In this document: positions 1 to 64,000 of the stretch, one piece after another | Layout of the letters: each line of letters opens with the position of its first letter | How positions within the stretch are numbered: the stretch's first letter is position 1 | Assembly: GCA_015232455.1 (NCBI GenBank) | Contig: JADFZQ010000014.1 | Coordinates: 1 to 64,000, forward strand | DNA: 64,000 bases | Direction of reading: 5' to 3' | Source: Desulfamplus sp. | GTDB taxonomy: Bacteria; Desulfobacterota; Desulfobacteria; Desulfobacterales; Desulfobacteraceae | The notes under the pieces: generated by a model | Database searches by the model: none | Seen by the model: only the letters and a program-made list of their open reading frames with translations | Told to the model about the DNA's origin: nothing | Program-made: the position numbers and the translations under genes

Positions 1-57
1 ACGTTCATAGTTTATCTCTTCTATTATTTCTGGTGTGAATTCAAGTTCTATTGTCAT
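1..57 (-). CDS. N-terminal fragment of probable IS630-type transposase (runs off the window)
   Basis: An ATG at 57 on the minus strand opens a frame of 19 codons that reaches the window edge (MTIELEFTPEIIEEINYER). This resembles the beginning of the helix-turn-helix domain of IS630-family transposases or related winged-helix proteins, where a similar acidic start precedes an 'NYER..HP.PRVQ' stretch. That resemblance is from memory and the fragment is short. It lies head to head with a truncated epimerase gene, which fits a mobile element having cut that gene. It could also be a stand-alone regulator. Confidence 0.4.
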   Translation of the reverse strand, partial: MTIELEFTPEIIEEINYER

Positions 58-91
58 AAACACACATTAACAAATTAAAGCAAAAATGAGA

Positions 92-127
92 ATATAAAAA
101 CTCAATTTATGACCGCTTGCAGTATAA
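92..127. repeat. Half copy of the dispersed palindromic element, at the break point of the epimerase gene
   Basis: The stretch AATATAAAAACTCAATTTAT followed by a GACCGCTTGCAGTATA-like end closely matches the right arm of the element at 56625-56730 (AATATAAAAAACTCAATTCA, then a CCCACTTAGAGTATA end). Only this arm is present. Its last bases merge with the first recognisable codons of the epimerase remnant, so the repeat end and the gene truncation point coincide. Confidence 0.55.
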
Positions 128-791
128 TATAAAGCATCTTGTATTTGCCTCTTCCAGTTCAGTTTATGGGGCAAACAAAGAGTTGCCGTTTTCTGTTAGT
201 CATAATGTTGACCATCCCGTATCCCTCTATGCTGCAACAAAAAAATCGAATGAATTGATAGCACACGCATACTCACATCTATATGATATTCCTTGTACGG
301 GTCTCCGATTTTTCACAGTTTACGGACCATGGGGGAGACCTGATATGGCATACTTTCTATTTACAAAGGCAATTATTGAGGGAGATGCCATAAAAATTTT
401 TAATCATGGACGAATGAAACGAGATTTTACATATATTGATGATATTATTGAAGGAGTTGTACGGATTATTGATAAAGCTCCTTTGTCAAATCAATCATTG
501 GATAAAATTATAGCAACACCTGATCCAGGAACATCTTGGGCAAAATATAAAATATATAACATTGGAAATAATAAACCTGTAGAGCTGATAAAGTTCATCG
601 AAATTATAGAAAACATACTTGGAATAAAGGCTAAAAAAGAGTTTTACGATATGCAGCCGGGTGATGTTCCTGAAACGTACGCTGATATTAATGAGCTGGT
701 TGAAGCTGTAGGATTTACTCCTCAATTTGAGCTTGAAACAGGGCTTGAGAGGTTTATCTCTTGGTATAAAACTTATTATAAAATTGATTAA
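117..791 (+). pseudogene. 5'-truncated UDP-glucuronate/NAD-dependent sugar epimerase
   Basis: The 224 residues match the C-terminal two thirds of UDP-glucuronate 4-epimerases of the short-chain dehydrogenase/reductase family. The Ser of SSSSVYGAN, the catalytic YxxxK (SLYAATKKSNE) and the family stretch FFTVYGPWGRPDMAYFLF are all present. Full-length members have about 335-350 residues and begin with a GxxGxxG NAD-binding Rossmann motif. Here the frame upstream is closed by TGA at 87-89, and about 110 N-terminal residues including that motif are absent. The only start is a TTG without a clear ribosome binding site. The product could not bind NAD normally, so I call it a pseudogene. It precedes ugd, which makes UDP-glucuronate, and probably once belonged to the same polysaccharide pathway. 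Confidence 0.8.
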
Positions 792-854
792 CCCGTGGTG
801 TTAAGTTTTTATCATATTGAGGTTTATAAACAAAACATTAGAAGGCTAATATAA

Positions 855-2228
855 TTGAATATCACAATAATTGGAACAGGATATGTGGGATTGGTAACTG
901 GTGCCTGTTTTTCTGAAATGGGCAGTCAGGTTACATGCGTTGATGTTGACGAACAAAAAATTGAAAACCTTAGAAAAGGAATTATCCCTATATATGAGCC
1001 AGGGCTTGATAAACTCGTGGTGCAAAACTATCAAGAGGGACTTCTAAAATTTACCACAAGCATTAAAGATGCCTGCCAAGATTGCAGTGTATTTTTTATT
1101 GCTGTTGGAACTCCTCCAGACGAAGATGGTTCAGCAGACTTACAATATGTACTCAAAGCAGCCCGTGAAATAGGTTGCAATATTAATGATTATGCTATTA
1201 TTGTAAATAAATCAACTGTTCCAGTAGGCACTGCTGATTGTGTCAAAAACGCTATCAACGAAGAGCTTTATAAAAGAGAGGTTAATATTGAATTTGATGT
1301 TGTCAGCAATCCTGAGTTTCTTAAAGAGGGGGCTGCGGTTGAGGATTTTCTTAAACCAGATAGAGTTATTATTGGAGCAGACAGTCCAAAAGCAGTAAAA
1401 ATTATGCAAAGAATTTACGCCCCTTTTTCAAGAAATAGAGATAAGATAATTTTGATGAATGTAAGAGATGCTGAGATGACCAAATATACAGCAAATGCGA
1501 TGCTTGCCACAAAAATATCATTTATGAATGAGATTGCTAATATCTGCGAAAGGCTTGGGGTTGATGTGGAAAATGTTAGAAAAGGTATTGGTTCTGATAG
1601 TCGTATAGGATACTCTTTCATCTATCCTGGTTGTGGTTATGGAGGGTCATGTTTTCCTAAAGATGTTAAGGCACTTATTCATACAAGTAGAAACAGCGGT
1701 TTTGAGCCAAAATTGCTTATATCTGTAGAACAAAGAAACATTATGCAAAAAAAGGTTATGTCAGATAAAATAAAGAAACGTTTCGGTGATGATTTGTCAC
1801 ATTACACTTTTGGTGTGCTTGGGTTATCCTTCAAACCAGGAACTGACGATCTGCGAGAAGCTCCCTCAATTATGCTTATTAATGAGCTTATAAATAGTGG
1901 TGCAACAATACGTGCATACGATCCAGTTGCAATGAAGCAAGCTCAAAAAGAGTTTCCTATAGTTATTTCTAATAAAAATAATAAAATAGAACTATGCGAA
2001 GATAAATACGATGCTCTAAATCAATGTGATGCTCTTGTGTTGATGACAGAATGGAAGGCTTTTAGGCAGCTCAATTTTAAAATTTTATCCAAGGTTATGA
2101 AACAAAAAATAATCTTTGACGGTAGAAACCTTTATGATCCAGAAGAGGTCATGGAGTATGGATTTGAGTATCATGGTGTTGGAAGGGAGCAAATAAAATC
2201 CTACGACAGATTTAATCCCAATATTTGA
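855..2228 (+). CDS. ugd: UDP-glucose 6-dehydrogenase
   Basis: This cytoplasmic enzyme oxidises UDP-glucose to UDP-glucuronate with two NAD+, supplying capsule or lipopolysaccharide sugars. The 457-residue length is normal. The N-terminal NAD-binding motif is GTGYVGLVTG (residues 7-16). The central dimerisation domain has the catalytic-loop motif GCGYGGSCFPKD with Cys266, and the C-terminal UDP-binding domain follows (GLSFKPGTDDLREAPS). The start is TTG at 855 with AGAAGG about 9 bases upstream. It follows the truncated epimerase by 63 bp, probably the remnant of a two-gene sugar-nucleotide operon. It converges with the glycosyltransferase gene. Confidence 0.95.
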   Translation: MNITIIGTGYVGLVTGACFSEMGSQVTCVDVDEQKIENLRKGIIPIYEPGLDKLVVQNYQEGLLKFTTSIKDACQDCSVFFIAVGTPPDEDGSADLQYVLKAAREIGCNINDYAIIVNKSTVPVGTADCVKNAINEELYKREVNIEFDVVSNPEFLKEGAAVEDFLKPDRVIIGADSPKAVKIMQRIYAPFSRNRDKIILMNVRDAEMTKYTANAMLATKISFMNEIANICERLGVDVENVRKGIGSDSRIGYSFIYPGCGYGGSCFPKDVKALIHTSRNSGFEPKLLISVEQRNIMQKKVMSDKIKKRFGDDLSHYTFGVLGLSFKPGTDDLREAPSIMLINELINSGATIRAYDPVAMKQAQKEFPIVISNKNNKIELCEDKYDALNQCDALVLMTEWKAFRQLNFKILSKVMKQKIIFDGRNLYDPEEVMEYGFEYHGVGREQIKSYDRFNPNI

Positions 2229-2294
2229 TTTTAACCAATCTTTTAATTTCAGCATCTTTGGGTGTGTCGTTTTCATCCCCCAAATCCGTTATAA

Positions 2295-3020
2295 TCAGAA
2301 AAAAATTTTATAATATTTTAGCAGACGATAAGGAGATATTCCAATCCTAAAGAGTAATGCCAAAATAAATGATCGGAGAGAACAATATAAAACGCCCTCC
2401 TTTTCCCAACGTCTTGCAGATGTTTGAACCCATTTATCACTAATAAAAACCCTATCTTTAAGCCTCCTTATTCTGAGCATAATATCAATATCTTCCATAA
2501 TTGGAATCTCTGAAAAATTGCCAATTTTTTGAAAATACGATTTTGAGATAAATATAGCCTGATCTCCGTAAGGGATATGTGTCAGACGGCAACGCAGTGA
2601 TGCAAAAAACTCAATTAATCTGTAAATCTTGCGTTGGCTATCAAACCGCAATTTGAATGCACCAGCTTTGTATTGATCTATGTTTATGGCTCTAACAATA
2701 TGAGTTAAAGCATCTGAGGGAAGTTTTGTATCAGCATGTAGGAAAATCAAAATCTCTCCATCAGCAAGTTCTGCCCCTCTATTCATCTGTATTCCGCGTC
2801 CCGGCTGGCTGGTAGCTAATTTTATTTTAGGATAGGAAGATAAAAAGGTTGGTTTAATGTGCTTGATAGTGCTTTTTTCAGAATCTCCATCTACAACAAT
2901 GATCTCAAAGAGATGATCTGAAAATTGTTGGCATAACTTACTAATACAGATGTTTATAGATGAGCCTTCATATAGGACTGGTATAATAAATGAAAACAAA
3001 TGATAAACTCTTACCTCCAA
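2295..3020 (-). CDS. Family 2 glycosyltransferase (TIGR04283-like)
   Basis: The 241-residue GT-A glycosyltransferase begins with the strand FSFIIPVLYEGSSI, then EIIVVDGDSEKST (nucleotide binding). It has the family signature QPGRGIQMNRGAELADGEIL and a metal-binding-type LHADTKLP segment. A later PYGDQAIFISKSYF stretch with IPIMEDIDIMLRI is typical of the 'rSAM/selenodomain-associated transferase 2' group (TIGR04283). The sugar donor and acceptor cannot be read from the sequence. The TTG at 3020 has no ribosome site of its own. GGAGG lies just inside it, so translation may begin at the TTG at 2999. It is convergent with ugd. Confidence 0.85.
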   Translation of the reverse strand: MEVRVYHLFSFIIPVLYEGSSINICISKLCQQFSDHLFEIIVVDGDSEKSTIKHIKPTFLSSYPKIKLATSQPGRGIQMNRGAELADGEILIFLHADTKLPSDALTHIVRAINIDQYKAGAFKLRFDSQRKIYRLIEFFASLRCRLTHIPYGDQAIFISKSYFQKIGNFSEIPIMEDIDIMLRIRRLKDRVFISDKWVQTSARRWEKEGVLYCSLRSFILALLFRIGISPYRLLKYYKIFF

Positions 3021-3091
3021 TTATAATATTGCCTTAAGAGCCTCTCTTTATATTGTGCATACAGAATTGCCAATTAGTCTGTGAAAGCGGC

Positions 3092-3298
3092 TCAAATAGC
3101 TATATCTGAAACAGCCTTATCAAGACGCTGTTTATTAACATTTGATTGAGCCAAATAGAGAGTCTCTTTATATGCACTATCATGCTCAAGACGTTCTTCT
3201 AATATCTCAATAATGAACTCTTCAGGTGTTTGATGAAACATGCCCGCAAATTGATTAATCTTTAATGTCAGTTTCTCTGGAATTATTACATTAAGCAT
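3092..3298 (-). CDS. Small antitoxin-like protein, unknown function
   Basis: Starting at the ATG at 3298, which has a GGGGGG ribosome site 4 bases upstream, the product is 68 residues and begins MLNVIIPEKLTLKINQFAGM. The short beta strand followed by helices (TPEEFIIEILEERLEH) resembles CopG/ribbon-helix-helix type antitoxins, but I do not recognise the family. A longer frame starting at 3391 is open, but its extra residues (MIQNQDLQDRRIRRDKD) come from a dispersed 'aatcctgattctgaatcaga'-type repeat and are unlikely to be translated. No toxin gene is adjacent. Confidence 0.55.
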   Translation of the reverse strand: MLNVIIPEKLTLKINQFAGMFHQTPEEFIIEILEERLEHDSAYKETLYLAQSNVNKQRLDKAVSDIAI

Positions 3299-3543
3299 TT
3301 GTTCCCCCCGTTGATTTTTTTTAAATACCTCATCATGGGTATCTTTATCCCGCCTTATCCTTCTATCCTGTAAATCCTGATTCTGAATCACAGATTAATC
3401 TGATTTCAGGGATTTGAGTTTTATAATCTGAGAAGATTGCATCAGACTTTAAAGTATAAAACTCCTGCTAAAATATATCATAATCTGGCTTAAAACAATC
3501 GAGCAATTTCCAAAAAACTGGTCTGTTAAATCAGTTCACCATA

Positions 3544-4167
3544 TTAAGCGTTTTGTTGGGTCAGTTCTAACATTTTATCCAAAAGCTCTCTGAGTCTGGG
3601 GCATTTATCATATGCGATATTCGGATCGAGTTTATCGAAAAGCTCTTTTCCGTTCACAACCTTTTTGTAGGATCTTTTTACATGCAAAGGATAAAGACGT
3701 TCCAATAATTTTGCGGGTGGCTCATTAAAATTTATCAATTCCGGAGTTTGAATCTTGGGAGGGAACGCATTTTTAACTTTCACAGGAAAAATATCTGGTT
3801 GACTTAAAAGCCATGCTTCAACTTCATGCACTGCAAAAAATTGAAAAAAATGAGGGTGAGCCACCTTGTCCTCAATATGTTTTTTACCCCATTCATAACG
3901 TTCATTGTAATTTTCTATATGGTTGGGGTAAAAGGTCGGGCCGTATAGATCCAACAGGGAAATAATGGCAATAATATCATCTTTATTTGGCCCATTCAGA
4001 TGCATTTTTGCTTTCAGGGGTGCATCTTTTAGTAGTTCAGGCCATCCCTCAAAGCGGACGGTTTTAATTCCAACTGGTTGTCCTATTCTTGGATCAATCC
4101 ATTTTTTTAAAAATTGTGGTAACGATTTGTTTTCGGTATAACCTTCGACAAAAAGAATAAATCTCAT
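3544..4167 (-). CDS. DUF4276 family TOPRIM-like protein (putative defence partner)
   Basis: The 207-residue protein has the DUF4276 pattern. An N-terminal FILFVEGYTENKSL contains the acidic residue expected of a TOPRIM fold, a central LLDLYGPTFYP matches the family 'DxYG' motif, and AVHEVEAWLLS carries the conserved HExE segment. The last domain is a basic helix-rich tail. TOPRIM proteins cleave or join nucleic acid through metal ions, and in ATPase-TOPRIM pairs (OLD, PARIS, RloA/RloB types) they act as antiviral effectors. The start ATG overlaps the stop of the upstream ATPase gene by 4 bases, so the two are translationally coupled. The defence role is inferred from this pairing and the accessory setting. 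Confidence 0.75.
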   Translation of the reverse strand: MRFILFVEGYTENKSLPQFLKKWIDPRIGQPVGIKTVRFEGWPELLKDAPLKAKMHLNGPNKDDIIAIISLLDLYGPTFYPNHIENYNERYEWGKKHIEDKVAHPHFFQFFAVHEVEAWLLSQPDIFPVKVKNAFPPKIQTPELINFNEPPAKLLERLYPLHVKRSYKKVVNGKELFDKLDPNIAYDKCPRLRELLDKMLELTQQNA

Positions 4168-5348
4168 ATCATCTGCTCCAATTCTCCTGATTTAAAAAGA
4201 GCCCCCAGAGAGTATTCTTTAAGCCAATAGTCGAGGATTTCACCTTTTAGCGTTTTTAATAGGGTTTCACCATTCTCCCACGTTGCCACAGTAGTGGTGG
4301 GCTTAGTTCCCGCGAAAGCATCCAGAAATTGTGGGGAATGCGTCGTCAGAATAACTTGAGATCTGGTTGCTGCGTCAACTGCATACTCGGCAACCAATGG
4401 TAACATTGATGGATGTAGCCCTGTTTCTGGTTCATCGATTGCAATAATTGGAGCCGGTGATGGGCTTGCCAGAACCGTTAACAAAAACAAAAAGCGTAGT
4501 GTCCCGTCCGAAAGTTCAGCAGATGATTGTTCACGCTTTAGTGATTTCCACCGAACCCTCATTTGAATTCTCTGGTCAGACGCAGGAGGAAAAACCAACT
4601 CTTCAAAATCATTACCAAATGCTGCCCGCATGGCCGAATTTATATCTTTTTTAAAATCACGGTCACCCGTGTAAAGAGTATGCATAACAGATATGAGATT
4701 TTGTCCGTCAGGATCAACTCGTTTTTCCATTCGAGAGATGGCAGGTTGACGAACAGAGGCGTCTTTGTTGGTATGCAAATCATGATAAACAGCGATAGAT
4801 GCCAATTCTCTTTGAAAAGGCGGGATGTAGTGGTTGTTGATAAACGGTCCTGATGCTATTGAAAGAAGACTTTCTTCCTCTGAGATAAACTCTTCAGGAG
4901 TAGTAAATGTGTGCTCAGTCTCATCAAAAATAACAGCTCTCTTTGAGAGTCTTTCTAAAAATTTAAAAGGTTTTTTTTCAATATTGCTCCTTAATTTATG
5001 AGAGTTGATCAAAAGTTCCTTTTCAACTTTATACGAGCTTCCTACCCCGAGCCTCGCTAGTTCGAGTTCATAATGTTCAGGTCCTATCTCTCCGCCCTCA
5101 GTGGCTGATTCAAGGACAAACTTTATTGAAGTAGCAGTACCATCCCAAACAATAGGATCCATTCCGCCCAACGATTGAATATACTTACCGAGTTTGCCCT
5201 GTGCGGATACGGCAATTAATTCCATTAATCGCAATAAATTTGATTTGCCAGTTCCGTTAGGACCGATAATCACATTGAGATCCCCAGGATACCAGCTTAC
5301 ATTTCTGAGAGAGCGGAAACCCTCTACATCCAACCGAGTAATTTTCAT
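4164..5348 (-). CDS. AAA/SMC-type ATPase paired with DUF4276 protein
   Basis: The 394-residue ATPase of the RecF/OLD/AAA_21 type starts MKITRLDVEGFRSLRNVSW. It has Walker A GPNGTGKS at about residues 29-36, an ABC-like signature ELSDGTLRFLFLL, Walker B PAPIIAIDEPETGLHP and a switch His in ILTTHSPQFLDAF. There is no fused TOPRIM domain. That function is supplied by the overlapping downstream gene. The pair has the organisation of two-component ATPase-nuclease phage defence systems. It lies immediately beyond the last attC site but shows no attC of its own, so I do not assign it to a cassette. Confidence 0.8.
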   Translation of the reverse strand: MKITRLDVEGFRSLRNVSWYPGDLNVIIGPNGTGKSNLLRLMELIAVSAQGKLGKYIQSLGGMDPIVWDGTATSIKFVLESATEGGEIGPEHYELELARLGVGSSYKVEKELLINSHKLRSNIEKKPFKFLERLSKRAVIFDETEHTFTTPEEFISEEESLLSIASGPFINNHYIPPFQRELASIAVYHDLHTNKDASVRQPAISRMEKRVDPDGQNLISVMHTLYTGDRDFKKDINSAMRAAFGNDFEELVFPPASDQRIQMRVRWKSLKREQSSAELSDGTLRFLFLLTVLASPSPAPIIAIDEPETGLHPSMLPLVAEYAVDAATRSQVILTTHSPQFLDAFAGTKPTTTVATWENGETLLKTLKGEILDYWLKEYSLGALFKSGELEQMI

Positions 5349-5506
5349 TATTCATTTTCCTATACTTTTGATGATAATTACAACTGCTGAGTCGAACCAA
5401 CTCCTCCTCGCCTATCTATTCTGAGCTATACAATAAGTTTCCAAATATGGCACCTTTCTGTATGGGTATCCAGATTGTTTTTAATCATCGAGCCTTGAGA
5501 CTTCAA

Positions 5507-5593
5507 GTCCAACGGTGAGCTAAGCCGCCGCACCAACAGCCCTCGCGGAAAACGCCTCCCGTTCACGCGGTCGGCTTGAGCGATATGTTGGGT
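5507..5593 (-). other. Integron attC site a (87 bp)
   Basis: On the minus strand the site begins with R'' ACCCAAC (5593-5587) and ends with R' GTTGGAC (5513-5507), which fits GTTRRRY. Complementary inner arms of the CAAGCCGACCGC / GCGGCGGCTTAG type enclose a variable loop. The R'' core is the exact reverse complement of GTTGGGT, the R' core of the next attC upstream (site b). This is what is expected if the DNA between them was excised and inserted as one circular cassette. It follows the TIR gene stop by 4 bases. Confidence 0.88.
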
Positions 5594-5597
5594 ATCA

Positions 5598-6902
5598 TTA
5601 TTTGCCAGTCGGCACAAATTTAAATACTTCCAGTCTTTGCCCTGATATTGATATTACCTTGGCTGATATTCTGACAATAGCATCATCAACTTTTGGATCG
5701 TGATCAAATTTAGATAGATACACATTGCTTGATTGATTAGCTTTCCATTTATCAAAATTTTCGTAGGATTTCTTTAATAAATCGATACCACAATCATAGC
5801 CAGAAGATACAAATGAAAAATCTTGAATAAAATTTTGAGATTTGGGATCAATTGTCCAACCATAATCAAACATCAATAGTTTCTTGAATTGAGTTTGCTC
5901 AGCTTCTCCTTCAAAGAGAACTAAATATCGGATAAAAGCTGAAACTGCTCCCCGAATTGAAAAAATAGAATAGTTGGGAAGCAACTCTTTTGCCAAAACG
6001 ATCTCTTTTATTTCTTTAAGAACTGATGATGTCGTTGATGCAATGTTATTTTGTGAAAAATATAAATTCTTAAATGACATTTTCTGTTGTTCTTCATCAT
6101 TTAAAAAAAAAATTGTTGGCCTGAAATAAAAATCAAATAAATTTGGGAAACCTGATAAAGTAGAATTTGTCAAGGCAGAGTTTATTTGTTGTAAATAATT
6201 AATTGTTTGCCCTGAGACATCCATAGACATTGAATCACCTGGCTTCAAAATGGGCTCTTCCATTTCTTTTAAATAAAACATTTTTTCAGGTAGTTGCTTG
6301 TCTTTTTCCTTGGGATTTATGAAAAAAGAAACATAAGAATTTGCTTTAACACCGTGCCATATTTCTTTGCTGACATTAGTGATCTCTATCTGAATAGATG
6401 GCTTTTTTGAAAATAACAAAAGTGTTGGAAAATTTGTTTTGATTTGTCCAAGAGTATTAATGTTTTTTGATACATTTTCTTTAAAAATATTGCTATTTTT
6501 CTGCTTAACTGGAGAATTCCCTTTGATTGTTTGAATTAACTCTTGAATTGCGCTTTCATAATTCCTTGAAAAATCCGCATATTTTTTATCTTTTAAGAGT
6601 ACTGGAATTTTACACTCTTCAACTTTCAGGGGAAGAATCACTGTTTTTTCATCTTTTATTTCTTCATTTATTTTGCTTTGCCATTCTTTTTGAACCCATC
6701 CAGAATCAACGCTATGACAAGTTAACAAAACTGCTATAAAATCTGCATCTTCCAAGCCTTGTTGGATTTTTTGACTAATTGAGTCTCCAACTCGAATCTC
6801 CCATTCATCCAACCAAATTTTAATTCCACTATCCTTCAAGTCTTGAGCAATCTTTTGTGCAAACTGCTTATCCTTACTACTATATGACAGAAATACATAC
6901 AT
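5598..6902 (-). CDS. TIR-domain protein in an integron cassette
   Basis: The first ~130 residues form a TIR domain. It starts MYVFLSYSSKDKQFAQKIAQ and continues with a GIKIWLDEWEIRVGDSI BB-loop region and SGWVQKEWQSKI, which carries the Glu expected at the NAD-cleaving site. The remaining ~300 residues are of unknown fold and may sense the trigger. Bacterial TIR proteins commonly deplete NAD+ or make cyclic ADP-ribose signals in phage defence; that role here is inferred. The gene fills cassette 5513-6958: its ATG is 51 bp after the cassette start and its stop is 4 bp before attC a. No promoter of its own is evident. Confidence 0.8.
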   Translation of the reverse strand: MYVFLSYSSKDKQFAQKIAQDLKDSGIKIWLDEWEIRVGDSISQKIQQGLEDADFIAVLLTCHSVDSGWVQKEWQSKINEEIKDEKTVILPLKVEECKIPVLLKDKKYADFSRNYESAIQELIQTIKGNSPVKQKNSNIFKENVSKNINTLGQIKTNFPTLLLFSKKPSIQIEITNVSKEIWHGVKANSYVSFFINPKEKDKQLPEKMFYLKEMEEPILKPGDSMSMDVSGQTINYLQQINSALTNSTLSGFPNLFDFYFRPTIFFLNDEEQQKMSFKNLYFSQNNIASTTSSVLKEIKEIVLAKELLPNYSIFSIRGAVSAFIRYLVLFEGEAEQTQFKKLLMFDYGWTIDPKSQNFIQDFSFVSSGYDCGIDLLKKSYENFDKWKANQSSNVYLSKFDHDPKVDDAIVRISAKVISISGQRLEVFKFVPTGK

Positions 6903-6952
6903 TTCTATAAGCCTTTGAATTCAAAATTGATTTTAATGGAGTAAATATATTT

Positions 6953-7038
6953 ACCCAACGCTGAGTTGAGTGGCGTCGCCAACTGCCTTCGCGGAAACCG
7001 CTCTCGTTCACGGCGTCCACTCGAACGATTTGTTAGCC
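6953..7038 (-). other. Integron attC site b (86 bp)
   Basis: On the minus strand R'' is GGCTAAC (7038-7032) and R' is GTTGGGT (6959-6953). Inner arms resemble TCGTTCGAGTGGACGCCGTG paired with GGCGACGCCACTCAACTCAG, the usual form of attC stems. R'' is the exact reverse complement of GTTAGCC, the R' of attC c. The expected cassette cut is between G and TT of R', that is between 6958 and 6959. Confidence 0.9.
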
Positions 7039-7110
7039 AAAACAGTATTTTATTACATACTGTTTTTCCAAAGTGCGAACAAACAATCAATTATTTCAAA
7101 GCCCGAAAGA

Positions 7111-8160
7111 CTATTTTTTTAATTTTGAATCAAGTGCATTAATGGCTTTGAATAATTCGGGATTCTCAATGTTTTCATTTTTTTTCATCTCTTCAAAACC
7201 AAGTTTTAATAGATTTGAAAAATTTTCTATTTCTTGTATCATGGGTCTAAAAAAAAATGGAATTATATTTTCTACGTATTCTCTAAACTCTTCTCTATTC
7301 TCAGAAGTAACACTAGCATTGCTCGTTTTTTTATTTTTTTCGTTGCTATAGAATATTTTTTCTTTTCCAGGTGTATCGTCAAATTCATCCGCTTTTATTC
7401 GAATTTTTGACAATGGTTTTTCTTCATGTATTTCACCATCATCTTCAAAATCATTAAAACCCATATCAGAAAATTCGATTCCATATTTGTCAAGATCAAG
7501 AAGTACCCTTTTAGATGCACCATAATTTAAAAACCAAATAGATCTTTCAATAATTCGATTTTGCAATAAATACGCATCTTTTTCAATTTGATTCCTAGTT
7601 GACTTACCGTATGTGATTCTTCCAGATTTTATTTCAACAATAATACGAATTTTTGGGATATAAATATCAGCTCTTTTTTTTAATGCTTTACCGTCTACAA
7701 ATGTGTCAAATATCTTTCTATCTAGTTGAATTTCAGTTTTCTCGCTTGGATTGCTTTGTTCTATTTGTGATACAATATAATCTAAATAAACCTTTTCCCA
7801 AAGCATACCTCTTGACATATTTTGAGAAAGAAGAAACTTTTTATTGTAATTTCCTGCTGGAGTATTCTTGAATTGTTCTGATTTTAAGAAAAATTTTGAT
7901 TTTTTTTGTCTTCTTGGTGTCAGGATTAGCCTACAGTTGTCAAGAAACCAAAGAAGGCATTGATATTTTTCAATACTCAAGTCAGCATTGTTTTTTACAT
8001 ATTTAATGAGAGCACCTATTATATATAGGTCTTTTTGATTATGAAGCGATATCAATTTAAAGAAACGCTGCCTTATCAGTTGAGGGTTACTTTCTATCTC
8101 AAAAAATGAATCAAGCTCAAAAAAAATTTCTTCTATTATGTCTGCATTTTTATTATTCAT
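7111..8160 (-). CDS. Putative PD-(D/E)XK nuclease in an integron cassette
   Basis: The 349-residue protein is of no family I can name. A restriction-endonuclease-like core is visible at about residues 165-190. ADIYIPKIRIIVEIKSGRIT gives the D, then ExK of PD-(D/E)XK enzymes, and NQIEKDAYLL supplies a following Q. The N-terminal ~110 residues are helical and the C-terminal third is charged and probably coiled. It occupies cassette 6959-8228, starting 63 bp after the cassette boundary and ending about 70 bp before attC b. Function is unknown; a defence or toxin nuclease is plausible. Confidence 0.65.
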   Translation of the reverse strand: MNNKNADIIEEIFFELDSFFEIESNPQLIRQRFFKLISLHNQKDLYIIGALIKYVKNNADLSIEKYQCLLWFLDNCRLILTPRRQKKSKFFLKSEQFKNTPAGNYNKKFLLSQNMSRGMLWEKVYLDYIVSQIEQSNPSEKTEIQLDRKIFDTFVDGKALKKRADIYIPKIRIIVEIKSGRITYGKSTRNQIEKDAYLLQNRIIERSIWFLNYGASKRVLLDLDKYGIEFSDMGFNDFEDDGEIHEEKPLSKIRIKADEFDDTPGKEKIFYSNEKNKKTSNASVTSENREEFREYVENIIPFFFRPMIQEIENFSNLLKLGFEEMKKNENIENPELFKAINALDSKLKK

Positions 8161-8222
8161 ATTGAATATAACGTGCTTGAATTTTTATATAAAAAATCAT
8201 TGAAAAACAAAAGATGCAAAAT

Positions 8223-8282
8223 GGCTAACGCCGCTAATCAGCCGCGCGGCCTTTTGCGTCGGCTGAATTAGCCTTGTTATGA
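8223..8282 (-). other. Integron attC site c (60 bp)
   Basis: On the minus strand R'' is TCATAAC (8282-8276) and R' is GTTAGCC (8229-8223). The inner arms TTCAGCCGACGC and GCGCGGCTGATTAG are complementary and enclose a short loop, giving the compact 60-bp form typical of antibiotic-cassette attC sites. The upstream gene stop lies inside the site. R' matches the R'' of attC b, confirming the orientation of the array on the minus strand. Confidence 0.9.
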
Positions 8283-8539
8283 GCCGTTTCTGATGGTTTT
8301 TCTTTTCCTGTAAACAATCCACCAGCAAATCCTATTATTGCAAATATAATATTTGCCATTATCTGCGCGTCAAGCTTATCAGCAGCATACATTAAGGAAG
8401 ATACTACAAGTGCAATTAATATTAGAAATGTGCTTGTTGCAAAACGACCATAACCCTTAGTCTTTGTCATAAAAAAGCCAATTAATGAAGCCAACCCAAT
8501 TACAAATATCCCCAGCATGAGCCAAAAGCTTGTTGTCAT
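8234..8539 (-). CDS. Small membrane protein in an integron cassette
   Basis: Starting at the ATG at 8539 with a good GGAGG site 6 bases upstream, the product has 101 residues. Three hydrophobic segments follow one another: FWLMLGIFVIGLASLIGFF, FATSTFLILIALVVSSLMYA and IMANIIFAIIGFAGGLFTG. A short polar tail is encoded by the attC site itself, a common feature of cassette genes. It is an inner-membrane protein with no recognisable function. The cassette probably begins near 8569, where GTTATGT on the minus strand differs by one base from the complement of its own R''. Confidence 0.7.
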   Translation of the reverse strand: MTTSFWLMLGIFVIGLASLIGFFMTKTKGYGRFATSTFLILIALVVSSLMYAADKLDAQIMANIIFAIIGFAGGLFTGKEKPSETAHNKANSADAKGRAAD

Positions 8540-8676
8540 TTTTACCTCCAAATTTATTTAAGCACATAACCATTTATTATCAGGTCAATTTTCCCTGATA
8601 AGTCGATTTTAGCTCTATTATCAGGGCATGTTATTAAAATGTATTATTGAAACTGATGACTACCAATTTGTCAGAG

Positions 8677-9137
8677 ATTGCCTAAGATAAAATAGAGAAA
8701 TACCAAGATATAAGAGATTCTCCCTGAAAAATATAAATCAATGAAGCAGCAGCAAGATATGGTCCAAAAGGAATCCTAAGTTTAGAATCTGCTTTTCTGG
8801 TAATAACCATTATTATAATACCAGCAACTGTTCCAAGAAGAGATGAGGCAAAGATTGTAAAGGCAACTCCTTTCCAGCCAATAGCAGCTCCTATCATTGC
8901 AAGAAGTTTAATGTCGCCTCCTCCCATTCCTTCATCTTTTCTGATAAGATAATAACTTACAGCAACCAAATATAGACTTCCGCCTCCCATAACTATTCCA
9001 AGTAAAGTATCTTTTATAGTCATCTCAGGTATTACAACTGAGGATAACGCAAAGATAAAAATACCGGGTATGGATAAAATATCTGGTATGATTTGAAGGT
9101 CAAAATCAATAAATGATATGACAATTAATACGGCAAT
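8677..9137 (-). repeat. Direct repeat, copy 1: duplicated 3' end of prepilin peptidase gene
   Basis: This 461-bp block is almost identical to 12759-13221. By eye I count eight substitutions and one 2-bp gap. Both copies have the same orientation and flank the restriction-modification genes at 9376-12603. Similarity stops abruptly at ATTGCC on the left and AATACGGCAAT on the right. Confidence 0.92.
8682..9137 (-). pseudogene. Truncated prepilin peptidase (3' fragment)
   Basis: This is the 3' part of the gene at 12766-13575. It keeps both catalytic Asp regions (SFIDFDLQIIPD and GMGGGDIKL) and the C-terminal membrane segments. The first ~118 residues, including the zinc-binding CxxC pairs, are missing. 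At the cut the frame continues into unrelated DNA for a few codons with no ribosome site. The few substitutions, mostly silent with a few conservative changes (V/I, Q/K near the end), show the duplication is fairly recent. I expect no functional product. Confidence 0.85.
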
Positions 9138-9297
9138 GCATCTGCAATACACCCATATCCTAGACTGGGAGAGATTAACAAAAAAGTTGCGGGAGAACTT
9201 TTTGCTCCTAAAATATTCTCAGATAAAATCAAAAAAGGGTTAAAGTTTTTTTCAACTTAAAAGGAAGAACGTGTCGAGAGGGTGTGTGTGAAGAATA
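9138..9297 (+). pseudogene. C-terminal remnant of a pyridine nucleotide-disulphide oxidoreductase
   Basis: Plus-strand codons from 9147 read IHPYPRLGEINKKVAGELFA, then PKIFSDKIKKGLKFF. This matches the dimerisation-domain end of mercuric reductase/dihydrolipoamide dehydrogenase-like flavoproteins, where 'HPYPTLsEinrkvA' is typical. A run of seven T at 9246-9252 shifts the frame to a TAA at 9258. With one more T it would continue NLKGRTCREG to a stop at 9295-9297. The rest of the gene is absent, so this is a scar left where the duplicated block joins foreign DNA. Confidence 0.65.
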
Positions 9298-9375
9298 ATT
9301 AAAGTAGTAGAAATAGTAATTTATTCTCATTTTATCGCTTTACTTTACATAAGCAGTAACCCATTTGATAGTATC

Positions 9376-10389
9376 TCAATACACTTTTTCTTCCAGTGAT
9401 CCTATCGATATTTTCAAATCTTCTCCATTTATTTTATCAAATTCATCATTTTCCAGCGAGAACCCATTCTCATTTGGGATTATTTTTTTATCTTTTAATT
9501 TTACTCTTTGATAATCAATGGATCGTAAAGGATTAGGGATAATAAAATATTTTTCAAGATTGTTCCAATCATTGTTTCGTATAGTTACGATATCTTTTAG
9601 ATAAAAGCTAACCCAAGTGTCACCAACTTTGAAATTTTGTTTAGTGTTTTTTAATTTTTTTTCTGAAATCTCTACATATTTTGTATCTATCTCAATGCCA
9701 ATATACTTTCTACCCAAACGTTTTGCAGAAATTGCAGTAGTACCCGTGCCTGAAAAAGGGTCAAATACAATATCATTTTCGTCAGTTGTCATTAAAATCA
9801 ATCTATCCATTAGATGTATTGGCAATTGACAAGGATGCTGATCTCTTTTAGTGTTATGTTTTATTCTATGAATATCTGTCCAAACATCGGAGACTAAAGG
9901 TCCAAAAGGGTGTAATAAATCCTTTTTACCACCATAGTCTTTCCACAAAAAGCCCTGTTTTCTATCTCGTTTGTGTGGATAGCGTAATTCATAGATTTTT
10001 GCACCTTTAATGTCTTTTGTATAAAACAAAATGCCATAATGTGAGGGCTGTAAAGATTTTCCCATTGGTGCTGTAGGAGCATCCCAAGCAATCCAATGTT
10101 TGAAATTTGCGAATTTATTAAGATAAGTAGCGTAATACGTCAGCCATTTTGGAAGATTATGCAAAAATATTGAACCTGTTGGTTTTGTAACTCTAACCAT
10201 TTCGTAAATCCATTTTTCACACCAATTTAAATACTCCTGAAACTCAAGACTATCTGCACAACTTGTATATTTTTTTTTTAAGTTAAACGGTGGATCGGCA
10301 AAAGTCATATCAACCGAATTGTCAGGAATTTTCTTAAACAATTCTAAACAATCACCCTGCAAGATTCTATTGGTATATTTTTCTATCAT
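9376..10389 (-). CDS. Type II DNA methyltransferase, beta class
   Basis: The 337-residue SAM-dependent methyltransferase has motif IV (FADPPFNLKKKY, residues ~30-41) before motif I (FDPFSGTGTTAISAKRLGRKY, ~210-230), the permuted order of beta-class adenine-N6 or cytosine-N4 enzymes such as HinfI/CcrM types. DPPF favours N6-adenine. A C-terminal ~100-residue extension may contribute to target recognition. It overlaps the stop of the restriction gene by 4 bases. Together with the second methyltransferase upstream it protects the host from the endonuclease between them. Confidence 0.88.
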   Translation of the reverse strand: MIEKYTNRILQGDCLELFKKIPDNSVDMTFADPPFNLKKKYTSCADSLEFQEYLNWCEKWIYEMVRVTKPTGSIFLHNLPKWLTYYATYLNKFANFKHWIAWDAPTAPMGKSLQPSHYGILFYTKDIKGAKIYELRYPHKRDRKQGFLWKDYGGKKDLLHPFGPLVSDVWTDIHRIKHNTKRDQHPCQLPIHLMDRLILMTTDENDIVFDPFSGTGTTAISAKRLGRKYIGIEIDTKYVEISEKKLKNTKQNFKVGDTWVSFYLKDIVTIRNNDWNNLEKYFIIPNPLRSIDYQRVKLKDKKIIPNENGFSLENDEFDKINGEDLKISIGSLEEKVY

Positions 10390-11363
10390 TTTTTGAAAGT
10401 TTCAATTAATAGTTTTTCAAATCTTTGTAATTCGTCTTTGTGAAATGTAAATACATCTTCATAGGCTGTAACCATTCGTTTTAGATCTCCTTTACGAACA
10501 TACCATCCTATTCCGTCAACAAAACCAATAAATTTTGTTTTAGGATAGTGTTCTTTAATCAATGAGTCGATTGAAATTTCTGTTTTTGATTTATCTCCTT
10601 GCCCTGATGAAGTAGTAGCAAGAAAAGAACTTTCTCCAATAATTAATGGATTTTTCTTGTTTGGGATAATAAAATCCATTGTCCGTTTGTTATCAGGGGC
10701 ATTATCAATTAACTCTTTCAAGTCACCTGTTTCAAACGGAATGCCTAATTTTTCTAAGATTTCAGCAACAATTATTTCTGGATTATTCCCCTTCATTCCC
10801 GAATAACTTCCTTTCTCTTTGTAGCGTATGAGGGTATCAATGAGTTCTGGAATTTCAAATTTGAGTTTAGAAATACTTAATTTTTTAAGTTCAAACAACG
10901 GAATTGTATTTGCCAAAAACGGTATGGAAGCTCCTTCAAAAAAGATATTTACCAACCCTTTTCTGAAATATTCATTTTTTTGTATGAGTTTTAAAATTGT
11001 ACTGTCTGACCATTCTTTAATATTGTCAGGACTTTTTTCATTGTACCACTTTTCTTTATAAACAAGTTTGTCTAACTCGGAATTCTCTACAATTCTAATT
11101 ATTGTTGTTAATCGTTTAAGATATTCATTTGAAAAACCTGTCAATGCTAATAATGCTCTTAATCCGTTTTCTTTATCTGCTAACAACCATTCAAAAATTT
11201 CTTTTTTAAGCCCCTCTGTTTCAACTTTATTTTTAACAATCAATAGTGTTTCTTTTAGGGCATTGATGTAACCTTCATAGCTTTCTTCAAATTTGGAATT
11301 GAAGAAATAAAAAGTATTTTTTTGAATTACTGTTAAAAATTTCTCATTAACGCTTTTAATCAT
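10386..11363 (-). CDS. Type II restriction endonuclease (putative)
   Basis: I place the start at the ATG at 11363, which has AAAGG 7 bases upstream and follows the upstream methyltransferase stop directly. A longer TTG start at 11378 is weaker. The 325-residue product has a helical N-terminal half and a C-terminal nuclease-like core: TMDFIIPNKKNPLIIGESSF followed by TTSSGQGDKSKTEI. The D...ExS pattern fits a variant PD-(D/E)XK site. Position between two methyltransferase genes, coupled to both, makes restriction the clear assignment. The target sequence cannot be read; I do not recognise a named isoschizomer. Confidence 0.75.
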   Translation of the reverse strand: MIKSVNEKFLTVIQKNTFYFFNSKFEESYEGYINALKETLLIVKNKVETEGLKKEIFEWLLADKENGLRALLALTGFSNEYLKRLTTIIRIVENSELDKLVYKEKWYNEKSPDNIKEWSDSTILKLIQKNEYFRKGLVNIFFEGASIPFLANTIPLFELKKLSISKLKFEIPELIDTLIRYKEKGSYSGMKGNNPEIIVAEILEKLGIPFETGDLKELIDNAPDNKRTMDFIIPNKKNPLIIGESSFLATTSSGQGDKSKTEISIDSLIKEHYPKTKFIGFVDGIGWYVRKGDLKRMVTAYEDVFTFHKDELQRFEKLLIETFKK

Positions 11364-11364
11364 A

Positions 11365-12603
11365 TCATTGCCTTTCAAATATTAATATATACTCATCCTT
11401 CATTGTATTTCTCATACCTTTTATAGGTTTAATGATACTTTTTACCAATGGCATGTCATATCTTTTAGCAGATTTAATCACAGTTTCTTCTAATCGAATA
11501 CCGCCTGTTTGGTTAGTATTCGAACCGATTATTAAAACAAAGTATTTGCCTTTTTTTAGAACTTTTGAAACCTCTGAGCAGAAAACATCCATATCAGAAA
11601 AATAATTCTCTAATTTTTGATTTTTTGTTTTCCCTTTTAAACCAATAAGTTTGTTTTTTAACTCTTTCGTGTCATACCCTAACAATTCCAATTGTTCTTT
11701 GTCGTTCTCAACGTAATCAATAGCAAATGAATATGGTGGTGAAGTTATGACGCAATCAACAGATTTGTTATCAATTTTTAATTGTAATGCTTCTGAATCA
11801 TATAATATGTTTAGTTTACCAATAGTGCTTTGGTCATAATGAGGATTTGCAAGAAATGATTTTACAGTTTCTATATATCGTGGCAACACTTTTTCAAAAA
11901 GTTGTTCGTGATTTGCCTTTACGACACGCTTGGAATAACCAAGTGCATCTAAGTAAGCCAAAAAAGCAAGATTGTAAATTTTAATTTTATCAGGATCACC
12001 AATTCTTTCAATTCGTTCTAATACATTCCCTTGTTGAAAATACGAAAAAAATTTCTGAGCATTTAAAGGTGATTTTTTCAATAAATTTAAATTAATAGTC
12101 AAGGCTTCATATTTTGTTTTTATCATCAATTGACAAAATGGACTTACATCAATTGCGTAAGAGTCAATTCCCATTAAAGCAGCTTCTATGTTTGTGGTTC
12201 CGCTTCCAGCCATTGGATCTAAAATTATTTCTCCATTTTCAATTCCTAAAATATTGATCAATCCTTTTATTAGCTGCGGGTGAAATTTGCCACGATATGG
12301 AAACAATCCGTGTGTTGCATAACCTGTTGAAAATTGCCCTTCTTCAAAGTATGCCTGAGTTAACATTGACCTATTTTTGTGTAATGCTTCGGCTTGTCGT
12401 GAATATAACAAGTAATGCTTTGAAAACTGACTATCAACAGATTTTATGTAAGCTGTTCTTGTTAATAATTGTTTTTTAGGTAAACATTTATATTCTAAAT
12501 ATGCCAATTCCAATTCAAATAATTCATTTACACTCGGAAATAATTCAATATTGTCTCCAAATGCGTTACTTATAACTGACTCTATCTTAAAGAAATCATT
12601 CAT
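11365..12603 (-). CDS. Type II DNA methyltransferase with SPPY motif
   Basis: The 412-residue methyltransferase has motif I LDPMAGSGTTNIEAALMGID at about residues 130-150, followed by motif IV CVITSPPYSFAIDY near 285, the reverse of the order in the other methyltransferase. SPPY is usual for cytosine-N4 enzymes but not exclusive. The ATG at 12603 has AGGA 7 bases upstream. Having two dissimilar methyltransferases for one endonuclease usually means an asymmetric target, where each strand needs its own enzyme. The operon reads methyltransferase, endonuclease, methyltransferase. Confidence 0.85.
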   Translation of the reverse strand: MNDFFKIESVISNAFGDNIELFPSVNELFELELAYLEYKCLPKKQLLTRTAYIKSVDSQFSKHYLLYSRQAEALHKNRSMLTQAYFEEGQFSTGYATHGLFPYRGKFHPQLIKGLINILGIENGEIILDPMAGSGTTNIEAALMGIDSYAIDVSPFCQLMIKTKYEALTINLNLLKKSPLNAQKFFSYFQQGNVLERIERIGDPDKIKIYNLAFLAYLDALGYSKRVVKANHEQLFEKVLPRYIETVKSFLANPHYDQSTIGKLNILYDSEALQLKIDNKSVDCVITSPPYSFAIDYVENDKEQLELLGYDTKELKNKLIGLKGKTKNQKLENYFSDMDVFCSEVSKVLKKGKYFVLIIGSNTNQTGGIRLEETVIKSAKRYDMPLVKSIIKPIKGMRNTMKDEYILIFERQ

Positions 12604-12758
12604 TCATTTTCCTACTTTCTTATTATTTCTCAAATCGTATTTTTAACTGTATCTCATCGAAGCCACTATTTTTGGGGTCAATTTAGGACTGGTAATTAAT
12701 AACACGATAAATTACTCAATTAAACATCACCTAATTGCGGGACTGCCCAAATTATAAT

Positions 12759-13221
12759 ATTGCCCCTAAGATAGAATAGAAAAATACCAAGAGATAAGAG
12801 ATTCTCCCTTAAAAATATAAATCAAGGAAGCAGCAGCAAGATATGGTCCAAAAGGAATCCTAAGTTTAGAATCTGCTTTTCTGGTAATAATCATTATTAT
12901 AATACCAGCAACTGTTCCAAGAAGAGATGAGGCAAAGATTGTAAAGGCAACTCCTTTCCAGCCAATAGCAGCTCCTATCATTGCAAGAAGTTTAATGTCG
13001 CCTCCTCCCATTCCTTCATCTTTTCTGATAAGATAATAACTTACAGCAACCAAATATAGACTTCCGCCTCCCATAACTATTCCAAGTAAAGTATCTTTTA
13101 TAGTCATCTCAGGTATTACAACTGAGGATAATGCAAAGATAAAAATACCGGGTATGGATAAAATATCTGGTATGATTTGAAGGTCAAAATCAATAAATGA
13201 TATGACAATCAATACGGCAAT
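12759..13221 (-). repeat. Direct repeat, copy 2: within the intact prepilin peptidase gene
   Basis: This is the counterpart of 8677-9137. It covers the 3' 456 bases of the complete gene plus a few bases past its stop. The ~3.6 kb between the copies contains the three restriction-modification genes and the oxidoreductase remnant. Confidence 0.92.
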
Positions 13222-13575
13222 AAATGAAAACCAAAAAAGAGATTCAACTGTCAGTCCAAATTTAAGAAAAGTTGCTACAGCAAACATTGCTGTAATAAAT
13301 TCAACTATTGGATACCTAAAAGATATAGATTTACGGCAATTCCTACATTTGCCCCGTAGTATAATAAAGCTGATAATTGGGATATTTAGGTAAAATGGGA
13401 TTGGAGTTTCACATGCTGGGCAAAATGAACCCGGAAAAACAATCGATTCGTCCTTAGGTATCCTGTAAATGCAGACATTTAGAAAACTTCCAATTGATGC
13501 ACCAAACATAAATATAGCCGCTATAATGGTGCTATCTGATATTAAGTTAAAGTATTGACTGATGTAACTTGGCAT
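12766..13575 (-). CDS. pilD: Prepilin peptidase / N-methyltransferase, type IV pilus
   Basis: This inner-membrane aspartyl protease cleaves type IV prepilins and type II secretion pseudopilins and methylates the new N-terminus. The 269 residues include the N-terminal GASIGSFLNVCIYRIP motif, two zinc-binding CxxC pairs (FCPACETP, CRNCRKSI), and the two catalytic Asp regions SFIDFDLQIIPD and GMGGGDIKL, spread over about eight membrane segments. The ATG at 13575 has GAGGGA upstream. It follows the EamA gene by 13 bp, so both are probably cotranscribed. No pilin genes are in the window. Confidence 0.93.
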   Translation of the reverse strand: MPSYISQYFNLISDSTIIAAIFMFGASIGSFLNVCIYRIPKDESIVFPGSFCPACETPIPFYLNIPIISFIILRGKCRNCRKSISFRYPIVEFITAMFAVATFLKFGLTVESLFWFSFIAVLIVISFIDFDLQIIPDILSIPGIFIFALSSVVIPEMTIKDTLLGIVMGGGSLYLVAVSYYLIRKDEGMGGGDIKLLAMIGAAIGWKGVAFTIFASSLLGTVAGIIIMIITRKADSKLRIPFGPYLAAASLIYIFKGESLISWYFSILS

Positions 13576-13588
13576 CTTGTAATTCCCT

Positions 13589-14491
13589 CTATTTATCAGG
13601 TTTTCCTAAAAATTTTCTAAACATCATTGAGGCGTTTGTTAAAAATACTCCTGAAATGACTAACCCAGCACCGATTAACAACGATTTACCAACTGGTTCA
13701 TTGAGCATAAAATATGAGAATATAATGGCACTAACAGGCACAAAGTTAATAAAAACACTTGATTTCATTGCCCCGATTTTATTTATACCCTCATAATACC
13801 ATAAAAATCCAACCACTGTTCCAAAAAATGCAAGATAGAATAGATTGAACCATACGATTCCATTATAGTGCAATATCTCGCTAAAACTTCCATGAATAAG
13901 AACAGGAAAAAATAACATCACTGTTCCAGCAACTGATGAGTAACATACTGAGACTAAAGGGGATAATCCACCCATAACCTGTTTACCAATAAGAGAGTAA
14001 GCAACCCAACTTATCACGCAGCCAAATGTCAAAATCTCACCTTTGCCAAGCCCCATATCAAATAGCTCTGTAATATGACCATTTGATATAACTACAATTG
14101 CACCAGTTACAGATAACAAGATGCCGACACACTTAATAGCGTCAAGTCGCTCTTTAAAGATTATAGCTGATAAAAGGCTTATCAAAATAGGGTTATTGGC
14201 AATAATTAAAGATGCTTTACCAGCTTGAATATAGTTTAAAGCATAGAAAAAAAAGATATTGTAAGAAAATACGCCAGTTGCCCCAAGAAGTAACAGAGGC
14301 ACAATCTGTTTTCTATCTACAGAAGGAAGAGAACCCTCAATATGCCGTGTAATGGCTATTAAAAAGATAGATGCAATTGCAAATCTGACAAATGATAGGC
14401 TAAGAGGGTTTCCTGTGCCTGCTATTACTTTGCCAGCTATGAAAGTTCCTCCCCACAAAACAGCGGTTAAAAAAAGTTTAATATAGATCAT
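13589..14491 (-). CDS. EamA/DMT-family transporter
   Basis: The 300-residue protein has ten hydrophobic segments in two repeated EamA halves. The first opens with IKLFLTAVLWGGTFIAGKVI and the second with GKGEILTFGCVISWVAYSLI. Typical helix 4/5 boundaries such as LLLLGATGVFSYNIFFFYAL are present. These inner-membrane permeases export amino acids, nucleosides or other small metabolites. The substrate cannot be deduced. It lies between cbiR and pilD on the same strand, with 45 and 13 bp spacing. Confidence 0.88.
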   Translation of the reverse strand: MIYIKLFLTAVLWGGTFIAGKVIAGTGNPLSLSFVRFAIASIFLIAITRHIEGSLPSVDRKQIVPLLLLGATGVFSYNIFFFYALNYIQAGKASLIIANNPILISLLSAIIFKERLDAIKCVGILLSVTGAIVVISNGHITELFDMGLGKGEILTFGCVISWVAYSLIGKQVMGGLSPLVSVCYSSVAGTVMLFFPVLIHGSFSEILHYNGIVWFNLFYLAFFGTVVGFLWYYEGINKIGAMKSSVFINFVPVSAIIFSYFMLNEPVGKSLLIGAGLVISGVFLTNASMMFRKFLGKPDK

Positions 14492-14536
14492 TATAATTAT
14501 ACCTTTGATTTTTTTTGAATATACTGAATAAAAGAG

Positions 14537-15367
14537 CTACTTAAAAAAAGTATTTAGAAATCTTAACGAATCAGAAAGATTTTCATAATTAAATAGTTCA
14601 AGCGAAACAACGCCTTTAAAACTTTTAAGAATATTTATAGTTGGTGCTAAAATATGTGGAGGAGTTTTATTAAGAGCTTGATGATCTTTTAGAGATGGGA
14701 ACTCTACTCCATGAAGATGGATTATTGGAACTCTTGTTTTGTATTTTTCAAATAGTTTTTCAATGCTGTAACCATATTTAATTAAATGACCAGCATCAAT
14801 ACAGACTGACATTTTGCAAGACTCTACAATATCTCCTATATATTCAAATGGATAGTTCAAAGTCTCAATAGATATGATTGACGGGTCTGCAAGAGAGGAA
14901 GAGAGAATTTGAAGGCTCTCTTTTACATATTTCCGCCATATTTCAAGGTTAATATTATTTTGAGGGTTATCTTCATTAATATTAAAATCAAGATGTAGCG
15001 TGTATGTGGTAGGATTTAATGGTTTACAAAGTGCTACTACTTGTTTGACAGTCTCTATAGATTCAAAGCGGACAGATTTAGAACTATCTGTAAGTGAAAT
15101 ATCTACTGGAAGGTGGATATTGTAGGTCAGATCAAACTTTTTTGAGAGTTCTTCTAACTCGCTTATCTCTTCTTTTGATGGAAGAACCTCAACAATTTTG
15201 CTACCATTTATGTTATCTTTAACAATAAAGGGTTTGCTTTCAAAAAGCAGAAGCTCAATTTCATCAAAAAAAGAGCCAAGTTTCACAACATTTGGAACTA
15301 TTTTGTCAGGATATATAAATGATGTTGTAGCTAACCTAAAGGGAAATTTTTTTGGATATTTATACAA
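14537..15367 (-). CDS. cbiR: Cobamide-remodelling phosphodiesterase CbiR
   Basis: The 276-residue TIM-barrel protein of the AP-endonuclease/xylose-isomerase-like superfamily matches the CbiR pattern: FRLATTSFIYPDKIVPNV, then FDEIELLLFES, then LTYNIHLPVDISL. Metal ligands are expected in HLPVD, YTLHLDFN, ISIETLNYP, CIDAGHL and IIHLHG, all present. CbiR hydrolyses the nucleotide-loop phosphodiester of cobamides so the lower ligand can be exchanged, salvaging cobamides from outside. The start is TTG at 15367 with AGGA about 9 bases away. Family membership is recognised from memory of annotated homologues. Confidence 0.78.
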   Translation of the reverse strand: MYKYPKKFPFRLATTSFIYPDKIVPNVVKLGSFFDEIELLLFESKPFIVKDNINGSKIVEVLPSKEEISELEELSKKFDLTYNIHLPVDISLTDSSKSVRFESIETVKQVVALCKPLNPTTYTLHLDFNINEDNPQNNINLEIWRKYVKESLQILSSSLADPSIISIETLNYPFEYIGDIVESCKMSVCIDAGHLIKYGYSIEKLFEKYKTRVPIIHLHGVEFPSLKDHQALNKTPPHILAPTINILKSFKGVVSLELFNYENLSDSLRFLNTFFK

Positions 15368-15572
15368 TAAAATGGTCCTGTGGTTTAAAGTCTAAGTTGA
15401 TAATTATGGTTTAATTAAAATATTTGAACTCCTGCAAAACCCATTATCTATCCAGTAAACTCAAAGGGGTAATTTAAGTTTTTCAGGAACTCTATATTTG
15501 ATGAACTTTGAAATTGATAAAAGAATAACACAATTGAAAATCTTTTAAAATCTAAACAAGGATTAAATTTTT

Positions 15573-17450
15573 ATGAAATTAGAGTCTCTTATTTCAGCAG
15601 CAGCGGGCAGAGAAAAGGCTGATATTCTTTTTATAAATGGTAAGGTTATTAATGTTTTTACAGGTGAAATACTCAAACAGAGTGTAGCTGTAAAAGATGG
15701 TTATATTTGTGGATTAGGTGGGATTTGCAAAAAAGAGAATCCAAACTTAAACATAGATGTAGCAGGATTAGAATATCAAGCAGATAAGATCATTGATTTA
15801 CAAGGAATGTATCTTGCCCCAGGATTTATTGATGCTCATGTTCACATTGAAAGTTCAATGGTTACTCCTGCCCAATTTGCAAAGGGAGTTGCAGCTTTTG
15901 GAACTACAACTGTTATTGCTGACCCTCACGAAATTGCAAATGTAATGGGTATAGAAGGTGTTCAATATATGATTAAATCAGCAGAGAATCAGCCGATGAA
16001 TATATTGTTTGCCTCTCCTTCATGTGTTCCAGCAACAGATATGGAGACCTCTGGTGCTGTCCTTGATGCTAAAACAGTTGCAAACCTATTGCAAAATGAA
16101 AAAATAGTTGCTCTTGCTGAGATGATGAACTACCCGGGAGTTATCTTCACAGCTTCTGAAGTTATGGCAAAAATAGATGCTGCCCACAAAGTTAAGAAAA
16201 GAGTTGATGGACATGCTCCTTCTGTTACTGGTAAAAATCTTAATGCCTACGCATCTGCTGGAATTTACAGCGACCATGAGTGTTCAACTGCTACAGAAGC
16301 TCTTGAGAAGTTAAGGCTTGGAATCCATATCATGGTAAGAGAGGGAACTTGTGCAAAAAATCTTGATGATCTTTTGCCAGCAATAAACGAACAAACGTGG
16401 CATAAGATGATGTGGTGCAGCGATGACCGCCACCCTGAAGAGATACTGACTCAAGGACATATTGATTACATTATCAGAAAAGCTATAAAATCAGGCATTA
16501 ATCCAGTTAGGGCGATTCAGATGGCAACAATTAATTGTGCTAACTACTTTAGAATAGATGATATTGGTGCAATTGCTCCAAAAAGAAGAGCAGATATGGT
16601 TGTGTTTAAAGATATTGAAAATCCAATAATTGAAAAGGTCTTTGTAAAAGGGGTTTTAGTTGCTGAGAATGGTAGTTGTGTTAATTCATCGATTAAAGTA
16701 GAAAAATCAGAAGAGATACCAACTGTTATGAATTTTGATCTAAATAAAATTGATTTTTCAATTAAGTGCAAAGGCTATAGTTTTCCAGATAATTATTTTC
16801 CCCCTCCCCAGTCCTCCCCAAGGGGAGGAGATGACTATTCTCCCTCCCAATTGGGGAGGGGGAAGGATGTGGGGCAACAGGAATTGCCAATTAAAGCAAA
16901 AGTTATAAAAATTATACCTAATCAAATCATAACAGAAGAGAGTTGCATGGAAGTATTGCAAAAAGATGGCTATGCTATGTCTGATACAAGCCGAGATATG
17001 ATAAAGATTGCAGTGATTGAACGCTATTCAGGAAAGACAGGCATGGCAAAAGGGTTTGTTAATGGTTTAGGTTTTAAAAAAGGGGCTATTGCCTCAACAG
17101 TTGCACATGATTCTCATAATATTATTGTTGCTGGTGCAGATGATGACGATATGTTGTGTGCTGTAAATGCTGTAAAAGAGATGGGCGGAGGTTTTGTTGT
17201 AGTGTGCAAAAAAGAGGTGATTGCAAATCTTCCCTTGCCTGTGGCAGGTTTAATGTCAGAGGAATCTTTAGAATCAGTCAACTTATCAATGGGTAGAGTC
17301 TTAAAAGCCGCTCAATCTCTTGGCTCAAAATTATCAGACCCATTTATGGCACTTGGATTTCTTGCCTTGCCCGTGATTCCAGCTTTAAAGATAACTGATA
17401 AAGGGCTTGTTGATGTTAATAAATTTGCGTTAGTTGAGCTTTTTTGTTGA
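15573..17450 (+). CDS. ade: Adenine deaminase, with in-frame repeat insertion
   Basis: This metal-dependent amidohydrolase converts adenine to hypoxanthine in purine salvage. The two-domain layout is intact. The N-terminal barrel carries GFIDAHVHIESSMVTP (His89, His91), DPHEIANVMG, VDGHAPSV and the WCSDDRHP Asp. The C-terminal adenine-deaminase domain contains IASTVAHDSHNIIVAGAD. At 625 residues it is 25-50 longer than usual. Residues ~408-437 (PPPQSSPRGGDDYSPS region) are encoded by a GC-rich palindromic element and lie between the two domains. ATG at 15573 has AAGGA upstream. It is the only plus-strand gene between 9.3 and 64 kb, convergent with cheB. Confidence 0.93.
   Translation: MKLESLISAAAGREKADILFINGKVINVFTGEILKQSVAVKDGYICGLGGICKKENPNLNIDVAGLEYQADKIIDLQGMYLAPGFIDAHVHIESSMVTPAQFAKGVAAFGTTTVIADPHEIANVMGIEGVQYMIKSAENQPMNILFASPSCVPATDMETSGAVLDAKTVANLLQNEKIVALAEMMNYPGVIFTASEVMAKIDAAHKVKKRVDGHAPSVTGKNLNAYASAGIYSDHECSTATEALEKLRLGIHIMVREGTCAKNLDDLLPAINEQTWHKMMWCSDDRHPEEILTQGHIDYIIRKAIKSGINPVRAIQMATINCANYFRIDDIGAIAPKRRADMVVFKDIENPIIEKVFVKGVLVAENGSCVNSSIKVEKSEEIPTVMNFDLNKIDFSIKCKGYSFPDNYFPPPQSSPRGGDDYSPSQLGRGKDVGQQELPIKAKVIKIIPNQIITEESCMEVLQKDGYAMSDTSRDMIKIAVIERYSGKTGMAKGFVNGLGFKKGAIASTVAHDSHNIIVAGADDDDMLCAVNAVKEMGGGFVVVCKKEVIANLPLPVAGLMSEESLESVNLSMGRVLKAAQSLGSKLSDPFMALGFLALPVIPALKITDKGLVDVNKFALVELFC
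16797..16885. repeat. GC-rich palindromic element inserted in frame in ade
   Basis: CCCCTCCCCAGTCCTCCCC, AAGGGGAGGAG, then CCCTCCCAATTGGGGAGGGG and a TGTGGGGC end make a ~75-bp element of strongly different base composition from its surroundings. The same element in the opposite orientation lies in the intergenic space at 46861-46938. Its length keeps the adenine deaminase frame open. Confidence 0.85.
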
Positions 17451-17483
17451 TAAATTTGGATTAGCTGAGCGTTTTTTGTTGAT
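17421..17483 (+). repeat. Tandem duplication at the ade stop codon
   Basis: AAATTTGCGTTAGTTGAGC...TTTGTTGAT (17421-17451) is followed directly by a diverged copy AAATTTGGATTAGCTGAGCG...TTTGTTGAT (17452-17483). The first copy ends with the TGA stop of ade. The second is untranslated and reaches the cheB stop from the other side. Confidence 0.8.
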
Positions 17484-18814
17484 TACAACCTGCTTTTTTT
17501 GACAAGTTCCATTATTCTTTCAGCAATTTGGTCTTCTGAATGAACTTCGTCTGCTTCGTTAGCTTCTACAACTGCCCCTGGCATACCCCAAACTACGGAG
17601 CTTTTTTCATCTTGTGCTAAAGAGTAACCACCTTTTCTACGAATGGCAGCCACTCCTGACAAACCATCATGCCCCATACCTGTTAGGATAACTGCCAACA
17701 CATTTCCGCCAAATACCATTGCAACTGAACGAAACAGCACATCTACAGATGGGCGGCAATTATGAATTGGTGGTGAATCAACAAGAGCAATTTGAATAGT
17801 TGAACTATTTTTAATTAACGATTTATCTCTAATAGCAGAACCAATTTTAAGATCAGAGTTTTTTGTAGCTTGAGCTTGAGGTTCTTCTATTTTTCTTACA
17901 ACAATATGATGACCTCCTGGGGCAATATACATTGTTCCACTCTCTAAAAGCTGATTCTCTTTAGCTTCGACAACAGTGATTGCTGAAGTTCTATTCAAAC
18001 TTTCAGCTAAAGAGGCTGTAAATATTGGGGGCATGTGCTGAACTGTTAGAATAGGGACGGGAAAATCTTTTGATATTCTTGGGATTATATTTTTTAATGT
18101 GTTAGGACCACCTGTAGAGACTCCAATTGCTACAACGTCAATTCGTTTAATCTCTCGTTTTTTAAATTTGGATATAGGAGAAGGAGAGGGTAGGGGTGTT
18201 AATAACTTGTTAGTAGAAGTATCTTCAGATTGAACCTTGCTGCTAAAGCCGTGAATCTTAATTTGGCTGTTAGTTTGGCTATTAGTAGATGTTGGAGTTT
18301 CAACTTGATTTGGAGTATCAACTTGAGTTGTAGTGTCAACTTGCTCTTTAAAATAGAGTTCTCTTTCCCTAACTGGATAAATCCTACGTGCCTCTTTGGA
18401 GGCTTTCATTGCTTTAGATAGAGCTATTAATGGGTTCAAAAGAGATTTTAGTTCTGCAAAGGCAGCATCAGGAGATGCTGCCTTTGGTTTTGGTATGAAA
18501 TCTAATGCCCCTCTCTCTAATGCTTTAACTGTAAGTTCAGCCCCCTCTTTATCAACGCCGCTAACCATAATAACATTAATATTTGGATATTTTGCCTTAA
18601 TATGACCAAGAGCTTCAAGTCCGTCCATTTCAGGCATTACAATATCCATAATTACCAAATCTGGCTCAGATAGCTCTATCTTTTTTAAAGCTATTTTGCC
18701 ATTTGAAGCAACACCCATTAAATCAATATCTGGTATCTCTTCTATTAGAGTTGATAAAAGTTGCCTGTAAAAGATAGTATCATCAACTACAAGTATTTTT
18801 AAATTATTGCTCAT
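17483..18814 (-). CDS. cheB: CheB chemotaxis protein-glutamate methylesterase/deamidase
   Basis: The 443-residue response regulator enzyme has receiver domain residues 5-125 with phospho-acceptor Asp57 (LVIMDIVMPEMDG). A long Q/T-rich linker carries a short QVDTTTQVDTPNQVETP repeat (~160-220). The methylesterase domain follows, with its Ser in AIGVSTGGPNTL, His in TVQHMPPIF and Asp in ILTGMGHDG. CheB removes methyl groups from chemoreceptors to reset sensitivity. The linker is unusually long and repetitive. It is the last gene of the chemosensory operon, separated from the receptor gene by a palindromic repeat. No CheR is present in the window. Confidence 0.95.
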   Translation of the reverse strand: MSNNLKILVVDDTIFYRQLLSTLIEEIPDIDLMGVASNGKIALKKIELSEPDLVIMDIVMPEMDGLEALGHIKAKYPNINVIMVSGVDKEGAELTVKALERGALDFIPKPKAASPDAAFAELKSLLNPLIALSKAMKASKEARRIYPVRERELYFKEQVDTTTQVDTPNQVETPTSTNSQTNSQIKIHGFSSKVQSEDTSTNKLLTPLPSPSPISKFKKREIKRIDVVAIGVSTGGPNTLKNIIPRISKDFPVPILTVQHMPPIFTASLAESLNRTSAITVVEAKENQLLESGTMYIAPGGHHIVVRKIEEPQAQATKNSDLKIGSAIRDKSLIKNSSTIQIALVDSPPIHNCRPSVDVLFRSVAMVFGGNVLAVILTGMGHDGLSGVAAIRRKGGYSLAQDEKSSVVWGMPGAVVEANEADEVHSEDQIAERIMELVKKSRL

Positions 18815-18848
18815 ATATTCAAGGTCATAAAGTTAGTTCGCCTAAACT

Positions 18849-18876
18849 GTAGAGACGCATAGCCATGCGTCTCTAC
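18849..18876. repeat. Palindromic element core between mcp and cheB
   Basis: Arms GTAGAGACGCAT and ATGCGTCTCTAC are perfect 12-base complements around an AGCC loop. The preceding bases (TTCAAGGTCATAAAGTTAGT, then CGCCTAAACT) match the left flank of the element at 56625-56730. It sits in the 67-bp gap of an operon and may form a hairpin in the mRNA. No U-run follows, so it is not a typical terminator. Confidence 0.8.
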
Positions 18877-18881
18877 TATCA

Positions 18882-21134
18882 TTACAAGTTGAACTGCTTT
18901 ACAACTTCAGACAATGATGCTGCCATCTTAGATAGCTCTCTTGATGATTCATTAGTCTGACTTGCACCAATTGCAGTCTCTTTTGAAGCAGCACTAATAC
19001 CTTGAATATTTTGAGATATATCATTAACACCTTTAGCAGCTTCTACAGAAGAGCGGGCAACCTCTGATATACCGTTAGATAATTCACCAACATGACGGGC
19101 AACCTCTGATGCAACTTTTGATATTTCATCTGTAGAACGGGCAATTTCATTGACCAACTCAGATGATTCACCAGCCTTTTGTGCAACCTCTTTTACAGTA
19201 CGTGCGTTATCTGTAACAGAGCGAGAAATTTCTCCAGCAGTAGATGTCTGCTCTTCAACTGCTGATGCAATCGTCTCATTAATAGCCGCGATTTCAGTAA
19301 TTACTTTACTTATCTCAGAAATAGCATCAACAACCATATTGGTGCTGTTTTGAATCTGCTCAATCTGTCCAGAAATCTCATCAGTTGCCTCTGCGGACTG
19401 TTTTGCAAGTGCCTTAACTTCTCCTGCAACAACTGCAAAACCTTTACCAGCTTCACCAGCTCCAGCAGCTTCAATTGTTGCATTTAGTGCCAACATATTT
19501 GTCTGGTCAGCAATATCTTTAATAACTCCAACCACTTTGCCAATCTGTTTTGAGGCATTTACTAACGCTTGCATCTTTTCATTAATTTTTTCTGTTGCCT
19601 TACTTGCACTTTGTGAAACTCTACTTGCTTGACTTGTATTTTTAGCAACTTCATTAAGAGAGGCTGTCATCTCTTCAACTGCAACGGCAACCGTGTTAAT
19701 GCCCATTGCTATTGAGTCACTGTCATAAGCCATTTTTTTAACATTGTCTGCTGTCCTATGTGCAGATTCAGCAACATTTGAGAATGTTGAAGACATCTCT
19801 TCTGTCATAGCAGCAATATTAGAAACTGACGAGCTTGATTGCTCTGCAGCAGAGGCAACAATGCTCACACTTGCAGATATTTGTTCAGAAGCTGCTGCAA
19901 CCATACCAGATTGAGAATTCATCTCCTCTGCTGCTGCTGCCATTTGAGTAGATACAGAAGATAGTTCTTTAGAAGAGCCAGATAAATTGTGTGTAGTTTG
20001 GGCAATATCTTTAATAATATTAGAGAGATTTTCTGTCATCTGCTTCATATTTGCATAAACGCCTACGATCTTTTTACCATCTTTATTTGATGTAAACGTA
20101 AGATCGCCTTTTGCGATTCTATCAGCAATTTGAGCTATTTCTGCAGGATCACCGCCTAACTGATTTGCAACGCTGTTAGTTATTAGAACAATTAGCAATA
20201 TCCCAACAAATAAAGCTACTACGCTTGCAATAATAATTGTGTTAACGGCTTTTTTGTTAGAGCTTTCAACACGAGGACCAATTTGGTCTTGAACACTTTT
20301 AATACTTACCTTAATCTCTTCAACTAAAGCTATGATTCCTGGTCCAGTCTTATTTAAAATTTCATCTCTTAAAGTATTGCGTTTTACTGTTATCTCAACA
20401 AATTTAGTAATTGCAGTGATATATGCCTCTTTAGCTGCAATAGCTTGCTCTAATAATTTACGCATATCTGAATTTTGTAACTCTCTATTAATTATATTTA
20501 GATTCTCCTGCATATAGTCAAACTCTTCTATAGCTTTATCAAAAGAAGCCAGCTCATTAGTTGTTAAATATTTTTGAGCATGAAGTCGAGCTAAGAGTAG
20601 ATCATGGATAGCCAGACCAGCATGAAAAGCTAACATGATATTATTCTCTTTTTGAGAACCACTCATAATTGCATTTAAAGCCTTTTCAGCTTCAGGAGCT
20701 TTTACAATAAGAACTGAATTTATTATTTCATTGCCCTTCTCTTGAAGGAGATCAATTTCGTTAAAAGCTGAGTTATATTTAAGGCGAAACTCATCAATCT
20801 GATTTATTTTTTTGGCTCGTTCAGGGTCTTTAATATCTTGATGAGCCTGTTTTAAAAAACCTTCCATCTTTTCATAATATTGATCATATTGTTTATGAAA
20901 CTCTTCATTTCCTGTAACGATAAAATCTTTGGCATTCATACACGCCATAAGCATATTAGATTGCAGTTGACTTACCAAGTTAGAATTACGAGCCATCCTA
21001 CGATAATCTTGAAATCCTGTAGATGAACTGTTCAAAGCAAGAAAAGCTATACCAGATACAATACCTAAAAGGGCAAGAACCGTAAAAAATCCACCCATCA
21101 ATTTACTTCGCAGTGAAATAGCCTTGATATTCAT
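18882..21134 (-). CDS. Methyl-accepting chemotaxis protein
   Basis: The 750-residue chemoreceptor has membrane segment 1 at about residues 12-32 and a helical periplasmic domain (~33-300, four-helix-bundle type, without PAS or Cache motifs I can recognise). Membrane segment 2 ([20 protein letters not shown]) lies near 300-322, followed by a HAMP domain containing [20 protein letters not shown] and a long signalling bundle. The hairpin tip that binds CheA/CheW has the core [19 protein letters not shown]. The ligand is unknown. It is encoded between cheW and cheB in the operon, so it is probably the dedicated receptor of this array. Confidence 0.95.
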
Positions 21135-21211
21135 TTTTTCTACTCCTTCTTAAAATTAATTCATATCTCTATTAATTCGTATTTTTAAGTTATTGCCTAT
21201 TCCTGTTGCTG

Positions 21212-21706
21212 TTACATGCAAGCATCAAGCATAATCTTTTCTAACATTGCATTCACATCAAGAATGATAATAAGCTGTTTTCCCTTTTTTATTACCCCTT
21301 CAATCAAAGCCTCTTCAGCTTCTTCTAAATTGGGAGGTGCTGGAAAAATATCTGAATTTTCTATAGTTATCACATCGTCCATCTGATCAATTAATAATCC
21401 TACAATATCCTTTCCCAAAGAGATGTTCCCAACCATTCCACTTTTTTTATATTTTTCAATATCATCGTCAGTTTTTAAGACTAAAAGACGGCTGGTAGCA
21501 ACATTTTCAGATGCGGCTCTGCCTAAGCAAATATTTAGATCAATAACAGTTACAACACGACCTCTTAAGTTCATCAAACCTTTTAAATGAGCAGGTGAAT
21601 CAGGAATTGGAGTAATTGACATGTGGCGGTAAACCTCTTTTATCAACAAAATATCAATTCCTAATCGGCTATTTCCAAGAATAAATGTAGCAATCTGCCG
21701 ACTCAT
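21212..21706 (-). CDS. cheW: CheW coupling protein
   Basis: This 164-residue single CheW domain links receptors to the CheA kinase at the inner face of the membrane. Typical strands are present: QIATFILGNSRLGIDILLI at the start and AHLKGLMNLRGRVVTVIDL, the receptor/CheA-binding region. The start codon overlaps the cheA stop as TAATG, so translation is coupled. Length is normal. Confidence 0.94.
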   Translation of the reverse strand: MSRQIATFILGNSRLGIDILLIKEVYRHMSITPIPDSPAHLKGLMNLRGRVVTVIDLNICLGRAASENVATSRLLVLKTDDDIEKYKKSGMVGNISLGKDIVGLLIDQMDDVITIENSDIFPAPPNLEEAEEALIEGVIKKGKQLIIILDVNAMLEKIMLDACM

Positions 21707-24700
21707 TATGCCACCTCCTTCTTATATTTTCCTTCATGAGCCAATTCATTTTTTTGATTAGCTGAGCATGAATCTGAATCACTATCAGATATACTATCAA
21801 GTCTATTATTCATACTATTATCAAGCCTATTGTTCTCTAACATTTTGTAGAGCTTATCAAGCAGCCTCTCTTTATTCAACTTTGCTTCCCATTGAGTAAA
21901 TCCTGCTTTAAAACCCTTTTGAGGGTCTATATCTTCTGCCAATGATGTTACAGCCATCACAGGCAAATCCTTAAAACGAATATCTGAGCGGATTGCACGA
22001 ATAGTCTGCCAGCCGTCCATTTCAGGCATTATAATGTCAAGAATAACACCATCAACTTTCTGTCCATAGAGAATATCAAGAGCTTGTTTGCCATTTTCCG
22101 CCTCAATAACATCGTATCCAGCAGATATTAGATAGTCTCTTTCAACCATTCTAAAAAATGGAGTATCCTCTACAATCAGAATCTTTTTTAAATCAGAGTT
22201 AAGCTTTAGATTACTCTTATTGCGATACCATTCAGGGGCTGCTAACTCAAAGAGGAGATACATATCTGGTAGCAGTGTGATTCTATTCTCCAATATTGCA
22301 GAGCCAAAAAGACCCGGGGCAGCTATTGACTTGGTATCTATATCAACCACAGCATTAATTGTCCCCTCTACATTATGAATTATGATCCCCATAGGGTATT
22401 TCATCTGCTTTGGAATAATAACTCCGATAGTCTCATCTGGTAACCTTTCAGGGCGTGTTATAGGCAGATAATCTTCAAGAAAGACAAGTCTTAATTTTGA
22501 ACCTTGATATTGAAGGTATTGCTGATCTTTTATCTTTTCAATTGTTGATGCCTTGATTCTTTCAATGCGGGAGATAAGCTCTAAAGGCAAGGCAAACTTT
22601 TCAGGGGTATTATTATTAAAGAGCAAAAGTGTCTGGAGGTCTTTTCCATCGTGTTTTGTATCTGTTTTATGTTTAATATCAGCTTTTGCTTTTTTTCTAT
22701 ATTTTTCTAAATCAATATGATGCAGTTTTGCCTTTTCAAATATACCAGCAGCATCAAGGATAAGCGAAACAGAACCATTTCCCATTATGCTTGCACCGCT
22801 AAAACACTTCTGGCTTTTAAGATAGCGTGGCAAAGGCTTTACAACAATCTCTTCAATATTTTCTACTGCATCAACCAAAAGCCCAAATTGAGACATTCCA
22901 TGTTTAATTACAACTATCCTTGCAGGCTCTGTTGAGCCATAAATATCTATTTTTTCTCTTCCACTCTCGTTAATATTGAGCACATCTTTGAGTGAAATAA
23001 GAGGTAACAACATATTTCTCAAACGGAGAATAAGTGATTTTTGAACAAGCTCAATACGGTCTTTTATTTCATCAGGATCGATAAGCACAAGCTCGTCAAT
23101 ATTTGCTTCTGGCAGAATAAAACATTGTCCTCCAGATTGTATTACAAGACCAGATACAATTGCTAATGTTAATGGCAGCACAAGGCTTATTGTTGTCCCT
23201 TCATAAAGTGTGCTGTTAATATCAACTGTTCCGCCTAACTGCTTGATGTTGGTCATTACAACGTCCATTCCAACACCTCGTCCACTTACGGCTGAAATCT
23301 GTTTTGCAGTTGAAAAACCGGGTTTAAAAATGAGCATCATCAGCTCTTTGTCTCCCATTTCGTTCATCTGCTCTTTAGTAATTATCTCTTTTTCAACAGC
23401 TTTTTCTCCAACAAGTTTGCAATTAATACCACCGCCATCATCAATAATATCAATATAGACATGACCAGCTTGATGATATGCTTTTAGCTGGATTGTTCCT
23501 TGTCTTGGTTTTCCCGATTTTTCTCTATAATCTGGCTCTTCAATCCCATGATCAACACTGTTACGAATAAGGTGAGTTAAAGGGTCAGATAGTGCTTCAA
23601 TAATTGATTTATCAAGCTCTACATCTTCCCCGTGTGTTACAAGCCTTATCTCTTTATCTAACTGTTTGGCAAGATCACGAACTATTCTCTGAAACTTACC
23701 AAAAATGATAGATACTGGCTGCATTCTCATCTGCATAATTTTTTCTTGCATCTCTGTTGTGATGCGGCTTATGTGCTGAATAGCAAAGTTAAGCCCTGGA
23801 GTATCTTTTATTAACGGCATGGCGATCTGGTTAAGCTGATTTCTCCCCAAAACCATCTCACCAGCAAGGTTTACAAGATCGTTTAAGAAATTAACCCCAA
23901 CTTTTATCTTCTCTTCTGTTTGTATTGTGTTTGTGATTTTTAATTCAGGTTCAATTGTAGGTGTAGATTGAGGTTGTTTTGTAATTCTGAATTCAGGCTC
24001 TTTTGAAGGTATGAATTGTTGTTCGTTTGTGATTTTGAGTTCAGGTTTTGTTGAAGTTATTGATTGATGTTTGTTTATTATTGGTAATTGAGATTCTGTA
24101 TATATTTTATCAGCTTTATTAACTTTATCTGTAATATTCTTAGGAGGTGTTTTCAATTCAGGCTCCATCTTGATTTCAGCTTTTTCAAGATGATGCTCTT
24201 GAGCATGAATCTGAATCTGAATATCAATCGGGATAATTCTCTCTTTTGGAATACCCAATACAGTTGGTAGAGACTCTTCTTCAAGAAATGTTGCAAAGGC
24301 AAATACAAATTTAATTTCGTTATCTAAACAGTCAGCAAGACCTTGAATCATATCAATATCAAGTCTTGATTCAATTAAATCGCCATTTGAGACAATGCTG
24401 TTGATTAAATCAAGCGGAGTTTTACCCTTTTCAGTTAAATCTTTTTTTAAATAGACTGTTATAGTGTAGAGGCAGAGCCTATTTCTAACAAATTTATCTA
24501 ACTCATTTTTAGCAACATCAAATTTTCTGGGTTCTTGACCAGTTGGACTCTTTTCTTTAATTGTAATTATCTTTTCTTCTTTTACCTGTTCAGCAACAAA
24601 ATCGTTATTGTTTTGAGTTGTAACAGTGTTAGAGAGTTTATTAGAAGGGTGTATAATAGCTGTCAATCTCTCAATTTCAGGCTTTATGTTAAAATTTTCA

Positions 24701-25026
24701 CTGTTACCAATATCATCAAACATCGACTTGAGTGCATCAATACCTGAAAAAAGTGCATCAATAAATTCAGGGCTTGCTTTAATATTTCCCTCACGAAGCA
24801 TAGAAAGGAGATTTTCTATAACATGCGAGAGATTACCGATATTTTTAAGTCCAAAAAAGCCAGATGCACCTTTTATGCTGTGAACCGCACGAAATATTCC
24901 ATTGATGATTTGAGAGTCAATGTTATCAATACTTTTTTCCATCTCTAAAAGGTCAGGCTCAATTGATTCTAAATGCTGAATAGACTCCTCAACAAAAACT
25001 TTAATCAACTCGTCCTGATCCATCAT
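21706..25026 (-). CDS. cheA: Hybrid CheA histidine kinase with C-terminal receiver
   Basis: The 1106-residue kinase has a P1 HPt domain with phospho-acceptor His49 (FRAVHSIKGASGF) and a long linker with a threefold ~16-residue repeat (KPELKITN, EPEFRITK, EPELKITN). The dimerisation/H-ATPase core carries N, G1 and G2 boxes (HLIRNSVDHGIE, IIDDGGGINC, VSGRGVGMDVV). A CheW-like P5 domain follows, then a second CheW-like region (~780-950) and a receiver with Asp in GVILDIIMPEMDG (~1010). The C-terminal tail is Ser/Asp/Asn-rich. It phosphorylates CheB and probably its own receiver as a phosphate sink. It is coupled to the upstream gene by an ATGA overlap. Confidence 0.94.
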   Translation of the reverse strand: MMDQDELIKVFVEESIQHLESIEPDLLEMEKSIDNIDSQIINGIFRAVHSIKGASGFFGLKNIGNLSHVIENLLSMLREGNIKASPEFIDALFSGIDALKSMFDDIGNSENFNIKPEIERLTAIIHPSNKLSNTVTTQNNNDFVAEQVKEEKIITIKEKSPTGQEPRKFDVAKNELDKFVRNRLCLYTITVYLKKDLTEKGKTPLDLINSIVSNGDLIESRLDIDMIQGLADCLDNEIKFVFAFATFLEEESLPTVLGIPKERIIPIDIQIQIHAQEHHLEKAEIKMEPELKTPPKNITDKVNKADKIYTESQLPIINKHQSITSTKPELKITNEQQFIPSKEPEFRITKQPQSTPTIEPELKITNTIQTEEKIKVGVNFLNDLVNLAGEMVLGRNQLNQIAMPLIKDTPGLNFAIQHISRITTEMQEKIMQMRMQPVSIIFGKFQRIVRDLAKQLDKEIRLVTHGEDVELDKSIIEALSDPLTHLIRNSVDHGIEEPDYREKSGKPRQGTIQLKAYHQAGHVYIDIIDDGGGINCKLVGEKAVEKEIITKEQMNEMGDKELMMLIFKPGFSTAKQISAVSGRGVGMDVVMTNIKQLGGTVDINSTLYEGTTISLVLPLTLAIVSGLVIQSGGQCFILPEANIDELVLIDPDEIKDRIELVQKSLILRLRNMLLPLISLKDVLNINESGREKIDIYGSTEPARIVVIKHGMSQFGLLVDAVENIEEIVVKPLPRYLKSQKCFSGASIMGNGSVSLILDAAGIFEKAKLHHIDLEKYRKKAKADIKHKTDTKHDGKDLQTLLLFNNNTPEKFALPLELISRIERIKASTIEKIKDQQYLQYQGSKLRLVFLEDYLPITRPERLPDETIGVIIPKQMKYPMGIIIHNVEGTINAVVDIDTKSIAAPGLFGSAILENRITLLPDMYLLFELAAPEWYRNKSNLKLNSDLKKILIVEDTPFFRMVERDYLISAGYDVIEAENGKQALDILYGQKVDGVILDIIMPEMDGWQTIRAIRSDIRFKDLPVMAVTSLAEDIDPQKGFKAGFTQWEAKLNKERLLDKLYKMLENNRLDNSMNNRLDSISDSDSDSCSANQKNELAHEGKYKKEVA

Positions 25027-26126
25027 TTTGCTGACTCCTTACTTTTTATGCTAAAAAGCGATGGGAATTGGAAAAACTTTGCAACTTTTAAGAATTTTTC
25101 TCCAGCTCCAGTTATCTCAAATGTTTTTGATTCAGATTTAACTTGGCGATATATTCCAATAATCAAATTAACACCAAGTGAATCGACATTCTCAATATTG
25201 TCTGCCTTAAAAACAACCTTAGAGACATTGGGATATGTTTTAAGTTTTTGCAAGAAAAAGTCTCTTAATTTTTCAATTTGGCTTGCAACTAAATCTGTTG
25301 TTGGCATTAAAAACAGAGTGTCTTTTTCAAGATTTAGATCGTTTTGGAGCACGAATCCATATTTTATCTTCTGCTCTGTCAAATCAATAGGTGAGATGCG
25401 ATCTTCAGGAATACTAAGAGAATTTGAGATAAACTCTGAACTAAAGTCAGTTCCAAAAACAACAATAAAGGGGAGATCAATATCTAAGCAATCTTCAAGC
25501 CCTTGAACACTGTCAACATCTAAACTTGATTCAATGAACTCTCCGTGTTTGTTAATTTCATTGATTATATCAAAAGGAGTTTTGCCTTTAAGTGTTAAAT
25601 CTCTCTTTAGATCAAATTTAAGAGAATAAAGATTCAATCCTGTTTTTAGGAAGTTTTCCAATTTATCTTCAGCAATTTCAAACTTGTTTGACTGCCTACT
25701 ATTACCGCTGCTCTCTTGGATAGTAATTATCTTAACTGGTTTATCGTTTTGCTTTAAATAAGATGTTAAAAGCTCTATCTCTTCCTTAATATTATATTGT
25801 TCGCTTTTATTTATATCATTTAGCATAGAACTCAGAAGAGCCACGCCAGTTAAAAATGATTGAATAAGCCCTTTGCTTGGCTTTATCTTACCATAACGCA
25901 ATTGAGAAAGCAGACTCTCCATAGTATAAGAGAGTTCTCCAATTTTCAGAAAGTGGTAAAAACCTGACGCACCTTTTATAGTGCGCATTGCTCGAAATAT
26001 TCCATTCCAAATATCAGAATCAATGTTATCTATATTTTTCTGTAGTTCAAGCAGATCAGATTTGATTGAATCTAAATGCACCAAAGACTCTTTCGCAAAA
26101 ACTTTTACCAACTCATCTTCCATCAT
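25023..26126 (-). CDS. Degenerate HPt - STAS domain protein
   Basis: The N-terminal 120 residues are clearly related to the CheA P1 domain encoded next to it (GIFRAMRTIKGASGF against GIFRAVHSIKGASGF), but the phospho-acceptor His is Arg48, so it cannot take a phosphate there. A middle part resembles the P1-P3 linker region of the CheA. The C-terminal ~100 residues form a STAS domain with the NVDSLGVNLIIG stretch, whose Ser corresponds to the phosphorylated Ser of RsbV/SpoIIAA. It probably arose by duplication of the 5' half of cheA and fusion to STAS. The adjacent PP2C/kinase protein is the likely regulator of that Ser. Confidence 0.82.
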   Translation of the reverse strand: MMEDELVKVFAKESLVHLDSIKSDLLELQKNIDNIDSDIWNGIFRAMRTIKGASGFYHFLKIGELSYTMESLLSQLRYGKIKPSKGLIQSFLTGVALLSSMLNDINKSEQYNIKEEIELLTSYLKQNDKPVKIITIQESSGNSRQSNKFEIAEDKLENFLKTGLNLYSLKFDLKRDLTLKGKTPFDIINEINKHGEFIESSLDVDSVQGLEDCLDIDLPFIVVFGTDFSSEFISNSLSIPEDRISPIDLTEQKIKYGFVLQNDLNLEKDTLFLMPTTDLVASQIEKLRDFFLQKLKTYPNVSKVVFKADNIENVDSLGVNLIIGIYRQVKSESKTFEITGAGEKFLKVAKFFQFPSLFSIKSKESAK

Positions 26127-26168
26127 AATTGATTCCTCCTTGCTTGCTATTCATATAAGTCATATTTT

Positions 26169-28172
26169 TCAATTTGTTTTAAAAATCAAAGTTACCGCAT
26201 TACCATCAACTATCACCTCTTGACCAACTGAAGTCATAAGAGTTAAGCCACGTTTTCCGATCTGCGTTAGAGTTAAATCTGTCTGCTTACGAACATTTTT
26301 TTTAAAATCAAATCCCGCCCCTTCATCTAAAATAATTATCTTTAGTTCGTTATCTTTAAGATATATATCAACTTCAAAATGGGCAGTTGGTTTATAATTA
26401 TTTCCATGCTCAACCGCATTAAGCATTGCCTCTCTGACAGATAAAAGCACAATATCTTTGTCATTTCCTTGTGGTATTTTTTCAATTGGTAAAATATTTT
26501 CTATCCAGCTACATGCTCTGTCAACTTCATTATATGTTGATAAAAATTCTGAATGAAAAGTTGGGCTGCCATTTTTTTGAGGATTGTTAATGCAAATGAG
26601 AAGCAGATCATCATCTTGCTCTTTTTTATCTAATATATTATCAAGAATATGTTGGCAAATACCTTTTATAGTGTTTTTACTGAAAAATTCGGAACTGCTC
26701 TCAATAGCATCTATAAGCTCCTTTACTTCAATACCATCTGAAAACAAAAAGAGATAAGAGTTAGGCTCTAACTTCTCAGACTCAAATATAAAAAGATCAT
26801 CGTCATCTAAAATACCAAGAACCATACCTCCGCCATTGAGGAGTTTATAACTTGGTTCATTGTTTAAATCAAAAGAGACAAGAAGTCCGCCCGGGTTACC
26901 TGCAGAGGCTATCTTAAGTTTTCCTGATAAACGTTCCCAAAATATAACAGTTGCACAGACATGAGATTTATCGTTTCCAACTTTAATCAACTCTCTGTTT
27001 ATTTTTTTAAGCAAAGATATTGGCTCTTTGTGGCTGTCCCAAAATGAGGTGAGTATTCCTGTAAAAGTTGCACTTGTATATGAACTTATAACATCATGAC
27101 CTGAAACATCTGCAATCACAAGACCGCAATCTCCATCAAGACCAAATCTATGGCATCTCATCAAATCTCCGCCAGCTTCATGCAAAGGTAGATATGTAAA
27201 ATCAACCAATTGACATAAGTTAATACAACCTGCTCGAAATAGTTGAGATTGAGCTTGTCGTACTAAAGATGCTGTTTTGGCATCAGATAGACGAGAACCT
27301 TTTAACATTAATTGGGAGAGGGCAGATTCAATGATTTCAATAGCATTATTTTTTGTGATTTGAGCTTGGGGTATAATTCCATCAACTTTTTGCTGAACAG
27401 CATACTGAAATGTGGAAGGATCGTAAGATTGGGTATAGAGAAATACAAGGATATGAGCAAATTGCCTTTTTATAATTGTCAATAAACCAAGACCATCAAT
27501 GCCTGATGTAAATATGTTGCTTACAACAATATCAAGAATCTTATCTCTATTTTCTTCAATAAATTTTAATGCTTCTGAACCATTGCTAACACTATAAACT
27601 TCAAAACCAATCTGAATCAAAAAATCACTATAACTATCCCTTAGCTGTTTATTTTCTTCAACTACAAGTAAACTATAGCCCTTAAATGGACAAGATTTAT
27701 CAAAAGATTCTTCATTTACTTGAGATGAGTTTTTAACAATTTCCTCTCTATTAGAATCTTGACATTTTGTATAATATTTTTTTGCGTTAGAGTTATCTTC
27801 TGCATTAGGCGGCTCTTTTAGATATTTTTCAATTATTGCTCGCAACTGTTTAAAATCAACAGGTTTAGGAAGAAAATCATTACACCCAGCCCTTAAACTT
27901 CTTTGGCGATCCTGTTTTAGTGCAAGAGCTGAAACTGCCACAATAGGGATAGTAAATCCTAATTCTCTTATCTTTTTTACTGTTTCAAACCCGTCCATAC
28001 CGGGCATTAGCAGATCCATTATGATCAATTTAAAGTCGCTCTTGTTGAGCTTTAGTAGAGCATCTTTTCCATTTATAGCCTCTTCTACTAAAAAACCTTC
28101 GGCACTAAGTAACTCTGTTACATACATCCTGTTAAATGGATTATCATCAACAATCAAAATATTAGGTTTCAC
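26169..28172 (-). CDS. REC-REC-PP2C-HATPase protein (RsbU/RsbW-like switch)
   Basis: The 667-residue protein has receiver 1 (residues 4-118) with Asp53 in LIIMDLLMPGMDGFET. Receiver 2 (~165-290) has Asn219 where the acceptor Asp is expected (LDIVVSNIFTSGIDG). A SpoIIE/RsbU-type PP2C phosphatase (~320-520) contains HEAGGDLM and GLVIADVSGHDV. A C-terminal RsbW-like HATPase (~550-667) contains SVREAMLNAVEHGNN, ILDEGAGFDF and GKRGLTLM. It can thus both dephosphorylate and phosphorylate an STAS partner, presumably the adjacent protein, under control of phosphorylation from CheA. Heads the chemosensory operon. Confidence 0.88.
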   Translation of the reverse strand: MKPNILIVDDNPFNRMYVTELLSAEGFLVEEAINGKDALLKLNKSDFKLIIMDLLMPGMDGFETVKKIRELGFTIPIVAVSALALKQDRQRSLRAGCNDFLPKPVDFKQLRAIIEKYLKEPPNAEDNSNAKKYYTKCQDSNREEIVKNSSQVNEESFDKSCPFKGYSLLVVEENKQLRDSYSDFLIQIGFEVYSVSNGSEALKFIEENRDKILDIVVSNIFTSGIDGLGLLTIIKRQFAHILVFLYTQSYDPSTFQYAVQQKVDGIIPQAQITKNNAIEIIESALSQLMLKGSRLSDAKTASLVRQAQSQLFRAGCINLCQLVDFTYLPLHEAGGDLMRCHRFGLDGDCGLVIADVSGHDVISSYTSATFTGILTSFWDSHKEPISLLKKINRELIKVGNDKSHVCATVIFWERLSGKLKIASAGNPGGLLVSFDLNNEPSYKLLNGGGMVLGILDDDDLFIFESEKLEPNSYLFLFSDGIEVKELIDAIESSSEFFSKNTIKGICQHILDNILDKKEQDDDLLLICINNPQKNGSPTFHSEFLSTYNEVDRACSWIENILPIEKIPQGNDKDIVLLSVREAMLNAVEHGNNYKPTAHFEVDIYLKDNELKIIILDEGAGFDFKKNVRKQTDLTLTQIGKRGLTLMTSVGQEVIVDGNAVTLIFKTN

Positions 28173-28257
28173 TATTTTTATCCAATAAAATCAAAGGCTC
28201 AAATCCGAAATTTTAGAATGTTTGTAATTTAATAACACCAGAGATTGAATAAATTGA

Positions 28258-28301
28258 GTAGGGAACAACGATCGTAGGGAACAGCGATCGTTGTTCCCTA
28301 C
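28258..28301. repeat. Long perfect palindromic repeat
   Basis: Arms GTAGGGAACAACGATCG and CGATCGTTGTTCCCTAC are perfect 17-base complements around a 10-base loop that itself repeats TAGGGAACAG. It lies in the 185-bp gap between the HsdR_N-like gene and the REC-PP2C gene. It could act as a transcript-stabilising or attenuating hairpin; no U-run follows on either strand. Confidence 0.8.
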
Positions 28302-28357
28302 CTACCTATGACATCTCCTTGCTCAGTATAATTTCGGACATTATTAAATTGTTATTC

Positions 28358-28987
28358 CTAAAGTATCTGTCCCGTTAAAAATGGCGAAGCATCACACTCT
28401 TGCTCGTTTCTTTCAAGATCATAGGAGCGAAAAATAGTCATCTCTCGCTCCTTTTTTTCTAAAGGAAATGGGATATATTTAAACGACTCAAGAAACTTTA
28501 TACCCTCATTTTTTCTTGGAATAAGCTCTAAGCCTTCTACTTTGTTTTCATATCTATTTTTTTTATCTTTCTCTTTATTAGAACTATAACTTAGATAAGG
28601 ATCGGATACAATATTACCCAATATAGCCTTGCCAGATATAACATCTCTTACAAGAGCCTCTTTCCCATTTGTTGATACGGAAAATGGTATTTGAACATCA
28701 TAAACTAACCTTGCTGCTGCAAGTATCTCACGCTCGTATGATGCAAGTGAGCCAGCAATACACCTTATAGCCATAAGTGGTTTTTCGTTGCAACAGACAA
28801 TGAGATCAATCTTTGAGGTATATTCTTCATCCTTAAACATAATTTTGATAGGCACATCAACCAAAACATCTTGTTTTTCGTATCCTCTGTTTTCAACAAG
28901 AAATCTTTCAAAAAGCTGACGGCTGCCTTCAGCCCCAATATCTGGAACCATTTTTCCTGTTATGTAGTCAATTAGTGTAAGATTCAT
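28358..28987 (-). CDS. HsdR N-terminal-domain-like protein, function unknown
   Basis: Translation from the ATG at 28987 (GGA 11 bases upstream; an earlier ATG at 28996 is possible) gives about 209 residues. The region SKIDLIVCCNEKPLMAIRCI aligns with the 'type I restriction R protein N-terminus' domain (HSDR_N_2), but the ExK pair of the nuclease site is replaced (AIRCI). LASYEREILAAARLVYDVQIPFSVSTNGKE follows in the arrangement seen in stand-alone Desulfobacterota members. It is probably not a nuclease. It sits directly behind the RsfS-GpmI gene (21 bp), suggesting cotranscription. Confidence 0.7.
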   Translation of the reverse strand: MNLTLIDYITGKMVPDIGAEGSRQLFERFLVENRGYEKQDVLVDVPIKIMFKDEEYTSKIDLIVCCNEKPLMAIRCIAGSLASYEREILAAARLVYDVQIPFSVSTNGKEALVRDVISGKAILGNIVSDPYLSYSSNKEKDKKNRYENKVEGLELIPRKNEGIKFLESFKYIPFPLEKKEREMTIFRSYDLERNEQECDASPFLTGQIL

Positions 28988-29008
28988 AATAATCATCCAT
29001 ATTTATTA

Positions 29009-31042
29009 TCAAAAAAGAGGTTTGCCAGACATCTCTTTTGGCTGTTCAAGTCCCATAACCTTTAATATTGTTGGTGCAATATCGCCAAGAATACCGCTAT
29101 TAAGTGTTATATTTTTGTATTTATCGCCAGCAAGTATGAATTTAACTGGATTTAGGGTATGTGCTGTATGAGGATTTCCATCTTTATCTTTCATCTGTTC
29201 AGCATTTCCATGATCTGCTGTTACCATTGCAGTTCCACCACTCTTCCAGATAGCTTCAACAACCTTTTTTACACACTCATCAACAGTAGAGCAAGCCTTG
29301 ATTGCTGCTTCTAAATTGCCCGTATGACCTACCATATCCATGTTGGCAAAATTGAGAATCATCAATCTTATCTCTCCTTTATCAATCTTTTCGCAAGCCG
29401 ATTGTGCAACTTTGTAGGCACTCATTTCAGGTTTTTCGTCGTATGTTCTAACCTCTCTTGGAGATGGAATAAGTATCCGTTCTTCCAATGGAAATACCTT
29501 TTCGTCTCCTCCATTGAAAAAATAGGTTACATGTGCATATTTTTCGGTTTCAGCAATTCTAAGTTGAGCAAGATTTTCACGGCTTACAACCTCTCCAAGA
29601 ATATTATTTAAGTGTTGAGGCTTAAAAATTACAGGCAATGAAAATGATTCATCATATTGAGTCATGCAAAGAAACCCTGAAAGCTTTGGAACTATTTTTC
29701 TCTCAAATCCTGTGAAATTATCCTCTGTAAAGGCTCTTGTAATCTCTCTTGCCCTGTCTGCTCTAAAATTGAAAAATATAATAGCATCTTCATCTTTTAC
29801 TATCCCATCATTATCTGCAATCAATATTGGTTTTACAAATTCATCTGTCTGACCAGCATCATAAGCCTCTTTGATCGCATTCAATGGGTCAACTCTTCTT
29901 CTATTTAAGCCAACTCCAGCAGTGTATAGTGCATAAGCCTTTTGGACTCTATCCCAACGTGTATCTCTATCCATTGCGTAGAATCTGCCGCAAACAGTTG
30001 CAATAGCTATCTTTGCTCTTTTTTCTTCTATTTTATTCTCAATTTCATTGTTGCTAAATTGGGTTGTAGTATTATTCTCACTCCTATTACTTATATTTTC
30101 AAAATCCTTACTTTCAATATATTTTCCAAGCTGAGTTAGGTAACTAATTCCGCTTTGAGGAGGAGTATCTCTGCCATCAAGTATTGCATGAATAAAGATA
30201 TTGTTAATTTTAAATTTAGATGCCATCTCAATAAGTGCAAACAGATGATCAATATGGCTGTGAACTCCTCCGTCAGATAAAAGCCCCATAAGGTGAAGTG
30301 AAGAATCTTTATCTTTGACTATCTGCATCATCTTCACAAGCTCTGGAATATCAAAAAAAGATTTATCCTCAATTGCAAGATTGATCCTAACTAAATCTTG
30401 AAATACCGTTCTTCCAGCACTGATATTCATGTGTCCAACTTCTGAATTACCCATTACACCATCTGGTAACCCAACAGCTCTGCCTGAACATAAAAGTTTT
30501 GAGCATGGGTAGTTTTTTTCTAACATATCAAGAAAGGGAGTGTTTGCAAGGGCAACTGCATTATCTGTTGTAATTGGATTGACACCCCAGCCATCTAATA
30601 TCAAAAGAGCATCAACAGAATTTTTCTTATAACTGTTTTTCTTAAAATCATTTTCCATCTCTGAAATATCTAACCTTGGAGCATCTGCCCAAAGACCTTC
30701 AATATCGTAAAAGTCTCTGGTCTCTTTATTAAATACATGGATAATAACATCGCCAAAATCAAGCAAAGCCCATGTTCCGTCCTTAATACTTTCACCCTCT
30801 TTCATACCTTCAGTGCCAAGTGGTAAATTACCAATTTTTTTCATATTAATATGGATATTTTCAGCAATTGAAGATACCTGTCTTGAAGATGAGGCAGTTA
30901 TAACAATTATTGCGTCAGTGTAAGATGTAAGCCTTCTTACATCCATTACAGTAATTTTCTCTGCTTTTCTTGCAAAAATTTCGTTTAAATAAGGGGTTAA
31001 AGTCAGTTTAAAATCTATATTTTCTATCTCGTTTGTGGTCAT
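29009..31042 (-). CDS. gpmI: RsfS ribosomal silencing factor fused to phosphoglycerate mutase (iPGM)
   Basis: The 677-residue fusion has residues 1-125 as a complete RsfS domain (VMDVRRLTSYTDAIIVITAS and GTWALLDFGDVIIHVFNKET), which binds ribosomal protein L14 and blocks subunit joining in starvation. Residues 142-677 are cofactor-independent phosphoglycerate mutase, interconverting 3- and 2-phosphoglycerate. LLILDGWG has the metal-binding Asp and GNSEVGH has catalytic Ser200, with TADHGNAEQM near the end. A ~30-residue polar insertion (SNRSENNTTTQFSNNEIENK) lies near residue 320. No stop or start codon separates the two parts. Homologues are usually neighbouring separate genes. Confidence 0.92.
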   Translation of the reverse strand: MTTNEIENIDFKLTLTPYLNEIFARKAEKITVMDVRRLTSYTDAIIVITASSSRQVSSIAENIHINMKKIGNLPLGTEGMKEGESIKDGTWALLDFGDVIIHVFNKETRDFYDIEGLWADAPRLDISEMENDFKKNSYKKNSVDALLILDGWGVNPITTDNAVALANTPFLDMLEKNYPCSKLLCSGRAVGLPDGVMGNSEVGHMNISAGRTVFQDLVRINLAIEDKSFFDIPELVKMMQIVKDKDSSLHLMGLLSDGGVHSHIDHLFALIEMASKFKINNIFIHAILDGRDTPPQSGISYLTQLGKYIESKDFENISNRSENNTTTQFSNNEIENKIEEKRAKIAIATVCGRFYAMDRDTRWDRVQKAYALYTAGVGLNRRRVDPLNAIKEAYDAGQTDEFVKPILIADNDGIVKDEDAIIFFNFRADRAREITRAFTEDNFTGFERKIVPKLSGFLCMTQYDESFSLPVIFKPQHLNNILGEVVSRENLAQLRIAETEKYAHVTYFFNGGDEKVFPLEERILIPSPREVRTYDEKPEMSAYKVAQSACEKIDKGEIRLMILNFANMDMVGHTGNLEAAIKACSTVDECVKKVVEAIWKSGGTAMVTADHGNAEQMKDKDGNPHTAHTLNPVKFILAGDKYKNITLNSGILGDIAPTILKVMGLEQPKEMSGKPLF

Positions 31043-31160
31043 TGAGTTATTTTGATCCTTTTAATATGGTAAATTGTAATAAAGAAATTAGAATAGGGTT
31101 AGCGTATTAATTTTAGAGTTATGTTAGCATAATAACTTAATTTTTACTTAACAGATGATC

Positions 31161-31823
31161 TTATAAATAGAGCTTTTTTTGATAAATTATTGATTCAACT
31201 ACAGGTGGAACAAGCCCTTTTATAGATTCACCTCTTTTTATTTTTTCCCTGATAAGTGTTGAAGATATATGAATCTCTGGAACTTCGCAAATATGAACCG
31301 TCTTAAATCCCTGTTTTATATCATGGTTTTTGATAATATTTTCAGATTGAGAAATTTCATATTGAGAAGATATGACTCTTTTTAAAAATGATTCAATATC
31401 TTTTAAGCCTCTGATATCTCCAGCTCTGTACATTACTACTATCTCAGTTAGCTTAAAGATTTCAACACTGTTTTTCCAAGTATTTATATCAAAAAATACA
31501 TCAGAACCCATTATAAAATAGAGTTTTGTATTTTTGTCTATTAAACTTTTAAAGTGTTTGATTGTATCTATTGAGAAAGATTTACCTCTTCTCATAAGTT
31601 CAACATCAGAGATCATAAAGCCTGAAATAGTTGAAACTGCCTGTTCAACCATCTCAAATCGCTCGTTTGCAGTGGCAAGGGTTGTTGTTGTTTTGTGCGG
31701 TGGAATTGCAGATGGAATGATATGAACAGTGTTTAGATTAAACACTGATTTAACGTGGGTAATAACGGCAATATGCCCAAGATGAATTGGGTTAAATGTT
31801 CCTCCAAATAAGCCGACATTCAT
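31161..31823 (-). CDS. nadD: Nicotinate-nucleotide adenylyltransferase
   Basis: This NAD biosynthesis enzyme joins nicotinate mononucleotide to AMP from ATP. The 220 residues begin MNVGLFGGTFNPIHLGHIAV, holding the (H/T)xGH nucleotidyltransferase motif. FIMGSDVFFDINTWKN is the substrate-binding loop and EIHISSTLIREKI the ISSTxIR motif. Length is normal. It precedes rsfS-gpmI by 118 bp, the conserved neighbourhood in this lineage. Confidence 0.93.
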   Translation of the reverse strand: MNVGLFGGTFNPIHLGHIAVITHVKSVFNLNTVHIIPSAIPPHKTTTTLATANERFEMVEQAVSTISGFMISDVELMRRGKSFSIDTIKHFKSLIDKNTKLYFIMGSDVFFDINTWKNSVEIFKLTEIVVMYRAGDIRGLKDIESFLKRVISSQYEISQSENIIKNHDIKQGFKTVHICEVPEIHISSTLIREKIKRGESIKGLVPPVVESIIYQKKLYL

Positions 31824-31879
31824 AGTTTACTCCCATTGCAGAATTGGCTTTCTGGATATGTTCATTGTTTTCTGACACC

Positions 31880-32119
31880 TTATTTATCTTTATCTACTGG
31901 TTCTAAAAGATGCCAAGGGATTTCAATCTTTTCATTATTCAAAATTTTTTTAACAGAAGGAATATCAAGATTTACTATGGTTGCAATAATATCCTCAGAG
32001 AAACCTTGCTTTTTAGCATTATGCACCAACTTTTGCAGCATTGAATAACCCGCTTCCTGACGTCCCTTTTGCAAACCTTTTTGCCAACCCTCTTCTCTAA
32101 GTTTTTCTGCAGTTGTCAT
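31880..32119 (-). CDS. Remnant of Rpn/PDDEXK-type transposase-like nuclease tail
   Basis: The 79-residue product begins MTTAEKLREEGWQKGLQKGR, the GxxxGxxxGRQEG helix seen at the C-terminal end of Rpn/YhgA-like recombination-promoting nucleases, followed by the short helical 'GFSEDIIATIVNLDIPSVKKI' type tail. The nuclease domain that should precede it is missing. It is probably a remnant, or a small independently expressed C-terminal form. It lies 7 bp from the HNH gene in an insertion between nadD and proA. Confidence 0.5.
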   Translation of the reverse strand: MTTAEKLREEGWQKGLQKGRQEAGYSMLQKLVHNAKKQGFSEDIIATIVNLDIPSVKKILNNEKIEIPWHLLEPVDKDK

Positions 32120-32125
32120 GGCAAT

Positions 32126-32539
32126 TTATCCTACTTTTGAATTACTTTTTGCCTCAGCCAAAGACAATTTCTCGAAAGCATCTCCTACTGTTCCTTCGGC
32201 TGCCATATTACGACGCCGTGTTTCTGCCGCTTTCTTAGCCGCCATACTCCGCTTACGAGTTAAAGCTGCTTTCTCTCCAGCATTTTTCATCCGTTTTTTC
32301 CAATCTACCACTTTAGGGCGATCACGCATCTGGAGAATCGTTTCGGTCGAGATAATATCGAGGTCATGCATCTTATGGCAGTTTGGGCAAAGAATGACAA
32401 GATTGCTGATGTCATTATTGCTGCGGTCGCAATCAATGTGAGCTACTTCCAAGACGGCTGGAATGCCGAAACCACAGTGAGCACATACAGGATCATAGGT
32501 CTCAAAAGCAAGCTTACGATAATTGAAGTGTTTTGGCAT
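32126..32539 (-). CDS. HNH endonuclease with basic Ala/Lys/Arg tail
   Basis: From the ATG at 32539 (MPKHFNYRKLAFETYDPVCA) the protein is 137 residues. An HNH core with two zinc-type CxxC pairs (CAHCG, CPNCH) surrounds EVAHIDCDRSNNDISNLVIL. The C-terminal half is strongly basic and Ala-rich (KKAAETRRRNMAA), suited to nucleic-acid binding. HNH proteins of this size occur as homing, phage or toxin nucleases; no partner is visible. It interrupts the expected proA-nadD order. Confidence 0.75.
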   Translation of the reverse strand: MPKHFNYRKLAFETYDPVCAHCGFGIPAVLEVAHIDCDRSNNDISNLVILCPNCHKMHDLDIISTETILQMRDRPKVVDWKKRMKNAGEKAALTRKRSMAAKKAAETRRRNMAAEGTVGDAFEKLSLAEAKSNSKVG

Positions 32540-32589
32540 TCCGACTTTCAGCCTTCTATAATAACATACACATAGCAAAACACAATTTG

Positions 32590-33906
32590 TTAAATCCTAA
32601 CCTGCCCAGTGCCTCTGACTACAAATTTAGTTGAGGTAAGCTCCTCTAAACCCATTGGACCAAAAGCATGAAGTTTTGAGGTGCTGATACCAATTTCAGC
32701 CCCCAATCCTAACTCTCCTCCATCGTTGAATCTTGTAGAAGCGTTAACCGCAACCATTGAAGAGGAGACCGTTTTTATAAATTTTTCAGCTCTATCCATA
32801 TCAGTAGTTATTATTACATCAGTGTGGTCAGAGCCATAAGCTGCTATATGTTCGATAGCTTCTGTCATGCTATTAACAATTTTGACAGCAAGGATTAGAT
32901 CAAGATATTCAGCGTGCCAATCCACCTCTTGAGCCTCAGCAACCTTGAGATTTTGGGAGATATTTTTAAGCAAATCAAGAGTTATCTGGCAGCCTCTAAT
33001 TTCCACGCCAGCCTCTGCAAATCTTTGAGCCATTATTGGTAGAAATTTAGGGGCAATCTCTTTATGGATAAGCAAAGTCTCCATTGCATTGCAAACACCC
33101 GGACGATGCACTTTTGAGTTAAAACAGACCTTTACAGCAAGCTCTATATCCGCAACTTTATCAATGTAAGCATGACATACACCTTTGTAGTGTTTAAGAA
33201 CTGGAATTGTTGAGTGCTGAACTACAAATCTAATAAGAGACTCACCGCCTCTTGGAATGACAAGATCAATAAACTCTTCTTGCTTTAAAAGGTGGGTTAC
33301 AGCCTCTCTATCTTGGATTGGAATAACTTGGACAGCATCTTTTAATATCTGAATATCATCTTTTGACGCTGTTAAATTTGAATCTCTATATCTAAGTCCT
33401 ATCTCTACCAACGACTCTTGAATAATCTCGGCAAGTATAATGTTTGAGTTAAATGCTTCAGAGCCTCCGCGTAAAATTGCACAGTTGCCAGCTTTAAGGC
33501 ACAATGCTGCTGCGTCAACAGTTACATTGGGGCGTGATTCATAAATCATTGCAATAACGCCAAGCGGAATCCTCATTTTAGAAACTTCAAGTCCATTTGG
33601 ACGTCTCCACTGCCTTGTTATCTGTCCAACAGGATCAGGCAGTTCTGCAACCTCTTTAAGCCCTTTAATCATGGATTGAATTGTTCCATCACTGATTTTA
33701 AGCCTATCTATCATAGCAGCAGAAAGCCCCTTAGATGTTGCATACTCTATATCTTTTTGATTTTCATTTTGAATTTTATCTTTATACAAGAGAAGTTTAT
33801 CAGAAATAGCGTGAAGTATAAGATTTTTCTGCTCTGTTGATGCCACAGCCATCTTTCTTGATGCAGCTTTTGCCCTGACTGCAATATCTTTTATAGTAGA
33901 TTCCAT
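32590..33906 (-). CDS. proA: Gamma-glutamyl phosphate reductase
   Basis: This is the second proline biosynthesis step, reducing glutamyl-5-phosphate with NADPH to glutamate semialdehyde. The 438 residues have normal length. The aldehyde-dehydrogenase fold shows PLGVIAMIYESRPNVTVDAA, LVIPRGGESLIRFV and the catalytic Cys in KVHRPGVCNAMETLL, ending with LGLGAEIGISTSKLHAFGPM. proB lies 1.7 kb upstream instead of adjacent. Confidence 0.95.
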   Translation of the reverse strand: MESTIKDIAVRAKAASRKMAVASTEQKNLILHAISDKLLLYKDKIQNENQKDIEYATSKGLSAAMIDRLKISDGTIQSMIKGLKEVAELPDPVGQITRQWRRPNGLEVSKMRIPLGVIAMIYESRPNVTVDAAALCLKAGNCAILRGGSEAFNSNIILAEIIQESLVEIGLRYRDSNLTASKDDIQILKDAVQVIPIQDREAVTHLLKQEEFIDLVIPRGGESLIRFVVQHSTIPVLKHYKGVCHAYIDKVADIELAVKVCFNSKVHRPGVCNAMETLLIHKEIAPKFLPIMAQRFAEAGVEIRGCQITLDLLKNISQNLKVAEAQEVDWHAEYLDLILAVKIVNSMTEAIEHIAAYGSDHTDVIITTDMDRAEKFIKTVSSSMVAVNASTRFNDGGELGLGAEIGISTSKLHAFGPMGLEELTSTKFVVRGTGQVRI

Positions 33907-33943
33907 AAAAATGATTTTCTCCTTTTCATCAGCGTTTGCATAT

Positions 33944-34516
33944 TTAGACTGGTCCTAATTCCCTTACTAACTCAACAAATTTTTCTTGAGCTTTAGAAAA
34001 TAGTCCAAAAGTATGCCCTGTCACTGTCCATGGACGAATTCTTTTTCTGATATTTTGTTCAACCATTTTTTCTCCATCAAACACAATATCAGATGTCATC
34101 TCTTCAAAACGTATAAACATTGAAGCATTCTTAAGTATTTTATTGCCTCGTTTTGCTTTTCTATAAAGTAATAGCTGATTTTCTTCGAGTATTGGTATCC
34201 ATCCCATAGATTCCCATTCTGCTTTTCTTCCCTCATAAAAATCATTAAGGTTTTCAAATATCGGTTCGGGAGGTTTTATAGGATATATTTCAGATAACAC
34301 AGAGCTTTCACCATGAACTACCAACTCCATTTTTTTCAAGAAAAACATTTTTTCTTTATCGGTTATAAGGCAGACAGCTTTTACTTTTTCTTTAAATAGT
34401 CGTGTTGGGATAATATCTCTTTCCATACCCGGTGAACTTCCACCAAAATACCTTACTCTGACTGGATTTTTGGTTGAAATTGACTCTAAAAGGGTTTCAA
34501 TCAAATCATTAGCCAT
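33944..34516 (-). CDS. Orphan protein with WYL-like N-terminal region
   Basis: This 190-residue protein is not firmly recognised. Residues ~15-65 (VRVRYFGGSSPGMERDIIPT, then KVKAVCLITDKEKMFFL) follow the pattern of WYL ligand-binding domains: strand, Arg-x-Pro, then a strand with polar ends. No helix-turn-helix is present. The C-terminal part is charged. It stands with the next gene as a two-gene insertion (22 bp apart) between proB and proA. Confidence 0.5.
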   Translation of the reverse strand: MANDLIETLLESISTKNPVRVRYFGGSSPGMERDIIPTRLFKEKVKAVCLITDKEKMFFLKKMELVVHGESSVLSEIYPIKPPEPIFENLNDFYEGRKAEWESMGWIPILEENQLLLYRKAKRGNKILKNASMFIRFEEMTSDIVFDGEKMVEQNIRKRIRPWTVTGHTFGLFSKAQEKFVELVRELGPV

Positions 34517-34538
34517 ATTGAGTATCGTTTCCCGTTTT

Positions 34539-35306
34539 TTATAGATAGTTATTTTGTTTCTCTATTGTTTTATATATTGTTTTCGCTTCAGATTCTTTAT
34601 AACCCAACGTTACCATGCGTTTTTTTATTGTTTGATCAAGGATTTCAGGAGAAGTTTTCTCAAAAAGGATAATTTTTAATGATAGCAGTGGATGAAAATC
34701 ATAAGCGAGTAAAAATGGAATCTCAGAGGGATTTTTTTCTATTATAATGGGCTGAAAATTAATAAGGCAGTATCGTCCCAAATCTGCTTTCTGAGACCAT
34801 AGGGTGCTTGTTTCATCGTATGGAACAATATAAATATTTTGATTATTATTTTTTTTAATAATGTCATTGCTTATTGCATTGATAATAGATGTCTCTCTTA
34901 ATTTTGACTGTAATTCTCTTGCAAGCAAAGGCGGTTGAGGCTGTGATGTGTTCGGGTTTAAAATAGCAAAACTACCAGTTCTTAGAAACGTAAACAATCG
35001 ACCTTGTGTTGTATTTATCAATTGATTGTTATAGTCACCACCACCAATCAAAAAATGTATTTTAACAAGGCTGTTCCAGTTTGCCGCAAACCTTGATTTT
35101 TCTTCGTCAGTTGTTTTAATCACAGTACCAGATTTAGGAAGCTGCACTTGAAGAGCGTGTTCAATATGTTTAACAGCATCACCCCATTTACCTTCATAAG
35201 CAATTGGAGTATTATAAAGCATATCACCTTCTTCAAAAAAACAATTAGCTACAGCATCTTTGAAATTCTTTGGAACAGCCCATTTAAAACCCTCATAAAA
35301 TTCCAT
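34539..35306 (-). CDS. Orphan protein of unknown function
   Basis: The 255-residue soluble protein has no motif I can assign. The middle contains a Gly-rich turn (FLIGGGDYNNQLINTTQGRL) and the C-terminal third has hydrophobic strands (IPFLLAYDFHPLLSLKIILF) followed by helices, ending in a YKESEAKTIYKTIEKQ segment. The ATG at 35306 has AGGA about 12 bases upstream. It is probably cotranscribed with the WYL-like gene. Codon use looks like the neighbours. Confidence 0.5.
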   Translation of the reverse strand: MEFYEGFKWAVPKNFKDAVANCFFEEGDMLYNTPIAYEGKWGDAVKHIEHALQVQLPKSGTVIKTTDEEKSRFAANWNSLVKIHFLIGGGDYNNQLINTTQGRLFTFLRTGSFAILNPNTSQPQPPLLARELQSKLRETSIINAISNDIIKKNNNQNIYIVPYDETSTLWSQKADLGRYCLINFQPIIIEKNPSEIPFLLAYDFHPLLSLKIILFEKTSPEILDQTIKKRMVTLGYKESEAKTIYKTIEKQNNYL

Positions 35307-35420
35307 AGTTTTACTAATTCCTATCTAATGTTGCTTCAAAGTTTAGCTGTCATGTAAAATTTGCCCTAAAAAACCTATTTCCGAATAATATTACAGTTCT
35401 GGCTTATTCGATAACATATC

Positions 35421-35450
35421 CGTTTTTTTAATTGCGGAATTAAAAAAACG
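35421..35450. terminator. Symmetric hairpin downstream of proB (possible terminator)
   Basis: CGTTTTTTTAATT and AATTAAAAAAACG are perfect 13-base arms around GCGG. It lies in the 275-bp non-coding stretch between proB and the orphan genes. It has no separate U-run, since the U/A runs are part of the stem, so termination is uncertain. It would fit as a divider between the rplU-proB operon and the inserted genes. Confidence 0.35.
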
Positions 35451-35582
35451 CCCCAAAATACAAAAATAATTCACCATTAAGTGTTCCTTCACAGCTCATA
35501 CCCGCTGTCAATCCCTCTGTTGATAATACCCCCCCCTTTTCTAAGGTAATTATATGTAAGATGCAGTTTTATAATACGTAAA

Positions 35583-36722
35583 TTAAGTTATCACAAGATT
35601 ATCACGATGAACAACATCATCAAAAGGGTTTGAACCAAGAACTTGACGTATCTTATCGCTTTTAAGACCCATGATTTTACGAATATCTGATGATGAGTAG
35701 TTTACAAGACCTCTGCCAAGGATTGTCCCATTAGAAGAACATATATCAACTGGTGAACCCATACAAAAATCATCAACTACATCAGTAATACCGATTGGTA
35801 AAAGACTTTTTCCCTTTTTCACAAGAGCATCTTCTGCACCTTTATCAACAACAATACTGCCTTGTGATTTAAGATTAAATGCTATCCAACATTTTCTGCT
35901 GTTAAGATGTCTGTTTCCCGGAATAAAGAAAGTTCCTTTATCCTTTCCAGCAACAATATCAGTGATGATATTAGGATTTAATCCACCTGCTATAATCATT
36001 GGAACTCCAGCCCTTGAGAGCTTTTTTGCAGCCTTAACTTTGCTTAACATGCCTCCAGTTCCAAGATTACCAGGAATACCTCCTGCTGCATCTTCCATAT
36101 CTGATGTTATAGAGCGAACGCTTGATAATAATTTTGCATCAGGATAAACCCTTGGGTCTTTGTCATAAAGTCCGTCAATATCAGTTAGGTTTATCATAAT
36201 ATCAGCATCCATAAGAAGGGTTATCATGGCTGCAAGATTGTCGTTATCCCCAAGTTTAATCTCTTCAAAGACAACAGTATCGTTTTCATTGATTATTGGG
36301 ATAATATTCCACGCTAAAAGTTGATTTAGAGTGTTGCGTGCATTTAGGTATCGCCTTCTGTGGCTTAAATCTTCTCTTGTTAAAAGGAGTTGTGCTACTT
36401 TGCTGTCAAATTGTGCAAATGCCTTTTCCCACGCAAGTATCAGCCCTGCCTGACCAACTGCCGCTGCTGCTTGTCTTGCAGGAATTCCATCTGGTCTTTT
36501 TTCAAGACCTATTTTTTTTACACCAGAGGCAATGGCACCAGAAGAGATAATCATAACTTCAGCACCACTTTGGCGTAATTGGTGAACTTGGTGGCTTGTC
36601 TCTTCTATTATATCAATATTAAGACCTTGATTTAAGGTAAGAACACCACTTCCAATTTTGATTACAACTCTTTTGGCTCGTTTAAATATAGTTGATCTAT
36701 CATAATTTATTGGCTCATTCAT
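35583..36722 (-). CDS. proB: Glutamate 5-kinase
   Basis: This enzyme phosphorylates glutamate to start proline synthesis. I prefer the ATG at 36722 (MNEPINYDRSTIF), which begins after the obgE stop, over the 36770 start that would overlap obgE by 32 bp. The amino-acid kinase domain (KRVVIKIGSGVLT, VMIISSGAIASGVKKIG, INENDTVVFEEIKLGDND, GTGGMLSKVKAA) is followed by the C-terminal PUA domain (residues ~280-375) typical of proteobacterial ProB. It is the last gene of the ribosomal-protein operon. Confidence 0.93.
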   Translation of the reverse strand: MNEPINYDRSTIFKRAKRVVIKIGSGVLTLNQGLNIDIIEETSHQVHQLRQSGAEVMIISSGAIASGVKKIGLEKRPDGIPARQAAAAVGQAGLILAWEKAFAQFDSKVAQLLLTREDLSHRRRYLNARNTLNQLLAWNIIPIINENDTVVFEEIKLGDNDNLAAMITLLMDADIMINLTDIDGLYDKDPRVYPDAKLLSSVRSITSDMEDAAGGIPGNLGTGGMLSKVKAAKKLSRAGVPMIIAGGLNPNIITDIVAGKDKGTFFIPGNRHLNSRKCWIAFNLKSQGSIVVDKGAEDALVKKGKSLLPIGITDVVDDFCMGSPVDICSSNGTILGRGLVNYSSSDIRKIMGLKSDKIRQVLGSNPFDDVVHRDNLVIT

Positions 36723-36738
36723 GGAAAAACTCTCAAAA

Positions 36739-37791
36739 CTATTTGTTTTGTTTGTTAATTTTTTGTGCAAGAAAGGCTATTAACTCTTGAGTGCCTTTGC
36801 CCGTTGCTGCTGAAATTGTGAAAATCTGTGGTAGGGATTTATCTGTTATTTCTAATAATTCTCGATTTTTGTTTACAATCTCTTTAATATACGCATCTTT
36901 AAAAGCTAAAACCTTAGAGTCTGTGTCAGTAATATCAATCTTATTAAGAACAATAACCTGCTCTTTTTGTGCAAGAGTATCACTGTAAAGAGCCAGTTCT
37001 CGGTTAATAAGGTTGAACTCGTTAAGAGGAGATTCTGGTTTGATCTGGGAAGCGTCAATGAGATGTATTAATATACCAGTTCTCTCTACATGTTTTAAAA
37101 ACTGGATACCAAGTCCTGTACCGTCATGTGCCCCTTCAATTAGACCCGGAATATCGGCAACTGCAAAGGGTTCACCAAATTCTGGCTGTACCATTCCAAG
37201 AGATGGATTTAATGTTGTAAAGGGGTAATCTGCAATTTTGGGGCGAGCTGAAGAGATAGAACTTACAAGTGTTGATTTTCCAGCATTTGGAAGACCAACA
37301 ATTCCTACATCTGCAAGAAGTTTAAGTTCAAGTTTAAGGCGAAGCTCAATTCCTGCAATTCCTGGTTGAGCGTGCCTTGGTGCCCTGTTGGTGGAGGTTG
37401 CAAATCGTTTATTGCCACGTCCGCCCATTCCACCTTGGGCTACAACATATTGTTGACCTGACTGTGTCATATCTACAATAAGTTCACCTGTATCGGCATT
37501 AGTTACGATGGTGCCTGGCGGCACATCAATTATTTGGTCAGGAGCGTTTTTACCATGCCGTTGTCTCCCCTGACCAGCAGTTCCATTTAAGGCAATAATT
37601 ATTTTTTGGCGGCGAAGATCAACAAGTGTTCGTTTACCTTGATCAGCACGGAGAATAACACTGCCTCCATCTCCTCCATCTCCGCCGTCAGGTCCGCCCC
37701 ACTCTATAAATTTCTCTCTTCTGAAACTGACACAGCCAGCTCCACCGTTGCCAGACCTGACAGTAATTATGGCTTCATCTATGAATTTCAC
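36739..37791 (-). CDS. obgE: GTPase Obg/CgtA
   Basis: This essential GTPase of large-subunit ribosome assembly and stress response has 350 residues. The Gly-rich Obg domain begins [20 protein letters not shown] (to ~160). The G domain follows with G1 GLPNAGKST, the switch [11 protein letters not shown]3 [10 protein letters not shown] and G4 NKID. No long acidic C-terminal tail is present. Its start overlaps rpmA by 4 bases, giving coupled translation. Confidence 0.96.
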
Positions 37792-38042
37792 GCTGCATAA
37801 ACACTCACTCTCTTTTTGTCACGACCTTGTCTTTCATACGTTACAACGCCGTCAATCAATGAAAAGAGAGTATAATCTTTACCCATGCCTACGTTGTTGC
37901 CAGGATGTATTTTTGTCCCAACCTGTCTTACAAGGATATTACCTGCAACAGCACTCTGTCCGCCATACATTTTAACTCCACGCCTTTGGCCGTTTGAATC
38001 ACGACCGTTTTTAGAACTTCCACCTGCTTTTTTATGTGCCAT
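37788..38042 (-). CDS. rpmA: 50S ribosomal protein L27
   Basis: The 84-residue protein begins [20 protein letters not shown], the invariant L27 N-terminus that reaches the peptidyl transferase centre. No Firmicutes-type cleavable leader is present, in line with a Gram-negative host. It lies between rplU and obgE in the universal order. Confidence 0.98.
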
Positions 38043-38149
38043 ATCTAAAAAACTCCCTTTCTATCCGTGCCTTTAATAAATAATGCTATTTAGTTTTTGC
38101 TAAATTAATTCTAAGTATTTTTTACATCTATGATTATTTGTCTATTATT

Positions 38150-38461
38150 TTATATTTGAATAGAGTTGATTTTAACTGCTGTATAAAGCTGTCTATGCCC
38201 TTTCATTCTCTTGTAGGATTTTCTTCTTTTATATTTAAAAACAATAACTTTTTTACCTTTGCCTTGTTCAATAATATTGGCACTTACAACTGCATTTTCG
38301 ATAACAGGTGAACCAAGAGTCATCTTTTCTCCGTCAGAATAGAGGAGAACATCATTAAACTTAATTTCACTACCTATTTCTCCTTCAAGTTTTTCAAATC
38401 TAAAGATTTTCCCCTCTTCCACCTTATACTGTTTACCACCAGTTTTAATTACTGCATACAT
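38150..38461 (-). CDS. rplU: 50S ribosomal protein L21
   Basis: The 103-residue protein begins MYAVIKTGGKQYKVEEGKIF and carries KYKRRKSYKRMKGHRQLYT, both standard for L21. It is the first gene of the rplU-rpmA-obgE-proB operon and has a good sigma-70-type promoter about 130 bp upstream. AGGAG stands about 8 bases before the ATG. Confidence 0.98.
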   Translation of the reverse strand: MYAVIKTGGKQYKVEEGKIFRFEKLEGEIGSEIKFNDVLLYSDGEKMTLGSPVIENAVVSANIIEQGKGKKVIVFKYKRRKSYKRMKGHRQLYTAVKINSIQI

Positions 38462-38594
38462 ACTATATATCTCCTTATATACTCCCTAAACTTATATTTA
38501 TAAAATATTTAACCCTTGCTCTATTATTTAATACTCAATTACCACACTTAAGGTATTGGGTTATTTGCTAACATTGGCTTTAAAAAAATTCTGG

Positions 38595-38623
38595 ATACTA
38601 TGATGAAACTGCCATTTTGTCAA
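38595..38623 (-). promoter_or_regulatory. Sigma-70-type promoter of the rplU operon
   Basis: On the minus strand TTGACA (38623-38618), a 17-base spacer and TAGTAT (38600-38595) give a near-consensus -35/-10 pair. It lies about 133 bp before the rplU start, leaving an untranslated leader of about 125 bases. It is the only strong match in the gap between the aroF-pheA fusion and rplU. Confidence 0.65.
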
Positions 38624-38687
38624 GGTAAAGATTGACTCACAAAACAATTCTAACTTAGAGCATCTTTAAAGATTCAAGCTATAAAAT

Positions 38688-40661
38688 TTAATCTATCCCA
38701 TTTTTCCCACAACTATAACTTCCAAGTATTCTAAAAAATTCAGTATTCTGTTCAATTGCTTTTATCACATTTTCAGCACTGCTATTTGTTAAATCGCTTT
38801 CTAAATCGGCATAAAACATATACTGCCAAGGTTTTCCGTGAATTGGTCTTGACTCTAACTTAACAAGGTTTATCTGGTTTTCTGAAAATACCTTCATAAC
38901 CTCAAAAAGTGATCCTGGTTTGTTAGATGTTGAAAAGACAATTGATGATTTTGGCGATGAATTTATCTTACCAGATTCTTCTTTATTAGCCATCTGTCTT
39001 TCAATAACTACAAAACGTGTAAAATTTCTTGGGTTATCTTCAATTGCCTCTTCAAGAACTGCCATACCAAAAAGTTGAGCTGCTTCAACGCTTCCAATTG
39101 CAGCCGATTCAAGATTTCCAGACTCTACAACGGACTTTACAGCACTTGCAGTTGCATTAACTGGCATCATCTTAATGTCAGGATTTGCATCTAAAAATCT
39201 TTTGCATTGCTGCAACGCTGGAGTTGGTGCAAATACCTGTTTTATATCCTCTAATTTACTATCTTTGTGAGCTATTAAATTGTGAATTACCCGAATTGAC
39301 AACTCACCAGTTATAAAAAGCTCATATTCAAGAAGAAGATCATAATTTTCATGGATACTTCCAGCAAGAGAGTTCTCAATTGGAACTATTCCAAAATCAG
39401 CACTACCATTTTTTACATGCTCAAAAATATCTCTAAATGATGGAACAGGGTAATTTTCAACATCACTGCTAAAATATTGAATAGCTGCTTTATGGCTAAA
39501 AGTTCCTTGCTCTCCAAGATAGACTACACGCTTCTCTTTTCTGGATATTCCTGATTCTATCCCTTGAGTTTCCCATTCTGATAATGCTCTTCCTGAGAAT
39601 AATGTTGATAAAGAGTCTCTATTTTCAGAACTATAGCCTGTATAGTCGTGGATAAGCTGCTTGCCTACAACAGGGGCGATTACATAAATATCTCTGATAA
39701 GCCGTCCAAACTGCTTTGGATATAAACTTTGAGGACCATCAGATAGAGCCTCTTCTGGCTTGTGGTGCACCTCAATCATTAAGCCATCAGCACCAGCAGC
39801 AATTGCAGCTCTTGCCATTGGGCTTACCTTTTCTCTAATTCCAGTTGCATGGCTTGGATCAATTAATACTGGCAGATGTGTCAACTGTTTTAAAACTGGT
39901 ATTGCTGATAAATCAAGGGTGTTTCTTGTGTAAGGCTCAAAAGTTCTTATGCCTCGTTCGCACAAAATTATGTTTCTATTTCCTTCTGCTGCAATATATT
40001 CAGCAGACATGAGCCACTCTTCAATTGTTGAGGCAAGACCGCGTTTTAAGACAACTGGTTTTCCCATTCTGCCAGCACATTTAAGAAGCTCAAAATTTTG
40101 CATATTTCTTGCACCAATTTGAATTACATCAACATATTTCATCATCAAATCTGCGTGCATTGGGGAAGTTATTTCAGTAACTACTCGAAGTCCTGTAACT
40201 TCACGAACTTCAGCTAAAATTTTAAGCCCCTCTTCTTCAAGCCCTTGAAAAGAGTATGGTGATGATCTTGGTTTAAATGCACCGCCTCTGAAAAGAGTAG
40301 CACCATATTTTTTAACCTCTTTTGCAATTATCATTGCCTGTTCTCGGCTCTCTACCGCACAAGGACCAGCTACAATGGTAATTTTATCTCCTCCAATCTC
40401 TACATTGCCAATTCTGATTATAGTATCTTCTTGTTTCATCTGTCTGCTAACTAGTTTATAAGCAGTAGATATTGGCACAACATCTTCAACACCCTCTATG
40501 GACATCAAAAACTCTTTAGTTAGATTTTTCTTGCCAATAACACCAAGTATATTTTGTCCGCTTCCACCCGGTTCATGTACCATGTAGCCTTTTTCTGCCA
40601 AAATGCTTTTAAGTTGGCTCTTTTTTACCTGCGTGATTCCTTTTTCTAATACAAGTATCAT
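38688..40661 (-). CDS. DAHP synthase - prephenate dehydratase fusion
   Basis: The 657-residue bifunctional enzyme has residues 1-~340 as AroF/AroG-type class I beta DAHP synthase with its ferredoxin-like N-terminal domain (MILVLEKGITQVKKSQ). Active-site stretches are ITIVAGPCAVESREQ, FRGGAFKPRSSPYSFQG, KPVVLKRGL and LIDPSHATG. Residues ~378-560 are prephenate dehydratase (VVYLGEQGTFSHKAA, GIVPIENSLAGSIHENYDLL, NFTRFVVIE), and a C-terminal ACT domain (NKPGSLFEVMKVF, LESRPIHGKPWQYMF) binds phenylalanine. No chorismate mutase domain is present. It thus joins the first shikimate step to the committed step to phenylalanine. A Phe leader-peptide attenuator precedes it. Confidence 0.93.
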   Translation of the reverse strand: MILVLEKGITQVKKSQLKSILAEKGYMVHEPGGSGQNILGVIGKKNLTKEFLMSIEGVEDVVPISTAYKLVSRQMKQEDTIIRIGNVEIGGDKITIVAGPCAVESREQAMIIAKEVKKYGATLFRGGAFKPRSSPYSFQGLEEEGLKILAEVREVTGLRVVTEITSPMHADLMMKYVDVIQIGARNMQNFELLKCAGRMGKPVVLKRGLASTIEEWLMSAEYIAAEGNRNIILCERGIRTFEPYTRNTLDLSAIPVLKQLTHLPVLIDPSHATGIREKVSPMARAAIAAGADGLMIEVHHKPEEALSDGPQSLYPKQFGRLIRDIYVIAPVVGKQLIHDYTGYSSENRDSLSTLFSGRALSEWETQGIESGISRKEKRVVYLGEQGTFSHKAAIQYFSSDVENYPVPSFRDIFEHVKNGSADFGIVPIENSLAGSIHENYDLLLEYELFITGELSIRVIHNLIAHKDSKLEDIKQVFAPTPALQQCKRFLDANPDIKMMPVNATASAVKSVVESGNLESAAIGSVEAAQLFGMAVLEEAIEDNPRNFTRFVVIERQMANKEESGKINSSPKSSIVFSTSNKPGSLFEVMKVFSENQINLVKLESRPIHGKPWQYMFYADLESDLTNSSAENVIKAIEQNTEFFRILGSYSCGKNGID

Positions 40662-40742
40662 TTTCCTAATTCTCCTTATAAAATTTAGTTTAAAATATTA
40701 TTTTGTAACTAACAAATAGTTTTAACCTCGAAATATCTTCGT

Positions 40743-40783
40743 AAAAATAAAAAATGCCCTGAAAGCGTTGCCTCCAGAGCATT
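40743..40783 (-). terminator. Second intrinsic terminator in the Phe leader
   Basis: On the minus strand AATGCTCTGGAGGC and GCTTTCAGGGCATT pair over 14 positions with G-U wobbles around an AAC loop, followed by TTTTTTATTTTT. It stands directly behind the U-run of the first terminator, 82 bp before the coding region. Confidence 0.8.
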
Positions 40784-40826
40784 AAAAATAAAAAACCCTG
40801 GATAGACTAAAATGTCCATCCAGGGT
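40784..40826 (-). terminator. Attenuator terminator (3:4 hairpin) of the Phe leader
   Basis: On the minus strand ACCCTGGATGGAC and GTCTATCCAGGGT form a 13-bp stem with one G-U pair and an ATTTTA loop, followed by TTTTTTATTTTT. The ascending arm (GGATGGAC) is also complementary to GTCCATCC at the end of the leader peptide gene, so this hairpin is mutually exclusive with an antiterminator. Confidence 0.9.
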
Positions 40827-40893
40827 ATAATAGCAATATTGTATTAAAATTGCATATCTATACCGGATGGACGTTTCTAAAAAAGAAACGTCC
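40814..40893 (-). promoter_or_regulatory. Pause and antiterminator structures of the Phe attenuator
   Basis: Transcript regions in order: 1 (GGACGTTTC, 40893-40885) pairs with 2 (GAAACGTCC, 40877-40869) around the Phe codons. Region 2 extended (GTCCATCCGGTATA, 40872-40859) pairs with 3 (TATACC, CU bulge, GGATGGAC; 40829-40814) over 14 bp. Region 3 otherwise enters the terminator. A ribosome stalled on the Phe codons covers region 1 and permits 2:3; one that finishes at TAG covers region 2 and permits the terminator. Confidence 0.88.
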
Positions 40894-40932
40894 GAAAATA
40901 AAGAGTATATTTTTTTGTGCTGTTTTAACCAT
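40858..40932 (-). CDS. Phenylalanine leader peptide
   Basis: ATG at 40932 with GAGG 8 bases upstream opens a 24-codon frame ending in TAG at 40858. The peptide starts MVKTAQKNILF and continues IFGRFFF, so five of eight consecutive residues are Phe (TTT, TTC, TTC, TTT, TTT), ending RNVHPV. The Phe cluster lies exactly in the 1:2 hairpin. This resembles the leader peptides of E. coli pheA and pheST. It measures charged tRNA-Phe for control of the DAHP synthase-prephenate dehydratase gene. A TTGACA box at 41015-41010 may be the -35 of its promoter; no good -10 is clear. Confidence 0.88.
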   Translation of the reverse strand: MVKTAQKNILFIFGRFFFRNVHPV

Positions 40933-41034
40933 TAATAATCCTCAATTTAACCACCCACAAACTCTTAGATTAAAATATTGGGATAATCAATTACATATTG
41001 AAATTTTAATGTCAAGAAATTTATCAAAAGAAAA

Positions 41035-41466
41035 TTAGAGGTTATAGACATCTTCTCCTTTAATAACCTTAATCCCATTTTGATTTAAAATAGATATAGC
41101 TTTATCTAAATCGTGAAATCTAAATATCATAATAGCATTATGTCCCTTTGTATTTGCAAACGCATACATATATTCAACATTAATCCCTGCTGACGTTAAA
41201 GGATCAAGGACATTGTTAAGCCCACCTGGGACATCTGCAACCTCAATTGCTAAAACATTGGTCTTTCCAACTGTAAAGCCCTCTTTTTTTAAAGCTATTT
41301 CTGCTGCTTGGTTATCATTTACGATTAGTCGAAGTATTCCAAAATCTGTTGTATCTGCAAGAGAAAGTGCTCTTATATTTACATTAGCATCTCTTAAAAT
41401 GGCGGTTACTTCAGCAAGCCTGCCAGCCTTGTTTTCAAGAAATATTGAAATCTGCTCAACTTTCAT
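41035..41466 (-). CDS. Tandem ACT-domain amino-acid-binding protein
   Basis: The 143-residue protein has two ACT domains, [20 protein letters not shown] and [20 protein letters not shown], ending with [12 protein letters not shown]. In Desulfobacterota and archaea such proteins are encoded next to phenylacetate-CoA ligase and indolepyruvate oxidoreductase genes and probably sense aromatic or branched amino acids. It lies 153 bp behind paaK with a palindromic repeat in the gap. Confidence 0.87.
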
Positions 41467-41541
41467 AGGTTTATACCTCCGTTATTATTTTATTTTTACA
41501 ACAAAGAAATCAATTTCAGCATGAATAAGAATCGATTAGCA

Positions 41542-41576
41542 TAGATTTGACAATTTTTAAAAAATTGTCAAATCTA
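41542..41576. repeat. TTTGACAA hairpin repeat (paaK-ACT gap)
   Basis: Arms TAGATTTGACAATTTT and AAAATTGTCAAATCTA are perfect 16-base complements around TAA. The same core (ATTTGACAA ... TTGTCAAAT) occurs at 57106-57134. It may act as an intercistronic hairpin. The second 'AAATCTAAAA' after it suggests repeat decay. Confidence 0.7.
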
Positions 41577-41619
41577 AAAGCAAATCTAAAATTTCTACAA
41601 TTGAAGTTAATTAATTAGT

Positions 41620-42921
41620 TTACTTTCTCTTATCAATGACTCTTACAGCTTTACCTTCACTTCTTTGAATAGTTTTAGGCTCAACCAATTTTATTTTTGC
41701 TGAAACACCCAAATATTCCTTAATATCGTTAGATAGTTTATGCTCCATATTCTGCAAGGTTTTAATCTCATCAGAAAAGAACTCCTGACCCACCTCAACC
41801 ATTACAGTCAAAGTATCAAGATTATCAACTCTATCAACTACAAGCTGATAATGAGGCTGAATATCTTTACTTTTCATCAAGACACTCTCTATTTGAGATG
41901 GGAAAACATTAACGCCTCTTATAATGAGCATATCGTCAGTTCTACCTGATACCTTTTGCATTCTTACATGAGTTCTACCGCAGACGCATGGTTCTGGATT
42001 TAGTGAAGTTATATCTCTTGTTCTGTAGCGGATAACAGGGAATGCCTCTTTAGTTATTGAGGTAAATACAAGCTCGCCTGTCTCACCATAAGGAAGCGGC
42101 TCGCCCGTTTCTGGATTAATTATTTCTGCAATAAAATGGTCTTCAAATATGTGCAAGCCCTTTTGAGCTTCGTAGCACTCAATAGATACGCCCGGACCCA
42201 TAACTTCGCTTAATCCATAAATATCAATAGCTTTAAGATGAAGTTTTTCCTCAAGGTCTCTTCTCATATCTTCAGACCAAGGTTCTGCCCCAAAGATTCC
42301 AGATTTAAAGTGCAGCTCTTCAAAAGAGACTCCCATCTCTTGGGCAACTTCAGCAAGATGCAAAATATATGAAGGTGTGCCAGTAAGAATTGTGGGTTTA
42401 AAATCTTTCATTATGATTATCTGGCGTTTCGTATTTCCACCAGAAACAGGTATTACAGAAGCTCCAAGTCTTTCAGCACCATAATGGACACCAAGACCAC
42501 CTGTAAAAAGCCCATATCCATAGGCATTATGGACAATATCTTTACTTGTAGCACCACCTGCAGCAAGGCTTCTTGCCATAAGTTCTGCCCATGTTGCAAT
42601 ATCTCTTTTTGTGTATCCAACAACTGTTGGCTTTCCAGTTGTTCCAGAAGATGCGTGAATCCTCACAACATTTTCCATTGGAACCGCAAACATTCCATAA
42701 GGGTAGTTATCTCTTAAATCCTGCTTTACTGTGAACGGAATCCTCTGAAGGTCTTTTAAACTTTTAATACCTGATGGTGTAATGCCAGCTTTATTAAAAT
42801 TTTCACGATAAAATGGAACTGTGGCATAAACTCGTTCAAGAGTGGCTTTAAGACGGCTTAACTGTATGGATTCAAGTGCCTCTCTGGGCATGGTTTCAAA
42901 ATCCATATTATAAATTGGCAT
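41620..42921 (-). CDS. paaK: Phenylacetate-CoA ligase
   Basis: The 433-residue AMP-forming ligase makes phenylacetyl-CoA (or a related aryl-CoA) from acid, ATP and CoA. Motifs: [19 protein letters not shown] (P-loop), [17 protein letters not shown], and the zinc-binding-type [20 protein letters not shown] with [13 protein letters not shown] at the C-terminal domain. In sulphate-reducer relatives it acts with 2-oxoacid:ferredoxin oxidoreductases in aromatic amino-acid use. That partner is not in the window. Confidence 0.93.
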
Positions 42922-42989
42922 TGCTTTTACTCCTATAGCTTTTATAGCTTGTAACGTTTAAAAACTGATTGCTTGGTATAATGAAAGAA

Positions 42990-43781
42990 TTAATCGTTAA
43001 GAGTTCCTGTAAATAATGCTTTTCGTTTCTCAAGAAATGCTGATGTTCCTTCTGCCGCATCTTTACTTGCCATGCAAAGGGCAAAAGCATCGGCTTCAAA
43101 ACGGCAGCCTGTTTCAAGATCAACATCTTTTCCGCAACTTATTGCTTCTTTAGCAGCACGAATTGATACAGCACCTTTAGAAGCAATAGCTTTAGCAGTT
43201 TTCATAACCTCTTCCATAAGTGATTCAGGAGCAAAAACTTTATTAACAATTCCATACTCTTTTGCTTCTTGTGCAGGAATGGTTCTGCCTGTAAAGATAA
43301 GCTCTTTTGCCAAGTTAGTGCCGATAAGTCTTGAAAGTCTTTGAGTTCCGCCAAAGCCCGGAATTAATCCAAGTGTGATTTCTGGAAGACCAAATACAGC
43401 TTTTTCAGAGGCATAAATAAAATCACAAGCCAAAGCAACTTCCGTCCCACCGCCAAGAGCAAAACCATTTACTGCTGCAATCACTGGAATTGTAAGACTC
43501 TCTAACCTTGAAAAAAGTTTTTGCCCAACTGTTGCAAATTTTTTACCTAAGAGTGGATTCATCTTTGCAAGTTCCGAAATATCAGCCCCAGCAACAAAAG
43601 CCTTTTCACCACCGCCAGTTAAAATAAGAACTTTAATATCTGGATTTTTTTGAACTTCATCAAGCACCAAGCTAAACTCATCAAGAAGTGCTTTGTTTAA
43701 AGCGTTTAATGCTTTAGGTCTGTTAAAAGTCAATTTTGCAATACCATTGTCAACTTCAAAAATAAGATTTTCAAAAGCCAT
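42990..43781 (-). CDS. Enoyl-CoA hydratase (crotonase)
   Basis: The 263-residue crotonase-fold enzyme has the oxyanion-hole region KAFVAGADISELAKM and FALGGGTEVALACDF. Both catalytic Glu are present, one in GGGTEVAL and one in GLPEITLGLIPGFGGTQRL, so true hydratase activity is likely (3-hydroxybutyryl/enoyl-CoA). The C-terminal helix EGTSAFLEKRKALFTG is typical. It lies 68 bp upstream of paaK in the same direction. Confidence 0.92.
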   Translation of the reverse strand: MAFENLIFEVDNGIAKLTFNRPKALNALNKALLDEFSLVLDEVQKNPDIKVLILTGGGEKAFVAGADISELAKMNPLLGKKFATVGQKLFSRLESLTIPVIAAVNGFALGGGTEVALACDFIYASEKAVFGLPEITLGLIPGFGGTQRLSRLIGTNLAKELIFTGRTIPAQEAKEYGIVNKVFAPESLMEEVMKTAKAIASKGAVSIRAAKEAISCGKDVDLETGCRFEADAFALCMASKDAAEGTSAFLEKRKALFTGTLND

Positions 43782-43817
43782 TATTCTTCTCCTATTATAA
43801 TTTTTAACTATTTTTAA

Positions 43818-45824
43818 TCACAACCTCTGCGGATTTGTCTCTCTTATATATTTTGCAATACCATCTGTTATAGAATCACAAAGAGCGTTCTGATAAGCTG
43901 AATCGGTAAGTCTCCGACACTCTTCAGGATTACTCAAAAATGATGTTTCAATGAGTATTGAAGGCATACTTGCCCCAAGTAGAACGTAAAAAGGTGCTTG
44001 TTTAACACCAAGATTTCTAATTCTTGAATATTTTTTTGCCATGCCTCTGTAAAGATTGCTTTGAACAACAGAAGAGAGTCTGCTTGATTCATTTATTTTT
44101 GCATTTTTCATCAAGTCATTTAGAATAGACTCAAGATCGCTTATGTTTTTCCTTGACGTAGCGTTTTCCCTTGCTGCAACATTAATTGCCCTCTCATCAG
44201 TTGCAAGATTTAGGTAGTATGTCTCAATACCCACAAGAGAGCTATCATTTGAGGCATTGCAATGTAGAGAGATAAATAAATCTGCACTCTTTGTATTTGC
44301 AATTGCAGTTCTCTCTTCAAGTGTTAAATATGTGTCGCTTGATCGCGTCAATATAACATTACAGTTAAGTCGAGCTTTTATTTTATTTGCAAGTTTCTTG
44401 GATATTGAAAGGACTACATCTTTTTCATAAACCCCTTTAGTATATCCTGATGCACCTGGATCTCTTCCACCATGTCCCGGGTCAATTACAATGGTTCTAA
44501 CACCTAATGCAAGCTGTTTAGCAATTGATGATGCTTTTATTCTATCAACATTTGAACCCGGGGCAATCTGAACTACTCTTGTTGTTCCTTTAGTTGCTGT
44601 CTTAGAACTCTCTTCAGACTCTTTTTCTTCATTTTTTTTGGATTTAGAAACAATATTTATAGATTCTTTGGTGGATTCAATTGACCCTTTTTTATAAACA
44701 TTTTTTTCATTCCTTGATTGTTCTTCTAAACTTTTAGCAAGATTTTCCCTTAAGAGCTTTCTTGTAGCATTAGATAGAACCATAGTTGAAGCTTTTAGAG
44801 ATTTTTTAACTGGTAGGTGCGATGTTCCTTCAGAGTTAGTCTCTGAGGTAATTTCAGGTGGCTCTTCATAAGAAGATGTTTTTGATTTTGATGAAGATTT
44901 TGCATCTTCTTTTGCACCTTCTGACGAACTTGAACCTGATTTATTTGATGAATTTTCTGAATCTCCTACTGATAAGATTGACTGTGATTTAGTAGCTGTC
45001 TTTATAGATATTTTGGGAGATAACTCGCTTGGTGAAGAAGAAGGTGATGATGTATTTGAGTTTAAAGAGTCATCTGACGAGATGGCAGAAGTAGATGCAA
45101 TGCCATATATTTTTGTTGATTTCTTGGTTGAGCGTTTGATAGGTAGATTTGACACATCATTGGATACATCAGCATCTGCTTTATTTAGCAAAGAGTCTGT
45201 GTTTAACTTTTCAGAAGCAACTTTTGTAGTTTCTGTTTTAGAGTCATTCGATGATGTGGTTTCTGAACTATTTTTAAGCTCTTTTGTCTGATCTTTTGAA
45301 ATTTCACCTTTAGATATTGGATTTTCTTTGTTTTTTTCAGACTTATTACCCCATACATCAATAATAACCCTAAATGGATCTCTCATTGAGAAAACTTTAT
45401 AGCTATCAAATGATTTTATATCTACAACAACTCGAACAGTGTCATCTGTTCGCTGTCCAGCCCGTGCTTGCAATAGAAGATCATCATTTATGCGTGTATG
45501 AGCAGGAAGATTTTTACCAATCAAAGATTTCTTAATATCAAGATAGAGCCTTTTGGGCTGATTCATAGATGGATTTTCATCAAGAAGCTGATAAACATAT
45601 CGCCTCTCTTCAGAGACATTTATAACGACTCTTGTATAGTCAGGAGTTGTCCAATACCTAAGATCAGTTATGTAGGCACTCTCTGTATCTTCTGGAGTGG
45701 CTCCATAAGAGAGAGAAGATACAGAGAGACTAATCTCTATTATAAATATGTATATTGCTATCAAAGCTATATAACGAAATAGTAAAACAAAATCTGTTGA
45801 TATTGGTAGCTTGTTATTTGACAT
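43818..45824 (-). CDS. N-acetylmuramoyl-L-alanine amidase (AmiC-like) with AMIN domain
   Basis: This cell-wall amidase is exported by an N-terminal hydrophobic signal (residues ~12-40). An AMIN domain (~50-150, SAYITDLRYWTTPDYTRVVI) targets the envelope. A ~270-residue Ser/Lys-rich low-complexity linker follows, with two copies of an LP(I/V)K(R/K)S-type segment. The Amidase_3 domain (~440-668) has zinc ligands in VIDPGHGGRDPGASG, the following Glu (VYEKDVVL) and DLFISLHCNASND, and the catalytic Glu in SILIETSFLSNPEE. The linker makes it far longer than E. coli AmiC (417). It probably splits septal peptidoglycan. Confidence 0.9.
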   Translation of the reverse strand: MSNNKLPISTDFVLLFRYIALIAIYIFIIEISLSVSSLSYGATPEDTESAYITDLRYWTTPDYTRVVINVSEERRYVYQLLDENPSMNQPKRLYLDIKKSLIGKNLPAHTRINDDLLLQARAGQRTDDTVRVVVDIKSFDSYKVFSMRDPFRVIIDVWGNKSEKNKENPISKGEISKDQTKELKNSSETTSSNDSKTETTKVASEKLNTDSLLNKADADVSNDVSNLPIKRSTKKSTKIYGIASTSAISSDDSLNSNTSSPSSSPSELSPKISIKTATKSQSILSVGDSENSSNKSGSSSSEGAKEDAKSSSKSKTSSYEEPPEITSETNSEGTSHLPVKKSLKASTMVLSNATRKLLRENLAKSLEEQSRNEKNVYKKGSIESTKESINIVSKSKKNEEKESEESSKTATKGTTRVVQIAPGSNVDRIKASSIAKQLALGVRTIVIDPGHGGRDPGASGYTKGVYEKDVVLSISKKLANKIKARLNCNVILTRSSDTYLTLEERTAIANTKSADLFISLHCNASNDSSLVGIETYYLNLATDERAINVAARENATSRKNISDLESILNDLMKNAKINESSRLSSVVQSNLYRGMAKKYSRIRNLGVKQAPFYVLLGASMPSILIETSFLSNPEECRRLTDSAYQNALCDSITDGIAKYIRETNPQRL

Positions 45825-45854
45825 CTATTTAATGCACCATTTTTTTATATTACT

Positions 45855-46820
45855 TCAATAATAATTCCTAAGTTTTAACTCAATTGGATGGGGATTAAGA
45901 TATGTCTGATTGTTCAAATATTGATCATTATATTTTAAAACATAATGTTTAATAAGAGTAATAGGCACTATAAGAGGAACATATCCTAAACCATAATTTT
46001 CAAAACTTGTTAGTAATTCAGCCTTTTCAGTGGAATCAAGCTCTCTTTTGAAATATCCCATCATGTGCTGAAGAACATTTATGTTCTTTTTGTTGGTTGT
46101 CAATAGCCGTAATGCATCAAGGAGAAGAGTCTCATATCGATCCAGCAAAGTGTTGCGTTCAATTGATTTAGATTCAGCTACAAGTTTTCCCATCTGCCGA
46201 TATATCTTTTCACTATGAGAAAGAATAAGTAACTTATTTTTTGTATGAAAATCCACAAGAGAACCTATTGTTTTAGGTCCACTCATAAAATCTCTCCACC
46301 GCTTTAAGGTAAAGATATTTTCAATAAAATTTTCTCTAAGTTTTGGATCATGGAGTCTGCCTGAATCTTCAACAGGTACTCTTTGAAAGTGTTTTGTAAA
46401 TGCTTTAGCAAAAAGTCCAACTCCATCATTACTTTTAATTTGTCCATCTTCTCCATAAACCTTAATTTTATAGAGACCGCTGCTTGGCGATTTGTTTTTA
46501 AAGATAAAACCGCATAAATCCTCAGTTTCAAGAATTTTGAGTTTTTGTGTAATCCATTTTTCCATCATCGGTGTTTTATCAATGCAGCTTTTTGTAGTCA
46601 TTAGTTTAGGATTGCCAACATCTCCAACTAAACGCATTGATTCGCGAGGAATAGACATACCACATTCAACCTCTGGGCATACAGGCACATATTCAAAGAA
46701 TTGTCCAAGAGTTTCAGTCAAAAAAAGGTCGTGGCTGTGTCCACCGTCATAGCGAACACTCTTACCTAAAAGACATTGGCTAATTCCAACTTTAATACGA
46801 TCAACTGTTTTTTGTATCAT
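45855..46820 (-). CDS. DUF523 and DUF1722 domain protein
   Basis: The 321-residue protein has DUF523 (residues ~8-150; VGISQCLLGKSVRYDGGHS, PVCPEVECGMSIPRESM, SPSSGLYKIKVYGEDG), a Cys-rich domain whose small relative TudS is a thiouracil desulphidase with an iron-sulphur cluster. DUF1722 (YbgA) follows (~195-310; LLILSHSEKIYRQMGKLVAE, LQHMMGYFKRELDSTEK). The conserved Cys of the first domain are present. The joint architecture is common in proteobacteria; its physiological substrate is not known. It follows the GC-rich repeat downstream of mutS. Confidence 0.87.
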   Translation of the reverse strand: MIQKTVDRIKVGISQCLLGKSVRYDGGHSHDLFLTETLGQFFEYVPVCPEVECGMSIPRESMRLVGDVGNPKLMTTKSCIDKTPMMEKWITQKLKILETEDLCGFIFKNKSPSSGLYKIKVYGEDGQIKSNDGVGLFAKAFTKHFQRVPVEDSGRLHDPKLRENFIENIFTLKRWRDFMSGPKTIGSLVDFHTKNKLLILSHSEKIYRQMGKLVAESKSIERNTLLDRYETLLLDALRLLTTNKKNINVLQHMMGYFKRELDSTEKAELLTSFENYGLGYVPLIVPITLIKHYVLKYNDQYLNNQTYLNPHPIELKLRNYY

Positions 46821-46860
46821 GGGTCTTATCCTGACTTTTTTGATGAACTTACCTCTATTA

Positions 46861-46938
46861 GCCCCACACCGTTCCCCTCCCCAATGGAGAGGGGGATAAT
46901 AATTACTCCCTCCCCTTGGGGAGGGCGGGGAGGGGCAA
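46861..46938. repeat. GC-rich palindromic element between mutS and the DUF523 gene
   Basis: This is the opposite-orientation copy of the element inside ade. Read on the minus strand it is GCCCCTCCCCGCCCTCCCC, AAGGGGAGGG, a short AT core, CCCCCTCTCCATTGGGGAGG and TGTGGGGC. Nearly every segment aligns with 16797-16885. It forms two nested hairpins (CCTCCCC/GGGGAGG). Confidence 0.85.
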
Positions 46939-46964
46939 AATAATCATTTACAAATTTTCAACAT

Positions 46965-49577
46965 TTAAAAGAAATTCTCATCTGAAAATATATTTAGCTC
47001 TTCTGATACAGTTTCATTTTTTTGTTTTGTTTTACGTTTTATCTTTCTATGTTCAAGAGTATTAAATTTCGGTTCAAGCAGCTCAAAAGGCTTATGGTTA
47101 CTAACATCTATATTCTCTTGTTCGCCCCTTTTTTCAATCTCGTTCAAAATATCTTTTGCTCTCATTACCACCTTTTCTGGAACACCTGCAAGACGTGCAA
47201 CTTGAATCCCATAACTTTTATTTGTGCCACCTTCAACAAGTCTTCTTAAAAAGATTATATTGTCATTAAACTCTTTGACAGCAATATTAAAATTTTTAAC
47301 TCTTGGCTTTATCTTCTCAAGAGCGATAAGCTCATGGTAATGGGTTGCAAAAAGAGTTTTGACTCCTATACCGTTAAGATCATGAAGATACTCGGCAACT
47401 GCCCATGCAATGCTTAAACCATCAAATGTGCTTGTCCCTCTTCCTATTTCATCTAAAATCACCAAACTGTTTTCGGTCGCATTATTTAAGATATTTGCAG
47501 TCTCTTCCATCTCAACCATAAATGTGCTTTGTCCTTGAGAGAGATTGTCAAGTGCCCCAACTCTTGTAAAGATTCTGTCAGTAATGGCAATAGATGCCTC
47601 TGATGCTGGAACAAACGAGCCAGTATGAGCCATTAAAACTAAAAGAGCAACTTGACGCAAAACAGTTGATTTGCCAGCCATATTAGGACCTGTGATGATT
47701 AAAAGCTGGTTAGTCTCATTATTTAAGATTACGCTGTTTGGCACATATCGCTCTCCGTCAATCATCTTTTCAACAACTGGGTGGCGTCCATCAATAATTG
47801 AGATAGTTTGTTCACTGTTAATTTTAGGTCTTGTGTAGTTACTTAAATCTGCATTCTCAGCAAAACAAAGCAATACATCTACAGTTGCTAAGAAGCGAGC
47901 CATTTTCAATATTGACGATGTCTTTGCCACAATCTGCTCTCTTATTTCAGAAAATATTTCATATTCAAGAGCTGCTCTTCTATCTTCAGCATTTAAAACC
48001 TTAGACTCAACTTGTTTTAACTCTTCTGTGATAAATCTTTCAGCATTTACAAGTGTTTGCTTTCTTATGTAATGAGCTGGTACTGATGATGCTTGCCCCT
48101 TTGAGACCTCTATAAAATAACCAAAAACCTTGTTAAATTTTATCTTAAGAGAACTTAAACCAGTTTTCTCTTTTTCCTTTAACCCCTCTTTTACTATCCA
48201 CGCTTTTCCGTTTTCTGAAAGTTCAATGAGTTCATCAAGTTTGCCATTAAATCCTGTTTTTATCATCTGCCCTTCATTTAGAACCATTGGGGCATCTTCA
48301 CGAATAGCAGATTCAATAAGATTTGCAATCTCCATAAGTTCTAAAGCAACTACTTCACCATGCTTTAAATCTTTTAACAGAGATGAATGGAACTGATTGA
48401 GATTATTTAGAATTTCAGGTAACTTTAAGAGAGAGTTTTTAAGAGAGAGCAAATCTCGTGCATTACCCTGACCCATTGAGATTTTACTTCCAAGACGCTC
48501 AAGATCATAAACAGACTTTAGATTTATTCGCAATGCTGTTCTAAGTTGTTTTTCCTTAAAAGCCTCTTGAACTGCATCAAGCCTTAGTTCGATCTCAGCT
48601 TTATCTTTTAACGGATAACGAAGCCAATTCTTAAGAAGCCTTGCACCCATAGCTGTAACGGTTTTATCAAGAACACTTATCAAAGAGCCTCTTTTATCAG
48701 AAGTTTCAATATTTTTAAGAAGCTCAAGGTTTTTGCACGATCGATCATCAATGACGAGAAAGCTGTTTAAGTAGTATGATTGGATAGATGTGATATGTTT
48801 GGTATCTTGGAGTTGAGTCTCTTGAATATATGAGATAATTGCTCCAGCAGCAGAGATTCCAGCATTAAGTTCTTCGCAGCCAAATCCTTTAAGACTTCGA
48901 GTTTTAAATTTATCCATAAGCCTATCTTTGGCATCAGGAAACTTAAAGTTGTTTTTTTCAAGATATGTAATGCTTTTGTGAGAAAAGCGTTTGCGAATAT
49001 AGTTGTAAGTTGGGTCACTCTTGAAATTAATGGGAAGCAAAATTTCGCTTGGATCAACTCGTAAAACTTCATCTAAAAGATCATCAGGAATTTTTCCATT
49101 ATTTGTCTTAGTTTGGGTTGTCTTAAAAGTGCCAGTTGAAATATCAAGCCACGCTAATCCTGCATCGTTTTCAAATAGAGAGAGTGCAAGAAGGTAGTTG
49201 TTGGAATTTCTATCAAGCAGATTCTCATTTAAAATCATACCCGGGGTTATAACACGAACAACTTCACGGCGAACTAAACCTTTTGCATCTTCTGCATCTT
49301 CAACCTGTTCACAAACTGCAACTTTGCAGCCATTTTCAATAAGTTTTGAGATATAGGCATCAGCAGCACGATAAGGTACGCCGCAAAGAGGGATTGCATC
49401 ATCTTGCTGTTTATTTCTGGAAGTTAGTGTAATTTCTAAGATTGCAGATGCTTTTATTGCATCATCATGGAACATCTCGTAGAAATCACCCATTCTGTAG
49501 AATAGAATAGAATCAGGGTATTTTTTTTTGATGGAAAAGTATTGCTCCATCATGGGGGTATGTTTTTGAATGGTCAT
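46965..49577 (-). CDS. mutS: DNA mismatch repair protein MutS
   Basis: This mismatch sensor of methyl-independent or MutL-dependent repair has 870 residues. The mismatch-binding N-terminal domain has the Phe-x-Glu motif in RMGDFYEMF (residues ~27-35). A connector and lever/clamp follow. The ATPase has Walker A TGPNMAGKST, LSQGQSTFMVEM and Walker B LVILDEIGRGTSTFDG, plus HYHELIAL. The C-terminal helix region is full length. The gene is flanked on both sides by CCCCT/AGGGG-type repeats. Confidence 0.97.
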   Translation of the reverse strand: MTIQKHTPMMEQYFSIKKKYPDSILFYRMGDFYEMFHDDAIKASAILEITLTSRNKQQDDAIPLCGVPYRAADAYISKLIENGCKVAVCEQVEDAEDAKGLVRREVVRVITPGMILNENLLDRNSNNYLLALSLFENDAGLAWLDISTGTFKTTQTKTNNGKIPDDLLDEVLRVDPSEILLPINFKSDPTYNYIRKRFSHKSITYLEKNNFKFPDAKDRLMDKFKTRSLKGFGCEELNAGISAAGAIISYIQETQLQDTKHITSIQSYYLNSFLVIDDRSCKNLELLKNIETSDKRGSLISVLDKTVTAMGARLLKNWLRYPLKDKAEIELRLDAVQEAFKEKQLRTALRINLKSVYDLERLGSKISMGQGNARDLLSLKNSLLKLPEILNNLNQFHSSLLKDLKHGEVVALELMEIANLIESAIREDAPMVLNEGQMIKTGFNGKLDELIELSENGKAWIVKEGLKEKEKTGLSSLKIKFNKVFGYFIEVSKGQASSVPAHYIRKQTLVNAERFITEELKQVESKVLNAEDRRAALEYEIFSEIREQIVAKTSSILKMARFLATVDVLLCFAENADLSNYTRPKINSEQTISIIDGRHPVVEKMIDGERYVPNSVILNNETNQLLIITGPNMAGKSTVLRQVALLVLMAHTGSFVPASEASIAITDRIFTRVGALDNLSQGQSTFMVEMEETANILNNATENSLVILDEIGRGTSTFDGLSIAWAVAEYLHDLNGIGVKTLFATHYHELIALEKIKPRVKNFNIAVKEFNDNIIFLRRLVEGGTNKSYGIQVARLAGVPEKVVMRAKDILNEIEKRGEQENIDVSNHKPFELLEPKFNTLEHRKIKRKTKQKNETVSEELNIFSDENFF

Positions 49578-49587
49578 CTTTTTAAAT

Positions 49588-49627
49588 CGCCCCCTCTATT
49601 TTTAAGAAGGGGTTGTGGAGGTGAGAG
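49588..49627. repeat. Diverged CCCCTC/GGGG repeat before mutS
   Basis: GCCCCCTCTATTTTTAAGAA followed by GGGGTTGTGGAGGTGAG resembles a decayed half of the GC-rich element family, in the 61-bp gap between the LapA-like gene and mutS. It is short and degenerate, so assignment is tentative. Confidence 0.4.
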
Positions 49628-49638
49628 GTTTGAAAGAG

Positions 49639-50094
49639 TTATGCTTTATTTAGATTTACTGATTGTTGAACCTCTTCTTGGTTATAGTTTGTATCTTGAT
49701 TCTCTACTAAAGTTGACTCCCTTTCAGGCAGCAAGCTGTCGTTATTTATTGCACTACCCTCAATGGAGTTGTTTTGCTTAAATGTTTCAAGTTCAGCTTT
49801 GAGAGACTCAATAGTGTCAGTCTGTGAAAGAATAGTTTTGTTAAGCTGTTTGATATTTTTCATTGATCTAAATTTTGAGACCAAACCAACATAACCAGCA
49901 ATTAAGACTCCTATAATCAAGCAGCCACCCAAATAGGCAACATTCTCAATAGCAGGGGCTGTCCATTGGAATTTTTCAGGAACAAGAACTAAAGATAGAG
50001 CTTGTTTTGCAAAGAAATATGCTCTGTTTTGATAAATAACAAGTGCTACAAAGATGATGACAAGTAGTCCTAAGGTAAGTTTAAACTTTTTCAT
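49639..50094 (-). CDS. LapA/DUF1049-like membrane protein with coiled coil
   Basis: The 151-residue protein has two hydrophobic segments (LTLGLLVIIFVALVIYQNR and VAYLGGCLIIGVLIAGYVGL) separated by ~30 residues, then a basic turn and a coiled coil (IKQLNKTILSQTDTIESLKA). The tail is Asn/Gln-rich and acidic. This is the LapA (YciS-like) arrangement found in lipopolysaccharide assembly scaffolds. It lies between the PUFA-synthase-like gene and mutS. The function is inferred from topology only. Confidence 0.7.
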   Translation of the reverse strand: MKKFKLTLGLLVIIFVALVIYQNRAYFFAKQALSLVLVPEKFQWTAPAIENVAYLGGCLIIGVLIAGYVGLVSKFRSMKNIKQLNKTILSQTDTIESLKAELETFKQNNSIEGSAINNDSLLPERESTLVENQDTNYNQEEVQQSVNLNKA

Positions 50095-50318
50095 AATGGA
50101 CCTCCAATTGGCTTTTATTGTGTAAATTTAATGTCAAATCAATGACTTTAACTAAAAATGTTACTGAATAATAGAACAATAATATATTTTTTTCAATCCT
50201 TAGTTTTTTCATTAAGTATATTTTAAAAGTTAAGATTTTATCAGTTGTCAAATCAACGGGAAGTCCTCCTTTTCTCTTTGATTCTATATATTTACTCGCT
50301 TTATTTTTTTAAAAAAGC

Positions 50319-53300
50319 TTATCTTTTATTCCAAAATAACTCTATCTCTCTCTTAGGTAAACCAACAATTCTCATTCCCATGTTTTTATAAAGAACAATT
50401 CTGTGGTCATCAGAAAACATGTGGGTATCTGCAATAATATATGGCTCATAAACTTCTTCTATGGTTTCAATAAAATGTTCTTTATTCCCATAGAGTAGCT
50501 GATTCGCAATTAGCAAGCCAGTTTTATCATCTGAGACACTTTTATACCCAATCTCTTTAATCTCAATCTCATATCTTGCTTTTTTAGTCTCTGTTGTTAC
50601 TGGACCTCTGCATTTTAAATCGCTTTCAACGCCCTGAATAATATCATAAAACGGCTCATCTTTTGTAGTTATCCAGCCAATTCTTTGGGTAAAGATGCGT
50701 AAAGCATGGGCACAACACTCATACATCAAAGTTCCGGGCATAACCATATCATCAACAAAGTGGCAGGTTAAAAACCAATCGTCAGGGTGAATATCAGCCT
50801 CTGCACTTATAAAACCCAATCCAAATCTTCCGCCATTTGGGTCTAATTCAAGAACTCTGTCAATTAGGTGCATTCTGCCTTTATTATTGGTTAGCTTCTC
50901 TTCTATGCACTCTTCTGAAATGTTATTTTCAGAGACCCTAATGCCCGGAAGTCTTAAGTTTTTACCAAGTAAAATTTTCTCAAACTGCTTTCCAAAACAT
51001 GCCTCAAGGTTTCCAACTCTAAGATGTTCAACTTGCTCGTCTGTATAACTTTCTCTGTAAACAGGAATTACGGGTGAAAACTTAATCACCTCTTTTTGTG
51101 GTATACAGCTCTTTATATTATCCTTTGTAATAGGCTCAAGCTCCTCTTTTTTTAGGATAATTCCACCTGAGTTCTTAACCTCATCAAGTGTAAAAAAGCC
51201 AGCACAACCATCACGCATAGAGATTAAAAGTTCAGGTTTTATCTTTGTGTTATTCCTAATATTAATAAATCCCTGATAGTGAAAGAAAAAAAGGTATATG
51301 TCGCCTTGCTTTAAAAACCTCTCAATCTCGATATGATATTCTATAGTTTCATTTTGTTCTGGTAAGGTTCTGTGAAAGGTTACTTTAGCATCAAGAAGGC
51401 GGTATCTGCGTCTGCCTTTAACAGCATGGTCAATTCCAAGCCATGAGCATAGAAAAAGATCAGCTTGCCCAGCTTCAATTGAGATTGAAACAGGAGCTTT
51501 ACCACCATCTAAATACCATACATCAGGCTTGACATCATGTTGAGTTATAATTTTACCAGAATTTAAAGATAACATCTGACCTTGAATATCCATGATGCGA
51601 TCCACCAGCATAAGCGGCTCATCAGGCAGACGGACTCTGACGGGATAGGTATCAATAATTTTAAAGGAGTCTCCCAAAACATTAGAAGCTAAACCAGTTG
51701 CAAACTCCATGCACATATTCCGGTCAAAAAGAGGAGATGGCTCTTTTGGTTCTAAAGGTAGTGTTTGTGGCCGGGATAGGTGAAGCAATTGAGAAGCAGT
51801 TTCAGATGAGTGAATCAATTGGTAATCAAATTCTGGTGAATTCGATTGAGAAGTAAGTTCTGGTGAACTCAATTGAGAAACAATTTCTGGCGATTCAATC
51901 AACTGAGAAGCAATTTGAGTTAAACATGAAAATTGCCTTTCCAATGCCAGCATATTTTTTTGTGAAAATTCTAAAAATTTGACATGGGCATCTGCGGTTA
52001 TTTTTCCAGATTTAAAAATTTCTGGAGCAGGGTTTTTATTAATATTATATTGTAGAGACTCAATGCCGTGCGTCTCTACTTGTTCGTTAATCTCTACTTG
52101 TTCGTTAATCTCTACCTGTTCGTTAATCTCTACCTGTTCGTTAATCTCTACCTGTTCGTTAATCTCTACCTGTTCGTTGGTTAATATGGCATTTAGGTTA
52201 GAATCTAACAATCCAGCATCTTCAATTAAGGCGGAACTACTAAAAAGAGTATCAAGAGCCTTGTAAAGAGTTATCTCCTCATCTTCATCTTTTGAGCTTG
52301 CAGATAGCGAGACCGCAAGATGTGGCTTGTTTGCAAGTATTTTACTTACAGCTCGAGTGCATGAAGAACCCGGACCCATCTCAATAAAGATTCTGACACC
52401 ATCATTCCATGCGTTTTCAATAAGCTCTGTGTAGTCAAATCCATAAAGAGCCTGATTTAGTATAGATTGTGCGGTTGCCTCTGTTGAAGGAGTATATTTT
52501 TTGCCAGAATAACAGCTATAAAAATCAATATTTTCAGGCGGGTTACACTCAAATTTGTGCAAATTTAGGTACTCTTCTTCACACTCTTTTGCAATAGGGC
52601 AATGGACAGTAACAACGCCATCAAGATACATTGCTCCACAGCCTGTCTCTTTAATAAAATTTTCAAGCTGCTCGGCACTGCCGCCAATTACACACTCATC
52701 ATAAGTATTGACAATAAGCAGATAGAGTTTGTCATATCTACCTGATTTACTTTCAGATTGAGCAGATTTAATTATACTTTTAACAAAATCTTTGCTTCTA
52801 TTTATAGCCGCAACCCGCCATTGAGGAGTGTCACTATCTTTTAACCCCCACGCTTTTTTAGCCGCAATGTAATCTCCTGAAAGTTTTTTAGTAAAAAGAT
52901 CAGATTTCTCCATTCTTTTTAGCATATCCTCAGGATCACTCCATACTCCTAAGGAGAATAATCCAGCAGTCTCACCAAGACTATGACCAATGCAAACATC
53001 AGGTTTTAGTCCAAATTTTTCAGCAATACGTGTCATAAAAACGCCAAAAGAGACCTGACCAAATATCATATTGTGAGCATGGCTGTTGATAAGATTTAAC
53101 GCATCTTGTTCCCAACCATCTTCATAAGATAAACGTTTAGGATAATATAAATCTGGCAATATTCGTCTATTTAAAGATGCACCAGACTCTTCCATCTGCC
53201 GCAAAATATCTGGAAACATAATTCCAAGTTTTCGTCCCATTCCAATAAAATGGTTGCCTGAACCAGGATATAAAAAGGCGATTTTTCCAGCTTTAGCAAT

Positions 53301-56300
53301 CTTTCTAAACTTGCTTATTTTTCCAATTAATTTGGTCTTATCAATTAGTTCAGTCTTATCAATTAATTGAGTGACATCTTTTTGTAAAAAGTTAGAAAAT
53401 TTATTTTGCTCTATTCCAAATGGATTTTCTCTCTCTTTATCTATCTTTGATTTCGCCAAATAATCAGGTGGAACGATGAACTCTTCAAGCACAACATGAG
53501 AAGATGAACCATCAGTTGTAAGTGAAGCTGCAACTGCTATCCGCCTCTTTTTTTCTCTTACTTTATTATCTCCTGCCTCTTCTTGCATCCAAAAAGCTGG
53601 AAATTTGGGAAAATAAAATGGGTTGGTACTCAATTTAGTATTTTCCAATTTAATATTCTCTGATGCCTTAGTTGTAGCCAAAGAGGTCGCAGGAGATATA
53701 AATTTTGGCAAAGATGGAATAATTTGATGATAAACTGCAAGTGAAGATTGAATTATTGAAAGAAGACCAGAAACGGCGTTTGTATCTCCAAAAGTTGCCG
53801 ATGTTGAAGTAATTGCAAGGTGATTTTTACTTGTTTTGGTTTGATTCGTTTCAAGTTGGCTTTTAGTAATTAAATTTTGTAGAGCGTTTAATTCAATAGA
53901 ATCTTCGTAATAATCTCCGCTTCCGTGTGCTTGATAAAGCCCAACATCAGAAATTGAGATTTCAGCGTCATTTAGAGTGTTTAAAAGTGAGGTTGTGTAA
54001 CTATTATCTTTCTTACCAGACACCACTCCACCTGACGCTGTTCCAGCTCCTTTAATAACAGCATAAATTCTATCACCATCTTTTTGAGCCTGCTCAAGAG
54101 TTTTAAGAACTATAGCTGCCGCACCTTCGGAAGGAAAAACCCCTTTTGTTTTACTGTCAAGTGGGGCAGACTCATCGTAGGAATTAGCGTAATTTCTTAA
54201 TGTCCGATTTAATGTATCCTGCCTTATATCTCCTGACATATCAACACAACCACAAAGGAATGTATTAGTTTCGCCTCTTTGTAAAGATTCTATTGCAATT
54301 TCAATAGCTTTCATGCCCGATGCTGCACCTGAAGAGATTGTAAAACATGGTCCGCCAATTTTAAATTCTCTTGCAACTCTGCTTGCAACAATTCCACCAA
54401 GTGCCCCAAGTGTCCGCTCTGCTGTGAGTGATGGATAAATATTATTATTATCTTCTCTATTTTCTAACTCTTTGTGCAAACAAGTATTGTCAGATTCTTT
54501 GATTTTTAGTTGTCTATTTTTCCAGCTTAGATGAAAGTTGGTTGCACCATAATCAAATTCAATTCCAATTGCTGCACCAAAATCTGTGCGGATTCTCTTT
54601 TTTTCTGGTCTTGGAGATATTCCAGCATCTTTAATTGCACCCATTGCGGCTTTAAGCATAATGATATGTTGAGGCAGTAAATCTTTTATCTGATTTGGCG
54701 GAATGTGAAACTCCCCAGTATATGTGGTTAAATTCTTTATCCATAAACCATTTGACTCTTTAATAGGTTGCTCTTCAAAAATAGATTGCTTTTCAAAATT
54801 TGGATTCTCATAACAGCTATCATAATTAGAGAGACCATCATAATTGGTTTTATTTCCAATACTACTAATACCGCCCCTAAATAGTTGCTTTTTGAAAGAT
54901 TCAAGGTTCATTGCAGCAGATGTGATAACTTCCATTCCAATAATTGCAATTGGTTTTCTCTGAATAGATTTTTCCTTAGATATGGGAACTTGTACCTGAA
55001 CTCTCTCTTTGCAAAACTCCTCAACAAGAATATGGGCATTAATTCCACCAAAACCAAACGCACTAATACCAGCCCTTCTTGCTGCAAAATTATTCTTTTT
55101 ACAACCTCTTAGTAAATCGTTGTTGGCACTACATTTTGGGAGCAAACCACTATTTAAAAGAGCTGGTTTCCACTCTTGCGGCTCTGTTTGAACATAAAAT
55201 GGAGTTGTGTGAAGCGGGCTGTCAGGGGAAGGTTCAGAAAAATTTAAAGAAGGAGGCAGCATTTTTGAATCTATGGCAAGCAAAGTTTTTATAAATCCAG
55301 CAACGCCGGCAGCAGTTAGAAGATGACCTATCATTGACTTTATAGAACCAATTGCACAAATATTTTGAACACCATCTCTTTTTTTGTGAAAAACTCTATC
55401 TCCTGCTTTATGGAAATCAGCTTTTATATTTTGAGATTCCATTCTTGTTTTATTTTGCTTAACAACATTATAACTTTCAATTAATCCAGCATCTTGCCAA
55501 AGAGCTGCCAAAGAATTAAGCTCGATATTATCTCCAACTGGTGTTCCAGAGCCATGACACTCAATATATTGGACATCAGAAGGCAGCCAGCCAGCACTCT
55601 TGTAAGCATTTTTCATAGCACGAACCTGCCCCTCTGACGCTGGAGCAACAAGATTACCCTCAATATCGTTTGACCAACCAGCACCAGCAATAACTCCCCA
55701 AATATGGTCGCCGCATTTAATTGCATCTTCAAGACGCTTTAAAACAACAATCCCAGCACCTTCACCAACCACAAGACCATCTGCATTTTTATCAAAAGGT
55801 GAGCATCTGCCTGATGGAGATAATGCTCTAAGTTGTGTAAAACCAATTTGAGTATAAAGAGAATCTGGTCGTGATACTCCGCCTGCAACCATCATATCAA
55901 CCTTACCAGAATCTAATTTTTCACAGGCAATTTTAATTGCATAAAGCGAAGATGCACAAGCTGCATCAAGGGTGAAACTTCCACCCATCAAACCCATTGC
56001 CTGTGCAAGAATAGCCGCTGGTGCAGAGACCATTTTTGCTGAAAGGGCATCTAAAGCTGTAATGGAATCTAAATTAGAATTTGCAATGGATAAATTAGGA
56101 GTAATAATGGAATTGAAATTAGGATTTATGGTCAAAAAGGCTTGCATACCATTTGGCGGGCAAGCTCTTTTTTGTTCCATAACTATCTGCCAAGCAAGTT
56201 CAGATGATTTGGCAGTCGGCAGAGCAATTGCAGCTAAAACAACCCCTGTTTTTTTTCTTATCTCTTGATTACTCCAACATTGAGATAAAGCGTCTCGCCC

Positions 56301-56588
56301 TGTATGGAGAACCATCTTGTGCAGTGGATCAAGTCCAAGCAATATATCAGAAGAAATCAAAAAATCAGAAGAGTCAAATTCAAATCTATCTACAACTCCT
56401 GCTCTTTTAGAACAAGCTGTGTCTGGTCTGTAATCTGAGGCAATTACCTCTTGAGCATCTATAATCCAACGCTCTTGTGGAATATCAATTATGGATTCTC
56501 TCTTTTCCATGATATTGCGGTTAAACTCTTTTGTATTAAGAGAGTCGGGAAATATACAAGAGATTCCTACTACGGCAATTTTATTCAT
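50319..56588 (-). CDS. PfaC/Pfa3-like multidomain synthase (KS-CLF-AT-DH-DH)
   Basis: The 2089-residue iterative synthase starts with ketosynthase 1 (1-~480), which is active: Cys211 in LDAACASS, His in ECHGSGTPVGD and in SMIGHLLTAAG. KS 2 (~520-1000) is chain-length-factor-like: the Cys position is Ala (ISSGAASG, ~750) and the last His is Asp (FGDTNAVSG). An acyltransferase follows (~1110-1430, GHSLGETAGL at ~1200), then a low-complexity linker (~1440-1620) with six NEQVE repeats. Hotdog dehydratase 1 (~1640-1790) lacks the His (EAGQADLFLCSWLGID type), while dehydratase 2 has CHFVDDMVMPGTLMYE near 1942. No ACP motif is present. The order matches PfaC with AT, as in myxobacterial Pfa3. Other Pfa subunits are not in the window. 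Confidence 0.85.
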   Translation of the reverse strand: MNKIAVVGISCIFPDSLNTKEFNRNIMEKRESIIDIPQERWIIDAQEVIASDYRPDTACSKRAGVVDRFEFDSSDFLISSDILLGLDPLHKMVLHTGRDALSQCWSNQEIRKKTGVVLAAIALPTAKSSELAWQIVMEQKRACPPNGMQAFLTINPNFNSIITPNLSIANSNLDSITALDALSAKMVSAPAAILAQAMGLMGGSFTLDAACASSLYAIKIACEKLDSGKVDMMVAGGVSRPDSLYTQIGFTQLRALSPSGRCSPFDKNADGLVVGEGAGIVVLKRLEDAIKCGDHIWGVIAGAGWSNDIEGNLVAPASEGQVRAMKNAYKSAGWLPSDVQYIECHGSGTPVGDNIELNSLAALWQDAGLIESYNVVKQNKTRMESQNIKADFHKAGDRVFHKKRDGVQNICAIGSIKSMIGHLLTAAGVAGFIKTLLAIDSKMLPPSLNFSEPSPDSPLHTTPFYVQTEPQEWKPALLNSGLLPKCSANNDLLRGCKKNNFAARRAGISAFGFGGINAHILVEEFCKERVQVQVPISKEKSIQRKPIAIIGMEVITSAAMNLESFKKQLFRGGISSIGNKTNYDGLSNYDSCYENPNFEKQSIFEEQPIKESNGLWIKNLTTYTGEFHIPPNQIKDLLPQHIIMLKAAMGAIKDAGISPRPEKKRIRTDFGAAIGIEFDYGATNFHLSWKNRQLKIKESDNTCLHKELENREDNNNIYPSLTAERTLGALGGIVASRVAREFKIGGPCFTISSGAASGMKAIEIAIESLQRGETNTFLCGCVDMSGDIRQDTLNRTLRNYANSYDESAPLDSKTKGVFPSEGAAAIVLKTLEQAQKDGDRIYAVIKGAGTASGGVVSGKKDNSYTTSLLNTLNDAEISISDVGLYQAHGSGDYYEDSIELNALQNLITKSQLETNQTKTSKNHLAITSTSATFGDTNAVSGLLSIIQSSLAVYHQIIPSLPKFISPATSLATTKASENIKLENTKLSTNPFYFPKFPAFWMQEEAGDNKVREKKRRIAVAASLTTDGSSSHVVLEEFIVPPDYLAKSKIDKERENPFGIEQNKFSNFLQKDVTQLIDKTELIDKTKLIGKISKFRKIAKAGKIAFLYPGSGNHFIGMGRKLGIMFPDILRQMEESGASLNRRILPDLYYPKRLSYEDGWEQDALNLINSHAHNMIFGQVSFGVFMTRIAEKFGLKPDVCIGHSLGETAGLFSLGVWSDPEDMLKRMEKSDLFTKKLSGDYIAAKKAWGLKDSDTPQWRVAAINRSKDFVKSIIKSAQSESKSGRYDKLYLLIVNTYDECVIGGSAEQLENFIKETGCGAMYLDGVVTVHCPIAKECEEEYLNLHKFECNPPENIDFYSCYSGKKYTPSTEATAQSILNQALYGFDYTELIENAWNDGVRIFIEMGPGSSCTRAVSKILANKPHLAVSLSASSKDEDEEITLYKALDTLFSSSALIEDAGLLDSNLNAILTNEQVEINEQVEINEQVEINEQVEINEQVEINEQVETHGIESLQYNINKNPAPEIFKSGKITADAHVKFLEFSQKNMLALERQFSCLTQIASQLIESPEIVSQLSSPELTSQSNSPEFDYQLIHSSETASQLLHLSRPQTLPLEPKEPSPLFDRNMCMEFATGLASNVLGDSFKIIDTYPVRVRLPDEPLMLVDRIMDIQGQMLSLNSGKIITQHDVKPDVWYLDGGKAPVSISIEAGQADLFLCSWLGIDHAVKGRRRYRLLDAKVTFHRTLPEQNETIEYHIEIERFLKQGDIYLFFFHYQGFINIRNNTKIKPELLISMRDGCAGFFTLDEVKNSGGIILKKEELEPITKDNIKSCIPQKEVIKFSPVIPVYRESYTDEQVEHLRVGNLEACFGKQFEKILLGKNLRLPGIRVSENNISEECIEEKLTNNKGRMHLIDRVLELDPNGGRFGLGFISAEADIHPDDWFLTCHFVDDMVMPGTLMYECCAHALRIFTQRIGWITTKDEPFYDIIQGVESDLKCRGPVTTETKKARYEIEIKEIGYKSVSDDKTGLLIANQLLYGNKEHFIETIEEVYEPYIIADTHMFSDDHRIVLYKNMGMRIVGLPKREIELFWNKR
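52052..52079. repeat. Palindromic element core translated inside the PfaC-like gene
   Basis: GTAGAGAC and GTCTCTAC arms, with an imperfect middle (TCAATGCCGTGC), match the GTAGAGACGCA...TGCGTCTCTAC cores at 18849 and 59073. Here the bases encode the linker residues VETHGIESLQ on the minus strand without breaking the frame. Confidence 0.7.
52071..52178 (-). repeat. Six 18-bp tandem repeats in the PfaC-like gene
   Basis: Six consecutive 18-bp units (plus strand AATCTCTACCTGTTCGTT; the first unit begins CG and the first two carry TTG for CTG) encode NEQVEI six times, residues ~1471-1506. The first unit overlaps the right arm of the palindromic element, so the array looks like slippage expansion starting at that element. 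Confidence 0.95.
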
Positions 56589-56624
56589 AATTAAGAATTT
56601 TATTAGTTACTCTACTGATAAGTT

Positions 56625-56730
56625 ATACTGTTCAAGGTCATAAAATTGAGTTCTTCCTAAACTGTATAGACGCACGGACGTGCGTCTATACTTAAATATA
56701 AAAAACTCAATTCATGCCCACTTAGAGTAT
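56625..56730. repeat. Complete dispersed palindromic element (106 bp)
   Basis: Outer arms ATACTGTTCAAGGTCATAAA + ATTGAGTT and AACTCAATTCATGCCCACTT + AGAGTAT are imperfect inverted repeats. Inside is the perfect hairpin GTATAGACGCAC-GGAC-GTGCGTCTATAC (56664-56691). It fills the gap between the zinc-ribbon gene stop and the PfaC-like gene start. It has no coding capacity, as expected of a MITE or REP-type sequence. Confidence 0.8.
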
Positions 56731-56743
56731 ATGATTTTATAGG

Positions 56744-57058
56744 CTATTTATACTCAGGGTTGTTTAATTGAGAAGTTTTTACTCTGTTCCATAACATATA
56801 TCCTAAATCAAACTTATTGATAAGGATAGAAGCAGAGGCAAGAAGCCTTGCAGATTCAGGAGAGTAAAAGAGGGTAAGCGAACGGCGTGCATGAAAAAAC
56901 ATCTCGTGGAAATGGCTTTGCTCAAATGCAGCAATAGCTTTTTGTTGATGATACATTGCTTGGTTTTTTATATCCATAATTTGTCCAAGATAAGTTTTGC
57001 ATCGATGGCACTCTTTTAAATCTTCCAACTGTGCATTACATACAGGGCATAATGTCAT
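56744..57058 (-). CDS. Small zinc-ribbon protein
   Basis: From the ATG at 57058 (AAGGA 7 bases upstream; an ATG at 57064 is also open) the product has 104 residues. CPVC and CHRC, 14 residues apart, form a zinc ribbon at the N-terminus. The remainder is helical with a TPR-like HFHEMFFHARRSLTLF and SARLLASASILINKF. It lies between the Hsp70-like gene and the PfaC-like gene on the same strand and could be a client-binding part of the chaperone cluster. I do not know the family. Confidence 0.65.
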   Translation of the reverse strand: MTLCPVCNAQLEDLKECHRCKTYLGQIMDIKNQAMYHQQKAIAAFEQSHFHEMFFHARRSLTLFYSPESARLLASASILINKFDLGYMLWNRVKTSQLNNPEYK

Positions 57059-57105
57059 AAACAATCCTTGTTAGATTACTCTTAAAATGGTTATTATAAA
57101 AATAT

Positions 57106-57134
57106 ATTTGACAACTTTTGAAAAGTTGTCAAAT
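57106..57134 (-). repeat. TTTGACAA hairpin repeat after the Hsp70 gene
   Basis: ATTTGACAACTTTT and AAAAGTTGTCAAAT are perfect 14-base arms around one G. On the minus strand it is followed by ATATATTTTTATAAT, so it may work as a weak terminator 44 bp behind the Hsp70-like gene. The same core is found at 41542-41576. Confidence 0.65.
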
Positions 57135-57177
57135 CTCTAAATGTCAGCAATAACTATAGTAGGCTAAAGCCGACTGA

Positions 57178-58992
57178 CTACTCAATATAAAAGATAATAT
57201 CTTCAAGCTCTTGTCCAATCTCCCTTGCTTTGGATATATCGCCTTCTGCTAAAGCATCTTGTATATCTTCTATTAAATTTATAATCTCATTTTTATCTTC
57301 ATCTGATGCCTTGTCCATAGATTCTCTTGCATTGTTCATAAGAATCTCAAGGTCAGAAGGAGCTGCAATGTTTCCAGAATTTGAATCACCTGATTCAAAT
57401 TTCTCTTTTCCACCAATACGATTTAAAGCAAGATCATCTTCATAGCCATCACCATATTGATAATCATCTTGATCTGAACTTGATGACCAAACCTTCTCTA
57501 TTTTACTTCTCGATAAGTTTAGCCTATCTTCTTCAATTGTTGCAAAGGCATTTTGAATTACTCCATTGATCTCTTTGCCACTATCTTTCTCAACAGCCTT
57601 AATCTTTAATATCCCGTTTATATCAAGTTCATATTTTAGAATGATTACACTCTGTTCTGGTAGGTTAGGTGTCAATTTAAACTTAAATTTTCCAATCTCC
57701 ACATTATCAAGAGCATTTGGCTCTTCTCCTTGATAAACAAGAATTTCGACCTGTTCTTGACCATCATACATAGTACCAAAGGCTTCACTTTTAATAGCAG
57801 GCAATTTTGAATTTCTCTTAATAAGTGGAACAAATAAAGTTCTGCATAACATACCATTTAACTCACCAAAAGCAGATGTTCCAAAAGTGTATGGCGTAAT
57901 ATCTAAAAGCAGCGTGTCAGATTCAATGCCCATCTCACGACCTGCTTGTATTGCAGCACCCATTGCAACACAAAGATCAGGATCAATTCCTTGATGCGGC
58001 ACTTTGTTAAATTTTTTTTCTAACATCTCTGAAATAGCAGGAATTCGGGTAGAGCCACCCACAAGGATAATTTTATCTAAAGCTGACGGCAGCATTGCTG
58101 CATCTTTTAAAGCCTGATTTACAGACTCCATTGTCTTTTGCAGATAATCGTCAATCGCCATTTCAAACTCTGTTCTTGATAGCTCAAAGGAGAGATGGAC
58201 ATCAGCACCACTATCTCTTTTTGCGATAAAATCCTCTTGTATCATGGCAAATGGAGCTGAGGATAGCTCTATTTTTGCTTGCTCCGCAGCCTGTTTCACT
58301 CTTGCCATTGCTGATGGCTGATTTGTGATGTCAACACTAAACCGCTCTTTTAGGTGGTCGATCAATATCTTTTCAATCTCATAGTCAAAATCGTCTCCAC
58401 CAAGATGGTTATCACCAGTTGATGCTAAAACCTCTACAACTCCATCTTCAATTCTTACAATAGAGACATCAAATGTTCCACCACCAAGATCATAGACCAT
58501 AATGCGTTGAGATTCTGACTCTCCAGTTTCATACACAAGAGCCGCTGCTGTTGGTTCATTTAAGATTCTAAGAACTGTAAGCCCCGCAATCTCTCCAGCT
58601 TCTCTTGTTGCCTGACGTTGTGCATCAGTAAAATAGGCTGGCGTGGTAATAACTGCTTTTGATATTTTTTGACCAATTGCTCTCTCAGCACGCTCTTTAA
58701 GTTCACGAAGAATAAAAGCTGATATTTCTTGAGGAGTGTAAAATTGTCCATTAAGGGCAATCTGCTCATTTGTTCCCATTAACCTTTTTATTGAAAGCAC
58801 TGTATTTTGAGGATAAAGAATAGCTTGATTTTTTGCTATTCTACCAACAATAATGTTATTTGAGGTATCAAGACTTACACATGATGGAACAATTCCATAG
58901 TCATTTTCTTTGATTACTTCGGGTTTTCCATTGATAATAAATGCCACTTCTGAGTTTGTAGTCCCAAGGTCTATACCAATTACTGGTTCCAT
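57178..58992 (-). CDS. Hsp70 (DnaK-like) chaperone, divergent
   Basis: The 604-residue Hsp70 has ATPase motifs GIDLGTTNSEVAFI, ITTPAYFTDAQRQATREAG, ILNEPTAAALVYE, VYDLGGGTFDVSIV and ILVGGSTRIPAI. The substrate domain contains LLLDITPYTFGTSAFGELNG and a beta-sandwich diverged from DnaK. The lid is short with an acidic insertion (SSSSDQDDYQYGDGYEDD). The length is below the ~638 of DnaK. It is clustered with its own GrpE and a J-like protein, so I regard it as a dedicated paralogue, not the general DnaK. AAGGA precedes the ATG. Confidence 0.92.
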   Translation of the reverse strand: MEPVIGIDLGTTNSEVAFIINGKPEVIKENDYGIVPSCVSLDTSNNIIVGRIAKNQAILYPQNTVLSIKRLMGTNEQIALNGQFYTPQEISAFILRELKERAERAIGQKISKAVITTPAYFTDAQRQATREAGEIAGLTVLRILNEPTAAALVYETGESESQRIMVYDLGGGTFDVSIVRIEDGVVEVLASTGDNHLGGDDFDYEIEKILIDHLKERFSVDITNQPSAMARVKQAAEQAKIELSSAPFAMIQEDFIAKRDSGADVHLSFELSRTEFEMAIDDYLQKTMESVNQALKDAAMLPSALDKIILVGGSTRIPAISEMLEKKFNKVPHQGIDPDLCVAMGAAIQAGREMGIESDTLLLDITPYTFGTSAFGELNGMLCRTLFVPLIKRNSKLPAIKSEAFGTMYDGQEQVEILVYQGEEPNALDNVEIGKFKFKLTPNLPEQSVIILKYELDINGILKIKAVEKDSGKEINGVIQNAFATIEEDRLNLSRSKIEKVWSSSSDQDDYQYGDGYEDDLALNRIGGKEKFESGDSNSGNIAAPSDLEILMNNARESMDKASDEDKNEIINLIEDIQDALAEGDISKAREIGQELEDIIFYIE

Positions 58993-59052
58993 TAACTATT
59001 TTTCCTTAAAGTTCCATTACAAAGTAATATTTTTATAATGCTCTCGGTTGTA

Positions 59053-59136
59053 AGTTGAGTTTTACCTAAACTGTAGAGATGTATGTCCGTGCGTCTCTAT
59101 TAAAATATAAAAAGCTCAATTCACGCCAGCTTAGAG
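59053..59136. repeat. Dispersed palindromic element (copy with diverged core)
   Basis: The core GTAGAGATGTATGTCCGTGC + GTCTCTAT is flanked by AGTTGAGTTTTACCTAAACT on the left and AAAGCTCAATTCACGCCAGC + TTAGAG on the right, matching 56625-56730. A further solitary right-arm copy (ACTGTTCAATTTGTGCCTGC + TTAGAGTATA) lies at about 59226-59255. Both are in the 290-bp gap between the GrpE and Hsp70 genes. Confidence 0.75.
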
Positions 59137-59282
59137 AATAAAATATAATATGATGGCCGTTTAAAATATAATATGAAAATAGGGGCGATAAAGCCAATCG
59201 CCCCTAAGATTTAACTGCTGATTATACTGTTCAATTTGTGCCTGCTTAGAGTATATTTTTTATATTACCGCCACTTAAAAAT

Positions 59283-60218
59283 TTAAGAGCTTGAACTCTG
59301 AGCAACAATAACCTTAGCAAATCTCAATACTTCTCGACCTCTTACAAATCCTCCAGATATAGTTTCAATAACCATTCCATTCTCTAAACCAGCAGCATCT
59401 CTTGTTTCAACAACTTTCATAGTTTCTGGATTAAATGGCACATTGTCTGTCTGTATCGGCTCAATATCCATAATAGAGAGAGCTTTATCAAATCGGTTAA
59501 TTGCCATCTCATAGCCTTCGCATATTGTGTGTATATCTTTAGGCGGACGGTAAAAAAAACCTTTCCTATTTGCCATCTCAACACTTGCACGATAACCTCT
59601 AACTAATGAATCACGCACGTCAAAAAAAGAAGAAGCAGATTTTTTTTCACTGTTCAATCTAATATTTTGCTCAAGCTGGGCAATCTGATTTGTCTTCTCT
59701 TTAAAGAGAGTATAGATTTGTCCATATTCATCTGTAACACCTTTTACACTATTAAGGGCGTTAAGTGTTCTATTTTGCTCTCTATTTTGCATTTTGATCT
59801 CTTGCCTTAGTGCTGTAAACTCAGATAACATTGTATAGAGATCACAGGCATCAGGAGTTGCTGTCATAACAGGCGGCTGTTCTGAAGGTATCTCGGATAA
59901 CCATAATTTAAAATCTTCAAGTGCATTAATCTTCCACTCTACCTCAGTTATAGGAGGTTGTTGTTCTTCTACTAAATGCTCTTTATTTTTAGAAAAAATA
60001 CCTACTCCTTTAAAAAAGTTAGGCAATCTAAAATTATTTTTATCTGTTATGAAATTTTTTATATAGATGATTAATTTTGTAGAATAATTTTTTATTGGTT
60101 TAAATATTTTTTCATTAAGAAATAACGCAATATTTTTCACAATGTTTTTAATGAACAATACAAATCTGTTCATAAACATAGAGACTCTACCCATAAGCTC
60201 ACTTGATTTAAAGTTCAT
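59283..60218 (-). CDS. grpE: GrpE nucleotide exchange factor with long basic N-terminus
   Basis: The C-terminal half has GrpE features. A long coiled coil (MLSEFTALRQEIKMQNREQN) is followed by the beta-wing with PFNPETMKVVETRDAAG and GGFVRGREVLRFAKVIV, which opens the Hsp70 nucleotide pocket. The first ~75 residues are hydrophobic and Lys-rich (FVLFIKNIVKNIALFLNEK), absent from normal ~200-residue GrpE, and could attach the protein to a membrane. It sits between the J-like and Hsp70 genes. Confidence 0.85.
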   Translation of the reverse strand: MNFKSSELMGRVSMFMNRFVLFIKNIVKNIALFLNEKIFKPIKNYSTKLIIYIKNFITDKNNFRLPNFFKGVGIFSKNKEHLVEEQQPPITEVEWKINALEDFKLWLSEIPSEQPPVMTATPDACDLYTMLSEFTALRQEIKMQNREQNRTLNALNSVKGVTDEYGQIYTLFKEKTNQIAQLEQNIRLNSEKKSASSFFDVRDSLVRGYRASVEMANRKGFFYRPPKDIHTICEGYEMAINRFDKALSIMDIEPIQTDNVPFNPETMKVVETRDAAGLENGMVIETISGGFVRGREVLRFAKVIVAQSSSS

Positions 60219-60347
60219 ATCTACCTATCCTTATTAATTTTATTTTGTTTTGAAAAGACTTGTTCTTTTAAGTATTTATATGCAAGTAGAGAGACACAAA
60301 CGCATATCCCTAATTGTATAATTATGCCATATTGTTATTCAATGTTT

Positions 60348-60644
60348 TCATTCCTCAATTGCTCTTAGCAACTCTCTTAGTCCGATCTTTCTCTTCTCAA
60401 ATTTAACAGAGTCTGCAAGCTCTTTTAGTGTATTATCAAACTCTACATCACGCAAAGCAGAAAATAACCTTGATTTTACCCTATTTCTTTGGTTTTTCAC
60501 AGATTCATAAGCAGATGTAATCTTCTGGAACTCTACAGGATACTGTTCAGGTGTAAATTTCTTAACAAGCTCAAGATACCTTTTTCTAATATCTTGATCC
60601 GAAGCATCTATCGGAAGATCAAGAGTAAGAAATGACTTTAACAT
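60348..60644 (-). CDS. J-domain-like protein lacking HPD
   Basis: This 98-residue protein opens LKSFLTLDLPIDASDQDIRK, then RYLELVKKFTPEQYPVEFQK, then ITSAYESVKNQ. These correspond to helices I-III of a J domain, but the HPD tripeptide that triggers Hsp70 ATP hydrolysis reads TPE. Only the J-like part plus a short helical tail is present, without a Gly/Phe region or zinc fingers. Position in the Hsp70-GrpE cluster supports a chaperone role. It might recruit clients without stimulating ATPase activity. Confidence 0.75.
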   Translation of the reverse strand: MLKSFLTLDLPIDASDQDIRKRYLELVKKFTPEQYPVEFQKITSAYESVKNQRNRVKSRLFSALRDVEFDNTLKELADSVKFEKRKIGLRELLRAIEE

Positions 60645-60715
60645 ATTAAATCCCTTTGATTAAATTTTCTCTATACAATTTGCAAAATTAGAATTGCTGG
60701 AAATAACCATGACCA

Positions 60716-63700
60716 TCATATAATAAAAAGAATTTTTGCCTCTTTTGAAAATTTTTTCATAGCCTCTTCTTTATAACATACGTTTATCATCATGATTTTC
60801 ATTTTATAATCTCGCTCTTTAAGAATTTTCTTTTTTGTCTCATTCAACTCTTTATCACTCTTACTTCTTAAATTAAGTTTATCAACTAACTCCTCAAGCT
60901 CAACAATAGCTTCATCTAAAGATTTTCTTATTTCACGTCCATCAGGAGTATTAAGAAGTTTTTTTAAATCTTTTTGAACCATCTTAAGAACAAAAGAAGG
61001 AATAGCACTTAAATCAAAGTCGTCGGCTAGCTCGTCAAGTTGAGCAAATGGGTTAAATCCTCTTTTACTGCTAAATGGATCAAAATCATCGCCTTCTGAG
61101 TCATCGTCATCATAATATTCATCATCATAATAGTCATCAAACAAATTATGCGGCATCATGGGTGGATGTAATAGAATATCAAACCTAAATGTTTCAAGTG
61201 CATCTTTGAAACGTCCTGTAGTTTTTTTAGAGAGTCGTATTGAAGCATCTTTTAATATTTTTTCTGTTTCAGGATCAAGATTGCTTATTAATTCTGAGTA
61301 TTCATTATAAATAACTCGATCTGAAATACGATACGTTTGAGAAATATTTTTTAGAGTAACTTTGTAAAATTCCAATATCTTACTGTCTAACTTACTATTT
61401 TCAATTGTTTTACTGTCTGGCTTACTGTTTTCAATTGTTTTATTGTCTGACTTACTGTTTTCAATATTTAAGTTTAAGCTCTTATTTGAACTATTTTTCT
61501 TTCTATCCACCTTTCCTTTATTTGCGGCTTTAATTCTATTATCAAGTTCTTCAATAAAACGATTAAATGCTCTATAATCATCAATTTTTTCGATAAGCGT
61601 GAGCAAGTCTCTATCTTCAAGTCGTTTTAATATTAACTTATTGCTGTTGAGATCAAAATAGGTAAATAAATCTATTCTATTAAACAGACGAATCCACTCA
61701 TTGGGTAAAGGTAGAAGAAGATTTAATATATCCCATGAGGTCAACTCCTCTAATCTCTTTAGGTTATCCTTAAACATTAACGCTACTACACTATAAGGAT
61801 CATTAGCTAAACTATTTGGGCTTTCTGCTTTATTTTTACTAACTTTATTAGATTTTCTATATGAAGAAGGTAGAGACTCAAATTTCCCAAGCATTAGTCT
61901 ATACTCCATATCTGCCATAAGAAGAGCATAACACTTAAGTTTTTCAGACAGAGAAAATAAGCTAAACTGCTCTTCAATTTCATTTGGATTGGCTTGGCTG
62001 TTTTCAGCAATTTTGTAGAATATAGATTTTTCAGCAATTAAAATAGCACACTGCTTTGAATTAAATCTTTTTGCCTTCTCAACATCTTGAAAACTTAAAT
62101 TAAACTTCTTTTTAGCAGCACTTTTATCAGCAGAGATAAGCAAAGATATTACATGTAAATCTAATACTCTGCTGTCGTGCGGGGCAAGCTCTAACGCCTT
62201 TTGTAGTGCTGATTCAGCTTTTCTGTAGGCATTCTTGGCATGGTAAAGCGATGCAATTTGCAAAAGAGGCTCTGGATCATCTGGAAATGCCTCACACTTA
62301 GCAAGCGAAATAGTCTCAATAACTTTTTTACATTCATTGCTTAATGCTGGAATTTTAAGTGCAAGATCGTAAAGAGAACTGTTGTTAGGGTCAATCTTAA
62401 CCCCAAATGCTATCATCTGAAGAGTTGCTACATCACCATCTTTAGATGTTATACCAAGTAGCGTAGCATATCGTGGCTCTTTTTTTATAATTTTAGCAAC
62501 AACAGAATATGCTCTATTCGCAAAAATTGTTGCTGCTATATGGTAAATTACCATAGATTTTGCCATTTTTTGCTCTTCTAAAGTCGTAAACTCCTCTTCA
62601 AGATATTGGAAATATTCCAATCCTGACAAAAATATCTCTACTGTAAATATGGCATCTCTTTTAAGTCTAAAAATTTTACCCTTTTTCTTAAGAAGTTTGT
62701 CAGCCATCTTTAAAAAATGGTGTTCATTATTAGAGTGAAGCTGACATAAAGTTTCGAGAATAAACTGTATTACAGAGTCAGTGTGTTCAGGCATCAATAG
62801 GGTTGCAAACTCAACAATATTTTTTTGAAGATAGTCGTTATAATTCTCTTTTTTAGCGTTAGTTATGATGTTTTCCAACTTATCGTAAATATCAAACGAT
62901 CCTCTCCAGAGACATTTTTTAATTGCTAAACTGGATTTATTAATTGCTAAATTCGATTTTGTATTTAGTCTGTTATCACTAACGCCATACTTTAATGTAT
63001 CGGTAATTTTTATAAACATAGACTCTTTTGGAATCATTGAAATTGCTTTTAACATCTCTTTGTCATTATCTTTATAAAAAGCACTCATTGCTTTGCAAAA
63101 GAGCCTAATATGTGCAAATGGGGAAGAACGTGAGATAGATTTCATGCTCTCTAAAGCTGCGTCCCAATCACCTGAATTCATAAACAATACTGCTGATTTT
63201 GCTACAGGAGCATCTCTTTTAATTAAAATATCATCATTAAGAATACCAACTTTTTCCCAGCAATTATGCTTAATTAGTATCTCAGCAAGTATCCTCTCTA
63301 AAGGGGTTAAATCTAAAGATTGTTGTTCTCTTTTTTTATTAGTATAGAAATCATTGTATGACTTAAATACATCTTCTGGAGTGGATAGTTTAAGGAAAAG
63401 TCCCATGCCTGTAACATCTAAACATAAAGGGCTATGGATAGATGCCATAGCCTGTTTTTCAATTGCCTTTGCCTCAGAGAGCATATTTTTATTTTTCAGC
63501 TCATTTGCACGAGTTATATAAGCAATAAACAGTTTTGATTTTACTTCGTTTATAGGAGATTTGGTATATTGATCTCTATTTGATGAGGCACTGTTAGGTA
63601 ATTTTGATGACATCTGTTTAATTGCGATTTGGTATATTTTAATTGCATCTCTTATATTGCCAGCATCAAAGCAAATGTCTCCCTCTTTTACGAGTTCTGT

Positions 63701-63793
63701 TACGCCCATACTTAGTAGCCGTTTCTGCTCTTTATCACTATCTTTTTTTCTCTTACCAGCTCTTTCTTCGGCTTTTCTATCTTTTTTACTCAT
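60716..63793 (-). CDS. Large TPR-like repeat protein
   Basis: The ATG at 63793 (MSKKDRKAEERAGKRKKDSD, AGGGA 8 bases upstream) is preferred to a frame opening at 63823, giving about 1026 residues. Helical TPR-like pairs are seen at ~40-80 (EGDICFDAGNIRDAIKIYQI) and ~520-570 (PLLQIASLYHAKNAYRKAES, then ALQKALELAPHDSRV). Between them are diverged repeats. A low-complexity part (~775-810) has three 11-residue ENSK.DSKTI repeats, then a Tyr/Asp-rich acidic segment (YYDDEYYDDDDSEGDDF region, ~890). It is probably a scaffold or client of the adjacent chaperones. No enzymatic domain is seen. Confidence 0.75.
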   Translation of the reverse strand: MSKKDRKAEERAGKRKKDSDKEQKRLLSMGVTELVKEGDICFDAGNIRDAIKIYQIAIKQMSSKLPNSASSNRDQYTKSPINEVKSKLFIAYITRANELKNKNMLSEAKAIEKQAMASIHSPLCLDVTGMGLFLKLSTPEDVFKSYNDFYTNKKREQQSLDLTPLERILAEILIKHNCWEKVGILNDDILIKRDAPVAKSAVLFMNSGDWDAALESMKSISRSSPFAHIRLFCKAMSAFYKDNDKEMLKAISMIPKESMFIKITDTLKYGVSDNRLNTKSNLAINKSSLAIKKCLWRGSFDIYDKLENIITNAKKENYNDYLQKNIVEFATLLMPEHTDSVIQFILETLCQLHSNNEHHFLKMADKLLKKKGKIFRLKRDAIFTVEIFLSGLEYFQYLEEEFTTLEEQKMAKSMVIYHIAATIFANRAYSVVAKIIKKEPRYATLLGITSKDGDVATLQMIAFGVKIDPNNSSLYDLALKIPALSNECKKVIETISLAKCEAFPDDPEPLLQIASLYHAKNAYRKAESALQKALELAPHDSRVLDLHVISLLISADKSAAKKKFNLSFQDVEKAKRFNSKQCAILIAEKSIFYKIAENSQANPNEIEEQFSLFSLSEKLKCYALLMADMEYRLMLGKFESLPSSYRKSNKVSKNKAESPNSLANDPYSVVALMFKDNLKRLEELTSWDILNLLLPLPNEWIRLFNRIDLFTYFDLNSNKLILKRLEDRDLLTLIEKIDDYRAFNRFIEELDNRIKAANKGKVDRKKNSSNKSLNLNIENSKSDNKTIENSKPDSKTIENSKLDSKILEFYKVTLKNISQTYRISDRVIYNEYSELISNLDPETEKILKDASIRLSKKTTGRFKDALETFRFDILLHPPMMPHNLFDDYYDDEYYDDDDSEGDDFDPFSSKRGFNPFAQLDELADDFDLSAIPSFVLKMVQKDLKKLLNTPDGREIRKSLDEAIVELEELVDKLNLRSKSDKELNETKKKILKERDYKMKIMMINVCYKEEAMKKFSKEAKILFII

Positions 63794-63816
63794 ACAAATC
63801 CCTATAAAGATGGCAC

Positions 63817-64000
63817 TTAGCATAGGCTCTTCATAACTCTTAGTCCAATAGAGTTAGGTTTAAATTGAAAATAAGTTTTGCAACTATCCTTTTTTTTGTT
63901 GAATATTTCAAGATTTTTAATAAAGAGAGGATTTATAATTTTATTTTTTCCAAAAGAACAATTTAGATGGATATCAACTCTTATCTGGTTTAATCTGAAT
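63817..64000 (-). CDS. C-terminal part of an unknown gene (runs off the window)
   Basis: An open frame enters from the right edge and stops at TAA (63817-63819), giving 60 residues that begin FRLNQIRVDIHLNCSFGKNK and end GLRVMKSLC. The stop is 23 bases before the start of the TPR-like gene, as in an operon. No family is recognised. Confidence 0.5.
   Translation of the reverse strand, partial: FRLNQIRVDIHLNCSFGKNKIINPLFIKNLEIFNKKKDSCKTYFQFKPNSIGLRVMKSLC

Follow-up and report, generated by a model that had tools for sequence, protein, structure and literature searches.

Amino-acid attenuation is textbook biology in enterobacteria, where the attenuators of pheA and pheST have four segments and one terminator; outside that group it has, to our knowledge, been described only sparsely. 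The his attenuator, as laid out in the relevant part of PMC10989985, is a chain of six segments with two configurations, AB/CD/EF versus BC/DE, and a ribosome stall on the regulatory codons. For the Desulfobacterota, the relevant parts of earlier papers hint at single cases only, from Desulfovibrio vulgaris and Geobacter. In the former, a putative attenuator taken from Merino's database is listed before aroA'>aroB'>aroQ-pheA>aroF>tyrA>[trp] (Table 7 of PMC1173090, the part that concerns us). In the latter, a conserved RNA element (Gmet_R0069/GSUR082) is placed 5' of aroG-2, whose product is a DAHP synthase of the T. maritima type; a further conserved sequence, upstream of iorAB-paaK, is filed under tryptophan (both in the corresponding part of PMC2700814). 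The relevant sections of PMC4833913, PMC2864571 and PMC9413887 contain nothing on Phe attenuators of Desulfobacterota.

The locus described here lies in a 64,000-nucleotide stretch of DNA from Desulfamplus, a sulfate reducer (hereafter the window), which an earlier note based on the sequence alone had attributed to a probable desulfobacterotal host; this attribution was right, with the fusion protein discussed below being 96–97% identical to that of the nearest named relative and 80–97% identical within Desulfamplus. The regulated gene (38688–40661, minus strand) codes for a protein of 657 aa which combines, in one ORF, a ferredoxin-like domain, a type I-beta DAHP synthase, a prephenate dehydratase and an ACT domain (Pfam PF18152, PF00793, PF00800 and PF01842), i.e., all four domains of a DAHPS I-beta-PDT-ACT fusion. 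Upstream on the same strand are genes for an ACT-pair protein (41035–41466; PF19571) and a PaaK or phenylacetate-CoA ligase-like protein (41620–42921; TIGR02155 at 623 bits, slightly under the cut-off of 646). The element of interest sits between the stop of the ACT-pair gene (41035) and the start of the 657-aa gene (40661). With a probability of roughly 0.87, we read it as a ribosome-read transcription attenuator, a six-segment Phe switch that is part of a Desulfobacterota-wide group of aromatic attenuators.

The leader ORF has 24 codons (MVKTAQKNILFIFGRFFFRNVHPV; 40858–40932, minus strand, with in-frame indels in 56/56 orthologues), a GAGGA ribosome-binding site 6 nt before its ATG (40939–40943, minus strand) and a UAG stop (40860–40858) at the 3' end of segment 2. 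Five of eight consecutive codons specify Phe (codons 11, 13, 16, 17 and 18): Phe 16 lies inside segment 1, Phe 17 and 18 in the loop of the 1:2 hairpin, and Phe 11 and 13 just 5' of segment 1. A possible −35 box of the leader's own promoter, TTGACA, is found at 41010–41015 (minus strand), with no −10 box recognised in the window, and a promoter scan of the window returned no promoter-like pair upstream of the leader. As a raw count, 51/53 orthologues have TTGAC[ATG] in the 160 nt before segment 1, and in at least four of them (L041–L043 and L081) the box is inside the leader ORF.

Six segments follow one another on the minus strand. Segment 1 (40885–40893, codons 14–16) is the 5' arm of the 9-bp helix 1:2, in which 40893–40885 pair with 40877–40869. 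Segment 2 (40859–40877) alternatively pairs through 40872–40859 with segment 3 (40814–40829) to form the 14-bp antiterminator 2:3, with a CT bulge. Segment 3 in turn has segment 4 (40795–40807) as its off-state partner: 3:4 (40826–40814 with 40807–40795, 13 bp) is terminator I and is followed by TTTTTATTTTT, its U-tract (40784–40794). The note had described this leader with its ribosome site, as well as the 9-bp, the 14-bp and the U-tailed 13-bp helices, and all were found where it had put them on the minus strand. Segment 5 (40770–40783) and segment 6 (40753–40766) pair over 14 bp (40783–40770 with 40766–40753) as terminator II, which is followed by the U-tract TTTTATTTTT (40743–40752). Finally, an 8-bp helix 4:5, absent from the note, joins 40802–40795 to 40780–40773 (UCCAGGGU with GCUCUGGA). 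A terminator scan of 40500–41100 recovered both U-tracts and reported terminators I and II only, against 0.2 expected from shuffled sequences. The RNA folding that the note had proposed as a check gave a z-score of −7.4 for the leader, with 0/200 shuffles as good. The predicted fold also has a small hairpin between segments 2 and 3 (40829–40858, minus strand; −4.0 kcal/mol), stacked on the 2:3 antiterminator.

The data support a six-segment chain with an off state of 1:2, 3:4 and 5:6 and an on state of 2:3 and 4:5, usually with two U-tracts. From this arrangement we infer the ribosome stalling, the response to charged tRNA-Phe, the folding order and the effect on expression. When Phe is replete, the ribosome would pass the Phe codons and arrive at the UAG ending segment 2, thereby masking this segment; 3:4 (terminator I) could then form and, with segment 4 occupied, 5:6 (terminator II) would form too, leaving the fusion gene untranscribed. 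Under Phe starvation, the ribosome would stall at the Phe codons around segment 1 and 2:3 would form; the free segment 4 would capture segment 5 once it is made, ahead of segment 6, such that no terminator forms and transcription proceeds into the DAHPS-PDT-ACT gene. If the leader were untranslated, 1:2 would form and the default would be off.

The fusion query matched somewhere in all 86 genomes of the family searched, with some of the matches being partial. We then considered the 59 full-length Desulfobacterota fusions whose contig gave upstream DNA, excluding duplicates (L033–L039, L046), fusions that were truncated or at contig edges (L008, L011, L029, L045, L054) and partial matches. The note had looked to the upstream regions of such relatives for Phe-rich leaders: these are present in 56/59, but absent from the remaining 3/59, namely two from Desulfamplus (L005, L009) and one from genome G059 (L084), which keeps a degraded remnant of the leader (19 bits). 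They are likewise absent from the spirochaete fusions, in 12/12 of those with upstream DNA (L052, L053, L055–L063 and L076), with L074 and L075 being truncated and unread. The element is therefore separable from the fusion, and a lateral transfer of the enzyme to spirochaetes without its switch is possible. By eye, the sequence just upstream of most spirochaete fusions resembles the end of a lytic-transglycosylase-like gene, and in one leader-less Desulfamplus MAG (L005/L034) the fusion abuts a gene that ends like a citramalate/isopropylmalate synthase. A run of at least five aromatic residues in ten codons was observed in 53/56 leaders versus 4.2% of dinucleotide shuffles; of the other three, two run into contig ends (L040, L082) and one reaches a score of 4 (L073). 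That the element is conserved across 56 orthologues excludes a chance origin. In one genus (g3; L094–L097) Tyr codons stand among the Phe codons of the fusion leader (e.g., FFYFR; YYNFFYYNFGRFFYFR), possibly reflecting a shift in the amino acids sensed.

All five helices covary. Over the 56 leaders, 1:2 is 98.9% paired (21 distinct arm pairs) with two-sided changes in 3/9 pairs, the 8-bp core of 2:3 is 98.3–99.1% paired with such changes in 3/8 pairs, and 3:4 is 91.7% paired with changes in 5/12 pairs; for each of the three, 0/2000 arm shuffles matched the observed pairing. The compensatory changes on which the note had staked its three stems are thus there. For 5:6 the two-sided changes affect 10/11 pairs. 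On an alignment that was not fitted to the structures, 4:5 is 94.7% paired with two-sided changes in 3/8 pairs, and the off-state helices show them in 16/28 pairs, a level reached by 0/500 shuffles (1/500 for the number of pair types). The on state, 2:3 with 4:5, is 96.9% paired against at most 59.4% for slid controls, a comparison in which the named helices are favoured because the pairs were named from the window sequence; column shuffles were as high in 0/500 cases on four of five measures and in 3/500 on the number of pair types. The leaders are close kin, each stem having only 15–21 distinct arm pairs, so the number of sequences should not be taken as a number of independent events.

Several features point to translation of the leader. 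Segments 1 and 2 are 16, 19, 22 or 28 nt apart, the same modulo 3 in 56/56, and the spacer between segments 2 and 3 occurs in all three phases (22/22/12). Indels in the loop thus come in threes while the 2–3 spacer is free in phase, which argues that the frame is translated. In addition, a stop codon is found 18–24 nt past a conserved AGR codon in 56/56. The locus hence combines a translatable leader ORF rich in codons for the end product, regulatory codons at segment 1 with a stop at segment 2, and mutually exclusive helices 1:2, 2:3 and 3:4 with a terminator. The central claim of the earlier note, a Phe attenuator before a DAHPS-PDT-ACT fusion, is borne out by this anatomy, the Pfam domains and the conservation, with mediation by a ribosome as the reading to which the sequence points. 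A translated leader could also act as an arrest peptide, with the nascent FRSVHPV end rather than the Phe codons stalling the ribosome on Phe or another small molecule, and this end is strikingly conserved among fusion leaders. However, the peptide changes along with the covarying stems, with Arg replaced by Cys and Val by Ile in the Desulfatitalea group, and His by Cys (L010) or Arg (L013, L048), such that RNA pairing explains its conservation. Moreover, leaders of other targets have quite different peptide ends with equal aromatic richness. We accordingly consider an arrest peptide quite improbable, and the ribosome reading Phe codons remains our preferred account.

The note had further treated the attenuator as a control of this one gene. 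It is indeed present there, but it is not peculiar to it, as related attenuators stand before many targets across the phylum. A covariance model of these leaders (R1), used in searches within the phylum, matched at least 224/291 genomes of the order at E ≤ 1e-3 and at least 63/297 genomes of the phylum at E ≤ 1e-5, the E-values being rough. We inspected 89 loci, comprising 61 secondary or weaker order-level matches among those listed and 28 new phylum-level loci; two of them (L176, L177) are identical. An aromatic run of at least five in ten codons was found in 85/89, against shuffle rates of 0–20% by class, with the highest (19.5%) in the aminotransferase class. Of the four under the threshold, three have Phe runs scoring 4 (L136, L159, L231) and the fourth (L233), a double-hairpin element that the Phe model picked up ahead of trpE, has a leader containing WW. 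Searching the window's own genome with R1 up to E = 10 gave 12 rows, i.e., the element itself, its opposite strand (L154) and ten others, of which seven were read (L148–L150, L152, L153, L155, L156) and none was judged a second aromatic attenuator. One of these, L149, was rejected despite an ORF rich in aromatic codons (six F/Y/W/H in ten codons), as it has only a single hairpin and no gene of at least 90 aa downstream within the stretch examined.

Pfam and NCBIfam searches on representatives identified as targets the DAHP synthase I-beta with or without PDT, the AroG-type DAHP synthase, CM-PDT (L191), ADTH synthase followed by DHQ synthase II (with chorismate mutase too in L207), class I/II aminotransferases, trpE (L233), and, at L201, PaaK ahead of genes for an ACT-pair protein and a periplasmic binding protein; L237 had no Pfam match. 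The assignments of aroE and aroA in the operons of ADTH synthase and of AroG, and of the other Liv genes, were made by eye. Mean F/Y/W codons per leader, with the target classes assigned by short sequence motifs rather than a per-locus family search, are 6.3/0.4/0.0 for the fusion, 3.7/5.0/0.8 for ADTH synthase, 4.4/3.8/0.6 for AroG, 4.8/3.0/0.2 for aminotransferases and 7.6/1.1/0.3 for PaaK. Thus, the codons of the leader follow the products of the downstream enzyme. By eye, standalone DAHP synthase paralogues (L064, L065, L067) have leaders rich in Trp, Tyr and Phe (e.g., ETWWWWYPS; ITLWWRGFWFFY) that differ from the fusion leader.

This codon content, together with the frame-preserving indels, also bears on whether the element might be a ligand-binding riboswitch, a T-box or a protein-binding leader with an incidental ORF. 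The strong RNA structure would suit such a reading; against it, no Rfam family (Rfam 15) reaches its gathering threshold in the window or at 10 related loci, the indels keep the frame, and the codons vary with the target enzyme. A match to the Rfam trpB motif (32.2 bits versus a threshold of 59) spans only the two tandem hairpins and was set aside as generic. We find such a leader scarcely credible beside a ribosome-read attenuator.

The second terminator bears most directly on the six-segment reading. The note had taken it to make the off state double: the terminator is present, but this left expression unexplained, since the gene would never be on if 5:6 formed whatever the Phe level; the data support 4:5 as the helix that disarms terminator II. 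A more economical scheme is a classical four-segment Phe attenuator of the pheA type, for which 1:2, 2:3 and 3:4 suffice, with the second terminator as an uncontrolled fail-safe; tandem terminators are common as fail-safes. The pairing of 4:5 was compared with controls. In the 103 of 117 leaders that were counted (56 before fusions and 47 others; 5 of 61 R-set loci were unparsed and 9 were dropped for weak hairpins), the own 4:5 pairing is −14.9 kcal/mol and 97/103 form at least 7 of 8 pairs. With segment 4 from a member of the same class, the values are −14.0 kcal/mol and 92%; with one from another target class, −10.2 kcal/mol and 48%; with a shuffled segment 4, −9.0 kcal/mol and 30%. Own segment 3 in place of segment 4 gives −9.45 kcal/mol and 71%, two figures that come from different ten-base windows of segment 3. 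When segment 4 is permuted among 63 type-A leaders, the pair count falls from 7.62 to 7.48 of 8 (sd 0.037), and the highest value in 300 permutations (7.65) is above the one observed. The 4:5 match is thus class-specific but largely shared within a class, and this complementarity, common to class members and segment 3, leaves room for the fail-safe scheme. Segments 3–6 are GC-rich and partly palindromic, and segments 3 and 6 of the fusion leaders are complementary as well (mean −13.2 versus −16.1 for 4:5). At the 28 phylum-level loci, 4:5 averages −13.2 against −6.2 when shuffled, with misparsed loci included.

Against an uncontrolled fail-safe stand three observations. First, such a 5:6, lying between the switch and the gene, would prevent expression in the on state. 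Second, 4:5 is conserved with two-sided changes. In L069 and similar leaders (e.g., L163), where segment 4 is CUCGGGG and segment 5 CCCCGAG, segment 5 follows segment 4, and segment 3 retains G, forming a G-U pair. Third, at no fewer than 10 related loci (eight, L048 and L069), 5:6 is the sole hairpin with a U-tract, in a survey in which 15/89 were unparsed and L134, L184 and L166 of 11 rows were dropped as artefacts of parsing or N; with no U-tract on 3:4 at these loci, 5:6 must be the regulated terminator there. Among fusion leaders, TTT lies within 10 nt after 3:4 in 54/56, and the tail of terminator II has at least 5 T in 10 nt in 53/56 orthologues, with the other three being parse failures whose tails show T-runs. 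In predicted folds, the window transcript forms 2:3 with 4:5 when ended after segment 5, and 3:4 with 5:6 when ended after segment 6. The former fold at the end of segment 5 is predicted for 31/56 orthologues versus 48/1120 with shuffled segment 5; in 25/56 the minimum-energy fold of segments 2 to 5 is still 3:4, such that the on state there needs kinetic trapping. We therefore hold the fail-safe unlikely, and favour the six-segment switch in which 4:5 releases terminator II.

As for the setting, the note had this attenuator controlling entry into the shikimate pathway. The fusion does carry a DAHP synthase, but it is not this genome's only one: a second type I-beta enzyme, 54% identical to the fusion, is coded on contig 66, and the 600 nt read upstream of it contain no clear leader of this type. 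The DHQ synthase II of the archaeal-type entry had no match in this genome.

Beyond the pathway enzymes, Phe/Tyr-rich leaders precede genes for class I/II aminotransferases of unassigned specificity at ten loci (L229 and L188 assigned by Pfam, L229 being of the PRK06836 type by NCBIfam; L220, L222, L225, L226, L228, L232, L236 and L238 by motif), and these leaders predict an aromatic aminotransferase. Three operons in which PaaK and an ACT-pair protein are followed by Liv-type transporter genes (L199, L201, L203; mostly by eye) have a Phe-rich double-hairpin leader of their own. This setting suggests that these operons make or salvage Phe rather than degrade phenylacetate. The start was located in 29 of 30 PaaK loci. 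A Phe-rich leader whose hairpin core is CCATGG precedes 14 of them, three of which (L261, L266, L271) were already in the earlier set; L274, with an aromatic run of five and lacking the CCATGG core, was kept out of the 14. By eye, the end of the upstream ORF at L255, L260 and L265 resembles that of the enoyl-CoA-hydratase-like gene found before PaaK in the window. The alpha subunit of indolepyruvate oxidoreductase (IOR), required by a phenylacetate-to-Phe route, scores above the cut-off in 8/8 genomes, and no aromatic leader was found upstream of the best IOR copy in these eight, such that the PaaK proposal gains no confirmation from a shared attenuator.

Taken together, we lean towards a broader view in which one phylum-wide class of six-segment, two-terminator attenuators would run the aromatic supply of Desulfobacterota. 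In it, a single stalled ribosome would disarm both terminators by way of 2:3 to 4:5, and the mix of Phe, Tyr and Trp codons would report the product of the enzyme. The PaaK-ACT-Liv operons would make or salvage Phe (e.g., from phenylacetate) rather than degrade phenylacetate, and the PRK06836-type proteins would be aromatic aminotransferases. A well-supported RNA class with no matching Rfam family appears to govern aromatic entry and branch points in many anaerobe lineages, and its architecture offers an answer to how one ribosome can open two tandem terminators. As leader codons track the product, the leaders serve as an annotation tool, predicting functions for proteins whose sequence does not reveal their specificity, namely PaaK-like ligases, ACT proteins, transporters and aminotransferases.

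Our literature search found neither the class nor the chain switch nor the match between codons and product, with an earlier description in Lopatovskaya et al. 2010 being possible. The putative D. vulgaris case belongs to the same phylum and has the kind of target seen with the ADTH-synthase leaders here; the part of PMC1173090 that lists it gives no leader peptide, chain switch, family or DAHPS-PDT. The Geobacter element, from the same phylum and before the same type of gene, is described in the relevant part of PMC2700814 as a predicted short RNA without a mechanism; it is probably a member of the same family. The pheL-type attenuators of pheA and pheST likewise have a Phe-rich leader peptide and ribosome-mediated control of Phe synthesis, whereas the present element has six segments and a target that includes a DAHP synthase too. 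The nearest likeness is to the enterobacterial his attenuator (RF00514, His_leader), which likewise has six segments, two alternative chained configurations and a ribosome stall; its D:E duplex in E. coli, computed at −14.8 kcal/mol, is like 4:5, which here, within the limits set by the controls, is the alternative to 5:6 as D:E is to E:F. RF00514 itself scores 21.4 bits on the element, below the gathering score of 49, and the codons (Phe), phylum and genes differ. In a his-type chain only the last hairpin is a terminator; here 3:4 usually has its own U-tract, as in the window, which would put two terminators under one ribosome. The basic reading of the note was right, but the mechanism takes two extra segments, and the setting is a class that spans a phylum, not a single exotic gene.
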